NCBI RefSeq assembly: GCF_000429945.1
Contig: NZ_AUCV01000014.1
Coordinates: 1-64,000 of the forward strand
Origin: Desulfogranum japonicum DSM 18378
Lineage (GTDB): Bacteria > Desulfobacterota > Desulfobulbia > Desulfobulbales > Desulfobulbaceae
Direction: 5' to 3'
DNA: 64,000 nucleotides
The position numbers and the translations under genes are program-made. Within the stretch, counting starts at the first letter, position 1; every line of letters begins with the position of its first letter. Below the pieces are notes generated by a model. It searched no databases and was not told where the DNA came from. It was given only the letters and a program-made list of their open reading frames with translations. Shown piece by piece: positions 1 to 64,000 of this stretch.

Positions 1-71
1 CGAAGAAAGAAACATCCAGGTGAGATCAAGTAAACCGTTGGAACTACCAAAGGCTGCGTGAATTTTATGCT

Positions 72-1115
72 TTATGGGAGATCGGCTGCACCCGTTTCAA
101 GGGGGGCCCAGAACGGATGCACTCCCACTTGGATAATTTTGTGTGTTTCCAGCCAGGTTTTCTCTTGTTCTGTTAGGCGCAGGGGGCTTTTACGCATCTC
201 TGATTGCTCATAATGAACCCAATGCCTGAGCACCTTTTGTTTTTCAACAACGGGCAGGTCCATCAGAAATTTGTCAAACAGTGCTGCCAGTACCGGCCAG
301 TCCTTTCTGACCCCTATGGAGAGGGTGGATACCGGTTTCTTGAGTGTCCCCTGTACCTGCAGGTTGGCGAGAACCTGCTGGGCTATGATAAAATTGGCCA
401 CAGCCTGATTACCGGCATAGGCATCTGCAGATTTTTTAGCCACTGCCAGAAGACACGCTTTGGTATCCGGGTATTTTGTAATGCGTACCTCTGGATGGTT
501 CTTTTGGAAGTATAAAATATTGTAGAATCCCTCTTCAAGGGCAACAGTTTTTCCTGCCAGGTCTTTCTCGCTATGATAGTAAGGACCATCAATTCTACCA
601 ATAATAACGTGCGGTATCGTGAGATAGGGACGAGTGAAATGGAGGTATTTTTCCCGAGCGGGTTTTGGTGTAACATCCATGAGCGCTGCCACTTTTCGGT
701 TTTTTACCGCTTCCAGGTTATCGGAAAAGGGGCCTGCCTCTATCTGCAGTGTAATGCCGCTCCATTTTTCAAAAAGCCTGAGAATATCAACGCCTATTCC
801 AACAGGTTCTCCATGCGGTGAGGTAAAGTTCATTGGCGGCCATGAAGACATGGTTCTCACTGTCAGTTTGTCATGGGTTGCCAGCCAATGCTGTTCTTCC
901 TGGGTAAGGTAAGCAGAGCCCTTTGATATGTTATGCCTTGCTGGAGGCGCTTGTCCTTCCTCTGTAGCGCAGACAGTCGCGATATTGATGAGCGTGAAGA
1001 AACATGCCAGGAAAAAGGCGGTGGTATAGCGAGATAGAGAGCAAGGTCGGAGATGTGCAGCTCTCATGCTGATGTGTTCGTAGCGGTAAGACTTGCTTCT
1101 GGTCAAGATGTACAC
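72..1115 (-). pseudogene. Truncated periplasmic solute-binding (SBP_bac_3) sensor protein
   Basis: The 347-residue product has a hydrophobic export signal (about residues 30-50, ending near VCA) and one complete family-3 solute-binding domain (about 70-305), recognisable by the run LTVRTMSSWPPMNF, then KVAALMDVTPKPAREKYLHFTRPY and YNILYF. A second domain of the same type begins (TEQEKTWLETHKIIQVGVHPFWAP) but stops after about 35 residues. Proteins of this layout normally carry two such domains and then PAS, GGDEF or histidine-kinase modules, so this looks like a 3'-truncated sensor; none of the three frames beyond the stop clearly restores the domain. The start is a GTG preceded by AAGGGAG at good spacing. 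It could still make a secreted one-domain binding protein. The domain call is firm; the pseudogene call is inference. Confidence 0.6.
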
Positions 1116-2018
1116 ATTTTTCTCCCTTGGAGTAAACGTATCCAGAATGCCTAACGTCTTTGGCCTGTACTATGCTGATTATATGGGTTACGGAAAAAAT
1201 AAATTATCCAATCTTGCTTGTCTCTCAACTCGGTAACGTTGTCGCAACAACGTTACCAAACCGATATCCTACGCAATTTTGGAATATTTATTATTTTCCG
1301 CGACCCTAAAGCAAGAAGTGATTGGTAATCCCTTGCCTGTATTTGCTGTATATAGACTCATGCCGACCTTTCCATACCTTGATGAACGGCTGCTTCAAAT
1401 GGGGTATACGTATGGAAAATGTTGAGTGGCATCCCGCAGGGGGGAGAAATGTCCATATGTTTAAGATTATGCGCCTGGCAGGTAAAAAAGCCACTTCTTT
1501 ATATATCAGTTTACTGGTAATTCCAGTGCTTTTGCCAGGATTTTTTTTGAGATAAATGATAATTGCCGATAGGTTACAGTGGAATGTGTTGAACTGTATT
1601 ACTTTTTTTGATTGGTATTATTATTTGTAAATAACTTTTGATTGTAATAGGTTTTGTCTATATCACCTTGTGTTCTTCTTGGTAAAGTTGAGCTACTAGA
1701 ATATGTAGTAATGGTATAATGTAAGGAAGTCTTGACATTCAGGTGCCCCTCAATTCGTGTTGACCGGGTCAAATTCAATTTTTATATTTTCTTCTGCGGT
1801 TCCCTGGTTGACCTCTTTACGGCATCGATGCCAGGATACTTATGAGGTGTGTTTGTACGAATAGTGGAATACCGGAGTGTTGGGTGGAGCATGTTGTATC
1901 GAGTGTAATCTTGAGTCAGACCCTCTTTCAAAAGTAATTACATCCAGCAAATGGTACGCAGCAGTAAACGCTTAAAAGGTACGCCTTGGATCGCATGCGA
2001 ACGATACTGCAGGGCTTA
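1116..2018. other. Intergenic region with MITE-like element, no convincing gene
   Basis: About 900 bases without a supported gene. It contains a 122-bp palindromic element (listed separately) and a perfect small palindrome TTGACCGGGTCAA at 1760-1772 that could be an operator. The remaining sequence is A+T-rich; short open frames here have no recognisable product or ribosome binding site. Confidence 0.5.
1185..1306 (-). repeat. MITE-like palindromic element, copy A
   Basis: A 122-bp unit with imperfect terminal inverted repeats (GGGTTACGGAAAAAATAA at the left, TTATTTTCCGCGACCC at the right). In its centre is a perfect 11-bp stem (GGTAACGTTGT / ACAACGTTACC) with loop CGCA at 1232-1257. On the opposite strand it aligns over its full length with the element at 35284-35444, apart from the central hairpin. 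No coding capacity, so a non-autonomous mobile element is the likely nature. Confidence 0.75.
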
Positions 2019-2765
2019 TTATTTGTTTTCGAGAAAAGAAATGGCAGTGGGCAGCTCTGCAAAGGAGTAAATGATATAGTCAGCTTCCGTATCTCTGTAC
2101 TTGGTTCTTCCCTGGTTTGATGCAAAAAAGACCGTCTTCATACCAGATACCTGGGCACCATATATATCGCGGTACATATCATTGCCTACAAAGAGTATGT
2201 CCTCCATAGGGAGCTGCATCTGATAAGATGCAAGTGAAAAAATGCGTGGGTCAGGTTTTCGGTATCCTAAATCTCCGGAAACAATAACAGATTCAAAAAA
2301 GACGGCCAGGCCGACTGCTCGCAGTTCAGGCATTGCCCATGCGCTCTGAGCATCTGAAAGGGCGGCCAGTCTGTATTGGTCTGCAAGGCTTGTCAGCACC
2401 TCTGTAACTCCTGGATAGAGCTGCAGTCTGTACATGGAAGCTGCTCGATACATTTCTGCGAGAAAGTTGGGCATGTTTTTCAGTTTTGTTTTTCCCAGAC
2501 GTCCTTTTGCGCCTTTCGGGAGCTGCTCCTGAAGAAATTCCCTCCATAATGCGACTGCATCAAACTCTGGATATTGCTCTCCACTTAATTTTTTCTGCCT
2601 CTGTAATCTGGCAAAATAGTCCTTTTTCAGGCTGTCTGCATCTATGGCAATGCCTTGGTAGCGCATAAAATTGCTGATAGCGCGATAGATGTCATCCCGG
2701 GATTCATCGGTCAGGATGTCTACAAGGGTGCCGTTAATATCAAATAGAATCCCTTTGAACTTCAT
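2019..2765 (-). CDS. HAD-superfamily hydrolase
   Basis: A 248-residue haloacid-dehalogenase-type phosphatase. Motif I is FDINGTLVD at residues 8-16 (nucleophile Asp8; the usual second Asp is Asn, so DxN rather than DxD). Motif II is the Ser in ALSDAQ, motif III the Lys of RKPDP, and motif IV GNDMYRD. The helical cap between motifs I and II marks subclass I, like phosphoglycolate phosphatase and YjjG-type nucleotidases. The gene starts inside the 3' end of the upstream kinase gene (26-bp overlap) with GGAG just before the ATG, so the two are translationally coupled. A kinase plus phosphatase pair suggests opposing or sequential action on one small metabolite; the substrate cannot be read from sequence. 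Confidence 0.85.
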   Translation of the reverse strand: MKFKGILFDINGTLVDILTDESRDDIYRAISNFMRYQGIAIDADSLKKDYFARLQRQKKLSGEQYPEFDAVALWREFLQEQLPKGAKGRLGKTKLKNMPNFLAEMYRAASMYRLQLYPGVTEVLTSLADQYRLAALSDAQSAWAMPELRAVGLAVFFESVIVSGDLGYRKPDPRIFSLASYQMQLPMEDILFVGNDMYRDIYGAQVSGMKTVFFASNQGRTKYRDTEADYIIYSFAELPTAISFLENK

Positions 2766-3762
2766 GGGTACTCCGCAAAATCTGTTTTGCCCTATTGATC
2801 AGTTTAGGACGATACTCTGGGCTGATCCACCAGTTGCGTCCAATACGCAGCAGGGTCATGCCCATGTAAAATGGCAGGCGTTGGGTGATGGCCCGGAATG
2901 TTTCTTTCTGGTCTGGAAAATACCTGCTGTATTCCCAAAGAAAATGACCTATGAAAGGCTCTGCTTTTTCCGGGGAACCTGTCCCGAGAAAAAAGAAATG
3001 AGCCAGTTCACCAGATAAGCGTCCAAGATCAAAAACCCTGTCTGCCCACTGCATCCTTTCCAGGTCAATGGCTAACACGATGGGGCCGTGACCAAAAAGA
3101 AAATTAGCTGGTGTCACGTCACCATGAACCAGTACCTGGCTGTCTTGGTACATATCTTCCTTACTCTGCCACGCGACAAGAAGACTGGTCAGTTCTTCCA
3201 CTTCTTCCACCGGTAAATCGCGCTTGATATGCAAAACTGTAATTAGGCTTTGCATGTAGTCCAGCATTGTATCAAATTGAACAGGCGTGGCATTTGCCGT
3301 ATGATTGTGAAGTTCGGCAAGAAAGTGGGCAAGAGCTGTCAGTTTGCGATACAATTTTTTTTTGTTTTTCTGATATACTGCGCTGTTAATGATGGAGCTG
3401 AGTGTATCGCCTTCCAGATATTCCATCACCAGTACATTGCCAATATCCTTATTAAAACCCAGAGGCTTAACCACGTAATGAGGTGGTTTGTCAAAACTGA
3501 GGTTACGCAGGTGAACAAGGTTTCTGAATTCAATTTCACCTTTTGTCAGGCTTCCGTTGCTGCGATCTGGGTAAAATTTACCAATAACTTGAATACCGCT
3601 CTGACTCTCGGTGTAGAGATAAACATTTTTTGAGCTTTCAGAATTTTGCACAGAGAACTGTGCCTGCGGAAGATTTGCTCCAAGCTGGGGGAGAATGTTA
3701 TCTTTCAGATAGTGATGCAAGGGGTCGCTTGGTTGAAGATTGCCAAGGTGTTTGCCGTTCAT
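2740..3762 (-). CDS. APH-family phosphotransferase (aminoglycoside/choline kinase fold)
   Basis: A 340-residue protein-kinase-like small-molecule kinase. The catalytic loop is HGDVTPANFLF (Brenner motif HGDxxxxN) and the metal-binding segment is AIDLERMQWADRVFDLGR. An N-lobe with a possible ATP-binding Lys (IGKFYPDRS) and the hinge MEYLEGDTL can also be seen. The family includes choline, homoserine and fructosamine kinases as well as antibiotic kinases; nothing here points to drug resistance. Its 3' end overlaps the HAD phosphatase gene, so the two form an operon. The start has no strong ribosome binding site and could lie a little further inside. Confidence 0.8.
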   Translation of the reverse strand: MNGKHLGNLQPSDPLHHYLKDNILPQLGANLPQAQFSVQNSESSKNVYLYTESQSGIQVIGKFYPDRSNGSLTKGEIEFRNLVHLRNLSFDKPPHYVVKPLGFNKDIGNVLVMEYLEGDTLSSIINSAVYQKNKKKLYRKLTALAHFLAELHNHTANATPVQFDTMLDYMQSLITVLHIKRDLPVEEVEELTSLLVAWQSKEDMYQDSQVLVHGDVTPANFLFGHGPIVLAIDLERMQWADRVFDLGRLSGELAHFFFLGTGSPEKAEPFIGHFLWEYSRYFPDQKETFRAITQRLPFYMGMTLLRIGRNWWISPEYRPKLINRAKQILRSTHEVQRDSI

Positions 3763-4120
3763 TGGTGGGGCACTCGGTTTGGTTTGGCTGCTGAGATCCG
3801 GCCGCCAGGATGACTTTTATGCAGGTCGCTCAACATTTTTTCAAGTGTGTTTTATGGTGCTTCAAATTCATCTCACAGTGATTTGAAAAAAGTCGGGCCG
3901 GACTGGATTTCGTTCGGTTGTACTATTTTCCTAACCAAACTCTAATAATTTTACGCGGTCTGTGCAATCTTCACGAGGTATTAAGAAGAGCTGTTATCGT
4001 TAATGGTTAACCCCGTACAATATGGAGGTTAGATGTGAATTGGACTTCTTGGCGAGTTTTAACCATGAAAACGGGGCGAAGTTGAAGGCGCTGACCTTGG
4101 TGAGTGGCAACGGTTTCGGG
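3763..4120. other. Intergenic region, nothing recognised
   Basis: About 360 bases upstream of the kinase gene and downstream of tRNA-Ala. It should hold the promoter of the kinase/phosphatase operon (minus strand), but no convincing -35/-10 pair or repeat was recognised. Confidence 0.4.
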
Positions 4121-4160
4121 AAAAAAAAAGGGGTTAACTCATTTTGAGTTAACCCCTTTC
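4121..4160 (-). terminator. Rho-independent terminator of tRNA-Ala
   Basis: A perfect 12-bp stem GGGGTTAACTCA / TGAGTTAACCCC (4130-4141 and 4145-4156) with a 3-base loop, followed on the minus strand by nine T residues (the A run at 4121-4129). It lies directly downstream of the tRNA on the same strand. Confidence 0.92.
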
Positions 4161-4166
4161 TATATT

Positions 4167-4242
<76 letters not shown>

Positions 4243-4264
4243 TTATTCTGCTGAAGTGCGAGAG

Positions 4265-4294
4265 TGATTACCATGTTGGTTGGGTGACTGTCAA
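4265..4294 (-). promoter_or_regulatory. Probable sigma70-type promoter of tRNA-Ala
   Basis: On the minus strand a perfect TTGACA -35 box (4289-4294) is followed after 18 bases by TAATCA (4265-4270), some 22 bases before the first base of the tRNA. Confidence 0.6.
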
Positions 4295-4332
4295 CATAAA
4301 TTCTTTCTTTTTTATTTCCAAGGTCATATAAG

Positions 4333-4361
4333 TTGCCAATTTAGACTTCTGTTGGTAATGT
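4333..4361 (+). promoter_or_regulatory. Candidate promoter of the mre operon
   Basis: TTGCCA (4333-4338) and TAATGT (4356-4361) are separated by exactly 17 bases, about 115 bases before the mreB start. This is a sequence match only. Confidence 0.35.
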
Positions 4362-4365
4362 GTAG

Positions 4366-5514
<1,149 letters not shown>

Positions 5515-5700
5515 GATCATTGGCAGGCTGCAGACAGATAATGAAAAGTGGATTTTGGGTAAAAGGGATTTTGCAACAGCATCCTCTTTCATATAAACCA
5601 TAAAGCTTGATGCTGCTTTGCCCTGCTTTTTTGTGGCTGCTTTGAAGTCGGGGTAAGCTCCATCTCTTTAAACACGGTTCCATTGCCTTGAGCATGTTTC

Positions 5701-6552
5701 ATGAGAAAGCAGAGTAGCAGAGCGCGAAACACCAGGTTTCGCCTTTTTCGCCTTATAGTTTTTTCCGGGGTTATACTGACCCTGGGGTTTATTTTTCTTG
5801 TTTCCACGGTGGGAAGCCAGAAGTTTGGAAGCCTGCACAAACTTGTTCTTGAGTCTGCGGGCCCTGTACAGGAGTTCGTAGCTTCGGGCTTGCGTCATTT
5901 TGATACGTTCAGGGAAGAATACCTTGATGTTCTCTCGGTGCGTGAAGAAAACAAACGGCTCTGGAAAGAGCTGCAGGAGAGCCGTGCCCTGTTGCACAAG
6001 AGCCGTGAAGCCATGGCTACCAATACAAGGCTGAAAAAGCTCCTGAATTTTCGTGAAGCCTCCAACCTGCCAATGATAACTGCTACAGTTATTGGTAAGG
6101 ACCCTTCCATGTGGTTTCGTTCCATCATTATAGACAGAGGAACCAATGATGGTGTTGTCAAGGGCAGTCCGGTAACCAACGGTGAAGGGATCGTGGGGCA
6201 GGTATTCACCGTGGCTCCTAACTATTCCAAAGTGTTGTTGGCCATTGCGCCATCAAGTGCCATTGATGTGCTCTTACAAAAATCAAGGGTGCGCGGTATT
6301 CTCAAAGGAACAGGTGCGCTGACCTATCAACTGGACTATGTGCTGAAGAATGTGGAGGTGGAAGAGGGCGATCGTGTCGTTACTGCTGGATATGGAGGAG
6401 TTTTTCCGACCGGATTGCCCGTCGGTGTCGTAACCAAGGTGATTCGGAAACGACGGGGAAATTTCCATGAAATTGAAGTAACTCCTTCGGTCGATTACCG
6501 CACGTTGGAATATCTCTTTGTTTTGCAGAAGAGAGAGCAGGTTGGTCATTAG
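5701..6552 (+). CDS. mreC: Rod shape-determining protein MreC
   Basis: A 283-residue bitopic inner-membrane protein whose periplasmic part scaffolds the elongasome and activates PBP2. There is one membrane segment at about residues 18-38 (LIVFSGVILTLGFIFLVSTV), a coiled coil at about 78-112 (REENKRLWKELQESRALL) and then the two-barrel MreC domain, with the typical IIDRGTNDGVVKGSPVTNGEGIVG-type stretch and a C-terminal TPSVDYRTLEYLFVL. The start has little ribosome-binding sequence. It lies 186 bases after mreB in the same direction. Confidence 0.95.
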   Translation: MRKQSSRARNTRFRLFRLIVFSGVILTLGFIFLVSTVGSQKFGSLHKLVLESAGPVQEFVASGLRHFDTFREEYLDVLSVREENKRLWKELQESRALLHKSREAMATNTRLKKLLNFREASNLPMITATVIGKDPSMWFRSIIIDRGTNDGVVKGSPVTNGEGIVGQVFTVAPNYSKVLLAIAPSSAIDVLLQKSRVRGILKGTGALTYQLDYVLKNVEVEEGDRVVTAGYGGVFPTGLPVGVVTKVIRKRRGNFHEIEVTPSVDYRTLEYLFVLQKREQVGH

Positions 6553-6557
6553 CGTCA

Positions 6558-6758
6558 GTGTTTGTACCCGGTTACCGATGTTTTATGCTTTTCTTCAATA
6601 ACGAGTCACCTGTCCTGTTGACGGGTAATGCTGCAATGTGCTCTCCATATATGCCGCTCTACAGCAATGGGGTACCTGCGATTGCTTCTCGCATCAAGAA
6701 CATGGGGCAGTATTTTGTCATGACGCAAATGGAAGATTCAGGGAGGCCTCTTGTATAG
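6558..6758 (+). CDS. Possible 66-aa ORF filling the mreC-mreD gap
   Basis: The 208-base gap between mreC and mreD is almost exactly filled by one open frame starting with GTG 6 bases after the mreC stop and ending 2 bases before the mreD start. The predicted peptide has no recognised domain or signal peptide, and no ribosome binding site precedes the GTG. It may be a chance frame; its fit into an otherwise compact operon is the only argument for it. Confidence 0.2.
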   Translation: MFVPGYRCFMLFFNNESPVLLTGNAAMCSPYMPLYSNGVPAIASRIKNMGQYFVMTQMEDSGRPLV

Positions 6759-6760
6759 AT

Positions 6761-7297
6761 ATGATTATTTTTGCATTCATACTCGTAGGCCTTGTTCTGG
6801 TTATTCTGCAGACGACCATCTTTATGATTCATCCGCTATGGGATTTTTCTCCAGATCTCTATTATATCCTGGTTGCCTATCTTGCCTATCGACTTGATCT
6901 TTTTCGCAGTTTGATTATCCTTTTTCCCTTGAGTTGTCTGCTGGATGTTTTTTCAGGAACTATTCTAGGGATGTATTCTGTACTGTGTTATAGCGGCTAC
7001 GGGTTACTCCGGTTTGCCTCCACTCGTCTGCCTGTCAGTGAATCCTTGTATCAGGTTCCATTGATTGGAGTGAGTTATCTGGCTGTGTCATGGGTCATTT
7101 ATGTCATGATGAGCTTCTTTGAACCTGATACGCTGGTGGAGTGGTCATGGTGGAAAACGATACTGCGGACAGTGCTGCTGGTTATCTGTGCCTTTCCCTT
7201 GTTTCGAATTTTTGAAGCCATGAATAAACGCTTGCAACGCGGCATATTGCCTTGGAACAAGTTACGAATTAAGAGCGATAACAGGTTTCGGCACTGA
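6761..7297 (+). CDS. mreD: Rod shape-determining protein MreD
   Basis: A 178-residue integral membrane protein of the elongation complex. About five hydrophobic helices can be seen, for example IIFAFILVGLVLVILQTTIF, YYILVAYLAY, LIILFPLSCLLDVFSG and LLVICAFPLF. The inner motif LDVFSGTILGMYSVLCYSGYGL is typical of MreD. The longer frame beginning at 6638 includes non-membrane sequence; the ATG at 6761 with GGGAGG about 14 bases upstream gives the family's length. Position between mreC and mrdA supports the call. Confidence 0.92.
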   Translation: MIIFAFILVGLVLVILQTTIFMIHPLWDFSPDLYYILVAYLAYRLDLFRSLIILFPLSCLLDVFSGTILGMYSVLCYSGYGLLRFASTRLPVSESLYQVPLIGVSYLAVSWVIYVMMSFFEPDTLVEWSWWKTILRTVLLVICAFPLFRIFEAMNKRLQRGILPWNKLRIKSDNRFRH

Positions 7298-7336
7298 TGG
7301 GTTAGCTCATGTCAGGTCAGATTTTCTTGAGTACCA

Positions 7337-9364
7337 ATGAAAAATTTACGAAGAAAAAATAAGCGTCGTCCCAAGCCGTTACTTGAGTCAGACAAAAAAG
7401 ACGCCGGAGTAACCAAGCTCACTTCCCGGGATGATAATGAGTTGGATTGGCTGAGAAGACGGGCCATGTATGCTTCAGTGGTCCTGATTTTTTTCTTTGC
7501 AGTCATTGTCAGCCGTCTGTGGTACCTGCAGGTTCAGCAAGGTGATAAATATCGTGATCTTGCAGACTCCAATCGTGTCCGTTACCTGGAAGTAGCCGCA
7601 CCCCGTGGGAATATTCTGGATCGATTTGGCCGGGAAATTGTCACCAACCGTCCTTCTTTTAATGTGGTATGGATACGTGAAGATAATAAAATCAATGATG
7701 AGTGGTTAAAGAAAATTACCAATGCTCTTGACGTTGAACCTGGTGAAATTCTTGAAAAAATACGTAAGATGGCCCATGAGCCCGGGCATCTTCCTGTGCG
7801 GCTGGCTGAAGATATCAACTGGGAGACCGTTGCACACATAGAAAACAACCGGATGAATCTGCCTGGTATCAAAATAGAGGTTGTGCCTCTGCGAGTATAC
7901 CATTACGGCAACCTGGCTTCTCATCTCATAGGGTATCTGGGGGAGATTAATAAAAAAGAATTGGAATCTGCTGAACCCAGTTTGTACAGGGGCGGTGACC
8001 TGGTTGGGAAAATGGGCCTTGAGCGACTGCGGGAAAAGGACCTTCGCGGTGAAAAAGGGCGTAATTACATGGAGGTTAATGCTCTCGGTTTTGAACAACG
8101 CAACCTGAAAGGTTTGGAACCTCTCCCTGGTAATGATCTGCGGCTCACCCTGGACATGGAATTGCAGAAAACAGCAGAAGACCTTATGGCTGTTGAAGAT
8201 TATGCCGGAGCTGTGGTCGCGCTGGAAGCCAACAGTGGCAGAATGCTGGTGCTTGCAAGTGCTCCGGCCCTGCATCTGGATGAATTTGTTGGTGGTATCT
8301 CGCACAAAGCCTGGAAAGGCATGTTGGAAAATCCCCATCATCCCCTGGTGAATAAGCTGGTTCAGGGACAGTATCCCCCTGGATCAACCTTTAAAGCTAT
8401 TACCGCTGTTGCCGGCTTGGCAGAAGGGGTCATAACTCCTGAAAGCGTTATTTATTGTCCTGGCCATTATCGTTTTGGTAATCGTACCTACCGGTGCTGG
8501 AAACGGGGAGGGCATGGTGCTGTGAATTTAAAACGGGCCTTAAGTGAATCCTGTGATGTCTATTTTTATCAGGTCGGGCAGAGGTTGGGAGTCGACAGGA
8601 TTGCCAAGTACGCAAAATTGTTCGGTTTAGGTAAAAAGACAGGCATTGAAATGGAGCATGAAAAGGCTGGCATCGTGCCTACCATTGCGTGGAAGAAAAA
8701 GAGGTATGGAAAATCATGGCAGGAAGGGGAGACCCTGTCCGTAGCTATTGGCCAGGGCTTTGATCTGGTGACGCCTGTACAGTTAGCACTGATGACCGCA
8801 GCTCTTGCCAATGGAGGGACCCTGTACAAACCAGCCATTGTTGAGGAAGTCAAAGATCCTGATGGTCATGTGATTGAGTCTTTTAGACCGCAAATTCTGG
8901 AACGGCTTGCCGGGCAGGGAAGAACTTTGAAATTAGTACGTGACGGACTGGTGGAAGCTGTGAACGGAAAGCGAGGAACCGGGAAAAAAGCTTCCCTGAA
9001 AGATATGGGTATTATGGTGGGCGGTAAAACAGGTACAGCTCAGGTTGTACGTCTCAAACAATATATGCATTTACGTGAAGAGGATATTCCCTATAAATAC
9101 CGTGATCATGCGCTTTTCATCAGTTTTGCTCCTGCGGAAAATCCTGAAATCGTGGTGGCTGTTGTTGTGGAGCATGGCCTGCACGGAGGATCAGCAGCTG
9201 CACCAATTGCAGGAGCTGTGTTGCGAAAATATTTTGAGATACACCCCAGGGAAACTGAAGTGAGCGCGGTAGTTCTTTTTGACGAGTTGCTGGTGGATGC
9301 CTCCAACTCTAAGGCTGATACCAACGGCAATCTGAAGCACGAACAAACTGTTATGGAGAATTAA
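7337..9364 (+). CDS. mrdA: Penicillin-binding protein 2, elongation transpeptidase
   Basis: A 675-residue class B penicillin-binding protein that cross-links peptidoglycan during cell elongation. It has a short Lys/Arg-rich cytoplasmic end, one membrane segment (about 43-62), the dimerisation domain starting at APRGNILDRFGREI (about 90), and a transpeptidase domain with the active site STFK (Ser about 348), the second motif SCD (about 403, in the SxN position) and KTGTAQV (about 562). The C-terminus is extended by about 40 residues beyond the domain. It is followed by rodA after a single base, as expected for partners that act as a glycosyltransferase-transpeptidase pair. Confidence 0.96.
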   Translation: MKNLRRKNKRRPKPLLESDKKDAGVTKLTSRDDNELDWLRRRAMYASVVLIFFFAVIVSRLWYLQVQQGDKYRDLADSNRVRYLEVAAPRGNILDRFGREIVTNRPSFNVVWIREDNKINDEWLKKITNALDVEPGEILEKIRKMAHEPGHLPVRLAEDINWETVAHIENNRMNLPGIKIEVVPLRVYHYGNLASHLIGYLGEINKKELESAEPSLYRGGDLVGKMGLERLREKDLRGEKGRNYMEVNALGFEQRNLKGLEPLPGNDLRLTLDMELQKTAEDLMAVEDYAGAVVALEANSGRMLVLASAPALHLDEFVGGISHKAWKGMLENPHHPLVNKLVQGQYPPGSTFKAITAVAGLAEGVITPESVIYCPGHYRFGNRTYRCWKRGGHGAVNLKRALSESCDVYFYQVGQRLGVDRIAKYAKLFGLGKKTGIEMEHEKAGIVPTIAWKKKRYGKSWQEGETLSVAIGQGFDLVTPVQLALMTAALANGGTLYKPAIVEEVKDPDGHVIESFRPQILERLAGQGRTLKLVRDGLVEAVNGKRGTGKKASLKDMGIMVGGKTGTAQVVRLKQYMHLREEDIPYKYRDHALFISFAPAENPEIVVAVVVEHGLHGGSAAAPIAGAVLRKYFEIHPRETEVSAVVLFDELLVDASNSKADTNGNLKHEQTVMEN

Positions 9365-9365
9365 C

Positions 9366-10475
9366 ATGCTCCGGTTCGACCGACGTCTTATTCATCATTT
9401 TGACTGGGTCATGTTGCTTATGCTTATTCTGATATCAGGCATGGCAATGGCGAATTTATATAGTTCGACCTTTAATGGGGAATCCGGGGTTTCACCAATT
9501 TTTTATAAGCAGCTCTACCTGCTGGTAGCGGGAATGATCATTGTCCTGCTCTGTATATCCATTGATTACCAGGAGTTCAGTACGTTTGGATTTATTCTGT
9601 ATGTGGGTGTGGTACTTCTTCTGATTTACACCAACCTGTTTGTTTCCACCGTTGCCGGTACACAGCGCTGGATCAATCTTGGTTTTTTCAGGTTGCAGCC
9701 ATCTGAACCGGCGAAGCTGATATTGGTCCTTGTCCTTGCCTCATGCTATTCAAAAACTGAAGTCAAGGGGGGCTATCGGCTGCGAGATTTGATAAAACCT
9801 GTGGGATTGACAGCTGTTCCATTTGTGTTGATCCTTATTCAGCCGGATTTGGGTACAGCGCTCATGTTGGGTATTCTATTTGTCTCCATGACCCTGTTTG
9901 TAAAACTGCGTTGGACTACCATTGGTATTCTTGTTGGTGCCGGATTGACCTGTGTCGGTATAGGATGGAAATTTCTTTTGAAAGACTATCAGCGCAGGCG
10001 TATTGAAACTTTTATTAATCCTGAAGGTGATCCCATGAATCATGGGTATCAGGTGATGCAATCCAAGATAGCTGTGGGAAGTGGGCAGACCTTTGGCAAG
10101 GGGTTTATGGAAGGAACCCAGGGACACCTGCATTTTCTTCCGGAGCGCCACACAGACTTTGCCTTTTCCGTATGGGCAGAGGAATGGGGCTTTTCCGGCT
10201 GCCTCTTTTTCCTTGGCTGCTATTTTTTTCTGATGCTCTGGGGAATCCACATTTCCATGACAGCCAGAGATAAATTCGGGGTCTTGTTAGCCTATGGTCT
10301 GGTTATGATGATTTTCTGGCAGGCTGTGATTAACCTGTTCATGATTATGGGATTTCTTCCTGTAGTCGGTATTCCCCTTCCTCTCTTTTCCTATGGTGGC
10401 TCCTCGTTGATGACCACCATGGTAGCCATTGGCATTATGATGAATATCTATATGCGTCGTTATCAGACATCGTAG
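9366..10475 (+). CDS. rodA: Peptidoglycan glycosyltransferase RodA
   Basis: A 369-residue polytopic SEDS protein that polymerises glycan strands with PBP2. Ten hydrophobic segments are apparent. Signature stretches are GTQRWINLGFFRLQPSEPAK (about 97-116), LIQPDLGTAL, the extracytoplasmic LHFLPERHTDFAFSVWAEEWG and the C-terminal GIPLPLFSYGGSS. The ATG follows the mrdA stop by one base, with ATGGAG overlapping the end of mrdA as ribosome binding site, so the two are coupled. It converges with hemH. Confidence 0.96.
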   Translation: MLRFDRRLIHHFDWVMLLMLILISGMAMANLYSSTFNGESGVSPIFYKQLYLLVAGMIIVLLCISIDYQEFSTFGFILYVGVVLLLIYTNLFVSTVAGTQRWINLGFFRLQPSEPAKLILVLVLASCYSKTEVKGGYRLRDLIKPVGLTAVPFVLILIQPDLGTALMLGILFVSMTLFVKLRWTTIGILVGAGLTCVGIGWKFLLKDYQRRRIETFINPEGDPMNHGYQVMQSKIAVGSGQTFGKGFMEGTQGHLHFLPERHTDFAFSVWAEEWGFSGCLFFLGCYFFLMLWGIHISMTARDKFGVLLAYGLVMMIFWQAVINLFMIMGFLPVVGIPLPLFSYGGSSLMTTMVAIGIMMNIYMRRYQTS

Positions 10476-10523
10476 ACGAATTGGTCCGGATTTTTCGCTA
10501 CATGGAAATCGTGAAAATCCAGG

Positions 10524-11483
10524 TTAAGCTGCGGCTGAAAGAACCAGCTTTTTCAGGGCAGTAATAAATTGAGGATCCGTATTCAGGCCGCTGGTAGTCA
10601 CAAAGTGCATACCCAGCCCTTCTGCCAGTTCACGATATTCAATATCGAGTTCTACCAAGGTCTCCACGTGATCAGAGACAAAGGATATGGGCACCACCAG
10701 AACATTTTTCATGTTTTTTCTGGCCAGATTTTCCAAGGTTTCTTTGGTTGAGGGACCCAGCCACTCGACTGGACCGCTTCGGCTTTGGTAGCAGAGGATG
10801 CCTTTTCGTTCTGTCTGTTTTTCCAGGGCTTTGATGGTTATCTGCAGATGGTCGACATACGGATCGCCTTCTTCGATGAAGCGAACCGGCAGGCTGTGGG
10901 CACTGTAAAGAATCTGCACCGGCTCTCCGTTAAAGTGTTTCACCCCCTGTCGAATTTTTGTGACCAGGCTGTCGATATATGCCGTTTGATCCGGCCACTG
11001 CCTGATGACATGCAGAGGGACTGACCAGGAAAGCCTGTTCAGGCAGTCGCGCACATCAGCCAGGGATGACCCTGTAGTTGCTACGGAATAGTGCGGGTAC
11101 AGAGGCAGGGCGATGATTTTATCCACACCCTCATCCCGAAGTTCCTGCAGTGTTTCCATGGCATAGGGATGCCAGTATCTCATGCATGAACGTACCAGAA
11201 AAGAACCATGTGCCCCCAGTTGCGTTTCCAATGCGCTTGCCTGTTGGTCTGTTATTCTTCGTATCGGTGAACCTCCCCCCATGTGTGCGTAACTCGCCGC
11301 ACTTTTCGGGGCCCGTTTTTTAGCTATCCACCAGGCTATGGGTTTTTGCAAAAAACATGGGCCCAGCCGGATGATGCTGCGATCGGAAAAGAGGTTAAAA
11401 AGAAAAGGGCGGATATCTTCAGTTTTTTCAGGGCCTCCTAGGTTCAGCAGCAGGACACCTGTTTTCTGGTTACGTATTTTCAT
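10524..11483 (-). CDS. hemH: Ferrochelatase
   Basis: A 319-residue enzyme that inserts ferrous iron into a porphyrin in the last steps of heme synthesis. Typical segments are GVLLLNLGGPEKTEDIRPFL (residues 9-28), MGGGSPI, MRYWHPY, ALPLYPHYS with the conserved Tyr-Pro-His-Tyr, the catalytic-His stretch YSAHSLPVRFIEEGDPY, and PISFVSDHVETLVELDIEYRE with the conserved Glu. No other heme gene is nearby. Whether it acts on protoporphyrin or coproporphyrin cannot be told from these motifs. It is transcribed against rodA. Confidence 0.95.
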   Translation of the reverse strand: MKIRNQKTGVLLLNLGGPEKTEDIRPFLFNLFSDRSIIRLGPCFLQKPIAWWIAKKRAPKSAASYAHMGGGSPIRRITDQQASALETQLGAHGSFLVRSCMRYWHPYAMETLQELRDEGVDKIIALPLYPHYSVATTGSSLADVRDCLNRLSWSVPLHVIRQWPDQTAYIDSLVTKIRQGVKHFNGEPVQILYSAHSLPVRFIEEGDPYVDHLQITIKALEKQTERKGILCYQSRSGPVEWLGPSTKETLENLARKNMKNVLVVPISFVSDHVETLVELDIEYRELAEGLGMHFVTTSGLNTDPQFITALKKLVLSAAA

Positions 11484-12167
11484 GGCTATGAATCTACCTG
11501 CAAGGGGAGTCTGGAGTCAAGAAGAGTATGGTTTTAAAATGCACTATTCTATATCTCTTATGAGCTTGTTTTTTCGTTTTGTTGCATGTGGATGAGCGAT
11601 TATTTTACAAAAAGTATGAATAAAGCATGTTTCTCCCTCTTGATTTCTTGGGCTATCAGTGGCTATAGTACAGGTATGGTTATGCCGTATTCTTTCATAT
11701 CCTTCCTGTATAATAGCCCTATCCGTTCTGGATTATTTCCACTTGCCCTGAGTACAGGGCAGCCAGGCAGTGCTTCTCAAGCAACAGTATCCAGCTTTGC
11801 AAACAATGTTATATTCGACATATTGTTTCTGAAATATCAATGTTTTTTCAGTGGCCAACTGTTCTATATGACGTGTTTTCATTGCGCGGCCGGCTTTTTG
11901 GGACGAACAATGGATAATGTATGGAAAGGTCGGGATTACGTGTATACCCATTTTGTTACGTCTGTCCGGAAACAGAGAATGCTTTCCAACCATAGGGGAC
12001 CCGAGCAGGTTGCAGAAACGGGTCGTCGTACTACCTTACCGTCTATTTTTCGGCGAACACCTTGTGGCGGAAGCCGCTTTGCAGAATTCAAAGGCATTGT
12101 ATTGTTTCAGGGCGGACAACCATATGCGGCATTGGGCCGCTGACGCTACTTTTAGTGGAGGATGTAT
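11484..12167. other. Intergenic region, no convincing gene
   Basis: About 680 bases between the divergent hemH and the HPF-like gene. One open frame of 185 codons (11586-12143) exists on the plus strand, but its product has irregular composition, no domain and no ribosome binding site. The region should hold the hemH and HPF promoters; no defined site or structured RNA was recognised. Confidence 0.4.
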
Positions 12168-12713
12168 ATGGAACTGAAAATCGAGGCCAAAAATCTGGAC
12201 ATTCGAAAAAGTTGGCAGAATAAGATCGAAGATGAGCGTCAAAAGCTTATTCGTCATTATGCTAATTTTGTTCTCCATCTGCGTGTCACAATCGAAGCGA
12301 CCCCAGGATATAAGGAAGGTGGTTATGAGGTTCGCTTGGTTGCCTCGGTGCCAAATGATACCGTTGTCGTCAAGCGGTGGGGAGAAAAGGTACGCCCCCT
12401 GCTGGTGGAAGCCTTTGACGTTCTTGGTCTGCAATTAAAGGAGATTGTTCGTAAAAAGCAGAATCATAAATCCTCTCGAGTTAACCAGGGTGCAGCAATA
12501 GACAGTACTGCTGCCGGTACAGTGCGAAGACTGTTTCCTGATGAGGCATACGGTTTTATAGTAACCGGTGATAACAGGGAAGTGTTTTTCCATGCCGGTG
12601 CTCTCAAGGACATCTCCATGGGAGATCTTACCGAAGGCGATGCTGTTATCTGTGCAATTCAGGAAGGCGATAAAGGACCACAGGCTGCCTGGGTAAAATC
12701 TCACACCTCCTAG
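12168..12713 (+). CDS. Ribosome hibernation factor domain fused to cold-shock domain
   Basis: A 181-residue protein. The N-terminal half (about 1-100) resembles the HPF/RaiA (S30AE) fold, which binds the 30S decoding region of idle ribosomes: MELKIEAKNLDIRKSWQNKI and RVTIEATPGYKEGGYEVRLV. The C-terminal part (about 118-180) is a cold-shock domain with the RNP1-like AYGFIV and the RNP2-like VFFHAGAL. The start is set by GGAGG at 12157-12161: the first ATG (12162) abuts it, and the second (12168) is 6 bases away, so 12168 is chosen. It stands alone with its own terminator. Role in stress or stationary-phase translation is inferred from the domains. Confidence 0.85.
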   Translation: MELKIEAKNLDIRKSWQNKIEDERQKLIRHYANFVLHLRVTIEATPGYKEGGYEVRLVASVPNDTVVVKRWGEKVRPLLVEAFDVLGLQLKEIVRKKQNHKSSRVNQGAAIDSTAAGTVRRLFPDEAYGFIVTGDNREVFFHAGALKDISMGDLTEGDAVICAIQEGDKGPQAAWVKSHTS

Positions 12714-12756
12714 TACGTAAGCGCTGTATTTGTAAAAAATATAATGCGTGAATTTT

Positions 12757-12787
12757 AACCTCTGTCAGTTTTGGCAGAGGTTTTTTA
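12757..12787 (+). terminator. Terminator after the HPF-cold-shock gene
   Basis: Stem AACCTCTGTCA / TGGCAGAGGTT (one T-G pair) with loop GTTT, followed by TTTTTATTTT. It lies about 45 bases after the stop codon. Confidence 0.85.
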
Positions 12788-13069
12788 TTTTGCTTTACGA
12801 GAGAAAGCAGGTATTTTCCAGCTAGCCCGGATTTTTTCATGAGCGGTTTTTATCATGTCTGTTCACCGCGCAAGGTAATTTTTCCCACTCGTTTAACAGG
12901 TGCTGTTATTTCAGAAAGTTAAATGGTGGTTCAAAAAGTTACGAGAAATGCGGGCCTGGAGAATTCCTACCAGAATAGCAGGCCACATTTTACGGCATCA
13001 AAATAGACGCCTGAGGCTATCCATTTCATATCCATTCTTTGGCGTTTTCTCAACTTTACAGGGATGTTC
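12788..13069. other. Upstream region of polA, nothing recognised
   Basis: About 280 bases between the HPF terminator and polA. It presumably holds the polA promoter, but no clear -35/-10 pair was found. Confidence 0.3.
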
Positions 13070-15751
13070 ATGGTAAAACCAGTAGTTTATCTCATCGACG
13101 GAAGTGCATACATATACCGCGCATATCATGCAATCAAACCATTGTCAAACAGTAGCGGGCTGCCTACACATGCAGTATTTGGCTTTGCGACAATTTTAAA
13201 AAAGCTCATGAATGAAAAGCAGCCGGAGTATCTGGCAATCGCCTTTGACACTCGGGGAAAGGTCTTTCGTCATGATATGTATGCTGATTATAAAGCAAAC
13301 CGTCCTCCTATGCCTGAAGATCTCGCAGTACAGATCCCGCATATTCGATCGTTGGTGCGTGCTTATAACATTCTGAGCCTTGAAGAATCAACCCAGGAAG
13401 CCGATGACCTGATAGCCTCTGCCACCAGTGTCCTTACCCTGGCTGGCTGTGAGGTGGTAATCGTTTCCGGTGATAAAGATCTGATGCAGTTGGTATCTGA
13501 ATCGGTCCGCCTATGGGATCCTATGAATGACCGGCTTATGGATATAGCTGCAGTTGAAAAAAAATACGGTCTGCCCCCAGAAAGACTCCTTGATTACTTT
13601 GCCATGGTCGGCGACAGTTCTGATAATGTGCCAGGTGTGCCTGGGGTTGGTCCTAAAACCGCGCTGAAATATCTGGAACAGTACGGCAATCTGGACAACT
13701 TCTACCAGCACCTGGACGAACTGAAGCAAAACAAAACCACCCAACGCATCAGGGACCACCAGGCCGATGCCTTCCTTTCCCGGGATCTGATACGGCTCAA
13801 TCATGAGGCCCCTGTCCCTGAAGACCTTGCAGAGTATATCTGCAGGCCGGCCAATAATGAAGCTCTTCGCTCTCTGTTTACAGAACTGGAATTTCATACG
13901 CTGCTCAAAAACGAGGTGCATAGCGCTAAAGTTGATACAAGCACCTTCTCCCTGGTCAGTACAGAGGAAGAACTGATTGAACTTGTAGAAAGGCTGCGAA
14001 CAGCAAAAAGCTTGGTCATTGATACAGAAACCGATTCACTGGACGTTCTTCAGGCAAATCTTGTCGGTATTTCTGTATGTATGGATGAAAATGCTGCCTG
14101 GTACCTGCCCTGTGGCCACGTAAATGAGAACGGTGACCGCCAGACAGGTCAGCTCGAACTGCAGCAGGTTGTTGAACGCCTCAGACCATTGCTGGAAGAT
14201 GAGCGTATAGAGAAAATTGGCCATAACATCAAATATGATCTGGCGGTTTTGAGGCGTCAGGAAAATGGCAACATTCAGCTTAACGGCCCTCTCTTTGATA
14301 CCATGGTAGGAGCCTGGTTGCTTGATCCTGGAAGAAGGTCATATAAACTTGATGATCTCTGCGAAGCGATTGATATGCGGCTGACTTCCTTTGCCGAAGT
14401 TGTCCAAGGAGATAAAAGAGAAGACGCATTCACCAGGGTTTCCCTTGAAGATGCTGCAAATTACAGCTGTGAAGATGTGTTCGCTGCCTGCACACTCTAT
14501 CAACGGCAGGTACCTGAGCTGGAAACTCTCGGCATGATGGAGCTATACCGTGATCTTGAAGGGCCTTTGATTTCCTTGCTTCAGCAGATGGAGGCCAATG
14601 GCGTGTTGGTGGACGGTGAATTGCTGCAGCAGCTTTCACTAGACTTTGCAACACAACTGGCAGGATGCGAACAGGAAATCTATACTCTTGCAGGAAAAGA
14701 ATTCAATATCCAATCTCCCAAGCAGTTGGGCGATGTTTTGTTTGAAGATTTGCAGTTACCGAAGGGGAGAAAAACTAAAACAGGCTGGTCCACCGATGTT
14801 AAGGTACTTGAAAAGCTGGCCGGGCAGCATGAGTTACCTGCAAAGGTCTTACACTATCGAAATTTGGCAAAATTGAAATCCACCTACGTTGACAAGCTAG
14901 CCGAATTACGGCATGCAAATACCGGAAGGGTCCATACTTCATTCAACCAATGTGGTACAGCCACAGGGCGTCTGAGTTCCAGTAATCCCAATCTGCAGAA
15001 TATTCCCATCCGTACGGCTGAGGGGCGGCGTATCCGTGAAGCTTTCATCGCGCCCCAGGGTCACGCCTTAATCTCCGGAGATTATTCCCAGATCGATCTG
15101 CGGGTTATGGCCCATTACTCCAAGGATGAAAAATTGCTTGAGGCGTTCCTCCAAGGGGAAGACATACACAGGAGAACTGCTTCGCAGATCTTCTTTGTAG
15201 CACCGGAGCTTGTTACTTCTGAAATGCGCAGGGTGGCCAAAACAATCAATTTCGGTATTGTTTACGGCATGTCCAGTTTCGGTCTGGCAAGCCAGCTTGA
15301 TCTGAGCCGCAAGGAAGCGCAGACATTTATTGATAGATATTTCGATCATTTTGCCGGTATTCGTCAATTTATGGACAAGATTGTGGAGCAAGCCAGAGAA
15401 AATGGCTTTGTTTCCACATTATTCGGAAGAAGGCGTCCTGTTCCTGATATCTTGAATACAAATAAGAGTAAACGTGAGTTTGCAGAACGTATCGCCATTA
15501 ATACCCCTATTCAAGGGACAGCTGCCGATGTCATGAAAGCTGCCATGCTGCGCGTAAACAGGGCTTTGAATGAAGGACAGTATCAGTCCCGGATGATACT
15601 TCAGGTTCATGATGAGCTGGTACTGGAAGTGCCTGATGATGAACATGAAGAGGTCATGCTGCTGCTGAAGCGGGAAATGGAAGCTGCAGCCCAGCTGGCA
15701 GTTCCTCTGACAGTGCATGTGCAACAAGGTCAAAATCTTGGCAAGGAGTGA
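13070..15751 (+). CDS. polA: DNA polymerase I
   Basis: An 893-residue repair and Okazaki-fragment polymerase with all three domains. The 5'-nuclease (about 1-290) shows LIDGSAYIYRAYHAI and GDSSDNVPGVPGVGPKTA. The 3'-5' exonuclease (about 305-485) keeps its acidic residues: VIDTETDSLD, GHNIKYDLAVL and YSCED. The polymerase has motif A GDYSQIDLRVMAHYS, motif B RRVAKTINFGIVYGMS and motif C QVHDELVLEV. The Phe in the O-helix (NFG) favours deoxynucleotides. The in-frame ATG at 13064 lies too close to AGGG; the ATG at 13070 has it 6 bases upstream. Monocistronic as far as can be seen. Confidence 0.97.
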   Translation: MVKPVVYLIDGSAYIYRAYHAIKPLSNSSGLPTHAVFGFATILKKLMNEKQPEYLAIAFDTRGKVFRHDMYADYKANRPPMPEDLAVQIPHIRSLVRAYNILSLEESTQEADDLIASATSVLTLAGCEVVIVSGDKDLMQLVSESVRLWDPMNDRLMDIAAVEKKYGLPPERLLDYFAMVGDSSDNVPGVPGVGPKTALKYLEQYGNLDNFYQHLDELKQNKTTQRIRDHQADAFLSRDLIRLNHEAPVPEDLAEYICRPANNEALRSLFTELEFHTLLKNEVHSAKVDTSTFSLVSTEEELIELVERLRTAKSLVIDTETDSLDVLQANLVGISVCMDENAAWYLPCGHVNENGDRQTGQLELQQVVERLRPLLEDERIEKIGHNIKYDLAVLRRQENGNIQLNGPLFDTMVGAWLLDPGRRSYKLDDLCEAIDMRLTSFAEVVQGDKREDAFTRVSLEDAANYSCEDVFAACTLYQRQVPELETLGMMELYRDLEGPLISLLQQMEANGVLVDGELLQQLSLDFATQLAGCEQEIYTLAGKEFNIQSPKQLGDVLFEDLQLPKGRKTKTGWSTDVKVLEKLAGQHELPAKVLHYRNLAKLKSTYVDKLAELRHANTGRVHTSFNQCGTATGRLSSSNPNLQNIPIRTAEGRRIREAFIAPQGHALISGDYSQIDLRVMAHYSKDEKLLEAFLQGEDIHRRTASQIFFVAPELVTSEMRRVAKTINFGIVYGMSSFGLASQLDLSRKEAQTFIDRYFDHFAGIRQFMDKIVEQARENGFVSTLFGRRRPVPDILNTNKSKREFAERIAINTPIQGTAADVMKAAMLRVNRALNEGQYQSRMILQVHDELVLEVPDDEHEEVMLLLKREMEAAAQLAVPLTVHVQQGQNLGKE

Positions 15752-16293
15752 AAAGGGACTGTTGACTATCAGTCACCCGTGAGGGACCGGCGCAGACATT
15801 GCGTTGTAAACTGTAGGGTGTTTGACTTTTTGCAGAAAAACATATGATAATAGATCGTTGCCTGTCTTTTGATATGCGTTGGCAAGACGGGCAACGGCGT
15901 TGAAAGTACACGAATTCTGGATTCAGGCGTATATAGGCTGAGGTTTTAGTAAGAACTTTCGTATTTTCGGATGTGTTGCAATGCGACGGAGTTCTAGAGA
16001 AATAATTTTTTTGCTAATTGTTTAACCTGCTGACTTTATAAAAGAATGTGTTTGTGGTATAAGAATTTCACTATCGAAATAGTGGCGCTGGGCAATTTGG
16101 CTGAGCACAGGACAGTGGGTATGTAATTCCAGAAAACTGAAATAATGTTGGTGTTATAATCCGAATATTTGAAATAATAATGGTGTGAGGTGTTGCCAAT
16201 AGGCTGAAATATCCCTTTTTGGCGCATATAGAGCGGGTGGTGCGAATGTTGCATGAAGAAAGACAAGTTTTAAGTCTCTCAAGGAGGTATGCC
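15752..16293. other. Intergenic region with a long-stem hairpin
   Basis: About 540 bases. At 15856-15896 there is a hairpin with a 13-bp stem (CGTTGCCTGTCTT / AAGACGGGCAACG, 12 of 13 complementary) and a 15-base loop, without a T run. The rest is A+T-rich with no recognised gene. Confidence 0.45.
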
Positions 16294-16416
16294 ATGACCC
16301 CTCGACAAGCAATACGCATATTAATGCTCAGCCCCATTTACTTTCGATTGAACACAATTGAACGTTTAAGATTGGTCAGAGAGTATTGTCGCTCACTTAA
16401 GACTACCAAGGTCTGA
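16294..16416 (+). CDS. Small 40-aa protein upstream of a PilZ gene
   Basis: The product MTPRQAIRILMLSPIYFRLN... is a basic, helix-forming 40-mer ending in LKTTKV, not recognised as a known family. The start is well supported: AAGGAGG at 16281-16287 is 6 bases from the ATG at 16294; the frame continues upstream to 16219 but without such a site. It is followed after 19 bases by a PilZ gene with its own ribosome binding site, so the two are probably co-transcribed. Function unknown. Confidence 0.6.
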   Translation: MTPRQAIRILMLSPIYFRLNTIERLRLVREYCRSLKTTKV

Positions 16417-16435
16417 AGGACCTTTAAGGAGTACT

Positions 16436-16810
16436 ATGGATAACAATACCGTTTCAGTAAAGGAACGTAGAAAATTTCCAAGGTACAGGGTTAAAGACGG
16501 TGTATTTGCTTTCCTTGGCAGCACTCCCGGTATGATTGTCGATATCAGCGAAGGCGGGATGGCCATTGAATACATCGTGTTGAATAAAGACGAAGTATCT
16601 GCGGCGTCATTTGATCTTTTTTCCACTCATCAGCAAGATTATATCGCCAATATCCCCGGAGCAACGGTGGGTGAGGTGGATGTGTTTCCTTCTTCCTATT
16701 TCAGCAGCTTTAAAACAACCAGGCTGAGTGTGCAGTTTGGTGAAATGAACAGGGAACAGCAGTCAAAACTACGGTATTTTATTCTTCAGAATACCATCGC
16801 ACTCGCCTGA
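16436..16810 (+). CDS. PilZ-domain protein (probable c-di-GMP binding)
   Basis: A 124-residue single-domain protein. The c-di-GMP-binding signature is present: ERRKFPRYRV (RxxxR, residues 10-19) and IVDISEGGMAI (DxSxxG, about 36-46). The C-terminal half (GEVDVFPSSYFSSFKTTRLSVQFGEM) completes the beta barrel. AAGGAG sits about 6 bases before the ATG. The small upstream gene is the only close neighbour; a diguanylate cyclase is encoded about 22 kb away (38156-40303). Target process unknown. Confidence 0.85.
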   Translation: MDNNTVSVKERRKFPRYRVKDGVFAFLGSTPGMIVDISEGGMAIEYIVLNKDEVSAASFDLFSTHQQDYIANIPGATVGEVDVFPSSYFSSFKTTRLSVQFGEMNREQQSKLRYFILQNTIALA

Positions 16811-17036
16811 GTGTGCACCCGATTTCCTCACCGCAGGCTATGCGCATGCTGGTCTGTTATGCTGTCAAGAATCATCTTTTTTGAGTGCCCGGTTTTGTGT
16901 AAGAAGTGGTATGAAGTTCGTTTGGGTAATTCCAATTACCAAAATGTATATTGGTTGGATTCAACCTGCTTTTCAACCATGATAAATGCGGGCCGGGAGC
17001 ACTGAAAAGAGCTATACCCTTTCGTTTGTAGTACCT

Positions 17037-17102
17037 CTGCCACATCGTAGCTTCATTGACGTGATACACTGCTATTGAATCATTGAAGCAACGATGTGGC
17101 AG
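17037..17102. repeat. Long inverted repeat between convergent genes
   Basis: Arms CTGCCACATCGTAGCTTCA (17037-17055) and TGAAGCAACGATGTGGCAG (17084-17102) are complementary at 18 of 19 positions around a 28-base loop. It lies 14 bases beyond the citrate synthase stop codon and may act as a transcript-end stem or be a remnant of a small mobile element. There is no T run. Confidence 0.6.
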
Positions 17103-17116
17103 AAGAAACCTGTTCG

Positions 17117-18418
17117 TTAAAACCTTTCTCCAATGGGTATGAACGTTCTTTGCGGTTCGCCGGCATAGACCTGTCTGGGTCGCATGATCTTTGTTTGCGG
17201 ATCCTCGCGCATTTCCTTCCATTGAGCAATCCAGCCCGGCAATCTTCCCAGCGCAAACATTACTGTAAACATGTTGGTCGGGATACCGATGGCCCGATAG
17301 ATAATTCCCGAATAGAAATCCACATTGGGATACAAGTTGCGACTGACAAAATACTCGTCATTAAGAACAATGTCCTCCAGGTTCCTGGCAATTTCCAGGA
17401 GTGGATCAGAAACGTTCAATACTGCCAGAATACCGTCGCAGGCTTTTTTGATGATTGTGCCGCGGGGGTCATAGGTACGGTAGACTCTATGACCAAATCC
17501 GGATAACCGGAAAGGGTCGTTCTTATCCTTGGCCTTGGCAATATATTTTTTATAGTCGTTACCGTCAGCGTAGATAGCCTGCAACATTTGAATAACAGCC
17601 TCATTGGCTCCACCGTGGAGCGGACCCCACAGGGCGTTGATTCCTGCTGATATGGATGCATACAGGTTTACCCCTGCGCTTCCTACCAGGCGGACAGCCG
17701 AGGTTGAGCAGTTTTGTTCGTGATCTGCATGGAGGATAAGTAATTTATTCATCGCTGCAACAACTTCAGGCTGTACGGTATAGGGACGAACCGGTGTGTC
17801 AAACATCATGTTCAGAAAGTTACCGCAATAACTCAGGTCATTTCTTGGGTAAACCAGTGGATGGCCCATGGATTTTTTATAGGAAAATGCAGCAATGGTG
17901 CGTACCTTGGAAATTAAACGGCTGGCAGTTTTATCTATATTTTCCAAAGGGTCGCCACCCATCTCCGGATAGTAATTATGGAGACTGTTGACCATCACAG
18001 AAAGGATGGCCATAGGGGAAGCGTTGGGCGGAAAATGATCGAAAAAGTGGATCATATCTTCGTGCAGCAACGCATATTCTTCAAGCAGAGTGCGGAAACC
18101 TTCCAGTTCCTCACGATTGGGCAATTTGTTATGAAGCAGGAGATAGGCCACTTCGATAAACAGGCATTTTTCCGCGAGATCTTCAATGTCATAACCACGA
18201 TAGCGAAGAATACCTTTGTCGCCATCCAGGAAGGTGATTGCACTGCTGCATGTGGCAGAATTTTTGGAGCCAACGTCATAAACCACGTAGCCTGTTTCTT
18301 TCATTAATGTGGAGATATCGATGGCTTTATCACCCTCTGCCCCTTTAAGTATTGGAAGATAATGGGTTTTGCCTTCAATCACAAGTTGGGCATGAGTTTT
18401 TAAAATAGCGTCTGTCAT
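17117..18418 (-). CDS. gltA: Citrate synthase
   Basis: A 433-residue enzyme condensing acetyl-CoA with oxaloacetate. The catalytic residues can be seen in HADHEQNCST (about 230), GFGHRVYRTYDPR (about 306) and VDFYSGIIYRAIGIP (about 363). Length and sequence fit the proteobacterial hexameric type II group. The frame is open up to 18595, but the conserved N-terminus begins at MTDAILKTHAQLVIEGK, i.e. at 18418. It is a single gene, convergent with the PilZ gene. In an anaerobe it would feed an oxidative or split TCA pathway; this is inference. Confidence 0.95.
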   Translation of the reverse strand: MTDAILKTHAQLVIEGKTHYLPILKGAEGDKAIDISTLMKETGYVVYDVGSKNSATCSSAITFLDGDKGILRYRGYDIEDLAEKCLFIEVAYLLLHNKLPNREELEGFRTLLEEYALLHEDMIHFFDHFPPNASPMAILSVMVNSLHNYYPEMGGDPLENIDKTASRLISKVRTIAAFSYKKSMGHPLVYPRNDLSYCGNFLNMMFDTPVRPYTVQPEVVAAMNKLLILHADHEQNCSTSAVRLVGSAGVNLYASISAGINALWGPLHGGANEAVIQMLQAIYADGNDYKKYIAKAKDKNDPFRLSGFGHRVYRTYDPRGTIIKKACDGILAVLNVSDPLLEIARNLEDIVLNDEYFVSRNLYPNVDFYSGIIYRAIGIPTNMFTVMFALGRLPGWIAQWKEMREDPQTKIMRPRQVYAGEPQRTFIPIGERF

Positions 18419-18985
18419 ATTCTCATGTACCTTAAAAATAAAAAATACGGTTATCCTGCATTGGTGGTAATGCAGAAGTAGATGGAACCTAATGGTTTCG
18501 GGATCACCTCGCTTTGGAACTGTAGCGTGCCTGTGAAGCACTGCGGCGAGGTTACGGGTTATGGTAAAAGTTGTGGCAGGTGGACGCGCGACCAAGTCCT
18601 CTTTCTACCAGGGAGAAGAGTCTTCAGTTCTCATTCAAGTTTACAGCATACAGTATTTTCGATATTTTGACAATAGCCTTCAATGCTTGGAGTGTCTCTG
18701 CCATGCGAATTGTTGCTCATCCAGGCCGTTGATGACGGCACTGCTGAGGTAGTGTCTGTCCATTGTCTTTCATCAACTGCAAAATATACTTGTGAGAAAT
18801 CCGGGCTAATAATGGTAAATTTGGGTATGTACTGGACAACACCTGAGCGTGTGTTTAGGGTTTTTCATGGTATTTCTACAGCTACGAACCACATGGCATC
18901 AAGAAACAGAACACGATGAATGCCATGGGAAGCTGCACAAAGAGCGTGGGCAAACAGTAATATTAACAGGTGAAGTTTGAAAATT
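18419..18985. other. Intergenic region, no gene recognised
   Basis: About 570 bases between divergent genes. It contains GTGTCTGTCCA (near 18752), the same motif that begins the repeat at 30430 and appears at about 22072. Otherwise nothing was recognised; the gltA promoter should be here. Confidence 0.35.
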
Positions 18986-19660
18986 ATGCAGGAACTTAAA
19001 CATATACATAGAGAAATTCAACAGGCAATGGAATTTTGTGTGCCTGAGGGGGCTTTACAGTCAGCAGAAGATGTGCTGGACATTTATCGCGATGACAGGC
19101 TTGGCCTTGGATTGCTCCACGAGTTTTATACCAACCTGCCAGAGGCAAAAGAGGCATATGTTCAGAATATAGTTGTCCTGAGCAGGCACAGGGGTATTTT
19201 TCTGCTCGGCGCAATGATCTCACTGGAAGACGGCTACCTCTACCTGGTCTCCAGTGAAGGGATAGAATTTCAAGGGCGTCTTTCAGACGGTTACCTCGCC
19301 CAGGAGGCATTGGATTTTTTTGAATTTGAAAGTCCGGCGGCTTTTAAAAAGCTGTGCGCAACACCTGAACAACTGGAAATGTATGAACCACTACAGGTAG
19401 ATGCATCCATTTGTCCCGCATGTCACGTGCCTGCCGGTGAAATCCATGAACTCGGCTGTCCGGTAGAGGTATGTCCCTGGTGTGGCGGACAGTTGATTCA
19501 CTGCAGCTGCCGTTATGATCAATTGGGACTGGATGCCATTAGCACAGAGGAAGAGTTAATACGGCTGGAAGAGTTGCTTGAAGAGCGGGGGCGGATTCCG
19601 TACTCCGAGGAGCAGAGACCAAATTTTGCAGATGAAGGGCCTGGCGTCATTTTTGAATAG
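18986..19660 (+). CDS. Hypothetical protein with Cys-rich zinc-ribbon-like segment
   Basis: A 224-residue protein, not recognised beyond its metal-site pattern. The first 130 residues look like a mixed alpha/beta domain (MQELKHIHREIQQAMEFC..., with SRHRGIFLLGAMISLEDGYLYLVSSEG). At about 138-175 is a dense Cys cluster: CPACHVPAGEIHELGC, then CPWCGGQLIHCSC, which could bind one or two zinc ions. The tail is acidic. A TTG at 18977 is in frame but too near the AGGTGAAG sequence; the ATG at 18986 is about 10 bases from it. No neighbour gives a functional clue. Confidence 0.65.
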   Translation: MQELKHIHREIQQAMEFCVPEGALQSAEDVLDIYRDDRLGLGLLHEFYTNLPEAKEAYVQNIVVLSRHRGIFLLGAMISLEDGYLYLVSSEGIEFQGRLSDGYLAQEALDFFEFESPAAFKKLCATPEQLEMYEPLQVDASICPACHVPAGEIHELGCPVEVCPWCGGQLIHCSCRYDQLGLDAISTEEELIRLEELLEERGRIPYSEEQRPNFADEGPGVIFE

Positions 19661-19689
19661 ACCTGGACCTTAGTGTTTCGGAAACATTG

Positions 19690-19713
19690 AATAATTTATT
19701 TTTTCCGTGAACC
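19690..19713. repeat. Degenerate fragment of the MITE-like family
   Basis: AATAATTTATTTTTTCCGTG and the following AACC match the terminal segment of the elements at 1185-1306 and 35284-35444. The rest of the element is not recognisable, so this is a relic at most. Confidence 0.45.
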
Positions 19714-19806
19714 TTAAGTTTACCACGGGTAAACTGGCATTCTTAGACTGCCCCAAATCGCAACGAGCTGTTTTCCAATACAATTAAGCTGGTCAGCCAG
19801 AAAGAG

Positions 19807-19846
19807 AAAGCCGCGTTTCAGAAGAGTCTGAAACGCGGCTTTTTTC
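19807..19846. terminator. Strong bidirectional terminator
   Basis: Perfect 16-bp stem AAAGCCGCGTTTCAGA / TCTGAAACGCGGCTTT with loop AGAG, flanked by A and T runs on both sides. It separates the convergent hypothetical gene and hflC and can serve both. Confidence 0.92.
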
Positions 19847-19924
19847 ATGCAGGAGCAACCCGAAATATCTCCCGGGAGCATTGATGATGCAAGTGAACGT
19901 AAGGTGTTAGATGACCAGGCTCAG

Positions 19925-20866
19925 TTATTTTTCCGGCTCAACTTTCTTCAGGTATTTAAATAAGTCGGAATCTGATGAAAGTACCAGTGAGGTATTGTCG
20001 GTGATAATATCCCGGTAGCTCTCAAGGCTTCGAATAAAGGCATAAAATTCAGGGTCTTTACTGTATACGTCACCGTAAATCTTGGTGGCCTTGGCATCGG
20101 CTTCACCCTTGATTTCCATGGCTTCTTTTTTAGCGGTTGAGATGATCTCTTGCAGTTCACGTTCAACCCTGCCGAGAATTTCCGCCTTTCGTCCTTCACC
20201 CAGAGACCGTTTTTCCGCTGCAATGCGTTTACGCTCTGAAATCATACGGTCATAGACCCTTTCCCGTACCGAATCAATGTAATTTACACGCTTAAACATC
20301 ACATCGATTAACTCAATACCATATTGAGGGGTGACCTTGGAGGCAGCTTCCAGCACCTGGTCACTGATAACGTCACGACCTTGATTCGGTGCTTTTATCA
20401 TATCCCTGGACTGGTGGGTCGAGGCAATATAGTCACTGGTCCAGTCGGAGCTGCGAATGATTTCAATAAGGTTGTTTTTGTTGACCAGGTCGCGCAGCGT
20501 ACCGTCAAGAATATCATCCAGCAGGCTCTGTGCGTAGCGTTCGCTACCGACAGCCTGGAGGAAACGCAGAGCATCACTTATGCGCCAGCGGGCTGTGGTA
20601 TCCAGGTAGATAAAAGTTTTGTCATTGGTCGGAATCTGGTTGGGTTCGCCATCCCAGATAAGGATTTTTTTCTCAAAATAACGAACTTTCTGCACAAATG
20701 GCATTTTGAATTTGAGACCAGCCTTGGTTAATGGCTCTCCGACAGGTTTACCAAACTGGGTAATGACAGCCTGTTGACCTTCCTCAAGGGTAAAAAATCC
20801 ATCCATGACAGAAAGCCCCGTGGCAAGGATCAGCAGAAGGAAAAGAATTTGTAATATTTTTTTCAT
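19925..20866 (-). CDS. hflC: HflC, SPFH-family regulator of FtsH
   Basis: A 313-residue inner-membrane protein with its bulk in the periplasm. There is an N-terminal membrane anchor (about 3-22), then the Band-7/SPFH domain (FTLEEGQQAVITQFGKPVGE, about 26-45; TTARWRISD; RDLVNKNNLIEII) and a helical region rich in Glu/Lys/Ala (RKAEILGRVERELQEIISTAKKEA). With HflK it forms the cage that controls membrane protein degradation by FtsH. It is 43 bases downstream of hflK and ends before a strong terminator. Confidence 0.95.
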   Translation of the reverse strand: MKKILQILFLLLILATGLSVMDGFFTLEEGQQAVITQFGKPVGEPLTKAGLKFKMPFVQKVRYFEKKILIWDGEPNQIPTNDKTFIYLDTTARWRISDALRFLQAVGSERYAQSLLDDILDGTLRDLVNKNNLIEIIRSSDWTSDYIASTHQSRDMIKAPNQGRDVISDQVLEAASKVTPQYGIELIDVMFKRVNYIDSVRERVYDRMISERKRIAAEKRSLGEGRKAEILGRVERELQEIISTAKKEAMEIKGEADAKATKIYGDVYSKDPEFYAFIRSLESYRDIITDNTSLVLSSDSDLFKYLKKVEPEK

Positions 20867-20909
20867 AGCTTGTACTCGCTGCTTGTAAGTGTCTGTGTAT
20901 GTCTGCAGA

Positions 20910-22022
20910 TTATTGTGCAGGTTGTGTGGAAACGTTGCGTCCTGTCACATCAAGTAGAGGCAGCACGTTGTTTTGCTGTTCATCCATGACATAGACGTGT
21001 TTCACATGGGGCAGTACTTCCTGCATGGCTTCAAGATACATACGCTGCCTTGTCACTTCCCTGGCACCTGAATATTCGTTGAAAATGGCCATGAAACGGT
21101 TTGTTTCACCTTGCGAACGGTTGACGCGTTCCACAGCGTATCCTTTGGCTTCTTCCACTATCTGTTTTGCGCTACCACGGGCCTTTGGAATGACTTTGTT
21201 GTATTGCTCTTCAGCTTCATTCACCAGCCGCTTCATATCCTGATCTGCTTCGTTCACTTCATTGAAAGCAGGTTTTACGCGTTCCGGCGGGTTAATGTCC
21301 TGCAACTGCAGGGTAACGATGTGTACGCCACATTCCAGGTTATCCAGTTCGGACTGTAACTCACGTTTGGCATCTCCAGCTAAAATTTCACGGTTGCCAA
21401 GCACATAATCAAAATCCATGTTACCGACTATACGGCGGGTAACCATCTCGGAAGCATCGCGAACAGCTTGTTTTACATCAGCGACCTTAAACAGGTAATT
21501 GATTGGGTCACTTACCTTGTATTGTACAATCCAGGCGACTTCGATGACATTTTTGTCACCTGTAAGCATGAGTGCTTCGTTGTCAAAATTGCTGTTTGAA
21601 TAGGTCGTCGATCTACCGGGGGTTTTGGTGCGAAAACCAAATTCCTCTTTTTGTACCTCTTCTACTTTAACCTTCCGAACTTCTTCAATGAGGGGAATTT
21701 TAAAATGCAGGCCCGGGGACGTGGTGCGGGAATATTCACCGAACCTGAGCAGCACGCCAAGCTCAGCAGGCTGGATGGTGTAAAAGGAGGTGAGGACGCC
21801 CTGCACTAAAAGGACTGCTCCAACGAGCAGGGCAATTTTTCCTGCACCGGAGAAAAAACCTGGCCCTTCCCCCTGGGGTGGAGATGGTTCGTTTCCTTCG
21901 GGACTCTGGTCGTCCTTCTGTTCAAAGGAATCCCGAATTTTTTTGATCAGAGAAGCGAGGAAATCCTCAGGAGAGGATGGACGTTTCTTCTGCCCCCACG
22001 GGGGTTGTTCGTTCATTGGCAT
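20910..22022 (-). CDS. hflK: HflK, SPFH-family regulator of FtsH
   Basis: A 370-residue partner of HflC. The N-terminal cytoplasmic tail is rich in Pro/Gly (PPWGQKKRPSSPEDF and a Pro/Ser/Gly stretch); the membrane segment is IALLVGAVLLVQGVLTSFYT; the SPFH domain follows (IQPAELGVLLRFGEYSRTT), and the C-terminal helix contains EEQYNKVIPKARGSAKQIVEEAKGYA. The frame is open to 22052, but GAGG lies 9 bases before the ATG at 22022 (MPMNEQ). First gene of hflKC. Confidence 0.94.
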   Translation of the reverse strand: MPMNEQPPWGQKKRPSSPEDFLASLIKKIRDSFEQKDDQSPEGNEPSPPQGEGPGFFSGAGKIALLVGAVLLVQGVLTSFYTIQPAELGVLLRFGEYSRTTSPGLHFKIPLIEEVRKVKVEEVQKEEFGFRTKTPGRSTTYSNSNFDNEALMLTGDKNVIEVAWIVQYKVSDPINYLFKVADVKQAVRDASEMVTRRIVGNMDFDYVLGNREILAGDAKRELQSELDNLECGVHIVTLQLQDINPPERVKPAFNEVNEADQDMKRLVNEAEEQYNKVIPKARGSAKQIVEEAKGYAVERVNRSQGETNRFMAIFNEYSGAREVTRQRMYLEAMQEVLPHVKHVYVMDEQQNNVLPLLDVTGRNVSTQPAQ

Positions 22023-22466
22023 GGATAAAAACCTCTGTATGAGTTTTCGCAAATATGAAAATGGAGTTGTCAGTGTCTGTCCAGATAGATGCTTTCCAAT
22101 ACAACGCTATGATATTATACTCAAATAATCGCCATGGGTATGTTGCGATACCTGTGGGCAAAATTCTCAGCATAACATAAAATTGGACAAAAAGACCATG
22201 TATGGACAGGCACCAGATAAACACTGCCTTCTACCAGAGAATAAAAAAGAACGCGCATAAACGTCAAGTATTGTATACATGGAGAGTGGTGTCGTCAATC
22301 GTCTGGAGCTTGCATTTTCAGCGACTTTTTGAAAAAACGTTGAAATTATGTCTGGGAGGGAAGGGTTTTTAGAGTATCTCCAAAATCGTCCGGTTTTCCA
22401 AAAAAAATATTTCAGTCAGTTAAAGCTTAGGGCCGCGGGACAAATACATTATCTGATCTCAATGGA
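22023..22466. other. Upstream region of hflK, nothing recognised
   Basis: About 440 bases between the rhomboid gene and hflK. It contains GTGTCTGTCCAGA (about 22070), a motif shared with other intergenic regions here. No gene seen. Confidence 0.35.
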
Positions 22467-23417
22467 TCAATACGGCCAGTATTGAAATGGAATGCCTGAA
22501 TAGTGAAAAGCGCAAAACCAGCTGAGCGCTACCAGGCTGACGGCACAGAGAAAGCATACTGTCTGGAATTTGTGGCTTTCAGCTTGCTGTTCAATGTGTA
22601 ATCCACGGATAAGCAGGCCGCTGAAAATACCCGCACACAGTCCGAAAAGATGTGCACCCAGATCTGTCCTTTCTCCGCCGCTGCCCAGTAGAGCCAGCAG
22701 GCTGACACCAGCACCGAGGGGGATTAACAGGCTGGTTGTGAATTTTCCACGGCGGAGCAGCTGTATTCCGACGAACAGGCCGATGCAGCTGAATACTATG
22801 GTGGAAAATCCAACGGAGAGATGCTGCTCAGTGCGTAACGCAATGTTTATCCAGTTGGCCATGGCACCCGTAAGAATGGCTATGGACCAGGTTGTTCCAG
22901 GTCCAAGAAAACGGCTTAACTCATGCATCAAATATCCTCCGATCAGTACATTGCCTGTCAGATGTACGATATCTGCATGTAAGGTCAACGCTGTGACGAG
23001 TCTCCACCATTGACCTTGCTCAATAATTGCTGTCCTGCTTACGGCCCCCTGGAGAAACCATGGATTGTGTTGGGTCCATTCGCCTGTGTGAAGGAAAAAA
23101 GAACATAAAAGAACCATTATCGGCAAGGTGACTGGGTCAAAATGTGTTCCATGGGGAAAGGATGGAGTCTCTGGCTCTGGCCAGTTGATATTTTCCTGGT
23201 AATATTGTGTCAGATGATCGATAGCCCGGGAGGCATCATCGGGTCGAACCTGTATTTCTCCTGAAGAAAGGAGTATCTGATGTTCAACATCCACTGAGGA
23301 AAGGACCAGTGAAAGGGTTTGCAGTTCATCACTATCTCCTGTTGCAATACTTACCCAGGTAGAGGAGGCCGACTGGGAAAGGATGTCTGCAGCAGGTGTC
23401 GTTTTTTGGCAACTCAT
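22467..23417 (-). CDS. Rhomboid-family intramembrane serine protease
   Basis: A 316-residue membrane protein. The first 85 residues are a soluble domain of small ferredoxin-like type (HQILLSSGEIQVRPDDASRAIDHL). The rhomboid core follows with about six to seven helices: HADIVHLTGNVLIGG (HxxxxHxxxN motif), SVGFSTIVFSCIG with the likely nucleophile Ser in GFST (normally GASG or GxSG), and DLGAHLFGLCAG with the catalytic His. The Gly after Ser is replaced by Thr, so activity should be tested. Substrates unknown; transcribed divergently from the Tim44-like gene. Confidence 0.85.
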   Translation of the reverse strand: MSCQKTTPAADILSQSASSTWVSIATGDSDELQTLSLVLSSVDVEHQILLSSGEIQVRPDDASRAIDHLTQYYQENINWPEPETPSFPHGTHFDPVTLPIMVLLCSFFLHTGEWTQHNPWFLQGAVSRTAIIEQGQWWRLVTALTLHADIVHLTGNVLIGGYLMHELSRFLGPGTTWSIAILTGAMANWINIALRTEQHLSVGFSTIVFSCIGLFVGIQLLRRGKFTTSLLIPLGAGVSLLALLGSGGERTDLGAHLFGLCAGIFSGLLIRGLHIEQQAESHKFQTVCFLCAVSLVALSWFCAFHYSGIPFQYWPY

Positions 23418-23787
23418 AGATTCAAAAAGGAGAAAAACTCTTCGCCCGGAATTTTTCCGAGTATATTGTGCAATGGATGCCAGGCGCCAGACATGTTACC
23501 ATGCAACATTGATAACTCCTGAGCATCGTTATTGCCTTGACTCTGGGTATTTAAAGCTTAACTTCTTTCGTGTTTGGGATCACCGGATTTTTTTCACGCT
23601 GTAGAACATTTTGTTTAAGCACAGGGGCTTCGCGCAGGCCAGGGATGCAGAAATGTATTGCAGGCTACTGTGAACAATACGTCTATGTTGCTTTAGCCTA
23701 TAATACTGTATGATACCCGGGCAGTAATGAATCCTGTATGCAAGATGGCCAACAGTAAATCATGACAAAGGAAAGAGTAATCACGTT
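23418..23787. other. Divergent promoter region, no gene
   Basis: About 370 bases between the rhomboid and Tim44-like genes. It should hold both promoters, but no clear sites were recognised. Confidence 0.35.
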
Positions 23788-24726
23788 ATGCAAAATTGGT
23801 TGAAATTCACTCCGCTTTTTTTGGTCATGGCTGCCCTTTTGTTTTGTGAGGCAGGCATCACCACCAAATATGCGGACGCGAAAAGTATGTCTGGGGGTAA
23901 AAGGTTCAGCCGTCCGGCTCCGAGTAACACCCCTCGCTCGGCGCCTTCACAGTCCTACAATAAGCAACAGACAGGTCAGAAGTCAAGTTTTGGCCGTGGT
24001 CTGGCTGGGGGACTGCTCGGTGGCGCGCTTGGAGGGCTGCTGTTTGGCAGCATGTTTGGTATGGGCGGTTCGGGTATGGGAATATTACCTCTGCTTGTTT
24101 TGGGGGTTGTAGGGTATATCCTGTATAAAAAATTTATAAATAGGCCGACCAGTTCCTCATCACCCGGCTTTCAGCCTCCACCACAGAATGGTACCGGTAA
24201 CGGTCAGGTATACCAGGGGAATTTCGGAGCAGGAGGAACAAATAGCGTAGGCCCTCCTCCGGTACCACCGGAAGCTTCTCTTGAAAGCGGATTGGCAGAA
24301 ATTCGTATGAGTGATCCTGGCTTTGATGATGCTCATTTTATAGAGGTGGCTTCTGATGTGTTTTTCCAAGTACAGGCAGGCTGGATGCGTCGAGATCTCG
24401 ACAGCTACCGTCATCTGCTCGGCACACAGTTAGCATCGGAGTATGAGCAGCATTTCAAGGAAATGAAAGCCAAAGGGCATATTAACAAATTGGAGAGTAT
24501 CGCCATTCGAAAAGTTGAGATGGTGGATGCAGGGTCAGTTAACGGTGAAGATTTTGTGACTGTCCTTTTTACTGCCAATCTGCTCGATTATACTGTGGAC
24601 GACACCACAGGCGACCTCATTTCGGGAAGCATGACTCAGCCTATCAAGTTTGCTGAAAAATGGACCTGGGCTCGTCCCATCCGTACAGAAAATTGGAAGC
24701 TTGAGGGCATTGAAGAGGTCGGATAA
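23788..24726 (+). CDS. Tim44-like domain protein
   Basis: A 312-residue protein. It has an N-terminal hydrophobic segment (LKFTPLFLVMAALLFCEAG), a Ser/Pro/Gln-rich stretch, a Gly-rich hydrophobic region (GLAGGLLGGALGGLLFGSMFG) with a second membrane helix (ILPLLVLGVVGYILY), a Pro/Gly linker, and a C-terminal Tim44-like domain from about 175 (HFIEVASDVFFQVQAGWMRRDL... ending in WKLEGIEEV). The family is related to the membrane-binding domain of mitochondrial Tim44; the bacterial role is poorly known. AAGGAAAGAG precedes the ATG, and a terminator follows. Confidence 0.85.
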   Translation: MQNWLKFTPLFLVMAALLFCEAGITTKYADAKSMSGGKRFSRPAPSNTPRSAPSQSYNKQQTGQKSSFGRGLAGGLLGGALGGLLFGSMFGMGGSGMGILPLLVLGVVGYILYKKFINRPTSSSSPGFQPPPQNGTGNGQVYQGNFGAGGTNSVGPPPVPPEASLESGLAEIRMSDPGFDDAHFIEVASDVFFQVQAGWMRRDLDSYRHLLGTQLASEYEQHFKEMKAKGHINKLESIAIRKVEMVDAGSVNGEDFVTVLFTANLLDYTVDDTTGDLISGSMTQPIKFAEKWTWARPIRTENWKLEGIEEVG

Positions 24727-24761
24727 CAGATCCGGATTCATACGTTGCACAGAAGTAACTG

Positions 24762-24798
24762 GGCTGTGTCAGAGGAACTCCTGATACAGCCTTTTTTT
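24762..24798 (+). terminator. Terminator after the Tim44-like gene
   Basis: Stem GGCTGTGTCAG / CTGATACAGCC (one G-T pair), 8-base loop, followed by seven T residues. Confidence 0.9.
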
Positions 24799-25385
24799 AT
24801 TGTAACGGTTTATAGAGATGTCTGTGACGTCTGGCAACTGGCCTTTCTTGGCAATTGGTTACCAGTACGCTCTGTCTTATTTACCAAGGTCATTATTTTT
24901 CTGTTCTTTTCTTCTTTCCATAAGATGGAAATCGCTGTATTTTCCCTGCTTCATTTCATGAATGTTTGCCTGTTGTCAGGAAATGGTTAGAAAATTGCTA
25001 TGATTGGATTGGGTTACGGTTAGCATGTATATATCCTGCAACAGGTTATGAACTGTACAGGAGAAACGGCAGGTTGATTGATGCTGGCAAGATAACTCAT
25101 CTTTGAAGGAATTGAGTAGTTTGCGGATGATGTCTTTTTTTTGCGACATTTTAAGGTGGGCGAAAAGATGTTGGGAGACAACGCATTCAGGTTTTCTAAA
25201 TTAGGGAACCATAGTGTGTGGTTTGTGGTTGTACCTAAAAAGAGACACGTGTACTGCTGGAACGAGTCTTCTGCAGAGGGTATGATTTGTGTAAATGTGT
25301 ATAAAAATGGCTGTTTTTGTTCGTTTTTTTTATTTGAAGAATGCGGGCTACGTTTGGTACGTGAAAATAGGTGGATGTGTACTTT
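24799..25385. other. Upstream region of the glucan synthase gene
   Basis: About 590 A+T-rich bases. An 82-codon frame (25141-25389) overlaps the next start but has no ribosome binding site or recognisable product. Nothing else was recognised. Confidence 0.35.
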
Positions 25386-28028
25386 ATGAATAAACTTTCT
25401 TTGTTATTAGTGCTTCTAATCGGGGGCCTCAGCTTTATGACCTGGGCTATTTTTAATCGACCGGATCAGTTGCCCACCTGGCCCAGCCATATTGATGGTT
25501 TTTCTTTTAACCCTATGCGCATGCATAATGATCCCAGCCTGGAGCAGTATCCCACCATTGAAGAGATTGAGCAGGACTTGGCTTTGCTTGAGGGGAGCGT
25601 GTATTCAGTTCGTACCTATTCTGTGCTCGGCACCCTTGGTGATATTCCAAAATTGGCAAGTGAGCACAACCTGAATGTGGCTGTTGGCGTCTGGATCGGA
25701 ACGGATATGGAGCGCAATGAAGCAGAATTGAAAAAGCTCTTTTCCGTGTATGGTGAATCCATTCGTAACATTGTAAGGGTTGTCATCGGCAACGAGTCAT
25801 TACTGCGCAATGATGTCTCTGTACATACCTTGATCGGGTACCTTGACCGTATGCAGAAGGTCATCAATGCGCCTATCAGCACTGCGGAGCCCTGGCATGT
25901 CTGGCTTGACCATCCTGAGTTGGTGGAGCATGTGGATTATCTTGCTGTGCATATCCTCCCGTACTGGGAAGGTATAGAGGTGAATGAGGCCATCAACTTC
26001 ACTAAATCCCGGATGCAAATGCTGCAGGAGGCGTATCCGAACAAACCCATTGTAATTACTGAGATTGGCTGGCCAAGCCGTGGTTCGACCAGAGGGCAGG
26101 CAAGCGCATCATTGGCCAACCAGGCTACGTTTTTACGTAAATTTCTTGATGTGGCGCAACAGGAAAATTACACATATTACATTATGGAGGCCTTTGACCA
26201 GGTCTGGAAAAGAGAGCTCGAAGGAGAAGTCGGTACAGCATGGGGCGTATATGATGCAGACCGTGTGGCGAAGTTTCCCCATATTGAACCGGTTATCCGC
26301 ATTCCTGAATGGCCGACCCTGGCAGGCCTGTGTACTTCACTGGCCCTGGTGGTGGCAGCATTTCTCTTTCGTGATTCCAAGGGACTCACCTATAAGGGGC
26401 GTGGTTTCCTGACCGTGTTGACCTATGCCGTTGTTACTGCCACTGTCTGGATTGTTTATGACTATACCCAGCGGTATCTTACCACGGGAACGCTAATAGT
26501 TGGTGTGCTCATGATCCTTTCAGCTCTCGGCATAGGGGTGGTTCTGCTTGCTGAAGCCCATGAATGGGCGGAAGCACTCTGGCTGGGGTCGTTGCGAAGA
26601 ATGCCCAAAGATACTGAAAAATCAGAATACCAGCCGAAAGTTTCCATCCATGTCCCTGCCTATAACGAGCCGCCAGACATGCTCATACAGACCCTTGATT
26701 GTCTTGCTGCGCTCTGCTATCCGGATTATGAGGTACTTGTCATTGACAATAACACCAAGGATCCCAATGTCTGGAAACCCGTTGAGGAGCACTGTAAACA
26801 ACTGGGAGAACGCTTCAAATTTTTTCATGTAGCTCCTCTGGAGGGATTTAAAGCCGGTGCGCTTAATTTTGCCTTGAAGCATACCGCAGAGGATGCCGAG
26901 GTGATTGCTGTAATTGATTCAGACTATCTGGTCAGCCCGGATTGGCTTAAAGACCTGGCTCCTTTATATGAAAATCCCAAAGTAGCCATAGTCCAGGCTC
27001 CCCAGGATTATCATGATGGCCAGGAGTCTGCATTCAAGGCCATGATCCATGCAGAGTATAATGGTTTTTTTCATATTGGCATGGTGACCCGGAATGAGCG
27101 TAATGCCATTATTCAACACGGAACCATGACCATGGTTCGTCTTCAAGTAATGAAGGACATCCAGGGATGGGCAGAGTGGTGTATCACAGAAGATGCAGAG
27201 CTCGGACTCCGTATCTTTGCTGATGGCTATGAAGCGATATATGTGCCCAAGAGTTATGGCCAGGGGCTTATGCCAGATACTTTCCTGGACTTTAAAAAGC
27301 AACGTTTCAGATGGGCCTACGGTGCCATGTTGATCATTCGACACCATCTGGCAGCTCTGCTTGGATTGAAAAAGACCAGTCTGACCAGGGGACAGCGGTA
27401 TCATTTTTTAGCAGGATGGTTACCGTGGCTTGCAGATGGTGTGAATATGCTCTTTAACCTGGGTGCATTGACCTGGACAACTCTTATGATTGTGAAACCG
27501 GCATATTTCAGTCCCCCGGAAGCATTGTTTTCACTTATGCCTTTGACCTTCTTTGCTTTTAAGATACTGAAAATGTTTGCTCTTTATCGCTGGCGCATCA
27601 AGGCTGGTTACCGTCAGTGTCTTGCTGCAGGTCTTGCTGGCCTGGCACTTTCGCATACCATTGGTCGTGCCATGCTGGCAGGTTTTATCACCAAGGGGAT
27701 CGGCTTTTTCAGAACACCAAAAATGTCTTCGAAAAATAAGTTGCTCCAGGCCATGGCTGCATGCAGGGAAGAACTGCTGTTTGCCATAGCCTTTTTGCTG
27801 GGAGGCTATGCGTTGGGGATGACCCAGGACCTGTCACTGTTTGATTTACGTATGTGGCGTTTGGTACTCTTTGTACAGACAATGCCGTTTCTCGCAGCTA
27901 TCCTGGTTTCTCTGATCAGTGCCATGCCATGGCTTCCAGCCTGGCTTATTGGAGCCATGAAGCCCATTGACCGGGCTACAGAACCTGGAAAAGTACCGCG
28001 ACAGACCGGTTCCGGTTTTGTCTTCTGA
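25386..28028 (+). CDS. GH17-GT2 fusion, membrane beta-glucan synthase (NdvB-like)
   Basis: An 880-residue protein. A first membrane segment (LLLVLLIGGLSFMTWAIF) is followed by a periplasmic GH17-type domain (about 30-310) with the acid/base Glu in VIGNESLLR (about 135) and the nucleophile Glu in ITEIGWPS (about 224). After three helices (about 315-400) comes a cytoplasmic GT2 domain (about 415-650) with DSDY, TEDAELGLR and QRFRWAYG, the catalytic set of processive beta-glycan synthases, and then several more helices. In Pseudomonas and rhizobia such fusions make periplasmic beta-1,3-type or cyclic glucans. AGGTGG sits 10 bases before the ATG at 25386. It faces a phosphoglycerol-transferase-like gene that may decorate the product. 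Confidence 0.85.
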   Translation: MNKLSLLLVLLIGGLSFMTWAIFNRPDQLPTWPSHIDGFSFNPMRMHNDPSLEQYPTIEEIEQDLALLEGSVYSVRTYSVLGTLGDIPKLASEHNLNVAVGVWIGTDMERNEAELKKLFSVYGESIRNIVRVVIGNESLLRNDVSVHTLIGYLDRMQKVINAPISTAEPWHVWLDHPELVEHVDYLAVHILPYWEGIEVNEAINFTKSRMQMLQEAYPNKPIVITEIGWPSRGSTRGQASASLANQATFLRKFLDVAQQENYTYYIMEAFDQVWKRELEGEVGTAWGVYDADRVAKFPHIEPVIRIPEWPTLAGLCTSLALVVAAFLFRDSKGLTYKGRGFLTVLTYAVVTATVWIVYDYTQRYLTTGTLIVGVLMILSALGIGVVLLAEAHEWAEALWLGSLRRMPKDTEKSEYQPKVSIHVPAYNEPPDMLIQTLDCLAALCYPDYEVLVIDNNTKDPNVWKPVEEHCKQLGERFKFFHVAPLEGFKAGALNFALKHTAEDAEVIAVIDSDYLVSPDWLKDLAPLYENPKVAIVQAPQDYHDGQESAFKAMIHAEYNGFFHIGMVTRNERNAIIQHGTMTMVRLQVMKDIQGWAEWCITEDAELGLRIFADGYEAIYVPKSYGQGLMPDTFLDFKKQRFRWAYGAMLIIRHHLAALLGLKKTSLTRGQRYHFLAGWLPWLADGVNMLFNLGALTWTTLMIVKPAYFSPPEALFSLMPLTFFAFKILKMFALYRWRIKAGYRQCLAAGLAGLALSHTIGRAMLAGFITKGIGFFRTPKMSSKNKLLQAMAACREELLFAIAFLLGGYALGMTQDLSLFDLRMWRLVLFVQTMPFLAAILVSLISAMPWLPAWLIGAMKPIDRATEPGKVPRQTGSGFVF

Positions 28029-28044
28029 AAAGGTAACTGTAGAG

Positions 28045-28121
28045 ACTGTCCGGAACTGTAGATTTTGTTTACGAGCAGGGACGCGAGGGGTGAAATCTCG
28101 TAAAGTCCATTTCCGGACAGT
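28045..28121. repeat. 77-bp palindromic element
   Basis: Perfect 11-bp ends ACTGTCCGGAA / TTCCGGACAGT enclose a second pair of arms TTTACGAG / CTCGTAAA. It lies 16 bases after the glucan synthase stop, between convergent genes. The ends resemble GTCTGTCC-type motifs elsewhere in the window (30431, 22072, 18752). Confidence 0.65.
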
Positions 28122-28319
28122 ATTCTAAATATAATATTCTTCGGGTGTAATGCGTGCAGGACGCCTGAGGTGTTTGCAATCAGGCAGCCTGATCGCGGAA
28201 AGGTCAGGGGGCACTGTAAGCAATTCCCTTCGGGGAACATCGTGTTCCCCGAAGAATGTTCTCCTGCAAGAGTCTGATGGACCGCCTGAGCCCGTATTTC
28301 TCATGACTGCTTGTGAGGC

Positions 28320-30173
28320 TTACATCGTGGGGGGAAGGCCATATTGTTCAGCGGTGAACAGATCGTCCCGCAGGGTGGTCAGATAAGAGGTTGCCTGCAG
28401 AATTTCTTGGCAACGTGCATTTGCATTATCTTCATGTTGCTTGCAGAGAATGGGTGATCCCTTTTCCGGGAGATACAGACTCATGCCTGCAAGCGGTCGG
28501 ATATGACTCAGGGACTTGTTTTCTGCCAAATCCAAAAATCCGTGGTGCTCATCGCCAAGGCGATCCAGAAGCCGGGCCGGCAACTGATACATGGGGAGTG
28601 CACCTGCCTGTACTGGTCCCTTGCTGCCATCAATGATGATTAATGGCGTTGACACGTATCGCTGAAACATGGCTGCATCAAAGTCCGCCTTGCTCTTTGT
28701 GAACAGCTTCTCCTCAACAAATCCTTTATGGTTGGCACCCAGAAAGGGAAGGTGATCTCCGAAAAGAGCAATAAGGGCATCTGGATCTTCCCTGCGAATT
28801 TTCTCCACAAAATCCATAAGCTCTCGGCTTTTATAATAGACCTGGTTCACATATCCCTTGAGCATAGGGTTATCCACGCCGATATCAATGACCTCGGGTC
28901 GGGAGGCTGAAAGGGGATAGTCCAGGTGACCGAAAAAAGTGACGATATATGTCAGTTTAGGTACGTTTTCAGGTTGCTTTTGCAGCTTTTCCCAAACCTG
29001 CCTGTACAGCGAGGAGTCACTGAGAAATTCCCTGTTCATGTCATCTAAAACAAAGTCGTTTTTTGACCAGTATTGGTCAAAGCCGATTCGCTGATATGTA
29101 TTGACCCTGTTCCAGAAAGCAGCATAATTAGGATGGGCGGCTATGGATTTGTAGCCAGCATCTTTGAGGTACCTAGGCAGGCAAGGCGCATCATTTCGAA
29201 ACCAGCCTTCAAAGAACACTGCATTACTGGTTACAGGAAAGCCGCATAATGCTTCAAATTCGCTGTTTGCAGTATAACCGCCGAAGACCGGGGCCTGTGC
29301 CGTACTGTGTCCGGCTGCCTCCCATAGCTTTCGAAAACGTGGATCAATCGGATCTGGCTGTATGCCGGAGTTTTTCAGGAGCATTGGATCCCAGAAGCTT
29401 TCCAGCAGTATGACATATATGTTGGGTTTCCGGTTGGGCTTCCCATGATTGCTCAGAGCACTGTCATCTGTGCGGAGCGCATTCAGCGCACCCAGCACCT
29501 CTTCCCGATCCGCACTGGTTTTACCCCTGGCCATGTTGCGTACGCCTTCATGAATCAAATGCCGCACAAGGCCACGGTCTTTGTAATTTCCCGGTTGATT
29601 CCATATCCAGTCCCCATATCGCTTGTCCATGTAAGCCGTGACTTCAGGAGCATTGGCAAAAATGATTATGCTGAATACAGTCAGGGAGCCTAATACCATC
29701 CAGGTGCTTTTTTGCTTCCAGGCTATGGAAGCCAGCAGTGTCAGAATAGGGAGGCCAACTGCAATTATGATGGCATACAGCCTCCAGTCTGAAAACAGAT
29801 GCAGCATATTGGTAAAGGCCAGAAAATCATCCGGCATGACCGGGCTCCCCAGAACATTTAATTTCAGGGCATTGCTGATCTGAAGAACTGTGGTGAGCAG
29901 TGTAAATGAGATCGCCCACATTTTCCAGCTGCGGGAAATGCTGTAGAGCACAAAGCCAAAAATGATGTGTGCGCAGGCATCTTTAAGCCATGTCCCGGGC
30001 CATACCTGAACTGAAAAGCAGAGGGAGACGGCGAGTTGCAGGACTGCGTACAACAGGCTTGCATACAATAGCATTCCCCCAAGGGCGATACCTGTATGCG
30101 TCGTGTTAATAGGATAGGTTGTGGAAAAAATGGAAAAATCGCGGTAAAAGATAAAAGATTTTCTCGTATTCAT
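28320..30173 (-). CDS. LtaS/OpgB-like phosphoglycerol transferase (sulfatase fold)
   Basis: A 617-residue membrane protein with about five N-terminal helices (to about residue 175) and a periplasmic alkaline-phosphatase-superfamily domain. Metal and catalytic stretches are VILLESFWDP (Glu), GGYTANSEFEALCGFP with the likely nucleophile Thr, and ALFGDHLPFLG (Asp-His). This family includes lipoteichoic acid synthase and the OpgB/OpgE enzymes that place phosphoglycerol or phosphoethanolamine on periplasmic glucans and lipid A. Since the host appears Gram-negative and the convergent neighbour makes a glucan, modification of that glucan is plausible but unproven. Confidence 0.82.
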   Translation of the reverse strand: MNTRKSFIFYRDFSIFSTTYPINTTHTGIALGGMLLYASLLYAVLQLAVSLCFSVQVWPGTWLKDACAHIIFGFVLYSISRSWKMWAISFTLLTTVLQISNALKLNVLGSPVMPDDFLAFTNMLHLFSDWRLYAIIIAVGLPILTLLASIAWKQKSTWMVLGSLTVFSIIIFANAPEVTAYMDKRYGDWIWNQPGNYKDRGLVRHLIHEGVRNMARGKTSADREEVLGALNALRTDDSALSNHGKPNRKPNIYVILLESFWDPMLLKNSGIQPDPIDPRFRKLWEAAGHSTAQAPVFGGYTANSEFEALCGFPVTSNAVFFEGWFRNDAPCLPRYLKDAGYKSIAAHPNYAAFWNRVNTYQRIGFDQYWSKNDFVLDDMNREFLSDSSLYRQVWEKLQKQPENVPKLTYIVTFFGHLDYPLSASRPEVIDIGVDNPMLKGYVNQVYYKSRELMDFVEKIRREDPDALIALFGDHLPFLGANHKGFVEEKLFTKSKADFDAAMFQRYVSTPLIIIDGSKGPVQAGALPMYQLPARLLDRLGDEHHGFLDLAENKSLSHIRPLAGMSLYLPEKGSPILCKQHEDNANARCQEILQATSYLTTLRDDLFTAEQYGLPPTM

Positions 30174-30602
30174 GATGTACAGCTTACGCCCCGTGGTACT
30201 ACAGTACTGTGTGCTCCGCAGGGAGGTAAATAGTTTACGGATAAAGTAGAACTCAAAAATAGTGTATGCGATTTTCCTGCCAGATCGTTCTGGAATATAT
30301 CAGGCATGTATCATTCTCTTGCCTTCTTAGGATACACGGGGCAAAGGAGAGCGATATCGTTACCTGCACCAGAGAAAGTAAGGGGAATTGCAGCAGACTA
30401 CACTGAATTTTTTGTAACAGTTTACTTCGTGTCTGTCCAGAAATGAGGGCTTTCGTCCGAGAGCAGGTAAGCGAAGCCTCCGAGGCTTCTTCAAAATGTT
30501 ATCACAGGCATAGAGCTGATATCGGAGGCTATGCTTTCCTCCGAGGATAAAATTTCAAAGATAACACAGCTATCGGGCGAAAAGGCCATTTATGGATAGG
30601 CC
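30174..30602. other. Intergenic region with palindromic element
   Basis: About 430 bases. The right part (30430-30604) is an inverted-repeat element listed separately; the left part should hold the promoter of the phosphoglycerol transferase gene. Confidence 0.4.
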
Positions 30603-30604
30603 CT
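30430..30604. repeat. MITE-like element with GTCTGTCC-type ends
   Basis: A unit of about 175 bp whose ends are imperfect inverted repeats of about 33 bases: left GTCTGTCCAGAAATGAGGGC then TTTCGTCCGA; right, read on the other strand, GGCCTATCCATAAATGGCC then TTTTCGCCCGA. Inside is GTTATC/GATAAC and the pair GCCTCCGAGGC. Its right end reaches the slyD stop codon. Confidence 0.6.
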
Positions 30605-31049
30605 ATCTGGCCTCTTCATTGGGGGGATCCATAACATCAACAACAGTGATGTCAAAGTACAGATCCATACCGGCCAGGGGATGATTAAAGTCCACCACAA
30701 TATAATCTTTTTTTATCTCATAAACCACACCTTTAACCTTGTGACCATTGCGGCTGACAGCGGTGATCTCACTGCCAACTTCCCGTGCTTCCTCCGGAAT
30801 ATGCTCTTTTGGGACTTCAATAAGGGATTCGATTTTCACTTCGCCATAGCCTTCCAGGGCAGGAATGACAAAAGAATCCTGAGCTCCTTTTTCCAGACCT
30901 TCCAGGCGCTGTTCCAATCCTGCGACAATTTCACCGGTGCCATGTTGGTATATCAGTGGTTCTTCGCCATCAGTAGTTTCATAAACTTTGCCATTTTCGA
31001 GGCGTAGGGTGTAGTGCAGAGCGACGGTTTTTCCTGCTTCAATGGTCAT
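30603..31049 (-). CDS. FKBP-type peptidyl-prolyl isomerase, SlyD-like
   Basis: A 148-residue cytoplasmic folding helper. The FKBP part is split by an inserted chaperone flap as in SlyD: KTVALHYTLRLENGKVYETT, then GTGEIVAGLEQRLEGLEKG, flap about 72-125 (LEGYGEVKIESLIEVPKEHIP), and the return strand DFNHPLAGMDLYFDITVVDV. It lacks the His/Cys-rich metal-binding tail of Escherichia coli SlyD and ends PPNEEAR, at the end of a repeat element. Confidence 0.9.
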   Translation of the reverse strand: MTIEAGKTVALHYTLRLENGKVYETTDGEEPLIYQHGTGEIVAGLEQRLEGLEKGAQDSFVIPALEGYGEVKIESLIEVPKEHIPEEAREVGSEITAVSRNGHKVKGVVYEIKKDYIVVDFNHPLAGMDLYFDITVVDVMDPPNEEAR

Positions 31050-31475
31050 GATTACTGGTTTGTGGGTTAGGGTTTATTTCAAAAGGGTGCTACCGCAGAC
31101 AGAGAGCATGCAGTATACCCTGAATCCGTATATGTTTGGGTGCAGGTACTTCCATGTTCTTTGTTACCTGTGAGCAGTTACGTATTCAGTAATACATAAG
31201 TGAAGGAAACAGTTAACTCATCTGTGAGAAAAAGTCATGGGAAATGCGGGATAATTTCTCATTCTGACGGAACATCTGCGTAACTGATCACAGACTCCTC
31301 GGAGTCTCCCGCTGGTCGCTTACCTCTTTGCACGATTGCGGTTTCCCGCATAGATAGCTTAACGGGGAGTCTCCGCTTACCTGCGAAAAATCGCGCTTGC
31401 ACAAATTTGAAGCACCTGCGATGAGTTACTGCTCAGAAGTAGTTGAAATATCAGCGTTGTTAACCCCATGGTCAG
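31050..31475. other. Intergenic region with short repeated motifs
   Basis: About 425 bases between two minus-strand genes. GGAGTCTCC occurs twice (about 31302 and 31360), each followed by a GCTTACCT-like stretch, suggesting decayed palindromic repeats. No gene seen. Confidence 0.35.
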
Positions 31476-32873
31476 TTACACATCTGTGGCTCGGCGGAGT
31501 ATTTCTTTGGCAGGGATAAGAGCCGTTGCCGTGGCTGAGACAATGTTTCCTGCAACCCCGGGGCCGTCTCCGGCAACAAACAGATTGGTTATGGCTGTTT
31601 CCAGACAGTTGCTGGTTTCGATCTGCGTAGCAAAAAATTTGATCTCCGGAGCATAGAGCAGTGTTTCATCATTGGCTACACCGGGAACAACATTGTTGAG
31701 TTGTTTCAAACCATCGATCAGGTTGGTTAATATACGTTCCGGCAGGGCCATGGCAATATCACCACAGACCACATTGGTCAGGGTTGGCTCAATATAACTG
31801 TTCCTGATGCGATTCCAGGTGGATCGTCTCCCTCGTTTCAGGTCGCCAAACCGTTGCAGGATAGGTTTACCACCGCCAATTAAGGTCGCAAGTTTCCCTA
31901 TGGATTCTCCATACGCCTGATTATCCTCTACCGGGTCTGTGAGAACTACTTTGGATAAAAAGGCAAAATTTGAATTTTCCGATTTTGTGTCCATGAGGGC
32001 ATGACCGTTGACGCAAACAAAATCCTGATAATTTTCCAGGGCCACATACCCGCCGAAATTTGTACAGAAGGTTCGTGTCTGATCATCGTACTTGCTGGTG
32101 CGAATGAAGAATGTGGGGTCATAGATCACCGAGCAGATATCCTGCATGATCTCATTGTGAACTTCCACCCGCACCCCTACTTCAATCCCGCGTTGGGAAA
32201 CCTGGAGCCCGTATTTTTTTGCCAGGCCACCAATCCATTCCGCCCCAACCCGTCCGGGAGCGAGTATAACACTTTTCGCCCGGTATTCACCTTTATCGGT
32301 TACCACACCTGCTACGGTATTATGTTCAACTATCACATCCCGGACAGTTTCCAGGTCGTGTATGATCACTCCATTGGCGAGGATATGCTCGGTCATTCCC
32401 TGTATATGGCGCGGCAGGTTATCGCTTCCCAGGTGTTTTTGTTTGATGAGCAGCAGGTCAATACCGCACTTTCTGGCTTCTTTTCGGATGGATTGTGCGG
32501 TTTGCATATCCGTTGGATAGATGGGACCATCCATATGAAAACGATTGAAAATAGCTTCGGTCTCGTCAATCAGGGCACTGGCTTCACTTGCAGGAAGAAA
32601 CTGGGTGAGATCTGTTTTGCCGAGCTTATGAATAAAGTTGAGTTTTCCATCGGAAAATAATCCGGCTCCGCCGATACCGCACAGAATGTTACAGGGACGA
32701 CACTTTATGCACCCCTTGGCTCCAATAGGACAGTTGCGCTGCTGTACCATTCGTCCCTGTTCGAGCAAGAGAATCTTGAGAGAAGAGTGTTCACTGAGGT
32801 AGTAGGCTGCAAAAAGACCGGCAGGGCCTCCACCCACGATAATGATATCAAAGGAAGCGGGTGCATTTGTCAT
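31476..32873 (-). CDS. FAD-dependent dehydrogenase (COG2509-like)
   Basis: A 465-residue flavoprotein with an N-terminal dinucleotide fold IIIVGGGPAGLFAAYYLSE (residues 10-28) and a C-terminal FAD-closing motif NLFVAGDGPGVAGNIVSA. At about 46-65 it has a Cys-rich stretch CPIGAKGCIKCRPCNILCG, typical of this group, which could hold an iron-sulfur cluster. Substrate unknown; the group resembles geranylgeranyl-reductase-like and uncharacterised FAD dehydrogenases. It stands alone; AGGA about 15 bases upstream is a weak ribosome binding site. Confidence 0.8.
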   Translation of the reverse strand: MTNAPASFDIIIVGGGPAGLFAAYYLSEHSSLKILLLEQGRMVQQRNCPIGAKGCIKCRPCNILCGIGGAGLFSDGKLNFIHKLGKTDLTQFLPASEASALIDETEAIFNRFHMDGPIYPTDMQTAQSIRKEARKCGIDLLLIKQKHLGSDNLPRHIQGMTEHILANGVIIHDLETVRDVIVEHNTVAGVVTDKGEYRAKSVILAPGRVGAEWIGGLAKKYGLQVSQRGIEVGVRVEVHNEIMQDICSVIYDPTFFIRTSKYDDQTRTFCTNFGGYVALENYQDFVCVNGHALMDTKSENSNFAFLSKVVLTDPVEDNQAYGESIGKLATLIGGGKPILQRFGDLKRGRRSTWNRIRNSYIEPTLTNVVCGDIAMALPERILTNLIDGLKQLNNVVPGVANDETLLYAPEIKFFATQIETSNCLETAITNLFVAGDGPGVAGNIVSATATALIPAKEILRRATDV

Positions 32874-33185
32874 TGGTTTATCAGTTCCTGGAAAAGGGTG
32901 AGCTCTTAGTAAGCTTACGAATATTGGGGGGAGTTCTTAAGCTTGACAATTTCCCCGTATGTATAACTGTTCAAAAAACTGCGAGAGAAGAAAACAGCGT
33001 AACAAAGGTTGCGTTGTTCCTGATAGTAGCTTTATACTATATGTATCTGTATGGAAACGAGGAATTTATGAAAAGGCAGAAGGTAAGACTCGTTTTCTGA
33101 GGGGCCGTGTCCAGGTAAAAGTTCTCCTGGGATGTATTTTGTCGGGAGTACAGAACAACCAACGAATATTATAAGAGTCTTTCAT
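32874..33185. other. Divergent intergenic region
   Basis: About 310 bases between the flavoprotein and phosphofructokinase genes. Short frames here have no support; promoters of both genes are expected. Confidence 0.3.
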
Positions 33186-34469
33186 ATGGATTCCAATCAG
33201 TTTGACGTTCAGAGACTTGGTGAGTGCCGTTATCCTTCACCTATGCAAGGTGTGTGTTTTACAGATGATAGCGAAAAGGTGCTCTACCATTCCCATTATG
33301 CAGATCTGCTGCCATATATTGAAGATCACAGAGAACCGCCGGGTTTCAGTATGGCCGGACCGAGAGAAAACATATATTTTGATCCAGCCACGCTCTCATG
33401 CGGTATTGTAACCTGCGGAGGGCTTTGTCCGGGATTGAATGACGTTATTCGGTCCCTGGTGCTGAGTCTGCACCATCATTATAAGGTCAAAAGAGTGCTG
33501 GGTTTTCGTTATGGATATGAAGGTCTGAACCCTGCATACTATCATCGGCCCATTGAACTCTCTCCAGAGGTGGTTGACGGCATACATCAGCAAGGCGGCA
33601 GTGTGCTCGGGTCATCCAGGGGACCACAGGATGTGAAAACCATTGTCGATACGCTGGTTCATCTGGATATTGGCATCCTGTTCGCTATCGGTGGTGACGG
33701 AACCCTGCGCGGAGCTGCTGCCATTGTGGAGGAAATCGAGCGTCGTGGCTTGAAAATAGCCCTTATCGGTATCCCCAAAACCATAGACAACGATATCAGT
33801 AATGTAGACTTCTCTTTTGGTTATGAAACAGCTGTGGCTGAGTCGCGCCATTCTACCTATACTGCCCATGTGGAAGCTGTAGGCGCCCGTAATGGTATTG
33901 GTCTTGTGAAATTGATGGGCAGGGAGTCCGGCTTTATTGCGGCATCGGCAGCCCTGGCTAATAATGAAGTCAACTTTTGCCTGATACCCGAGGTGGAGTT
34001 CAGCCTGGAAGGGTTACTCAGCGCACTGGAAAGAAGATTACGCATGCGGGGACATGCCGTAATCGTGGTTGGGGAAGGTGCCGGGCAGACTCTGTTTTGT
34101 GATGATCTGGGATGTGACCTGAGCGGTAACCGCAAACTTGGCGATATCGGCCTGTTGCTACGCGATAGAATTAAGGAGCATTTCAAGTGCTGTGGAGTCG
34201 ATATAACCCTGAAATATATTGATCCCAGTTATATGATTCGCTCTATGCCTGCTTCAGCATATGATTCTGCGTTTTGTCTGCAGCTTGGTCATAACGCCGT
34301 TCATGCCGGCATGGCAGGTTTTACCAATGTTCTGATCGGCCACTGGAATAATTATTTTACCCATGTACCGATCCCCATGGCAGTTGCTGACAGAAAAAAA
34401 GTGGATCCCAAGGGGAGATTGTGGTCAAGCGTAGTCGCAGCTACAGGGCAACCTGTCTCAATGATTTGA
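33186..34469 (+). CDS. 6-phosphofructokinase (long, ATP-type signature)
   Basis: A 427-residue PFK-family enzyme that phosphorylates fructose 6-phosphate. The nucleotide-binding site is CGGLCPGLNDVIR (about 77) and FAIGGDGTLRGA (about 175); the catalytic loop is PKTIDNDISNVDFSFGYETA (about 198). GGDGT (not GGDDT) points to ATP rather than pyrophosphate as donor, while Lys in PKTIDND is typical of the plant/trypanosome-like long clade that includes TP0108-type enzymes. The frame is open to 33132; the start at 33186 is preferred because it follows AAGAG, but it is uncertain. Confidence 0.88.
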   Translation: MDSNQFDVQRLGECRYPSPMQGVCFTDDSEKVLYHSHYADLLPYIEDHREPPGFSMAGPRENIYFDPATLSCGIVTCGGLCPGLNDVIRSLVLSLHHHYKVKRVLGFRYGYEGLNPAYYHRPIELSPEVVDGIHQQGGSVLGSSRGPQDVKTIVDTLVHLDIGILFAIGGDGTLRGAAAIVEEIERRGLKIALIGIPKTIDNDISNVDFSFGYETAVAESRHSTYTAHVEAVGARNGIGLVKLMGRESGFIAASAALANNEVNFCLIPEVEFSLEGLLSALERRLRMRGHAVIVVGEGAGQTLFCDDLGCDLSGNRKLGDIGLLLRDRIKEHFKCCGVDITLKYIDPSYMIRSMPASAYDSAFCLQLGHNAVHAGMAGFTNVLIGHWNNYFTHVPIPMAVADRKKVDPKGRLWSSVVAATGQPVSMI

Positions 34470-34609
34470 AGCAACTGATTAGAGGCCTAACGTGAAGAAA
34501 AATAAGATGTTACCCCTCCATGGGAGGAGGTACGATTTGACTTTTTTTTATCTTTCCGTCTACCATGGTAAAAAGGGGAAGAACGAAAACTGAAAAGGTT
34601 ACCGGTGCC

Positions 34610-35176
34610 ATGAGTAAACAGCAGGAATCAAATCTTGTCTGGCTGGACCTTGAGATGACAGGCCTGGACCCGGACTCTGACCACATCCTGGAAGTGGCCA
34701 CAGTGGTGACTTCTTCTGATTTGGAAGTTCTTGCCACAGGTCCTGTGCTTGCCATCATGCAACCTGATGAGATTCTGGATGCCATGGATCACTGGAACCA
34801 GACCCATCACCATTTGTCTGGTCTACTCAAGCGCGTCAAGGATAGCAGTTATGATTATCATCAGGCTGAAATGGCAACCCTGAAGTTCATTCAGAAGTGG
34901 GTTCCTGAGCGTGCGTCACCCATGTGCGGCAATTCCATCTGCCAGGATCGTCGTTTTCTGGCCAAGTTCATGCCCCGGCTCGAAGCGTATTTTCATTACC
35001 GTAATATAGATGTCTCCACCATCAAGGAACTGGCCGCTCGCTGGGCGCCTGATGTACGTTATGGGTTCATCAAAAAACACAGTCATTGCGCCTTGGAGGA
35101 CATCCGGGAGTCCATAGAGGAAATGCAATATTATCGCAACCATTTCATCGAATGTACCAGGAAACGCTGTGGCTGA
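34610..35176 (+). CDS. orn: Oligoribonuclease
   Basis: A 188-residue DEDDh 3'-5' exonuclease that degrades 2-5-nt RNAs, including pGpG from c-di-GMP breakdown. Motifs: [13 protein letters not shown] (Asp, Glu), [12 protein letters not shown] (Asp in ExoII), and [14 protein letters not shown] (His and Asp in ExoIII); the [16 protein letters not shown] stretch is diagnostic. The frame opens at 34565, but family length fits the ATG at 34610. A PilZ protein and a diguanylate cyclase encoded elsewhere in the window make a c-di-GMP link plausible. Confidence 0.95.
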
Positions 35177-35283
35177 TTGGCCATTATAAGGGGCGTGGAA
35201 AAGTTTAGGATTCCAGCTTTGTGCAGTGAAAGTCGCACTCTGGGGATTTCCGGATTCAGCAATAGTTGAAGATAGAGACGTAA

Positions 35284-35444
35284 GGGTCGCGGAAAATACT
35301 ACAAATCCAAAAATTGCGTAGGGTATCGGTTTGGTAACGTCGTCGCGTCAATGGTTCCATACTGCCCGCATTGAGCCATTGACGCGACGACGCTACCGAG
35401 TTGAGAGACAAGCAAGGTTGGATAATTTATTTTCTCCGTGACCC
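35284..35444 (+). repeat. MITE-like palindromic element, copy B
   Basis: A 161-bp unit with ends GGGTCGCGGAAAATA and TTATTTTCTCCGTGACCC, flanked on both sides by TAA, a possible target duplication. The central hairpin has 22-bp arms, 35333-35354 (GGTAACGTCGTCGCGTCAATGG) and 35376-35397, 21 of 22 complementary. It matches copy A (1185-1306, other strand) outside the hairpin. Confidence 0.78.
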
Positions 35445-35488
35445 TAAGCTTCAAGGACAAATCTTCTTTTATCCTTTCCTGTGAGCAA

Positions 35489-35512
35489 GGGTAGGGTGCG
35501 TCACACGCACCA
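35489..35512. repeat. GTAGGGTGCGTCACACGCACC palindrome, copy 1
   Basis: GGTGCGTCACACGCACC forms a 7-8-bp hairpin. The same sequence, followed by ACACAGA, occurs at 46858; variants are at 44263, 46740 and 47647. REP-like dispersed repeat. Confidence 0.75.
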
Positions 35513-35584
35513 CACAGAGTGTGCAATCTACCCCTGCTGTTTCTTTGTTGTATCCTGCCCCTGTGCAGCGCGTATGCAGCCCGC

Positions 35585-38080
35585 TTATCCCACCTTGACA
35601 CCCCATATTTCTTCGGCATACTCCTTGATGGTTCTGTCGCTGGAGAATTTTCCCATGCGGGCGACATTATAAATGGATTTTTTTGTCCAGGCTTCCGTAT
35701 CCTGGTAACATTTTCCAACAAGTTCCTGACATTCCAGGTATGCCTCCAAATCCAATAGTAACAGGTATGGGTCATGTTCATTCAGCAGGTCATTGACCAG
35801 TGGTTTGAATAACTCCCGGTCTCCATCACTGAACACACCGCTGGCGATGGCATCGATTATTTTACGTACAGTGGGATTGGTTTCATAGATCTGGTAGGGA
35901 ATTCTGGATTTGATACGTTTTTCCGATTCCACTTCCTGGGCTGTCATGCCAAAGATAAAGATATTATCTTCACCCACCTCTTCCTGTATTTCGATATTGG
36001 CTCCGTCAAGGGTACCGATGGTAAGAGCCCCGTTAAGGGCAAATTTCATGTTTCCTGTACCAGACGCTTCGGTGCCTGCAGTGGATATCTGTTCAGAAAG
36101 ATCGGCCGCCGGAATGATAACTTCAGCAAGAGAAACACTGTAATTAGGAATAAACGCTATCTTGAGCTTGTTCGCAACACGCGGGTCTTTGTTAATTACC
36201 CGTGCCACTTCGTTGATCAATTTGATGATCAGTTTGGCCCGATGATAGGATGGCGCCGCCTTCCCTGCAAAAATGACGGTCCTTGGTGTGACTGCCAGGT
36301 CAGGCTCTGTTATAATCCGTTGGTACAGGTTGATCACGTGCAATACGTTGAGTAACTGGCGTTTATACTCATGAATCCGTTTTACCTGGATATCAAACAT
36401 GGAGTTGGGGTCAACCAGCGTACAGCACTGTTGCTGAATGGTTTGGGCGAGCCGTATTTTATTGTTCAATTTGGCTGTTTGCCATTGTTCTCTGAATTCT
36501 GCATCGTCTACAAAGTTTTCCAGTTTCCGTAGTTTGTCCAGATCCGTAACCCATCCCATACCCATGGCACGTCCGATCACCATGGAAAGATCCTGGTTGC
36601 ATTTAAGCAGCCAGCGCCTGGGCGTAATGCCGTTGGTTTTGGAGTTTATCCGGGTTGGATACATCTCATGAAAATTATGAAACAGATTATCCTTGAGTAA
36701 CTGGGTGTGCAGGGCTGCTACGCCATTAATCGAATGGCTGCCGATAATGGCAAGGTTGGACATGCGAACCCGTTTGGGATGATTCTCGTCTATGATTGAC
36801 ATTTCCTGCAGTTTTCTCATATTGCCAGGGTAGCATGTACTCACTTCTTCAAGGAAGCGCCGGTTGATTTCAAAAATGATTTCCATATGACGGGGGAGCA
36901 CCCGTGACAGCATTTCAACTGTCCAGGTTTCAAGTGCCTCCGGCATTAGGGTGTGGTTGGTGTAGGCAAAAGTTTTTACACAGATATCCCACGACTCCAC
37001 CCAGCCCAGCTGTTCCTCATCCAGCAGCAGGCGCATCAGCTCCGGGATGGCAATGGCAGGATGGGTGTCGTTGAGTTGTACGGCAACCTGGGTTGGAAAA
37101 TCCTTGAAGTTTTTGTTTTCCTTGCGATAACGGCGAAGAATATCCTGAAATGTGGCAGCAACGAAAAAATACTGCTGTTTCAGGCGAAGTTCCTGGCCTT
37201 CCCGTATATCATCTGAGGGATAAAGTACTTTGGAGATTGTCTCTGAGCGAACCTTGAGCTCAACTGCATTGACGTAATCACCGATATTAAAGGATTTCAG
37301 GTCTAACTCCCGCGATGCCTTGGCCTTCCAGAGGCGCATATTGATGACATGCCCGTTATTGAATCCTGGTACGAGCATATCGCAGGCCATGGCCATTACC
37401 ACTTCAGTATCCACCCACTTGGCGCGGTAATTGCCGTCACTGTCAGTGGCGCTGCTTACCCTGCCGTAAAAATTGACGGGGTAGACAAAGGATGTTCTTT
37501 CATACATCCAGGGTGAACCCATGCGCAGCCAGCTGTCCGGGGTTTCAACCTGATACCCGTCTACGATTTTCTGGTTAAACAGGCCGAAATCGTAAAGAAT
37601 ACCATAGCCATAGGCCGGGATTTTCATGGTGGCAATGGAATCCATAAAGCAGGCCGCAAGCCTTCCCAGGCCACCATTACCCAGTGCTGCATCCTCTTCA
37701 CACATCCGGAGTTCTTCCAGGTCGTAGCCAAGCTGCTCCAGAGCCTGGGTGACTTCGTCCATGAGCCCCATGTTGATAATGGCATTACCCAGGGAACGGC
37801 CAATGAGGAATTCCAGGGAGAGGTAATACACTCGTTTTTTCTTCTCAGCATAAAAGGTTTTTTGCGTGCTGATCCATCGCTCCATCAGAACATCACGAAG
37901 GGCATAGGAGAGAGCTCTGTAGACATCCTGGTCAGAGGCGCGTAGAGGATCCCTGCCCTGAAAGCTTACCAGATGGTGCTGTATGCAGAGCTTAAACTGC
38001 TCAACACCCGCTTTTTCAAATATCGAGGTGTAGTAATCGTTGCTGTTGGAAGAGGAAGAAGGGGGGGCCTGAGGGGTCAT
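35585..38080 (-). CDS. glgP: Glycogen phosphorylase
   Basis: An 831-residue pyridoxal-phosphate enzyme that releases glucose 1-phosphate from glycogen. The PLP-binding lysine is in GTGNMKFALNGALTIGT (about residue 680), preceded by the conserved EASGTGN; DGANIEI follows. Other family stretches are LGNGGLGRLAACFMDS (about 133), the GYGILYDFG segment and RIHEYKRQLLN. AAGGAGC lies just before the ATG. The diguanylate cyclase gene ends 75 bases upstream on the same strand; co-transcription is possible. No other glycogen gene is in the window. Confidence 0.96.
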   Translation of the reverse strand: MTPQAPPSSSSNSNDYYTSIFEKAGVEQFKLCIQHHLVSFQGRDPLRASDQDVYRALSYALRDVLMERWISTQKTFYAEKKKRVYYLSLEFLIGRSLGNAIINMGLMDEVTQALEQLGYDLEELRMCEEDAALGNGGLGRLAACFMDSIATMKIPAYGYGILYDFGLFNQKIVDGYQVETPDSWLRMGSPWMYERTSFVYPVNFYGRVSSATDSDGNYRAKWVDTEVVMAMACDMLVPGFNNGHVINMRLWKAKASRELDLKSFNIGDYVNAVELKVRSETISKVLYPSDDIREGQELRLKQQYFFVAATFQDILRRYRKENKNFKDFPTQVAVQLNDTHPAIAIPELMRLLLDEEQLGWVESWDICVKTFAYTNHTLMPEALETWTVEMLSRVLPRHMEIIFEINRRFLEEVSTCYPGNMRKLQEMSIIDENHPKRVRMSNLAIIGSHSINGVAALHTQLLKDNLFHNFHEMYPTRINSKTNGITPRRWLLKCNQDLSMVIGRAMGMGWVTDLDKLRKLENFVDDAEFREQWQTAKLNNKIRLAQTIQQQCCTLVDPNSMFDIQVKRIHEYKRQLLNVLHVINLYQRIITEPDLAVTPRTVIFAGKAAPSYHRAKLIIKLINEVARVINKDPRVANKLKIAFIPNYSVSLAEVIIPAADLSEQISTAGTEASGTGNMKFALNGALTIGTLDGANIEIQEEVGEDNIFIFGMTAQEVESEKRIKSRIPYQIYETNPTVRKIIDAIASGVFSDGDRELFKPLVNDLLNEHDPYLLLLDLEAYLECQELVGKCYQDTEAWTKKSIYNVARMGKFSSDRTIKEYAEEIWGVKVG

Positions 38081-38155
38081 ATCTGCTCCTTGGAGATAGG
38101 TGGGTGGGGAATAACACCAAGATATGAACTATTGTAATACAGAAACTAGTTGTTA

Positions 38156-40303
38156 TCAATTAGGATTTGGTTCAGAGAAGCTTTCATGGAAAGGCACCAC
38201 CCGGTTACGGCCCCGTCGTTTGGCTTCATACATGGCAGTATCTGCATGGTGCATGAGTTTCTCTAGTGTTTTACACTCAGGTGTCAGGGTGGCAAGACCC
38301 ATGCTGATTGTACAGTGAATTTCATAACCAGAGGCCAGTTTCACTGTTGCCAGTTCCGTAAAAAGACGCAGACGCTCGGCCACATCCATGCCTCCGTTCA
38401 AATCTGTGTGCAGCAGTCCAACGGCAAATTCCTCTCCACCCAGGCGTCCCAGCAGATCAATGTCTCGCAACATGCTTTTCGCTGTGTCAGCTATGCATTT
38501 CAGGGCAAGATCCCCTGCTGCGTGGCCATGGGTATCATTGATGTTTTTAAAGGAGTCCGCGTCAAACATAATCAGGGTGAATGGTGTTTGATGGCGTAGA
38601 CTTCGCTGTACTTCTTTTTCAGCCATATTCATGAAATGCCGTCTACTGTATATACCTGTCAGCTCATCGGTGATGATGAGTTGTTGCAGTTTTTCCACAG
38701 CAGTTTTTCGCTCGGTTATATCCCGCATGCTGCCAACGGCATGACGTTCGTTGTTGAGGATAAAGGGTGCCACCGCCAGTTCAATGGGAATTCTGCGGCC
38801 GTTTTTTGTACAGGCTGAAAATTCGTGAACAGAGCCAAGGACAGGGGCATATCCACTGGCATGATAGGTCTGTAGTCCACGTTTGGCCAGTTCGCGCTTA
38901 TCGGGTGGTACCAGCAGATCATGAAGTGTTTTACCAACCACCTCCTGTTTGCTCCAGCCAAACATTTTTTCTGCTGCACTGCTCCAGAAAATGATATGGT
39001 CCTTTGCATTGATTGCCACCAGGGCATCCAGGGAAGCTTCAGCCATTGCAGAAATCATGTTTTCTCGCTCTTCAAGGGCCAGCTGGGCTGCTTTACGATC
39101 AGTTATATCCAGCAACGTGCCGGTCATGTACTTCGGGGCACCTGAAGTATCCAGTTGTACTTTACCTCTCCCCTGGACAAAGCGGATTTCACCATCATTT
39201 TTGCGGATTATGCGATGTTCGGTGGTGAATTCCTCCCGGGTTGCCCAGCCTTTATCCAGCTCCTGAAGAACCTTTTCCCTGTCGTCGGGATGCAGCAGTG
39301 GTCGCAGACTGGATATGGAAGGTACAAACATTCCCTTCTCCACACCAAAAATGGAATACAATTCATTGGACCACCAGGTCTGTTTTCCAGAAGTATCCGT
39401 TTTCCAGCTGCCAAGATGGGCAATGGATTGTGCTTCATCTAGCAGGTGGCTGGTATTATGGAGAAGTTCATAATTGTGTCGTGCTCTGGCAGCCAACGCA
39501 CAAAAAATAGCAGCGACCATCAGGCCGACCAGGCGGATTGCCCAGTGAGATTCGGAATGTAAAGAGATAGTCTGCTGGGGCAGGGCAGCCAATTGCCAGC
39601 TGCCGTTTGGAAATTGTACATCCATCAATACGGCCCTGGAATGGGTAAACAGAGCCTCATCACCCCAAAGCAGGGGAACTGCCGGATTCACAGGCTTTTT
39701 GAAGCGAAGCGACAGACGAAGATCAGTGTTCGCTACCCCTGTCTGTTGGAGCAGCTTGTTCATATTCACTATACCAGAGATTATACCCCAGAAACGGTAG
39801 TTACCTTTTTGCTGTGTGAAAATCGGGGCTCTGCCGATAAATCCCCATTGGACGTTTGCCTGGGAAACCGGCCCGTAAAAAAAGATGTCAGGACGATCCT
39901 GCATGGCAAGCAATGCAGGCTTTTGTGCTTCCAGGGAGAGCAGGTTTTTCTCTGATTCCTGACCTGTTTCAAGTACAGGCCATGTCCAGGTGACAGTGTA
40001 ATTGGGGGCAATTTCCAGATAGGAGAGCAGAGAGCTTTGACGACGTGTTGCTTCGGCAAGTTGTTCAAAACTTTGTTGATCAAGGTCAGGGTGCAGGCCG
40101 AGGTAGCTGCCCATTTGTTGAATCAGCAACAGGTTTTTGGTGAGTTTGTATTCAATAGCTGAACGGATTTTTGCCAGTTGTACGGCTGTGTTCTCAGCTT
40201 GTTGGCTTTCCTGCATACGAAAAAAGACGATTTCAAAACAAGCCGTGATACTGCCGATAAACAGTATAATGCCCAGAAATTGGCCTACCAGCTTGAGCTT
40301 CAT
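38156..40303 (-). CDS. CHASE-PAS-PAS-GGDEF diguanylate cyclase
   Basis: A 715-residue membrane sensor. A first helix (LVGQFLGIILFIGSITACF), a periplasmic CHASE-type domain (about 45-255, with YLEIAPNYTVTWTWP and WGFIGRAPIF), a second helix (about 262-280), two PAS domains (about 300-415, ending MTGTLLDITDRK; and about 425-545, with FWSSAAEKMFGWSKQEVVGK) and a GGDEF domain. The active site is GGEEF (about 621), and FDADSFKNINDTHGHAAGD is intact, so c-di-GMP synthesis is expected. No RxxD inhibitory site is clear. The frame opens at 40432, but GGAGGG lies before the ATG at 40303 and gives the natural helix start. Confidence 0.9.
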   Translation of the reverse strand: MKLKLVGQFLGIILFIGSITACFEIVFFRMQESQQAENTAVQLAKIRSAIEYKLTKNLLLIQQMGSYLGLHPDLDQQSFEQLAEATRRQSSLLSYLEIAPNYTVTWTWPVLETGQESEKNLLSLEAQKPALLAMQDRPDIFFYGPVSQANVQWGFIGRAPIFTQQKGNYRFWGIISGIVNMNKLLQQTGVANTDLRLSLRFKKPVNPAVPLLWGDEALFTHSRAVLMDVQFPNGSWQLAALPQQTISLHSESHWAIRLVGLMVAAIFCALAARARHNYELLHNTSHLLDEAQSIAHLGSWKTDTSGKQTWWSNELYSIFGVEKGMFVPSISSLRPLLHPDDREKVLQELDKGWATREEFTTEHRIIRKNDGEIRFVQGRGKVQLDTSGAPKYMTGTLLDITDRKAAQLALEERENMISAMAEASLDALVAINAKDHIIFWSSAAEKMFGWSKQEVVGKTLHDLLVPPDKRELAKRGLQTYHASGYAPVLGSVHEFSACTKNGRRIPIELAVAPFILNNERHAVGSMRDITERKTAVEKLQQLIITDELTGIYSRRHFMNMAEKEVQRSLRHQTPFTLIMFDADSFKNINDTHGHAAGDLALKCIADTAKSMLRDIDLLGRLGGEEFAVGLLHTDLNGGMDVAERLRLFTELATVKLASGYEIHCTISMGLATLTPECKTLEKLMHHADTAMYEAKRRGRNRVVPFHESFSEPNPN

Positions 40304-40988
40304 ATACGCTGCCCTCCAGCGGAGGGGGTGTGGTGATACATCTTTACGTCTTTTTCCTCTTGCAAGCCCAGGTAAGCAATGGCTTTTGATGGGCAGTGGA
40401 CAGCATTGTTTCGGGTGAATGATCTGGAACAACCAGGCTGCATTCGGAGCAGGATGTGACGTATTTGCATGTGCTTAAGATCACGGAGAATACAGCTGCT
40501 TTCAGTCGAAACAGGTAAAAACTATATATTAAGGTTACTCGGTTTTTCTTAAAAAACCAGTAAAAATATAGGCTGCTGGATAGCCAGATGCCTGTGGTGC
40601 CAGTCTGTAGAACGTTAGCGGGAAATGAAATATGAGCCAAGGTATGTACCACTTCGTGGTGCTGGTGGCAAGAGGTATCTTTAGCCGTGGAGCATACAAA
40701 ACTACGAGCAGGGACACGTCGCTATGCAAAGGAGACAGGCAGGCCCCGAAAATGGGCTGGGTGCTTTATCCTTGATCTTTCACAAGTGTATTCTGCTATA
40801 AAACCAGGGGAGAAGGGGGGACCTGGTTACCTTCTGGTCAATCCTTGGAAAGAGCCTCCATGCCCAAGATAGGGCTGCGCTCCTCTGTGGAGGGTTGGAG
40901 GCTGTCGGTGACCATTATTTCTATCAATATCTTCGTCAGATCGTAACAAAATGCCTGCTCTCGCACAGCCTCCTGAAATCATTTTACG
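40304..40988. other. Intergenic region, no gene recognised
   Basis: About 685 bases between two minus-strand genes. CGAGCAGGGACACGTCGC (about 40705) resembles ACGAGCAGGGACGCGAG inside the palindrome at 28045-28121, so part of it may be old repeat sequence. No gene is supported. Confidence 0.35.
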
Positions 40989-42302
40989 TTATTTTGTTTC
41001 ATATATATCCCGAGCCCTGTCCTGCAATGCTGTAACAGTATCACTCTTTTTCTCTGCCCTGGCAAAGGCATCTCTTGCCTTCTGCTGGCATGCGGGACAG
41101 CTGTTAAACGGAATGGAATACCCATGCACATGTGTACCAAGTCCATAGCCTGTCAGTTCCATATATCCTGGACACTCCCGGCAAAGGTGGTAGGATTTGG
41201 TTTCCTCAACTCCAAAGCCGGTGGTATCGTAAAAAATGGATTTCCGTTCACGCACCACTTCTTTGGCAGCTTGCTCCCTGCGCATTCTTTCCCGGTCATC
41301 AAATACCTGCCTGGCCTGCCGGCATACCTCTTCAATATGGGCATTCATCTCCGGGGGCTGAACAAAATTTGCAGGATCATAATCAGGTTCCCGCACATTG
41401 GAGGTATCCATATCAGCCATAGCAAGGATTATGCCCAGATTGGTGTAGGGAAGAGCCCCTTCAATGGAATATCCGCCTTCCAGCACGCATATATGCGGGT
41501 TGAGCATTCTGTTTAGACGGGCATAGCCCTGGGCTGTAAAATTCATATTGGTGATCGGGTCTGTGTAGTGATTATCCTGACCGGCTGAGTTAATGATTAT
41601 TTCTGGCTGAAATTCTTCCAGCAGCGGCAGGATCACCCGTTCCATGGCCATGTCAAAGCCTTCTTCAGAAGTTGATGGCGGCAGTGGGAGGTTAATGGTG
41701 TATCCTGGGGCAGACGGCCCTCCTGCTTCGTGTACAAAACCACTGCCAGGATACAGGGTTCGTCCATCCTGATGAACAGAAATGAACAACGTGTCAGGAT
41801 CATTCCAGAAAATATCCTGGGTGCCGTCACCATGGTGGCAGTCGGTATCCACTATGGCGATTTTACGCACGCCATAGTGCTTTCTGATATATTCAACCAT
41901 AATGGCTTCAATGTTTACTATGCAGAAGCCCCGATCGCCGAATACGGTCTGCATGGCGTGGTGCCCTGGGGGGCGGACAACGGCAAAGGCTCTTTCCACC
42001 TCTTTGTTCATCACAGACCGGGCAGCGCGAATGGCTCCTCCGGCCGAGATAAGATGCGACTCTGTGAGCAGATTACGCGATGAGGGTACGCAGAAATGCA
42101 CCCGGTCAATATCATGGTATTCAGCCAGTTCCGGATTATAAAAGTGGATGTTGTGCACATCCTCCAATCCTTCTTCAATGAGCTGGTCTTTGGTGTATAG
42201 CAGGCGTTCTTCACGTTCCGGATGTGTCGGGCTGATGCACCAGTCAAAGGCCGGAAAAAGTACAAGGCCTGTGGAGCGTTTGGCTATGGGCATGTAGTGC
42301 AT
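40989..42302 (-). CDS. Histone-deacetylase-like hydrolase with C-terminal Cys4 extension
   Basis: A 437-residue member of the arginase/deacetylase fold. The zinc and charge-relay residues are in VRPPGHHAMQ, VDTDCHHGDGTQDIF and NSAGQDNHYTDPI, and the late Tyr in LEGGYSIEGA, so a deacetylase-type amide hydrolase (acetyl-lysine, acetylpolyamine or similar) is expected. After about residue 330 there is an extra 100-residue tail with CRECPGY and CPACQQ, a likely zinc ribbon, ending in a charged helix. AGGAGG is 6 bases before the ATG at 42302; the frame's earlier ATG at 42326 is ignored. It follows the hydantoinase-like gene by 10 bases, so they form an operon. Confidence 0.85.
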   Translation of the reverse strand: MHYMPIAKRSTGLVLFPAFDWCISPTHPEREERLLYTKDQLIEEGLEDVHNIHFYNPELAEYHDIDRVHFCVPSSRNLLTESHLISAGGAIRAARSVMNKEVERAFAVVRPPGHHAMQTVFGDRGFCIVNIEAIMVEYIRKHYGVRKIAIVDTDCHHGDGTQDIFWNDPDTLFISVHQDGRTLYPGSGFVHEAGGPSAPGYTINLPLPPSTSEEGFDMAMERVILPLLEEFQPEIIINSAGQDNHYTDPITNMNFTAQGYARLNRMLNPHICVLEGGYSIEGALPYTNLGIILAMADMDTSNVREPDYDPANFVQPPEMNAHIEEVCRQARQVFDDRERMRREQAAKEVVRERKSIFYDTTGFGVEETKSYHLCRECPGYMELTGYGLGTHVHGYSIPFNSCPACQQKARDAFARAEKKSDTVTALQDRARDIYETK

Positions 42303-42312
42303 GGCATCCCTC

Positions 42313-43959
42313 CTAGAGTTGTGCAAGGCCAGGGCGTATCTGTGCCTTGAGCGAAATGATTTTTCCCGATGTATGAAAACCGCGAACCGTATTCATTTCC
42401 TGACGTTCAACAAAATCAATGTCTGCAATTTCCTCCAGTCCGTATTCCGCTGCCTGGGTCATGATCACCTGACGCAGCCTTTCCTCGGCATCTTCCATGG
42501 AAAAATATTTGCGGACTTTGTCCTGTAAACCTATTTCCGGTATAACCAGTTTGCGATCTGCAGTATCTGCATACAGGGTTGCCTGCAGGGTGGGGCGGGT
42601 TCGGGCAGAGCCAATGGCATTGGCCACTTCAAAATGTTCGGGAACTGTACAGGGCAGGCCAAAGCAGCCTGCCAGCATATCCTGCATGGCTTTGGCTGGT
42701 CCGCCCACTGTTATCAGCTGTGCGGGCTGTAGTCGTTTCCTGCTCAGCAGGGCTGCAACTGTGTATACTGGGCGGCTGAACACTTCGTCGATCATTTGCT
42801 CAACCGCTGTATGAATCTGATCTGCAAAGGATTGCAGCAGTTCTGTGGCCGTTTGCTCAGGATTTTGTTCCGGGCGCAGTGCCTGCATGGCTTTGGTTGC
42901 CTGTGCAGTATCGCCTTCTTCGATGGACCCCAACATCACCATGGCGTCGGTCGGTGTTGGAACTGCTCCGCCAAAAGCCATGGGTGCGCCCTTTTTCAGA
43001 GGGCCAATGGTGTATTTCCCATCAGCATAGGAGGTGGCACTGTCTCCTCCAAGACCGACACTTCTGGTGTTCAGGGCTCGAATCAGGGTAGGGCGGCCCT
43101 GTATAGTTACGCCATAGGGCTCCAGCAGCGGTATACCGTCTGCAAGCAAGGCAATATCCGTGGTGGTGCCGCCAATATCCAGGAGTACGGCATCTTCCAG
43201 GTTTTCCATAAGCGCCAGGCAGCCCATGACACTGGCAGAAGGGCCGGAATGTACGCTTTCGCAGGGAAAATCACTTGCCCCACTGAATGGTATGGTCCCT
43301 CCGTCTGCTTTGAGTATGTGGCAGGGGCAACGCAGGTTGAGATGCTCCAGTCCTGCCTCCATGGCGGTTTTAAACTCTACAAATTTTCTCTTCAGGGCAG
43401 CATTGAGCCAGGTGGAATAAACCCGCCTGGGAAAATTGGGCAAACCGGAAATCCTGTGACCGGTGCTTACATGGGCAAACTGTTGCTCCAATTGATCTGC
43501 CAGGGTTTGTTCATGGATGTTATTACGGTGAGAGAATTTGGTTACAACACCTATGCTTTCAATACCGACATCTCTAAATTGACTGCTTGCCTCAAGCACC
43601 ATGTCGTTGTCTGGGGATCGGATTATTTTGCCTCTGTGGTCAATGGCACCATCCAACAGGCAGACATAATCCCCGCACTGTAAAAAGGAAGGGTTAAGGC
43701 CTGGACCGGCCTGAATAAACATGCCAACATCATCGAGCTGATTGTTGATTATGGCATTGGTACACAGTGTGGTGCTGAGTTGAATACGCTCGACCTGGTC
43801 GGGATTGTCCGGTACCAGTTGTTGAAGCAGGGTAAAGATGGAGTCGCTAAGGTTTTCCTGGTCAACCTGAATTTTGTGTTTGGCAAGGATTTCCTTACCT
43901 TCCAGGAGTACGCCGTCGGCGTGGGTACCGCCGACATCTATTCCAATAAGAAGTGCCAT
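42313..43959 (-). CDS. Hydantoinase/oxoprolinase-family protein (HyuA-like)
   Basis: A 548-residue ASKHA-fold protein. N-terminal phosphate-binding segment LIGIDVGGTHADGVLLEG (residues 4-21), the substrate-side stretch STTLCTNAIINNQ, and the second phosphate loop VLLDIGGTTTDIALLADG, then the GGDSATSYADG region. The family hydrolyses cyclic amides (hydantoins, 5-oxoproline, acetone carboxylase beta-type) with ATP. There is no HyuB partner; instead the next gene of the operon is a deacetylase-like hydrolase. AAGGGGG precedes the ATG. Substrate unknown. Confidence 0.83.
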   Translation of the reverse strand: MALLIGIDVGGTHADGVLLEGKEILAKHKIQVDQENLSDSIFTLLQQLVPDNPDQVERIQLSTTLCTNAIINNQLDDVGMFIQAGPGLNPSFLQCGDYVCLLDGAIDHRGKIIRSPDNDMVLEASSQFRDVGIESIGVVTKFSHRNNIHEQTLADQLEQQFAHVSTGHRISGLPNFPRRVYSTWLNAALKRKFVEFKTAMEAGLEHLNLRCPCHILKADGGTIPFSGASDFPCESVHSGPSASVMGCLALMENLEDAVLLDIGGTTTDIALLADGIPLLEPYGVTIQGRPTLIRALNTRSVGLGGDSATSYADGKYTIGPLKKGAPMAFGGAVPTPTDAMVMLGSIEEGDTAQATKAMQALRPEQNPEQTATELLQSFADQIHTAVEQMIDEVFSRPVYTVAALLSRKRLQPAQLITVGGPAKAMQDMLAGCFGLPCTVPEHFEVANAIGSARTRPTLQATLYADTADRKLVIPEIGLQDKVRKYFSMEDAEERLRQVIMTQAAEYGLEEIADIDFVERQEMNTVRGFHTSGKIISLKAQIRPGLAQL

Positions 43960-44418
43960 GGTTCCCCCTTACCTGGCAATGGCAGAATGCCGTTTGCAGT
44001 AGAAGAGTGGTGACAGATCCCAGGCACTGTAAATCTGCTAGGCACGGTTTTTCTCTCTACGGAGAAAACCATCGCCCAAAGGTGGAGGGCCTGTAATCTG
44101 TATAAAAAATGAGACTGTATAATATTAAAACTCACAATAAATACAAGGGAGAATGTGTGTTTCCCTAGCCTTATAAAACGTATGGCGTCCCGGGTTCCAG
44201 GGAGAAAAACAACTGCTTACAGCATAATTTCTTTTTTCATCCGATTATTTTCTTGCTGGAAAGAGGGTAGGGAATGCGTCATTCGCACCATCATACTCTC
44301 AGCTGATATCTTCTTGTTTGCCTTTCCCCTAAACACGGTTTATGCTCTTTCTCATTCATCTGCAATTGGTAATGCTTTACTTTCATTAATGTTTTACTGC
44401 TCGCAGCCATATCTTGCC
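43960..44418. other. Upstream region of the lasso-peptide genes
   Basis: About 460 bases between the divergent hyuA-like and lasso B2 genes. A TATAAT at 44118-44123 is a good -10 box but has no matching -35. A variant REP-like palindrome lies at 44263-44290. The open frame continues upstream from the B2 gene to 44155 but runs through the repeat. Confidence 0.4.
44263..44290. repeat. REP-like palindrome, variant copy 2
   Basis: GAGGGTAGGGAATGCGTCATTCGCACC: a variant of GTAGGGTGCGTCACACGCACC in which the stem bases change on both sides (AATGCG/CATTCGC), keeping the hairpin. Confidence 0.55.
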
Positions 44419-44832
44419 ATGATCAAATTTTTAACTCTGCCTTTTTCGAGAAAAAAACTTCTCCTTACCTCCCTGTTGCTGTCTCTGGCAATCTGGTTTG
44501 GCCTGCGCCTGCGCCCGTTGAGGTCTGTTGTCCAATATGTGCAGACACCGTCTGGTAAGCTCGAAAACATATATACTTTAACCGATATACTCTGGGCCAT
44601 CCGAGCCATTGACCGCCGTTTTTCCCATGCCACCTGTCTGGTCAACGGACTGGTTGGCCAATACCTGTTTACCAGAAATCAGATAGCATCCCAGCTCTGT
44701 ATTGGTGTGAAAAAAGAAACAACCGAGCTTAAGGCCCATGCCTGGGTGGTAGTGGATGATCAGATTGTGATCGGCAATATTCCTGATTTGGATTCCTACA
44801 CCCCCTTACCTTCACTGCGCCTGACCCCATGA
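44419..44832 (+). CDS. Lasso peptide biosynthesis B2 protein (leader peptidase)
   Basis: A 137-residue transglutaminase-like cysteine protease that cuts the leader from a lasso precursor. The N-terminus MIKFLTLPFSRKKLLLTSLL... and the following LRLRPL match the usual B2 start. Catalytic residues: Cys in HATCLVNGLVGQYLF, His in LKAHAWVVVDD. A longer open frame starts at 44155, but the added 88 residues are not B2-like and run over a REP-like repeat; the chosen start lacks a good ribosome binding site. It overlaps the cyclase gene by 4 bases (ATGA), so the two are coupled. No B1 leader-binding protein is fused or adjacent. Confidence 0.85.
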   Translation: MIKFLTLPFSRKKLLLTSLLLSLAIWFGLRLRPLRSVVQYVQTPSGKLENIYTLTDILWAIRAIDRRFSHATCLVNGLVGQYLFTRNQIASQLCIGVKKETTELKAHAWVVVDDQIVIGNIPDLDSYTPLPSLRLTP

Positions 44833-46700
44833 GCACCATTGCAGGCATTGTCTATAACGAGCAGCACCCAGGTGCAGGTCAACGTGTACACGCCATGTTA
44901 TCTGCCATGTCAGAACGGGCAGGGGCCCTTCCTCAAGTCCAAACCCTTGGGCGCGCCTGCCTGGGCTTCAGCCTTTTTGTAACAGATACCGGCCAAACTG
45001 TTGAAAAGACTCCCCTGGTCTGCCAGAGTAAGCAGTTTTTATTAACCGGGGATGTCCGTCTTGATAATCGAACAGAACTGGCCCATGACCTGAACCTGAA
45101 TCCTGCAGACTACAGCGACAACGGCCTGCTTCTCCACGCCTGGAAACACTGGGGCACAGATACTCCCCGTCACCTGACGGGTGACTACGCTTTTGCACTC
45201 TGGGATACCAGCCAGCAACGCCTTTTTTGCGTGCGCGACCGGTTGGGGATTCGGCCGTTATTCTATTGCCACACTCCACAATTTTTTGCGTTTGCTTCAG
45301 AGATCAAAGCACTTCAGGTTCTGGTTGACAGTGCCATAGATGAACACACCCTTGCTGCCTATATTCTGCGCCTTGTTCCCAATCCTGCGCACACTTTTTT
45401 TCAGGATATCCACCGCCTGCTTCCTGCAACCATTAAACAGGTTCATGGTCAGAAAACAACAACCCATACATATTGGAGTCCGCATGAAGTCGCCCCTATA
45501 AATTGCGGTAACACAGAACAATATGCACAAATGTTCCGGGAACTCTTTGCTCAAGCTGTCCATTGCAGGCTGCAATCCTCTGGTGTGGTTGGCTCTACAT
45601 TAAGTGGAGGGCTGGATTCCTCTTCCATTGTCTGTACAGCCGCACCCCTACTGAACAAGGCTGGCAGGGAGCTGTTTACCTATTCTGCCGTTTTTAGCGG
45701 TCTTGAGGGTGAAGATGCTTTTAGGGTGGATGAGACTGTGTATCGCCAGGCTGTGCTTGACCAGGTACTGGTACAACCACGGATTGTTGATGTAAGCCAG
45801 GCTGATATCTATCAGCAGTTAGATCAGGAACTCTCCTGGCTCGATGCTCCCTTTTTCAATCCCAACCTTTATATACATAGAGCTCTGTACCAACAGGCAA
45901 GAAATGATGGGGTGCAGGTGTTTCTTGATGGTATTGATGGCGATACTGTGGTTTCCCATGGCTACGAACTTCTACCCCAGCTTTTTCTTAAGCCCGGGTG
46001 GATCAGACTGCATAGGGAACTGCAGCATATGAAACACTTGAGTGGCAGTCGTCAGCCACTGTGGAGGCTGGCAGCAGCCTATGCTGTAAAACCGGTACTC
46101 CAATGGCTGCTTGATTCGCCTATCCTGCGTACGGTTATAACTCTGCCAACTTGCAAGGCCAGTTTTTCAGAGGAGTTTGCAAAGCGTAACCCTTTGGCTC
46201 CGCTTATTTATGAAAGTTCATCACAAACCCATACAGATGTTGGCAATGCACGCAATCATCACAAGGCTACCCTCGCGCTGCCGCACCTCATGTTTGCTCT
46301 GGAAACCAGCAATCAGGTGGCATCCCGATATGATATGGAGGAGCGATACCCGTTTCTCGATACCAGACTGGTGGAATTCTGCCTGGCTCTACCTCCGGAA
46401 CAGAAGTTTCATAATGGCTGGAGTCGTGCCATTCTCCGTAAGGCCATGGCATCCACTCTGCCTCCCAAAATTTGCCAGCGCCTCACCAAGGCTAACTTGA
46501 GCCCTGTGTTCATGCAGCAGACCCGAACTGCAGGCAGAGAAATACTGGCACAACATTGTGATTCAGCTAACCCGCTTCTGAGCCAATATCTTGCGCCCGC
46601 ATTTACCCACAAACTCCTTAGTCACCAGAAGCCTGAAAGCAGTTTGCAACTTTACGCAACAGTTTGCCTGCTCAAATGGCTGGAAAAGCATGTGGTCTAA
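44829..46700 (+). CDS. Lasso peptide cyclase, asparagine-synthetase-like C protein
   Basis: A 623-residue protein with an N-terminal glutaminase-like domain (MSTIAGIVYN...; residue 2 is Ser, so no glutaminase Cys; VRDRLGIRPLFY; FASEIKAL) and a C-terminal AMP-forming synthetase domain. The ATP pyrophosphatase loop is STLSGGLDSSSIV (about 258), with FLDGIDGDTVVSHG and MEERYPFLDTRLVEF further on. Lasso cyclases activate the Asp/Glu side chain of the core as an AMP ester and close the macrolactam. Coupled to B2 by a 4-base overlap. No B1, transporter or isopeptidase gene follows; two small paralogues do. Confidence 0.9.
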   Translation: MSTIAGIVYNEQHPGAGQRVHAMLSAMSERAGALPQVQTLGRACLGFSLFVTDTGQTVEKTPLVCQSKQFLLTGDVRLDNRTELAHDLNLNPADYSDNGLLLHAWKHWGTDTPRHLTGDYAFALWDTSQQRLFCVRDRLGIRPLFYCHTPQFFAFASEIKALQVLVDSAIDEHTLAAYILRLVPNPAHTFFQDIHRLLPATIKQVHGQKTTTHTYWSPHEVAPINCGNTEQYAQMFRELFAQAVHCRLQSSGVVGSTLSGGLDSSSIVCTAAPLLNKAGRELFTYSAVFSGLEGEDAFRVDETVYRQAVLDQVLVQPRIVDVSQADIYQQLDQELSWLDAPFFNPNLYIHRALYQQARNDGVQVFLDGIDGDTVVSHGYELLPQLFLKPGWIRLHRELQHMKHLSGSRQPLWRLAAAYAVKPVLQWLLDSPILRTVITLPTCKASFSEEFAKRNPLAPLIYESSSQTHTDVGNARNHHKATLALPHLMFALETSNQVASRYDMEERYPFLDTRLVEFCLALPPEQKFHNGWSRAILRKAMASTLPPKICQRLTKANLSPVFMQQTRTAGREILAQHCDSANPLLSQYLAPAFTHKLLSHQKPESSLQLYATVCLLKWLEKHVV

Positions 46701-46739
46701 CCGTATTGAAAATACCATAAAGCCAGCAATTCAATCTGT

Positions 46740-46766
46740 TCGGTGCGTGTGACGCGCCCTACGGCT
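46740..46766. repeat. REP-like palindrome, copy 3 (reverse orientation)
   Basis: CGGTGCGTGTGACGCGCCCTAC is the reverse complement of GTAGGGCGCGTCACACGCACCG, one base different from copies 1 and 4. It lies just after the lasso cyclase stop codon. Confidence 0.7.
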
Positions 46767-46857
46767 TCATCGTAGTGACAACCTTCTGCATAAAAAAATA
46801 GCCCCGTCCTTCTTAATGTTATATCTAATCCCCATCACGCTCTTCGTAGCACTGCAC

Positions 46858-46890
46858 TCGTAGGGTGCGTCACACGCACCACACAGATCA
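46858..46890. repeat. REP-like palindrome, copy 4
   Basis: GTAGGGTGCGTCACACGCAC followed by CACACAGATCAC, identical to copy 1 through the first 29 bases. Copies 3 and 4 lie in opposite orientation about 100 bases apart. Confidence 0.75.
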
Positions 46891-47072
46891 CAAATTTAAC
46901 CCAACATCTCCGAATGACCTCTCTATCCCGGCAAATAGCATCTTATTTCTAATAGATGATAATTTAAACTATCATTTATTCCTTTTTTTAACCCCATTGC
47001 TACAACCCTTGTGGTGATTAATGTCTCAATCACAAAGGAAGAACACAATAAACACTACCCATGGAGGTTACC

Positions 47073-47240
47073 ATGTACGGATATGAATCACTTGCCTGGA
47101 TTAAAGATAAACACGGTAAAGAATATGTATGCCCCATTGATGTACTCAAAGGCGATATCAGTGACCGCGACGATTTAACGGAAGAAGAACGTAAACAATG
47201 CATGGATGTTAATCAGCTCATAGGAACAGAGCGTTGGTAA
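47073..47240 (+). CDS. Small conserved-looking protein, paralogue 1
   Basis: A 55-residue protein: GYESLAWIKDKHGKEYVC near the start and CMDVNQLIGTERW at the end, with an acidic middle (DISDRDDLTEEER). The ATG is preceded by GGAGG at good spacing. It is about half identical to the next gene, with the same conserved N- and C-terminal blocks, so the pair is a tandem duplication under selection. No leader-peptide motif, membrane segment or known domain is seen, and the sequence is not like a B1 leader-binding domain. Function unknown; its position between the lasso cyclase and the precursor may be chance. Confidence 0.75.
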   Translation: MYGYESLAWIKDKHGKEYVCPIDVLKGDISDRDDLTEEERKQCMDVNQLIGTERW

Positions 47241-47266
47241 TTATCACACAATCCAAGGAGGATATC

Positions 47267-47467
47267 ATGGAACATAGTGAAAGAAATACAAACTTGAACA
47301 GCGTTGGGTATGAATCCCTGGTATGGGTACGTGATGAAGCAGGTAAAGAGTTTTCCTGTTCGGTTAATCCGGGAAAAGGTCAGGTGAAAAATTTTGCTGA
47401 TCTCAGCGAAGAAGAAAAAGCAACCTGCATGGATGTCAATCAGATAATCGGCACAGAAAGGTGGTAA
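47267..47467 (+). CDS. Small conserved-looking protein, paralogue 2
   Basis: A 66-residue protein with the same blocks as its upstream neighbour: GYESLVWVRDEAGKEFSC and CMDVNQIIGTERW, and LSEEEKATC before the second. AAGGAGG at 47255-47261 fixes the start at 47267, 26 bases after the first gene; the longer frame from 47234 is not needed. Two Cys residues are conserved between the two proteins, one in each block. A terminator follows. Function unknown. Confidence 0.78.
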   Translation: MEHSERNTNLNSVGYESLVWVRDEAGKEFSCSVNPGKGQVKNFADLSEEEKATCMDVNQIIGTERW

Positions 47468-47484
47468 TGCCTTGTCCACACCAC

Positions 47485-47515
47485 AAAAGCCCTGGCAGAT
47501 TATGCCAGGGCTTTT
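47485..47515 (+). terminator. Terminator after the tandem small genes
   Basis: Perfect 13-bp stem AAAAGCCCTGGCA / TGCCAGGGCTTTT with loop GATTA. The stem itself carries the A and T runs, so it can work in both directions. Confidence 0.88.
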
Positions 47516-48430
47516 ACACTAAAGAGCTTTTTTTATGGTACACACGTCGCACCATGAAGCTGCAGCCATTACCCAAATAGTAATATTTACCCCTAACCCG
47601 CCAAAAAATTCCATATACTCCCATGAGTATCATCTGGTACAAACTTGGGTAGGGTGCGTTACACGGATCACAAAAGTTAAGTGCTTTTCCCCACGCTTTT
47701 TTAGCCGGAACTCCCCCAACAGACCAGCTTCACCCACAAAACAGTAACCTTTATTTAACACGTATAACGCACATGCCTGCCGTAGCCTCTTCTCTGCCTC
47801 CATCCTTACCGATCAGGCTCATTTGCTGGTGCATTCCCCCCAGACTGTACCAGCCAGGGATTGCGCTTTGCGGAACTATCCCTCTTATGTTCCGTAGAAA
47901 CTATGAAATAAGCACAACCTGCCAGTCGGTTTTGTATGCTGAATTATTGAGATGACATTTTTGAAGAGACCTTTTTCTGTTACTAAAGTTTTGCTGTGTT
48001 TGCAAGTTCTACGTCATGGTTTACTTGTTTTGGCAGGCCACATCCGAACATGGATCAGGCATGTTGGCACGCTGCTACTGGTTGAAATAGTGTGTAATTT
48101 GAAACTCATGGCGGCGTGGTTATATCTGTGATCAGTTATCTTTTATCATATAGCACAGAGTATTGTTACGTTGTTGCGACCGGTTCTGGTATCTTGAAAA
48201 AAATATTTGAGGTGATCATGAATGTATATTTGCATAAACTGTTGTTTGAACACAGTTAGTTCAACGGACTGCATAAGCTGTGGGCAGGGCAAATAAGAAA
48301 GGGGTTGCGGCAAACAAAACTAAATAAGGCTTGATTTCATCCCATGAGTGTGTTTATCAAGTACCTACTGCCATCATACTTCTATGTTACCAGCTTTTTT
48401 GTTGTCTTTTACTATGATCGGAGGATCGTG
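47516..48430. other. Upstream region of the lasso precursor gene
   Basis: About 900 bases. A truncated REP-like palindrome (47647-47675) and several short frames without support. A 13-codon frame (48218-48259) has GAGG before its ATG and could be a leader peptide. No B1-type gene is seen. Confidence 0.4.
47647..47675. repeat. REP-like palindrome, deleted copy 5
   Basis: GGGTAGGGTGCGTTACACGG followed by ATCACAAAA: the left arm of the palindrome is kept and the right arm is shortened, but the flank GATCACA is shared with copy 4. Confidence 0.6.
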
Positions 48431-48589
48431 ATGGAAACCAGAGAGAAAGTTACAAATAATACTGAAAAGAAGCAGTGGGCACAGCCTGAGCTGACCCATT
48501 ATGGCAGCGTTGAAAAAATTACCCTCAAAGGTTGGGGCGCACAGGATGGTCAGGGCCTTGAGCCTGCCGGGCATCATCCTAGTCTGTAA
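48431..48589 (+). CDS. Lasso peptide precursor
   Basis: A 52-residue peptide. The leader carries W16-x2-P19-x-L21-x3-G25-x5-T31, the exact spacing of the lasso leader consensus Y-x2-P-x-L-x3-G-x5-T with Trp for Tyr. With Thr at -2, the core is residues 33-52, KGWGAQDGQGLEPAGHHPSL. Asp39 would then be core position 7 and could close a 7-residue ring with the alpha-amine of Lys1. Starts at Leu32 (8-residue ring) or Gly34 (6 residues, too small) are the alternatives. GGAGG is 6 bases before the ATG. A stem-loop and a kinase gene follow. Confidence 0.82.
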   Translation: METREKVTNNTEKKQWAQPELTHYGSVEKITLKGWGAQDGQGLEPAGHHPSL

Positions 48590-48610
48590 TACCCACCTTG
48601 CCTGTCTTTT

Positions 48611-48646
48611 ACCGTTGCTCAGTGATTTTTTGCCGCTGAGCAGCGG
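48611..48646 (+). promoter_or_regulatory. Stem-loop between lasso precursor and kinase genes
   Basis: ACCGTTGCTCAG / CTGAGCAGCGGT (11 of 12 Watson-Crick pairs plus one G-T) around a 12-base loop, 21 bases after the precursor stop. There is no T run after it, so it is more likely an mRNA-stabilising or attenuating stem than a full terminator. Confidence 0.6.
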
Positions 48647-48666
48647 TATTCTCGTATCTCTCAACA

Positions 48667-49578
48667 GTGGATGTGCAAGAACAATGGTACAGTGCCTTTG
48701 GCCTGGCCATACGTTCCCAGTTGCCTGTGATGGAATTTTCCCCCATTGCCAGGCAGCAACGTTGCGATGTGCATATTCGTCTTGAGCAGCCAAAAGATCT
48801 TGCTGCCTTCTACACGGAACGGAATTTCCTCTTCAATATTGATACAGAGCGGGGCACAGCTGTGCTCTATTTCAGCGGAGTCGGGGAATACCGGCTTACT
48901 GTTGATGACCTGATAGTTTTGCGGCCGGCACCCTGTGCAGATAATCGCACCCTGGCTTTGTATTTAAGCGGAGTTGTGTTTGCGGTATTGCTCTATCTTC
49001 GTGGTTATCTGGTATTTCATGGCAGCTGTGTGGCCGATGCTGATGGTAGGGTTATAGCCCTTGTCGGAGACTCCGGTGCCGGGAAATCAACCCTGGCAGG
49101 AAGGCTCATGCAACATGGGTACAGCGTACTTTCAGATGATGTGGTGGCCCTTGATATGCAACAGCAAACAGTCAGGGTGTTGCCTGCGTTTCCTCTTTTG
49201 AAAATTCATCCGAACATGGTGGAGCATATATCTCCCTCTGCAGGCACCCTGCTACCAGTTCAGGATGGTGAAGTAAAGCGTTATCTGCCAGTACCTGCAT
49301 GTAATACAAATGAGAGGTATGCTCTTCAGGCCATCTGTTTTCTCGAGCAGGGGGATAGGGTGTCCTGTACCAGGATTTCAGCTCGGCAAGCCATGTTGAA
49401 AAATATTCGTTTCACCATGCCCACTCGGTTAATGCAGCAAGTGGGAGGTGCAGGCCATTTTCAACAGTGTGCTGCTGTATCTCAATCTGTACCTTCGTTT
49501 GAAGTAACCCGCACCAGCCAGGCAGACGACCTGGAGCAACTCCAGGATTGCATTCTGTCTGCCGTTGTCGCCACGTGA
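48667..49578 (+). CDS. HPr-kinase-like protein, putative lasso peptide kinase
   Basis: A 303-residue protein with the HPr kinase/PEP-carboxykinase-type fold in its C-terminal half: FHGSCVAD (about 117), P-loop ALVGDSGAGKSTLAG (about 130), then LSDDVVAL, where Asp-Asp should bind magnesium. HPr kinases proper have a different N-terminal domain and a following HPr-binding motif, which are absent. Related enzymes in lasso-peptide clusters (paeninodin type) phosphorylate a Ser at the peptide's C-terminus; here the precursor ends PSL, with Ser one residue from the end. It is 77 bases after the precursor gene. The ribosome binding site is weak. Confidence 0.8.
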   Translation: MDVQEQWYSAFGLAIRSQLPVMEFSPIARQQRCDVHIRLEQPKDLAAFYTERNFLFNIDTERGTAVLYFSGVGEYRLTVDDLIVLRPAPCADNRTLALYLSGVVFAVLLYLRGYLVFHGSCVADADGRVIALVGDSGAGKSTLAGRLMQHGYSVLSDDVVALDMQQQTVRVLPAFPLLKIHPNMVEHISPSAGTLLPVQDGEVKRYLPVPACNTNERYALQAICFLEQGDRVSCTRISARQAMLKNIRFTMPTRLMQQVGGAGHFQQCAAVSQSVPSFEVTRTSQADDLEQLQDCILSAVVAT

Positions 49579-50324
49579 AAACGTTATAAATTAGCGACTT
49601 CCTTAAATATTTTTTTTACGTTAGTTTTTTTTTATAGTCTTATTTTTAATCAGCATATTGCTGGCTAAATTTTTATTGTAACTCCGCGAGGTTATTCAAT
49701 GTTGCATGAACGCTGTTCTGTGTATTGATGCATTACGAACTCGTAACCACAACAATATACCTGACGATATCAGAAGAGAGTTATTTGGCGTTGGAGAGCT
49801 TGTGGCGACAAGATAAGTTGCAAGAGTATTCCTTCCGAAAAGACGGAAACGCTATTGAAGAAGCCAGTTTGCATACTTCATTTTGTTCTGGTATCTTGCC
49901 TTTCATCAAATGATGATACAGGAGTATGTTGATGGATGTTCGCTGTGTTGTCTATTCATAAACAAAAACTCATAGTTTTTTCTTATTCACTGGGGCTCTT
50001 TTTTGCTACTTTTTGAGTTTTCCCCAGTAAAAAAATGTTGTTTATATCATATATTTTATGCCTGGTCAGGAGTATGTGTATTCTTTAAAAGAATTACATG
50101 GCAGAATTCTTTTAACACATGTTTCTGGAGGTATGTAGTTGCTGGACATAGAAGTTGTGCGTGCTCAACCGAAAGTATGATCTTTGTATTGGGCAGAGTG
50201 TTTCATTACAGTATCTGAAGGTTGAACTGAAGAGGCAAAAGGCTTTGAGTGTCGACATCTGCCTGGCAGTCAGGTGTCACTAAAACAACCGTATGGTTAC
50301 GGTATATTGCAGGAGAATGAAGAA
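49579..50324. other. Intergenic region, no supported gene
   Basis: About 745 A+T-rich bases. A 62-codon frame at 49725-49913 has no ribosome binding site and no recognised product. No repeat or terminator was found. Confidence 0.35.
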
Positions 50325-51101
50325 ATGAACAAGTTACTGGCGAGTCTTACCGCAACAGCTGCCGGATGCCTGTTTTTCAGCACTGGTGCGCAGGCAGCTT
50401 CGTATACCTTTGAATTTAACGCAAATGATATTCTGTACATTGAAGGGGTGCTCTTTGGCAATGGTGGCAGCACACCCACAGCAGCAGATATTTACAATGG
50501 CGCTACCCGTGTTGTCATGGGAGATACCGTTTATACAACTTATACTTCAGGTGCAGATACAGCTGCATTTCAAACAAATTTTTATAATGAGGCTCTTGCC
50601 AACGATTATCGCCTGACCTCTTTTAATCTCTGGGGGCTTGGTGATATCAGTGGAGCAAGCGCCTCTGACTGGGGCGAGGAGTATGTGGTTGACGGGTGGG
50701 ATTTCAGTGGTTCTGTGGGCGCAAGCGGCTGGTATGCCTTTCTGTACAGCGACAGCGGAACATTGGATGAGACCGTGCCTGTATATGCCTCTCTTGAGCT
50801 TAGTGACGGAGCATCCTATGCCAATGGTATCAGCTATACCTATAGCGAATCTGAACTGGCAGCGTTCACCTTTACAATAACATTTGATCTCGATGATTCG
50901 TTTGACGGCTGGTATTTGGATCAATATGGCGACCTGGTTTTCTGGATTGGTGGCACCTTCGTCGATGCAGATGGCAATCTGGTTGCAAGTTACCAGACCA
51001 ATATGTTGTTGACAGCAAATGGTGTTCCTGAGCCTGGTTCCATGATGCTGTTCGGTGCAGGTATGCTGGGCATTACTGCTGTTATACGACGTAAAAAATA
51101 A
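50325..51101 (+). CDS. PEP-CTERM sorting-domain protein
   Basis: A 258-residue secreted protein. The signal peptide is MNKLLASLTATAAGCLFFST ending near AQA. The body is rich in Asp, Ser, Tyr and Gly, beta-strand-like, and not recognised. The C-terminus is a textbook PEP-CTERM signal: VPEPGSMMLFGAGMLGITAV then IRRKK, i.e. the VPEP motif, a membrane segment and Arg/Lys end, cleaved by an exosortase. AGGAGA about 10 bases upstream supports the ATG at 50325 rather than 50274. The next genes are an exopolysaccharide locus, the usual setting for these proteins; no exosortase gene lies in the window. Confidence 0.88.
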   Translation: MNKLLASLTATAAGCLFFSTGAQAASYTFEFNANDILYIEGVLFGNGGSTPTAADIYNGATRVVMGDTVYTTYTSGADTAAFQTNFYNEALANDYRLTSFNLWGLGDISGASASDWGEEYVVDGWDFSGSVGASGWYAFLYSDSGTLDETVPVYASLELSDGASYANGISYTYSESELAAFTFTITFDLDDSFDGWYLDQYGDLVFWIGGTFVDADGNLVASYQTNMLLTANGVPEPGSMMLFGAGMLGITAVIRRKK

Positions 51102-51347
51102 TTTATTTATATATCAAACGTTGATGTATGATGTGGATGCCGAAAGGCGACAGTTGAACAGTATATGGTTAGAATGCTGTGCTGTATGCAATACATCCCC
51201 GTAAACGTTGTAGGTGGGGTAGCTGTCCTTTGTGAAAAATGCAGTTACCCTTTCTCCTCTCTTTTGACTGTATTCTCAGAATAATCCTCCTTGGTTCTGG
51301 TTGTATAACGCAAGACTTATCATACGTTTTGTTTACCTGTTATTGTT

Positions 51348-53771
51348 ATGGATAATCGCATCAATACAGTATTGGTATTTCTCGTCGTGTTCGCACCATT
51401 GGCATTTGGCAGTATTGATATCTGGTCGAATATGGTGATTGAAGTGGTGGCCTTTTCAGCATTGCTTGTCTGGCTTATCCATAGGTATCGAACAGAAGAA
51501 CTCCTGGAAAGAGTGCCTGGGATGCTGCCGCTTTGTCTATATCTTGGTTGGGTTGCTGTACAGCTAGTTCCCCTGCCAATGGGAGTGCTCTCCCTCGTAT
51601 CACCTAAAGCTGCAGAGATATATAGTCAGGCCGCCATGAATACATCTGAAAGCTTGCGTAACTTTGCACCCATTACGCTCGCTCCAAGGGAAACTTTGCA
51701 GGAGTTGCTTCGTTTCAGCGCTTATGCGGCCATTTATGTATCTGTGATTCAGTGTATTCGCACCAGGGCCCAGATGCGCAAGTTGACAGCCAGCATAGTT
51801 GTTGTCGTGAGTACGGTATGCATTATTGGCATCCTGCAGCATTACAGTGGCACAACGAGGGTATGGTGGATACGTGAATTTTCTGTACAGAATTTTTTTG
51901 GAACCTTTGCCTATAAAAATCATTTCGGGGCAATGGTGTGCTTGGTTACCCCTTTGATCTTGGCCCATTATCTCTACTACCGATCCAGGGTGAATGGTGC
52001 AAAAGGTCCAATTGTCAAGCGATGTATGTATTTTCTGGAAGCTCGTTCAACGCGTAGACAACTCTTGTATGCCGTGGCTATCGTGCTGGTGGTTTTGGGG
52101 TTGGGATTGAGTGAATCAAGGGGAGGGGTGTGTTGTGCAGGGTTGTCTGTGTTTCTTTTTTTGGGTTTTAACCGGCAGCAGATAAAGTTTTCAGCTCTGG
52201 CATTCATTGGTTGCCTTATAGCGTTGGTGCTGTTGACCGGTGTGGGTAAGGATGCTTTGCAAACAGTTGATTATCGCCTTGGAAAAGCCATTGATTATGA
52301 TCTGGTAACTGTAACGGGGCGTACAGGTTTTTGGAAAAATTCGAAGGCAATAATACGAGATTTTGCCATAACAGGTACAGGTGCAGGTACATATTACAGT
52401 GCCTATCCCTTGTATGAGACAACAACGTCTGGAATTCTGCCCCAACATGCCCATGATGAATATATAGAATCACTGGTAACAAACGGTGTGGTTGGGTCGG
52501 TGTGTATAGCGTGGTTTGTTGTTGCAGTGCTTGTTGCCACCTATGGTCACTTTAAATCCCGTCGGGAGAGGTATGTCCGCTATTTATACAGCGCGGTATT
52601 AGCTGGTTTGCTCTCCTTTCTTGTGCATTGCATTGTGGAACTGGATTTCCATGTAAGCTCCAGCGTCGGTTTGTACTTTTGTATTATGCTGGCGCTGCTG
52701 TCTGCTTCAGTAAAAATATCGCAGAGAAATGCAAAGCCTCGGGTAGGTGTTGCGGCAATTGCAGTGCCACGGTCGTTATACTTGGCGACCTGTGCTGCCT
52801 TGCCCCTGCTTTTGTTTTGCACCCTCGCTTTTCATGGAGGAGAATTGTATGCAGGGTTGCAGTTTCCTGCCAATAGCACCTATGGCGCAGCGCTGGCTAA
52901 GGTCGGCTACGAGGCAAGAGAGAAGCTTGAGCGTGGACAACAGGTGTTGCCGAGGAAAGAACGATCTGTCAGGGAGTTGGTGGAATTGTCTTCACGTGCC
53001 AGGAAAGCAGCCTGTTGGGCTCCCTTTAACGCGTTGTATCCTTTCTTAAATGCTCAAATTCAGATTCAGTTGCATGAGCACCAGGAAGCAATTCACCAGA
53101 TTGCGGCTGCTCAACAGTTACAGCCCGCATCAGCCCGATACTTTCAAGCAGCCTCACAAATCCTGGCCGAGGTATATGAAATAGGGCCAGCATTAGAAAA
53201 TGGTAAAATTGCCCTGCAGTTGGATCCTCAGAATTATGCTTACGCCTCCTGGTATGCATCTTTACTGCTGCAATCAGTTAAGGAAAAGGAGGCATTGGCC
53301 TATTTGTCTGAAATGCTAGCCTTGTTTCCTGGAAAAGCTTTTAAAACTCTAAACTTGTATTCTGAGCAAGGGATTTCATCAATAGGTTTGGCTCGTTACG
53401 TGCCTGATAGCATTACCTGTCAGCTTGCGTTGGCAAAGCTCTATGAGCAGGAAGGGAAAGTCGCTAGTGCAGCCAGGGTTTATCGGCATATTCCTAATTT
53501 ATTTGGTCAGGCAGAACGACTTGAGAAAAGATATTTCTGGCAGCAGTACAGTTTTTTTATGCGCCGAAATCAGTCCGGAGCGGCATTGGAGGTGCTTCGA
53601 ACTGCAACCCGATATTTTCCTGACGATTTTGAAATTCGGGTGAAATGTGCGGAGTTATACAAGGAGCACGGCTTAATGAACTACGCAAGAGAACAATATT
53701 TATCGGCGTTAGCTTTGCGTCCAGGAGATAAAGACTTGAGAGAATTAGCACTTGCTATAGAAGTAAAATGA
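51348..53771 (+). CDS. O-antigen ligase/polymerase (WzyC) with C-terminal TPR repeats
   Basis: An 807-residue membrane protein. About 12 hydrophobic helices (to about residue 490) hold the Wzy_C core, with the loop GTFAYKNHFGAMVCLVTPL, SESRGGVCCAGLS and the long periplasmic loop AHDEYIESLVTNGVVG. The last 250 residues are helical repeats of TPR type (EAIHQIAAAQQLQPASARYFQ, ALEVLRTATRYFPDDFEIRVKC, LALRPGDKD). This layout is common in exopolysaccharide polymerases linked to PEP-CTERM systems. It starts the plus-strand sugar locus; ribosome binding site weak. Confidence 0.85.
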   Translation: MDNRINTVLVFLVVFAPLAFGSIDIWSNMVIEVVAFSALLVWLIHRYRTEELLERVPGMLPLCLYLGWVAVQLVPLPMGVLSLVSPKAAEIYSQAAMNTSESLRNFAPITLAPRETLQELLRFSAYAAIYVSVIQCIRTRAQMRKLTASIVVVVSTVCIIGILQHYSGTTRVWWIREFSVQNFFGTFAYKNHFGAMVCLVTPLILAHYLYYRSRVNGAKGPIVKRCMYFLEARSTRRQLLYAVAIVLVVLGLGLSESRGGVCCAGLSVFLFLGFNRQQIKFSALAFIGCLIALVLLTGVGKDALQTVDYRLGKAIDYDLVTVTGRTGFWKNSKAIIRDFAITGTGAGTYYSAYPLYETTTSGILPQHAHDEYIESLVTNGVVGSVCIAWFVVAVLVATYGHFKSRRERYVRYLYSAVLAGLLSFLVHCIVELDFHVSSSVGLYFCIMLALLSASVKISQRNAKPRVGVAAIAVPRSLYLATCAALPLLLFCTLAFHGGELYAGLQFPANSTYGAALAKVGYEAREKLERGQQVLPRKERSVRELVELSSRARKAACWAPFNALYPFLNAQIQIQLHEHQEAIHQIAAAQQLQPASARYFQAASQILAEVYEIGPALENGKIALQLDPQNYAYASWYASLLLQSVKEKEALAYLSEMLALFPGKAFKTLNLYSEQGISSIGLARYVPDSITCQLALAKLYEQEGKVASAARVYRHIPNLFGQAERLEKRYFWQQYSFFMRRNQSGAALEVLRTATRYFPDDFEIRVKCAELYKEHGLMNYAREQYLSALALRPGDKDLRELALAIEVK

Positions 53772-53865
53772 TCTATTAAATATAATATAACTATTAACTC
53801 ATATATATAGGGTATTTTGCCATTGGAATTGCTTGATAGTAGTTTTGAATGAAGAGGTGATAATA

Positions 53866-55302
53866 ATGTTTTTCTGGAACAATAGAAGGTCTCGCGTAGT
53901 GCTTCATGCGATAGATATATTTATCGCTACTCTTTGCTATGTAATAATATATTTTGTGAAAGAAAATCATATGGGTAGATATTCAGGATTGTCTTCAAGT
54001 ACAAATTATTTTACAGTATTGCTTCTGTATTTATTTTATTATAATTTTATGTTGTCATTTTTCCATTTTTCTATTCCTACTATTGTAGGATCTCGTTTTA
54101 GAGAATTGATAAAGGCAATATTGATTGTTTGTTTGAGTAGCGTTTTTGTTATTGTAACACTATACATCCTTCATCAGTCTGAAGTGAGTCGTATCCTATT
54201 AGGACTTTATGTTTCGGTATTGATTTTGGTATTATTTGCAAGGCGTTTGGCCGTAAGCCATTACCTGCGGGTGATTAAATCAAAGGGAAAAGATCAGATT
54301 CGTATTTTGGTCGTAGGTTCAAGGGATCGCGCAAAGGAAACAATACGTACTATTTTGGGAGCAGAAGACGATAATTACGAAGTGGTTGGTTGTCTGGAAA
54401 TTGATGCGGCTCTCACTGGCAAATTAGTCGAAAAGAATATAAAAATTTTGGGCGACATGCGTCAGTTTAAATTCATTTTGCTGAATCAGGTCATTGATGA
54501 AGTAATCTTTGCCATACCATTGAAGCAGATAGAAAACGTTAATGATCAAATAGCCTTTGCAGAGAAAATTGGAGTTAAGATACGTATTATGCCGGATTGG
54601 CAGTTGCAGCAAATTATGTTCAGGCCAGAAACTGCGTCTATATTTTTTGAGAATTTTGTAGGGATTCCTACGCTTGCTCTATCTTCTACTCCTAAAAAAG
54701 ATCTTGAGCTCCTGTTTAAAAGTTTCTTCGATTATTTCGCAGCCCTGATCAGTATTGTTGCACTTAGTCCTGTTTTTTTGCTGATCGCTTTGCTGGTTAA
54801 GTTTACCTCGCCGGGACCTGTTTTGTTTTCTCAAGTTCGCTCGGGATTGAATGGTCGAAAATTCAGAGTCTATAAATTTCGAACTATGGTTGAGAACGCA
54901 GAAGCATTAAAGGCCTCTCTTAATGATCAGAATGAAATGGATGGACCTGTCTTTAAAATTGCAAAAGATCCGCGGATTACACCTGTAGGCTCCTTTCTCC
55001 GCAAAACAAGTTTGGATGAACTTCCACAGTTGTTCAACATTCTTAAAGGAGAGATGAGTCTGGTTGGTCCTCGGCCTCCTATTCCTGCAGAGGTAGAAGA
55101 GTATTTGCCTTGTCAAAGACGTAGGTTGAGTATGAAACCTGGGCTTACATGTATCTGGCAGGTGTCAGGCAAACGTAATGATATATCTTTCGATGATTGG
55201 ATGAAAATGGATTTACGATATATTGATAATTGGTGTTTATTACTTGATATAAAATTACTTTTTCGCACTGTTGCTGTTGTTCTGGCAGGTGGAGGCAGGT
55301 AG
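53866..55302 (+). CDS. Polyprenyl glycosylphosphotransferase (WcaJ/WbaP-type)
   Basis: A 478-residue enzyme that loads the first sugar phosphate onto undecaprenyl phosphate. Four to five N-terminal helices, a central nucleotide-binding-like region ([13 protein letters not shown]), another helix (about 290), and the catalytic domain with [40 protein letters not shown] and [11 protein letters not shown], then [25 protein letters not shown] before the ATG at 53866 sets the start. The N-terminal part is A+T-rich compared with neighbours. Confidence 0.93.
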
Positions 55303-55744
55303 TTATTTGTTGTATATAGAATTGCTTTGCAGTGAGATTGTTAGGTGATTGTACCAGTTAAAATAACTCATCGCTTACCTTAATCTGGTTGAGGTTGAAC
55401 TGTAAAATTCAATTGGTTGCTATGTGTTTGCAATGAATATAGCTGCAAGAGAACTACACTCTGCGCCATGTCCAAAAAAAATATATGGCTGCAAATCCTC
55501 AATCCAATAAACTCCCCTCGTAGAAGAAGTAAGTCCGGTTGAGACTCCATGGTTGCCTGTTCCGGACGATGTTGAGTGGTATAAGCTCCGGTCCTGCTGC
55601 TCCTCAAGGGAATATTTGGGGCAGGATACACTGATAATCAATCTTTGGCCCCCTTGATATATAACTGTTCCTGGAAACCGTCATAGAGGTTTATGGGGAA
55701 TACGGCAGGTAACATATAACAAACATTAACGATTTCTAACTGAT
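55303..55744. other. Intergenic region before gmd
   Basis: About 440 bases. No convincing frame, palindrome or promoter; it may be decayed coding sequence, since it is less A+T-rich than the gene before it. Confidence 0.3.
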
Positions 55745-56863
55745 ATGAAAAAAGCTTTAATTACCGGAGTTACCGGTCAAGACGGTGCTTACCTTTCCGA
55801 ATTTCTCTTAAACAAGGGGTATGAGGTTCATGGCATTAAACGCCGGGCATCCCTTTTTAATACGGATCGTATTGATCATTTGTACCAAGGGCCCCATGAG
55901 CGCAACAGAAGATTTATTCTGCATCATGGAGATTTGACAGATTCCAGTAACTTGATTCACATACTTGAAAAAGTGCGGCCTGATGAAGTCTACAACCTCG
56001 CAGCGCAATCCCATGTGGCGGTGTCCTTCGAAGAACCTGAATACACAGCCAATTCAGATGCTTTGGGTACTCTGCGCCTGCTGGAGGCTATCAGGATTCT
56101 GGGATTAACTGAAAAAACAAAATTTTACCAGGCTTCAACATCTGAACTCTTTGGTAAGGTTCGGGAAATTCCGCAGACCGAAAAAACACCGTTTTATCCT
56201 AGATCGCCCTATGCAGTCGCAAAGATGTACGCCTATTGGATTGTTGTCAACTATCGTGAGGCCTACAATATGTTTGCCTGTAACGGCATTCTCTTCAACC
56301 ACGAGTCACCTTTACGTGGCGAGACCTTTGTCACTCGAAAGATAACCCGCGCAATTGCTCGCATTTTCCTTGATTTGCAGGACTGTCTGTATCTTGGCAA
56401 TCTGGATGCTAAACGTGACTGGGGGCATGCCAAAGACTATGTGGAAATGCAGTGGATGATGTTGCAGCAGGATGAACCGGATGATTTTGTTATTGCCTCC
56501 GGTAAGCAGTATTCGGTGCGTGATTTTGTCGATGCTGCCTGCAAGGAATTGGGGATAAAGCTCCTCTGGAAAGGCCAAGGCATAGATGAAACCGGTATCA
56601 TCGAGACTATTCCAGAGCAATATAAGGGTTCTCTGCTAAAGCCCGGCGCTGTTGTTGTGCGTGTTGATCCGCGATACTTCCGTCCCACGGAGGTTGAGAC
56701 ATTATTAGGTGACCCTGCTAAAGCGAAGGATAAGCTCGGCTGGACTCCGAGTACTACTTTTGAAGAGTTGGTTGCTGAAATGGTACGGTCTGATTTGCAG
56801 GATGCTCAAAAAGACGAACTATGTATAAATGAAGGCTATACAGTGTTGAACCATCACGAATAG
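55745..56863 (+). CDS. gmd: GDP-mannose 4,6-dehydratase
   Basis: A 372-residue short-chain dehydrogenase converting GDP-mannose to GDP-4-keto-6-deoxymannose. Features: [19 protein letters not shown] (residues 4-22), [18 protein letters not shown], the active-site STSELFGKV with Thr-Ser, [12 protein letters not shown] (YxxxK), and [20 protein letters not shown]. These are diagnostic for Gmd. The next gene completes GDP-fucose synthesis. Confidence 0.97.
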
Positions 56864-57052
56864 AGCAAATGCAAAGTGCTGTAATGCTCCCTCGTGCAAG
56901 GTGGAAAAATCTGTATGTCTTTCAATCGTTCAGCAAAGGCAATTGAGATTGCTGTATAAACAACAATCGATGCAGTGTGCTCCGTCAAACAAGACGCTTA
57001 AGCGACCAGCGGAAAAGCAAACTGTCGAGAAAATAAACAAACAAAATTCGCA

Positions 57053-57988
57053 ATGCAATTCAACGCAAAAATATACGTAGCCGGTCACCGGGGAATGGTG
57101 GGCTCTGCAATAATGCGAACCCTTGAATCTAAAGGCTACACAAACATAATCACCCGGACCCATTCCGAGCTCGACCTTATCAGGCAGCAAGACGTTGAAG
57201 ACTTTTTTAACGCAGAAAAGCCTGAATACGTTTTCCTTGCTGCTGCGAAAGTCGGAGGTATTCACGCTAACAATACCTACCGGGCGGAGTTCATTTATCA
57301 AAATATTATGATTGCCGCCAACATCATTGATGCTGCCTTTAGATGCGGAGTGAGAAAACTGCTCAATCTGGGATCCTCCTGTATCTATCCCAAACTGGCT
57401 ACTCAGCCCATGAAAGAATCTGAGCTTTTAGGTGGCTATCTGGAAGAAACCAATGAGCCTTATGCCATCGCTAAAATAGCAGCCATCAAACTCTGTCAAA
57501 GCTATAACCAGCAATATGGAACTGATTTTATCTCAGCCATGCCCACAAATCTCTACGGCATTAACGATAATTACCATCCGGAAAATTCCCACGTGCTCCC
57601 GGCCCTTATTCGTCGCTTTCATGAAGCGAAAATGTCCAATTCTCCTGAAGTTGTTGTCTGGGGCACAGGATCAGCCAAGAGGGAATTTCTGTTCGCAGAT
57701 GACCTGGCAGATGCCTGCTTCTTTCTCATGGAAAATTATAGTGGTGATGAGCATGTCAATCTGGGAACAGGGATAGAAGTAACTATTCGTGAACTTGCTG
57801 AAACGGTAAAACAGGTGGTCGGATTTGCCGGTAACTTGTCTTTTGATACCACTAAACCCGACGGTACACCTAGAAAACTCCTTGATTGTTCAAAACTTCA
57901 TCAGCTGGGTTGGAAACACACCACACCTTTAATTAAAGGCGTTGAACTGGCCTATAACGATTACAAAAAAATAACTGTCGAGTCATAA
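57053..57988 (+). CDS. fcl: GDP-L-fucose synthase
   Basis: A 311-residue epimerase-reductase making GDP-L-fucose from the Gmd product. The NADP site is [18 protein letters not shown], the catalytic Ser is in [16 protein letters not shown], followed by [17 protein letters not shown] (YxxxK) and the substrate stretch [30 protein letters not shown]. It overlaps the next gene by one base (TAATG). Together with gmd it shows fucose or a related 6-deoxyhexose in the polysaccharide. Confidence 0.97.
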
Positions 57989-58743
57989 TGGTTACATTTC
58001 CTGAAAAAAAAGAAATCTTTGGTGTTTCGATTACTCCAACGACCTATGAAGAAACGATAGCCCTGATAATTGATGCTGCCAAGCAGCGACAATCAGCAGT
58101 TATCGATTTCATGCCTGTGCATGGTCTCATGTTAGCCACAGAAGACAAGGCGTTTTTTGAAGCCAGCAAGCAATTTGATATGACCTGTCCCGATGGCCAA
58201 CCTGTGCGTTGGGCGCTTAATCATTTTCATCGAACAAGGCTTAAAAATACCGTGTGTGGGCCAGCTACAACCTGGAAATTATGTAAGGCTGCTTCACATG
58301 AAGGAGTGCCTGTGTATTTTTATGGAAGTACAGAACACGTTCTAGATGCTTTGCGACGGAATCTCACGGAAAAATTGCCGGCATTACAGATAGTCGGTAT
58401 GGAATCCCCTCCCTTCAGGCCTCTCACGGCTGATGAAGATCATAGTGTTATAGAACGGATAAACAACAGTGGAGCCGGAATAGTTTTTATTGGTCTTGGC
58501 TGCCCCAAGCAAGAGCTTTTCGCTGTAAACCACAAAGGAAAAATACATGCCCCTATGCTTTGTGTTGGAGCAGCTTTTGATTTCCATGCGGGCATCCTTA
58601 AGCGTTCCCCGGCGTGGATGAGTAAATGTGGTATGGAATGGCTCTATAGATTGTGGAAAGAGCCAAGGCGACTGTATAAACGGTATCTATATTATAATAC
58701 AAAATATTTTCAGGCCTATTGGGCTGAGCAATTTTCCAGGTAA
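57988..58743 (+). CDS. WecG/TagA/CpsF-family glycosyltransferase
   Basis: A 251-residue GT26 enzyme that adds a second sugar to a lipid-linked intermediate. Motifs: DFMPVHGLMLATEDKAFFEA, TCPDGQPVRWALN, VYFYGSTEHVLDALRRNL, GIVFIGLGCPKQELF, and the C-terminal WLYRLWKEPRRLYKRYLYYN. Translation is coupled to fcl. The donor sugar cannot be deduced. Confidence 0.92.
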   Translation: MVTFPEKKEIFGVSITPTTYEETIALIIDAAKQRQSAVIDFMPVHGLMLATEDKAFFEASKQFDMTCPDGQPVRWALNHFHRTRLKNTVCGPATTWKLCKAASHEGVPVYFYGSTEHVLDALRRNLTEKLPALQIVGMESPPFRPLTADEDHSVIERINNSGAGIVFIGLGCPKQELFAVNHKGKIHAPMLCVGAAFDFHAGILKRSPAWMSKCGMEWLYRLWKEPRRLYKRYLYYNTKYFQAYWAEQFSR

Positions 58744-58937
58744 AAGGATTACGGCAAAAACAGTAAGGCTATCCATTGGAGTTTAAAGGAATGTATATTT
58801 TTACTCGAAATTACATCCATTGTTATCCAGATTCCCAGAAGTGCTGGTGCAAGTGTTGAGGAAGTTATTGTTCATGGTGATGAATGTTCAGGCAGAGGGA
58901 AGCGGGATTATAGGTTTATTAGAATATTTGATGAGTA

Positions 58938-59963
58938 ATGAGTCATATGACAATTGATGCAAACACACCACATGTCGAAACCGTTCTTGTTACCGGAGGT
59001 CGCGGCTTTATCGGAAGCCACCTTGTTTCGCTTCTATGTGAGCAAGGTTACAGGGTTGTCTCTGTAGACATTGCCAACGGAAATCTGTCTGCACATCCGC
59101 GTTCTATTCAACTGGATGCAGACATTCGCGATGTCAGGAAGATGGAGGAGGTTTTCTCTCAGTATGATTTTTCATGTGTTTTCGATCTGGCCTCTTACAC
59201 TGAAGTTGGGCTAACCATGGATGAGTACCAGTGCAATGTAGACCAGACACATGCAATGGTTAGGCTTGTACGTAATTATTCAACGCCCAAATACATATTT
59301 TATTCAACGCAGTTTGTTCATCGTGTTAAAGGTCAAGCCCCAAAAAATGAGGTAGATTATAAGCCGACGGAATGCTACGGCGCGTCAAAGGTCATATCCG
59401 AAAAGTACATCCGCGAAAATCTTCCTGAAGAGCAATGGTTGATTTTACGCCCTTCTTATATCTGGGGGCCTGGACTCGAACGTTTCCGTGATGGTCTATT
59501 GTATCGTTTGGCCAAAAAACAATTCCTTATCACAAGTGATAAGAAATTCAAACGGTATTACGGCTATGTTGAAACAATTGCAGCACAGACAATTGCCTTT
59601 TCAAAAATGCCCTTCTCGGCACTACCGCATAAAGTGTATTACATATCCGACGCTTCTCTCTCTATGAATACCTTTTGCAGTCATCTGGCCGCAGCGCTTG
59701 GGGTAGGAGGTGCCTGGTATGCACCGTCTTTTGTCATCCAATGTCTGGGGCTGGCTGGAGAAATAATGGGTAAGGTAAGTCTTCCACGTCCGATTAACAG
59801 CATGCAGGCACGGGAACTGACAACAAATTTCCCGATTCCAATTCAGCGCACAATTGAAGCAACCGGATGTTCGACAGATTATTCTCTCGCCGCACGTAAA
59901 ATGATTGAGTGGGCGTGTCAGGATGAAGACTTCTGCCAGAAAATCGGAGCAAAAGCTATATGA
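58938..59963 (+). CDS. NAD-dependent sugar epimerase/dehydratase
   Basis: A 341-residue SDR enzyme: TVLVTGGRGFIGSHLVSLL near the start, STQFVHRV with a Ser/Thr-rich catalytic strand, and YGASKVISEKYI (YxxxK). RPSYIWGPGLERFRDG binds the substrate. Related to 3-beta-HSD/epimerase types; exact sugar unknown. It overlaps the following glycosyltransferase by 4 bases. The second ATG (58947) is also possible. Confidence 0.87.
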   Translation: MSHMTIDANTPHVETVLVTGGRGFIGSHLVSLLCEQGYRVVSVDIANGNLSAHPRSIQLDADIRDVRKMEEVFSQYDFSCVFDLASYTEVGLTMDEYQCNVDQTHAMVRLVRNYSTPKYIFYSTQFVHRVKGQAPKNEVDYKPTECYGASKVISEKYIRENLPEEQWLILRPSYIWGPGLERFRDGLLYRLAKKQFLITSDKKFKRYYGYVETIAAQTIAFSKMPFSALPHKVYYISDASLSMNTFCSHLAAALGVGGAWYAPSFVIQCLGLAGEIMGKVSLPRPINSMQARELTTNFPIPIQRTIEATGCSTDYSLAARKMIEWACQDEDFCQKIGAKAI

Positions 59964-61069
59964 AAGATCACAAGCTTCGTATCCTTGCTGTGGGCATGCT
60001 TCCTCCTCCTCTAGGCGGCCAGGCCCTGATGTTTCAATGGGCCGTTGAGGAGCTTCAAAGGAAGCATGACGTTGAGGTGATTGATCTTCAGGTTCAAAAA
60101 AATATTGGTGAAAGTGGTTCGCTGTCTTTCAGTAAGCTGACGAGCTTGGCCAGGCTGATCATTGAAAGCTTGCGAAAGACGATGTTTCAAGCTCCATATG
60201 ATGTACTGTATTATTGTCCATCTGGGCCAAGTACCATAGGTCTGCTGAAGGATCTTCTCCTGTTGACTGTTCTCCGACGAAAAGCACGAACAAGGGTGTA
60301 TCATTTTCACGGAACCGGCGGAATGGCTCAACTCATTCACATGCCTGGTTTTGTTCGGGCCTGGGCGCGCCGGGTGTTTTTTCGACCTGATATAACTGTA
60401 CGCTGTGCGGATGTGAGTCCCAATGATTCAGAAATGTGTGAGTCTCAAAAAGATGTCATTTTGTTTAATGGTATTCCCGATCCACTAAACGGTGACGCTC
60501 CTGCCTACCGTGATCCTGAAGAGCACCTTGTGTTGAGTTATATTGGGGTATTAACGAGAGAAAAAGGTGTCTTTGATATTGTTGAAATTGCAAGGCATCT
60601 TAAAGAGAGGCGTAAGGATTTCACGGTAAATCTCATCGGTCAGGGTACTGCAGATGAAGTCGAGAAATTAGATCAACTCGTCCAAAAGTATGGTCTTGAA
60701 AGCAACATTTTTCGTCGCGGTATAGTGTCAGGGGAGCCGAAGTTCGACATGCTCAGGCGGACAACCTTTTTTTTGTTTCCCACTTTTTTTCGAGCTGAGA
60801 CTCAACCCCTTGCTGTGATCGAAGCAATGGCCATGGGAATCCCTGCAGTTGTCTCTAATTGGCGAGGCCTTGCAACCATAGTTGATGATGGTCAAAACGG
60901 GGCCATCTTGCCGGCGCACAATCCTGAACTCTATGCTGAAAAGATTTGTCACCTGCTGGATCAGGGATGTGTACCTTCTATGCAGGAAGCCGCACGCAGT
61001 AAATATATTTCATCCTTTACGCAAGAGAAATTTACTGAAGGTTTATGCAGAATACTCGAAGGCGCATAA
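59960..61069 (+). CDS. Glycosyltransferase family 4
   Basis: A 369-residue GT-B enzyme. The N-terminal part has GMLPPPLGGQALMFQW; the C-terminal nucleotide-sugar domain has LSYIGVLTREKGVFDIVEIA and FFLFPTFFRAETQPLAVIEAMAMGIPAVVSNWRGL with the EX7E motif. Retaining mechanism is expected from the family. Acceptor and donor unknown. Confidence 0.9.
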   Translation: MKDHKLRILAVGMLPPPLGGQALMFQWAVEELQRKHDVEVIDLQVQKNIGESGSLSFSKLTSLARLIIESLRKTMFQAPYDVLYYCPSGPSTIGLLKDLLLLTVLRRKARTRVYHFHGTGGMAQLIHMPGFVRAWARRVFFRPDITVRCADVSPNDSEMCESQKDVILFNGIPDPLNGDAPAYRDPEEHLVLSYIGVLTREKGVFDIVEIARHLKERRKDFTVNLIGQGTADEVEKLDQLVQKYGLESNIFRRGIVSGEPKFDMLRRTTFFLFPTFFRAETQPLAVIEAMAMGIPAVVSNWRGLATIVDDGQNGAILPAHNPELYAEKICHLLDQGCVPSMQEAARSKYISSFTQEKFTEGLCRILEGA

Positions 61070-61507
61070 TGTATTGTTTTACAGTGTATCCTGCTCATCG
61101 AGTGTTACGTTTGTAACAACAACAGGTAATAGACACATTACAGTTGAATGATATAGTTTGTTGTTACCTGTATTGCGTTGAATTACTTTTCTTTTTTAGT
61201 GTAAAGGTACGCCAGGTATTTCACTGTGCAATAAGCATATAGTGGAGAAGAACTGATAGCATATTCGAAATTCTACTTATGTTATCTCGATATTTAATAT
61301 ATGCTTTTGGCATGATAAATGTATGATGCATAGATGTATCCTGGAAAAATTTACGTCATAGCAGTGCTTCACTGCTGACAAGTCATTACGATTTCGTTGA
61401 GACTGTATGTAAAATTTAATAATAAAAAAACGAGAAATTACTTTAGTAATAAGGTAGCTTACTTGTAGAGTCTATGTTAGAGGTATAAATTATGGAGGCA
61501 ATAGTAT
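61070..61507. other. A+T-rich intergenic region
   Basis: About 440 bases, strongly A+T-rich. No gene or repeat; a new transcript for the following A+T-rich gene probably starts here. Confidence 0.35.
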
Positions 61508-62548
61508 ATGTTATTTTTCAAGGATAAATCTGTCCTTATTACAGGATGTTGCGGTACGGTTGGGAAGGAGCTTGTTAGACAGTTTTTAGATTCTAATGTA
61601 GTAAAAGAGCTAGTTGGTATTGATAATAATGAATCTGAATTATTTTTTCTTGAACAAAAATATATAAATCATCCTAATTCTTCTTTTTTTCTTGCAGATG
61701 TTCGTGATAGTGTAGAGTTGCATCGAAAATTTAAAGGAATAGATATAGTTTTTCATACTGCTGCTTTCAAACATGTTATTTTAAGTGAACGCTCTCCTTT
61801 TGAGGCCGTTCAAACCAATATTCTAGGTGTAGAAAATGTCATTGATGCGGCCTGCGAGAGTGGAGTGGAGCGCGTTATTTTTACGAGTTCTGATAAAGCG
61901 GTAAACCCCACGAATGTCATGGGTACTTCTAAATTAATGGGAGAGCGTTTGATTACAGCTGCCAATAGTACCGTGAGGGGTAAGGGGCCGATTTTTGCAT
62001 CAACACGTTTTGGTAATGTGTTGGGATCCAGGGGGTCTGTAATACCGATTTTTAGAAATCAGATTATGAGGGGAGAGGCTGTAACATTAACAGATCCAGG
62101 AATGACCCGTTTTATTATGAGCATTGCAGAAGCGGCACGTTTAGTTATTGACTCTGCGCAATTAGCGCAGGGCGGCGAAGTGTTTGTCACTAAAATGCCT
62201 GTAATTCAAATTAAAGATCTTGCAGAAGTGATGATTCAAGAGCTGGCGCCTTTGCATGGATATGAGCCGACGGATATTCCTATAAATATTATTGGCAGTA
62301 AAGCTGGTGAGAAGATGTATGAGGAGCTGTTGAGCCATGAAGAGACTCGCCGGACATACGAATTGCCTCAATATTTTGCCATTATACCAGCGTTCAGAGG
62401 GTTGTATAGAAAAATTAGATATGAATATCATGATATTGTTTCTACAACTGTTGATCGTCCATATAATTCAGCGCAGGAAGCGTATTTAGATAAATCCGCT
62501 ATTGCATCCTTTCTACATGAAAATAATCTTCTTTCTGATTCTCAGTAA
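61508..62548 (+). CDS. Polysaccharide biosynthesis SDR (CapE/FlaA1-like)
   Basis: A 346-residue enzyme of the UDP-HexNAc 4,6-dehydratase/epimerase family. NAD site VLITGCCGTVGKELVRQFL; FTSSDKAVNPTNVMGTSKLMGE shows Met in place of the usual YxxxK Tyr, as in FlaA1/CapE-type enzymes; RFGNVLGSRGSVIPIFRNQI binds the nucleotide. It likely makes a 6-deoxy-4-keto HexNAc precursor. The gene is more A+T-rich than its neighbours and stands 438 bases after the previous one, suggesting separate acquisition. Confidence 0.87.
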   Translation: MLFFKDKSVLITGCCGTVGKELVRQFLDSNVVKELVGIDNNESELFFLEQKYINHPNSSFFLADVRDSVELHRKFKGIDIVFHTAAFKHVILSERSPFEAVQTNILGVENVIDAACESGVERVIFTSSDKAVNPTNVMGTSKLMGERLITAANSTVRGKGPIFASTRFGNVLGSRGSVIPIFRNQIMRGEAVTLTDPGMTRFIMSIAEAARLVIDSAQLAQGGEVFVTKMPVIQIKDLAEVMIQELAPLHGYEPTDIPINIIGSKAGEKMYEELLSHEETRRTYELPQYFAIIPAFRGLYRKIRYEYHDIVSTTVDRPYNSAQEAYLDKSAIASFLHENNLLSDSQ

Positions 62549-62602
62549 GTCCTCTTTCAGGAATAGTAAAATACGTATTATCGATACTCTCGAGGTAGTG
62601 CT

Positions 62603-63787
62603 ATGCACATTTTGATTTTGGGCGGAGATGGCTATTTAGGGTGGCCAACAGCCATGTATTTCTCTGGCAAGGGACATGACGTTACCGTAGTAGACAATTA
62701 TTTTCGTCGGAATGCCTGTACGGAGTTGGACTGTGGCACATTGTTCCATGTTCCCTCGTTATCGGAACGTGCCGCTATCTGGCAAGAAAAAACCGGGTAC
62801 ACTATCCAGGTAGTCATTGGTGATTTGACAGATCCTGAAGTAATGCGCTCATTTTTTACAGGGGATGTTACATATCAATGGCCGAGTAACGGAGCCGTTT
62901 GTGCTCCTCCAGATACTGTAATACATTATGCGGAACAACCTTCCGCGCCATATTCTCTTCTTAATTATAAGTACGCAAATACTACGATTTCCAACAATCT
63001 GTTGGTCACGAACAATCTCATGTTTGCTTTGAAGGACTTAAAGCCGGATACCCATGTTATTCACATAGGCACCATGGGAGAGTATGGCACTCCAAACATA
63101 GATATTGAAGAAGGGTGGCTTGAAGTTGAGCATAAAGGTCGTAAGGATACCTTCCTGTTTCCTCGTCAAGCATCTTCCATCTATCATACATCTAAAATTA
63201 TGGATACGGATCTTATGTGGTTTGCCGTACGCACATGGAAGCTTCGTATTACCAACTTGATGCAAGGGCCGGTGTATGGACTTGAGACCGATGAATCAAA
63301 GATTGATTCACGTTTGAAGACTATTTTTAATTACGATGAAATTTTTGGGACAGTGGTTAATCGCTTTATTACCCAGGCTATCGTTGGCTATCCGCTAACC
63401 GTCTATGGCCAAGGGGGGCAGACAAGAGGCTATCTGAATATAAAGGATACTCTGCAGTGTGTTGGCAAGGCTGTGCAAACACCTGCAAAGCAGGGTGAGT
63501 TTCGATTTTTCAACCAGATAATGGAAACATTCACAGTGCGAGAACTGGCAGAACTCACGTGCACTGTCGGAAGAAGCCTCGGGTATGATGTTGTAATACG
63601 ATCTGTTGAAAATCCGAGAAAAGAAGCTGAAGAGCATTATTACAACCCTGTGTATCATGGATTGCTAGATATAGGTGTAATTCCTCATTACTTAACTGAA
63701 GAAGTAATGAAGGAGATTTTTTTACTTATTGCTCCCTTTAAAGATGCTATCCGTAAGGATGTAATTTTTAAAGGCATCAAATGGTAA
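62603..63787 (+). CDS. SQD1-like UDP-sulfoquinovose synthase candidate
   Basis: A 394-residue SDR enzyme with the unusually exact SQD1-type start LILGGDGYLGWPTAMYFS (compare GGDGYCGW in the plant enzyme), an HYAEQPSAPYSL motif, THVIHIGTMGEYGTPNIDIEEG and SSIYHTSKIMDTD (YxxxK), and GQGGQTRGYLNIKDTLQC. SQD1 combines UDP-glucose with sulfite to make UDP-sulfoquinovose. It is the penultimate gene in this window's polysaccharide locus, next to a flippase, so the sugar may enter the polysaccharide rather than sulfolipid. Related dehydratases exist, so the activity is inferred. Confidence 0.78.
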   Translation: MHILILGGDGYLGWPTAMYFSGKGHDVTVVDNYFRRNACTELDCGTLFHVPSLSERAAIWQEKTGYTIQVVIGDLTDPEVMRSFFTGDVTYQWPSNGAVCAPPDTVIHYAEQPSAPYSLLNYKYANTTISNNLLVTNNLMFALKDLKPDTHVIHIGTMGEYGTPNIDIEEGWLEVEHKGRKDTFLFPRQASSIYHTSKIMDTDLMWFAVRTWKLRITNLMQGPVYGLETDESKIDSRLKTIFNYDEIFGTVVNRFITQAIVGYPLTVYGQGGQTRGYLNIKDTLQCVGKAVQTPAKQGEFRFFNQIMETFTVRELAELTCTVGRSLGYDVVIRSVENPRKEAEEHYYNPVYHGLLDIGVIPHYLTEEVMKEIFLLIAPFKDAIRKDVIFKGIKW

Positions 63788-64000
63788 TGCCTTCTCAAAA
63801 AATACAACAATTGAAGCGTATTCCACAATATACGTTTTTTGAAAATCTGTTTGCAAACCGATTGTTTGGTAGTGCGGTATGGGTTTTTGCTGGAAAACTC
63901 TTTTCCGCTATTGCAACAGTGGTCATAAACGGTTTGCTCGCCAGGATGCTCACCCCGGAAGAATTAGGGGTGTATTTTATTCTGCTCAGTATTGTTGGGA
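63781..64000 (+). CDS. Wzx-type polysaccharide flippase, partial at window edge
   Basis: The first 73 residues of a membrane protein, cut by the window end. After a short cytoplasmic head come LFGSAVWVFAGKLFSAIATV and then NGLLARMLTPEELGVYFIL, the typical start of polysaccharide flippases (MATE/Wzx type). The gene overlaps the end of the previous one by 7 bases (ATG 63781) or 1 base (ATG 63787). It would export the lipid-linked repeat unit made by this locus. Confidence 0.75.
   Translation, partial: MVMPSQKIQQLKRIPQYTFFENLFANRLFGSAVWVFAGKLFSAIATVVINGLLARMLTPEELGVYFILLSIVG

Follow-up and report, generated by a model that had tools for sequence, protein, structure and literature searches.

The window, by which we mean the whole 64-kb stretch of DNA analyzed, carries a short gene, A, that probably encodes a lasso peptide precursor, judging from its sequence and its surroundings (Table 1). 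The initial annotation had recognized it from the exact W-x2-P-x-L-x3-G-x5-T spacing of the leader and from nearby genes for a leader peptidase (B2), a cyclase (C) and a kinase (K). Both lines of evidence held up, and the three neighboring genes are matched by the corresponding profile models, B2 above its cut-off and C and K below theirs. An alternative in-frame ATG lies upstream of gene A at 48344 and would give an 81-aa product.

Table 1. Features of the predicted lasso peptide locus, in window coordinates.
Feature	Position	Strand	Basis
Lasso leader peptidase B2, transglutaminase-like	44155..44832	+	NF033537, 72.7 bits (cut-off 33); PF13471
Lasso cyclase C, asparagine-synthase-like	44829..46700	+	NF033535, 479.7 bits (cut-off 525); PF00733, PF13537
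GGAGG ribosome-binding site of gene A	48420..48424	+	Six bases 5' of the ATG
Probable lasso precursor gene A, 52 aa, METREKVTNNTEKKQWAQPELTHYGSVEKITLKGWGAQDGQGLEPAGHHPSL	48431..48589	+	Open reading frame; lasso_cyano, 20.9 bits; G032 ortholog
Predicted leader peptide, residues 1-32, ending T(-2)-L(-1)	48431..48526	+	Spacing; predicted cleavage site
Predicted 20-aa core, KGWGAQDGQGLEPAGHHPSL	48527..48586	+	Translation; predicted core boundary
Core codons	Lys1 48527-48529; Asp7 48545-48547; Ser19 48581-48583	+	Translation
HprK-like lasso kinase K, 303 aa	48667..49578	+	TIGR04352, 45.1 bits (cut-off 200); H-G-G-G-K-S-D-D motif

If the core begins at Lys33, the leader WAQPELTHYGSVEKITL has W(-17), P(-14), L(-12) and T(-2). 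In the available portion of PMC10368454, lasso leaders are numbered by YxxPxL at -17 to -12 and by residue -2. Precursor A shows this arrangement with Thr(-2), and Trp replaces Tyr. A leader pattern set without reference to the core, [YWFH]..P.....G.{5}T, matched once in the 64-kb window compared with a mean of 0.27 matches in 60 dinucleotide shuffles, or 0.10 when the sixth residue was required to be L, I, V or M. The expected match to a lasso-leader HMM did not reach curated thresholds: the precursor scored 20.9 bits with lasso_cyano NF033528 (cut-off 33) and 12.2 bits with lasso_leader_L3 (cut-off 19). Because 20.9 bits lies under the curated cut-off of 33, we do not assign the precursor to the NF033528 subfamily. 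It had no Pfam match, and a promoter and terminator scan around gene A gave counts no higher than in shuffles.

B2 is the sole PF13471 match in the genome and probably starts at the ATG at 44419. The best NCBIfam model for C is the lasso cyclase, at 479.7 bits; the asparagine synthase model reaches 224.8 and the EPS amidotransferase model 157.1. The C protein begins MSTIAG and has no Cys following Met, which is expected in a cyclase that does not use glutamine. When window C was searched against plasmids, the best 60 of 122 records were mainly rhizobial and other annotated asparagine synthases, and the precursor gave no plasmid match at E 1; plasmids thus supplied no independent test set. No exporter was recognized by eye among the listed locus ORFs, part of which were covered by the HMM scan, and no ATP-grasp family, the mark of graspetides, was among those shown for the eight locus ORFs scanned.

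No B1 was seen within the operon. The PF05402 profile has two matches in the genome, and the stronger is a 91-aa protein at G000:C11:80160-80435, for which the lasso B1 model NF033536 gives 74.2 bits (cut-off 80) and the HPr-rel-A PqqD model 27.0. This gene lies 31.6 kb downstream of A, behind exopolysaccharide genes, and its sequence suggests that it is likely the lasso B1 of this system. At 180 bases in front of it (as L012:1160-1435) is a gene whose GNVR and P-loop domains are those of polysaccharide tyrosine kinases. The best PqqD protein of G032, a genome of the same genus, is encoded at L168:5337-5642; the gene about 1.8 kb in front of it has Wzz, GNVR and P-loop domains. In both genus members, the putative lasso-type B1 lies apart from B2-C-A-K and behind a polysaccharide tyrosine-kinase-like gene.

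Exopolysaccharide-type genes adjoin the locus, including those for a PEP-CTERM protein, an O-antigen-ligase-domain protein and a bacterial sugar transferase, with others recognized by eye. The PEP-CTERM gene lies downstream of the kinase at 50316-51101 and occupies the same place on the A-K contig of G032; this contig and that of the window continue into genes that look alike by eye. Two small ORFs between C and A, 47061-47240 and 47267-47467, were considered as a local B1 or second precursor. They were rejected because the family occurs in 56 of the 193 genomes of the order and has no meaningful Pfam or NCBIfam score. The two ORFs encode paralogous proteins of about 60-66 aa ending in CMDVNQxIGTERW; the family, defined from 47267-47467, includes 47061-47240 among its matches and has neighboring copies in several genomes.

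The catalytic motif of the kinase is intact (H118...GDSGAGKST...SDD), as it is in the G032 and G096 kinases. The same His, P-loop Gly/Lys/Ser and Asp-Asp residues are reported for lasso kinases in the accessible text of PMC9266682 and PMC10368454, which places K with the PadeK, ThcoK and BsfK type. Ser19 is the only Ser, Thr or Tyr of the window core and therefore its likely kinase target, so K may act on this residue; the G032 core additionally has Tyr3. Phosphorylation targets described in the literature available to us are the C-terminal Ser of paeninodin and Ser3 of BsfA. In the survey below, Ser was found in the last three core residues of 28 of the 48 precursors near a kinase and 6 of the 16 without one, which shows no clear link (Fisher p 0.16).

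A precursor search of the 193 genomes of the order returned four genomes at E <=0.01, the window's own genome included. The G032 ortholog shares 79% identity over 43 aa, and the remaining two genomes belong to another family and have different cores. The G032 core, KGYGANDGHGLEPGGHHPSL, keeps K1, D7 and the PSL end of the window core, and the gene also has a GGAGG, here ten bases 5' of the ATG. Of 37 aligned codons, 17 differ synonymously between the two precursors and 6 differ in the encoded amino acid (dN 0.13, dS 1.9, dN/dS ~0.07). The precursor evolves under purifying selection. In G032 it is followed by the kinase and then the PEP-CTERM gene, and B2 and C are found on a different contig that ends shortly past C. 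The expectation that the ORF be conserved in relatives with the same B2 and C was thus borne out in this one relative, with the precursor kept beside the kinase and B2/C on a separate contig. The B2 model was found in six of the nine genomes examined; G123, G136 and G157, of the same genus, were without it.

Could these genes be a decayed or re-used cassette of an exopolysaccharide locus, in which a kinase, a PqqD protein and an amidotransferase-like enzyme make no cyclic product? None of the precursor, C, B1 or the kinase reaches its curated NCBIfam cut-off, B1 lies outside the operon and far from the other genes, and exopolysaccharide and PEP-CTERM genes surround the locus, all of which speaks against a lasso reading. 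However, a decayed cassette is hard to reconcile with purifying selection on the precursor, with a B2 above its cut-off and an intact kinase motif, or with a C that lacks a Cys nucleophile after Met and is best matched by the lasso cyclase model. We consider the loss of a working lasso system highly improbable. With the lasso genes present, the system counts as a lasso-peptide variant that should work alike.

According to the accessible text of PMC10368454, Thr(-2) occurs in all lasso precursors reported earlier, and Ile or Val at this position is a rare exception. Under this rule, Lys1 would be the first core residue. Asp7 is the sole acid at core positions 6-11 and hence the only acceptor within 7-9. 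These features agree with the proposal in the initial annotation that Lys1 and Asp7 form the only fitting ring pair.

We surveyed how the first core residue relates to the acceptor in other lasso precursors. The survey covered 80 loci around cyclase relatives, precursor relatives from 24 of 257 genomes, and B2 matches in three groups: the order of Spirosoma validum (49 of 341 genomes), the phylum of L050, a Verrucomicrobia record (15 of 387, 13 over cut-off), and the window's phylum (52 of 395, 26 over cut-off). From among the B2 and precursor matches listed, 100 stretches were taken. The sample, which consists of window-cyclase relatives and B2 searches in three groups, is non-random and leaves out the Actinomycetes, the source of huascopeptin. 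Ten loci repeating longer ones were excluded before filtering. The filters kept 66 of 129 leader-motif ORFs and removed 1 for core length, 11 that overlapped a lasso gene, 17 without a same-strand lasso gene within 4 kb and 34 identical duplicates. Two non-Lys1 ORFs were removed by eye as chance frames (L063 at 14191, with no acid at 7-9, and L241 at 10029, with D8), leaving 64. Near-identical rows such as L009 and L010 were retained in the counts, and L106 was left out of them. In one batch of 60 loci, motif ORFs were found in 9 and presumed precursors in 7. In L258, L260 and L268, all of the Spirosoma type, there is a cyclase, and no precursor was found.

Lys occurs at T+2 in 13 of the 64 precursors. 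All 13 have Asp7 and no further acid at positions 6-11. Among the 51 non-Lys1 precursors, an acid is found at position 7 in 2, at 8 or 9 in 40, and at none of 7-9 in 10. The two with an acid at 7 are L033, which also has D10, and L063, whose E7-E10 run is counted in both classes. The association between Lys1 and Asp7 is strong (Fisher 8e-12, kinship not corrected for), and with both eye-removed ORFs restored, an acid stands at position 7 in 13 of 13 Lys1 precursors versus 2 of 53 others. The Lys1 members comprise the window, G032, L046 (a Methylacidiphilaceae MAG), L050 (Verrucomicrobia LP2A) and nine precursors of the Spirosoma order. These nine come from Spirosoma validum, Fibrisoma limi and other genomes, with two from one genome, and include cores beginning KLGSISDG, KIGSNTDG, KSGSATDG and KGGSTPDF. 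We also searched with relaxed criteria for Lys1 precursors that had escaped the pattern, including any with another acceptor; judged by eye, none was convincing. One candidate counter-example, L266 8383-8631, is leader-like with Lys at T+2 and no acid at 7-9. We rejected it as an out-of-frame reading because its DNA aligns with L267 and L269, where the frame and motif are absent. By eye, L266 8339-8944, L267 and L269 hold a conserved non-lasso gene between C and B1, with the frame CxKCGxCCDGTLF.

The first residues of the 51 non-Lys1 cores are G (14), A (12), Q (8), N (4), V (4), S (3), Y (2), E (2), I (1) and L (1). The earlier statement that cores usually start with Gly, Ala, Ser or Cys was therefore too narrow, since 22 of the 51 start with Q, N, V, Y, E, I or L. 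Of these 22, 17 carry an acid at 8 or 9 but not at 7, indicating that a bulky residue 1 alone does not accompany a short ring. In the window's own order, the precursors L009:7021, L010:3817, L016:1155, L106:1480 and L103:1471 have Tyr1, Gln1, Met1 or Glu1 with D8 or D9. From these sequences, residue 1 looks little restricted in precursors of this order.

Some loci met in the survey differ in gene content. L009 (G079:C77) has two cyclases, two precursors, one B2, one B1 and two shortened-looking kinase frames. In the Spirosoma order, L234-L244, L247-L251 and L253 are B1-B2-HprK loci with no leader-motif precursor and, by seed models, no C within ~6 kb; small ORFs were inspected in four of them. 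These loci are possibly a different peptide or polysaccharide system built from the same parts. Two precursors, L334:8555 (VKSAPAKDG) and L030:8039 (VVKTGSSYD), keep a Lys-to-Asp spacing of six with Lys off T+2, and on the cyclase tree L334 falls together with the Lys1 pair L046/L050.

If the leader were cut elsewhere, Lys would not be the first residue: cleavage after Thr would give Leu1-Asp8, and cleavage after Lys is the other option. The cleavage site of precursor A is a prediction, Leu1 lasso peptides exist, as do Trp1 ones, and in L334 and L030 Lys is farther from Thr with the Lys-to-Asp spacing unchanged. However, among the 13 Lys1 precursors the residue at T+1 is L (11 precursors) or Q (2 precursors), and both residues are common at -1 in other precursors. 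A cut after Lys would also leave a six-residue ring, for which we know of no lasso precedent. The W, P and L of the leader are in register as well, and Thr(-2) is near-universal in reported precursors (PMC10368454, available portion). These data make a different register improbable, and we retain Lys1 as the predicted first residue.

We examined how the Lys1 type is distributed on a phylogeny of the cyclases (INDEPENDENCE), a tree of 53 sequences, 12 of them with Lys1 precursors. The Lys1 label required three changes, all forced by supported branches on the quick tree, and three on the careful tree as well. The lineages are the window genus, the Spirosoma/Fibrisoma type and the Verrucomicrobia type. 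AU tests rejected the grouping of all Lys1 cyclases (p 0.0016) and of each pair of Lys1 groups (p 0.0013, 0.00009 and 0.008), with the groups named once the first tree was seen. Four Lys1 rows (L046, L050, L167 and L263) were flagged for unusual amino-acid composition. According to these trees, the Lys1-Asp7 type occurs on three separate cyclase lineages. A paired test gave a median p of 0.25 and, with three pairs only, cannot reach significance. We also looked for cyclase columns that mark the Lys1 groups, defined as those in which one residue class covers at least 75% of every Lys1 group and <20% of the other rows, with no gap in Lys1 rows. None was found, and random sets of 12 rows average 0.005. 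This comparison bears essentially on columns outside the N-terminal part, because the N-termini of two Lys1 rows, L263 and L265, are shortened or different.

From the observed gene, register, conserved K1 and D7 and enzymes, we infer the following pathway. The distantly encoded B1 would bind the leader, and K would probably phosphorylate the precursor at Ser19. B2 would cleave behind Leu(-1). The asparagine-synthase-like C would adenylate Asp7 and join it to the Lys1 alpha-amine, giving a seven-residue, 22-atom ring, and the tail GQGLEPAGHHPSL may be threaded or partly threaded through this ring. We give a probability of roughly 0.55 to this reading, in which the product of the locus is a lasso-type RiPP of class II (Cys-free) with an alpha-linked Lys1-Asp7 ring. 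A Lys1-Asp7 bond of either kind, alpha or epsilon, we consider quite probable. Alpha closure is favored because it is found in characterized lasso peptides and in the Gly1-Asp7 ring of huascopeptin. However, it leaves unexplained why Lys, alone in the survey, accompanies Asp7.

That pairing would be explained if C linked the Lys1 epsilon-amine to the Asp7 side chain and left the N-terminal alpha-amine free. By our own count, alpha-linked rings have 22 atoms with D7, 25 with D8, 26 with E8 and 28 with D9, and an epsilon-linked K1-D7 ring has 26. Our count agrees with the 28 atoms given for the nine-residue Asp ring of lihuanodin (PMC13352647) and conflicts with the 22 atoms printed for an eight-residue Asp ring in the available text of PMC12427821. 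An epsilon-linked ring would thus be as large as a Gly1-Glu8 ring, an ordinary size for the cyclase pocket, even though one or two residues are missing, and this would account for Lys being paired with a ring that is shorter by one or two residues. Consistent with epsilon closure, Lys1 and Asp7 occur together in all 13 precursors across the three cyclase lineages, other bulky first residues come without a shorter ring, and in the relaxed search no Lys1 precursor with a different acceptor was convincing. Position 1 is K in 9 of 9 Spirosoma/Fibrisoma-type precursors and V, I, A or L in the D9 cyanobacterial clade, and D8 is found in the G1 core of L252 (GMGSGGGD), which comes from the order that includes the Spirosoma-type group.

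Huascopeptin weighs on the other side, since its Gly1-Asp7 alpha ring forms without Lys and Asp7 therefore does not need Lys. We had considered whether an alpha-linked Asp ring of seven residues would be too small for a lasso, making the epsilon-amine necessary, and dropped this argument in view of the same peptide. Reviews give the alpha-amine for characterized lasso rings, no cyclase column marked the Lys1 lineages by our criteria, and a paired test would need more than three origins to reach significance. The spacing kept in L334 and L030 with Lys away from T+2 also counts against epsilon closure. Taken together, we regard side-chain closure at this locus as rather unlikely. That lasso cyclases of three lineages in separate phyla came to epsilon-amine closure of Lys1 on Asp7 is likewise a doubtful proposal, put forward tentatively.

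The preferred alpha-linked Lys1-Asp7 product can be set beside known lasso systems. Cyanobacterial-type clusters (NF033528, NF033535) share the leader type, the cyclase family, separate B1 and B2 and an often nearby kinase, whereas the window locus scores below the curated cut-offs. Residue 1 of the cyanobacterial cores in the survey, unlike that of the window core, is A, E, I, L, N, Q, S or V. Their acceptor, where one can be assigned, is D8 or D9, and several have no acid at 7-9. Huascopeptin is reportedly a product of Streptomyces, and the xanthomonin ring is said to be Gly1-Glu7, with 23 atoms. Huascopeptin is a Gly1-Asp7 macrocycle lasso in the accessible part of PMC12427821; it shares a seven-residue ring on Asp7 with the ring predicted here but has Gly1 and 13 aa rather than Lys1 and 20 aa. 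The xanthomonins likewise have a seven-residue ring (PMC13352647, available portion). The paeninodin type also has a kinase with His-Lys-Asp-Asp beside the precursor and Ser near the C-terminus. This Ser is penultimate here (PSL) but terminal in the paeninodin type, as described in the available text of PMC9266682. Metanodin is presented in the accessible portion of PMC12670498 as the first lasso peptide with Asn1, a residue supported by MS, and was found by reasoning from Thr(-2) as here. It shares a non-canonical first residue and the Thr(-2) register with the window precursor but differs in having Asn1, a nine-residue ring and a residue 1 without a second amine (PMC12670498, same portion). 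A literature search, with most subscription papers outside its reach, found no report of a Lys1 lasso peptide.

The recurrent Lys1-Asp7 type would represent either new seven-residue-ring lassos with a charged residue 1 or the first side-chain-closed lasso. To our knowledge, every characterized lasso ring is closed by the N-terminal amine. If epsilon closure were true, Lys1-Asp7 would be a predictive signature of a new macrocycle chemistry performed by asparagine-synthase-like enzymes, and the free N-terminus would permit fusions and labelling that are barred in ordinary lassos. Genome-mining rules that require Gly, Ala, Ser or Cys at position 1 would overlook the entire Lys1 group.
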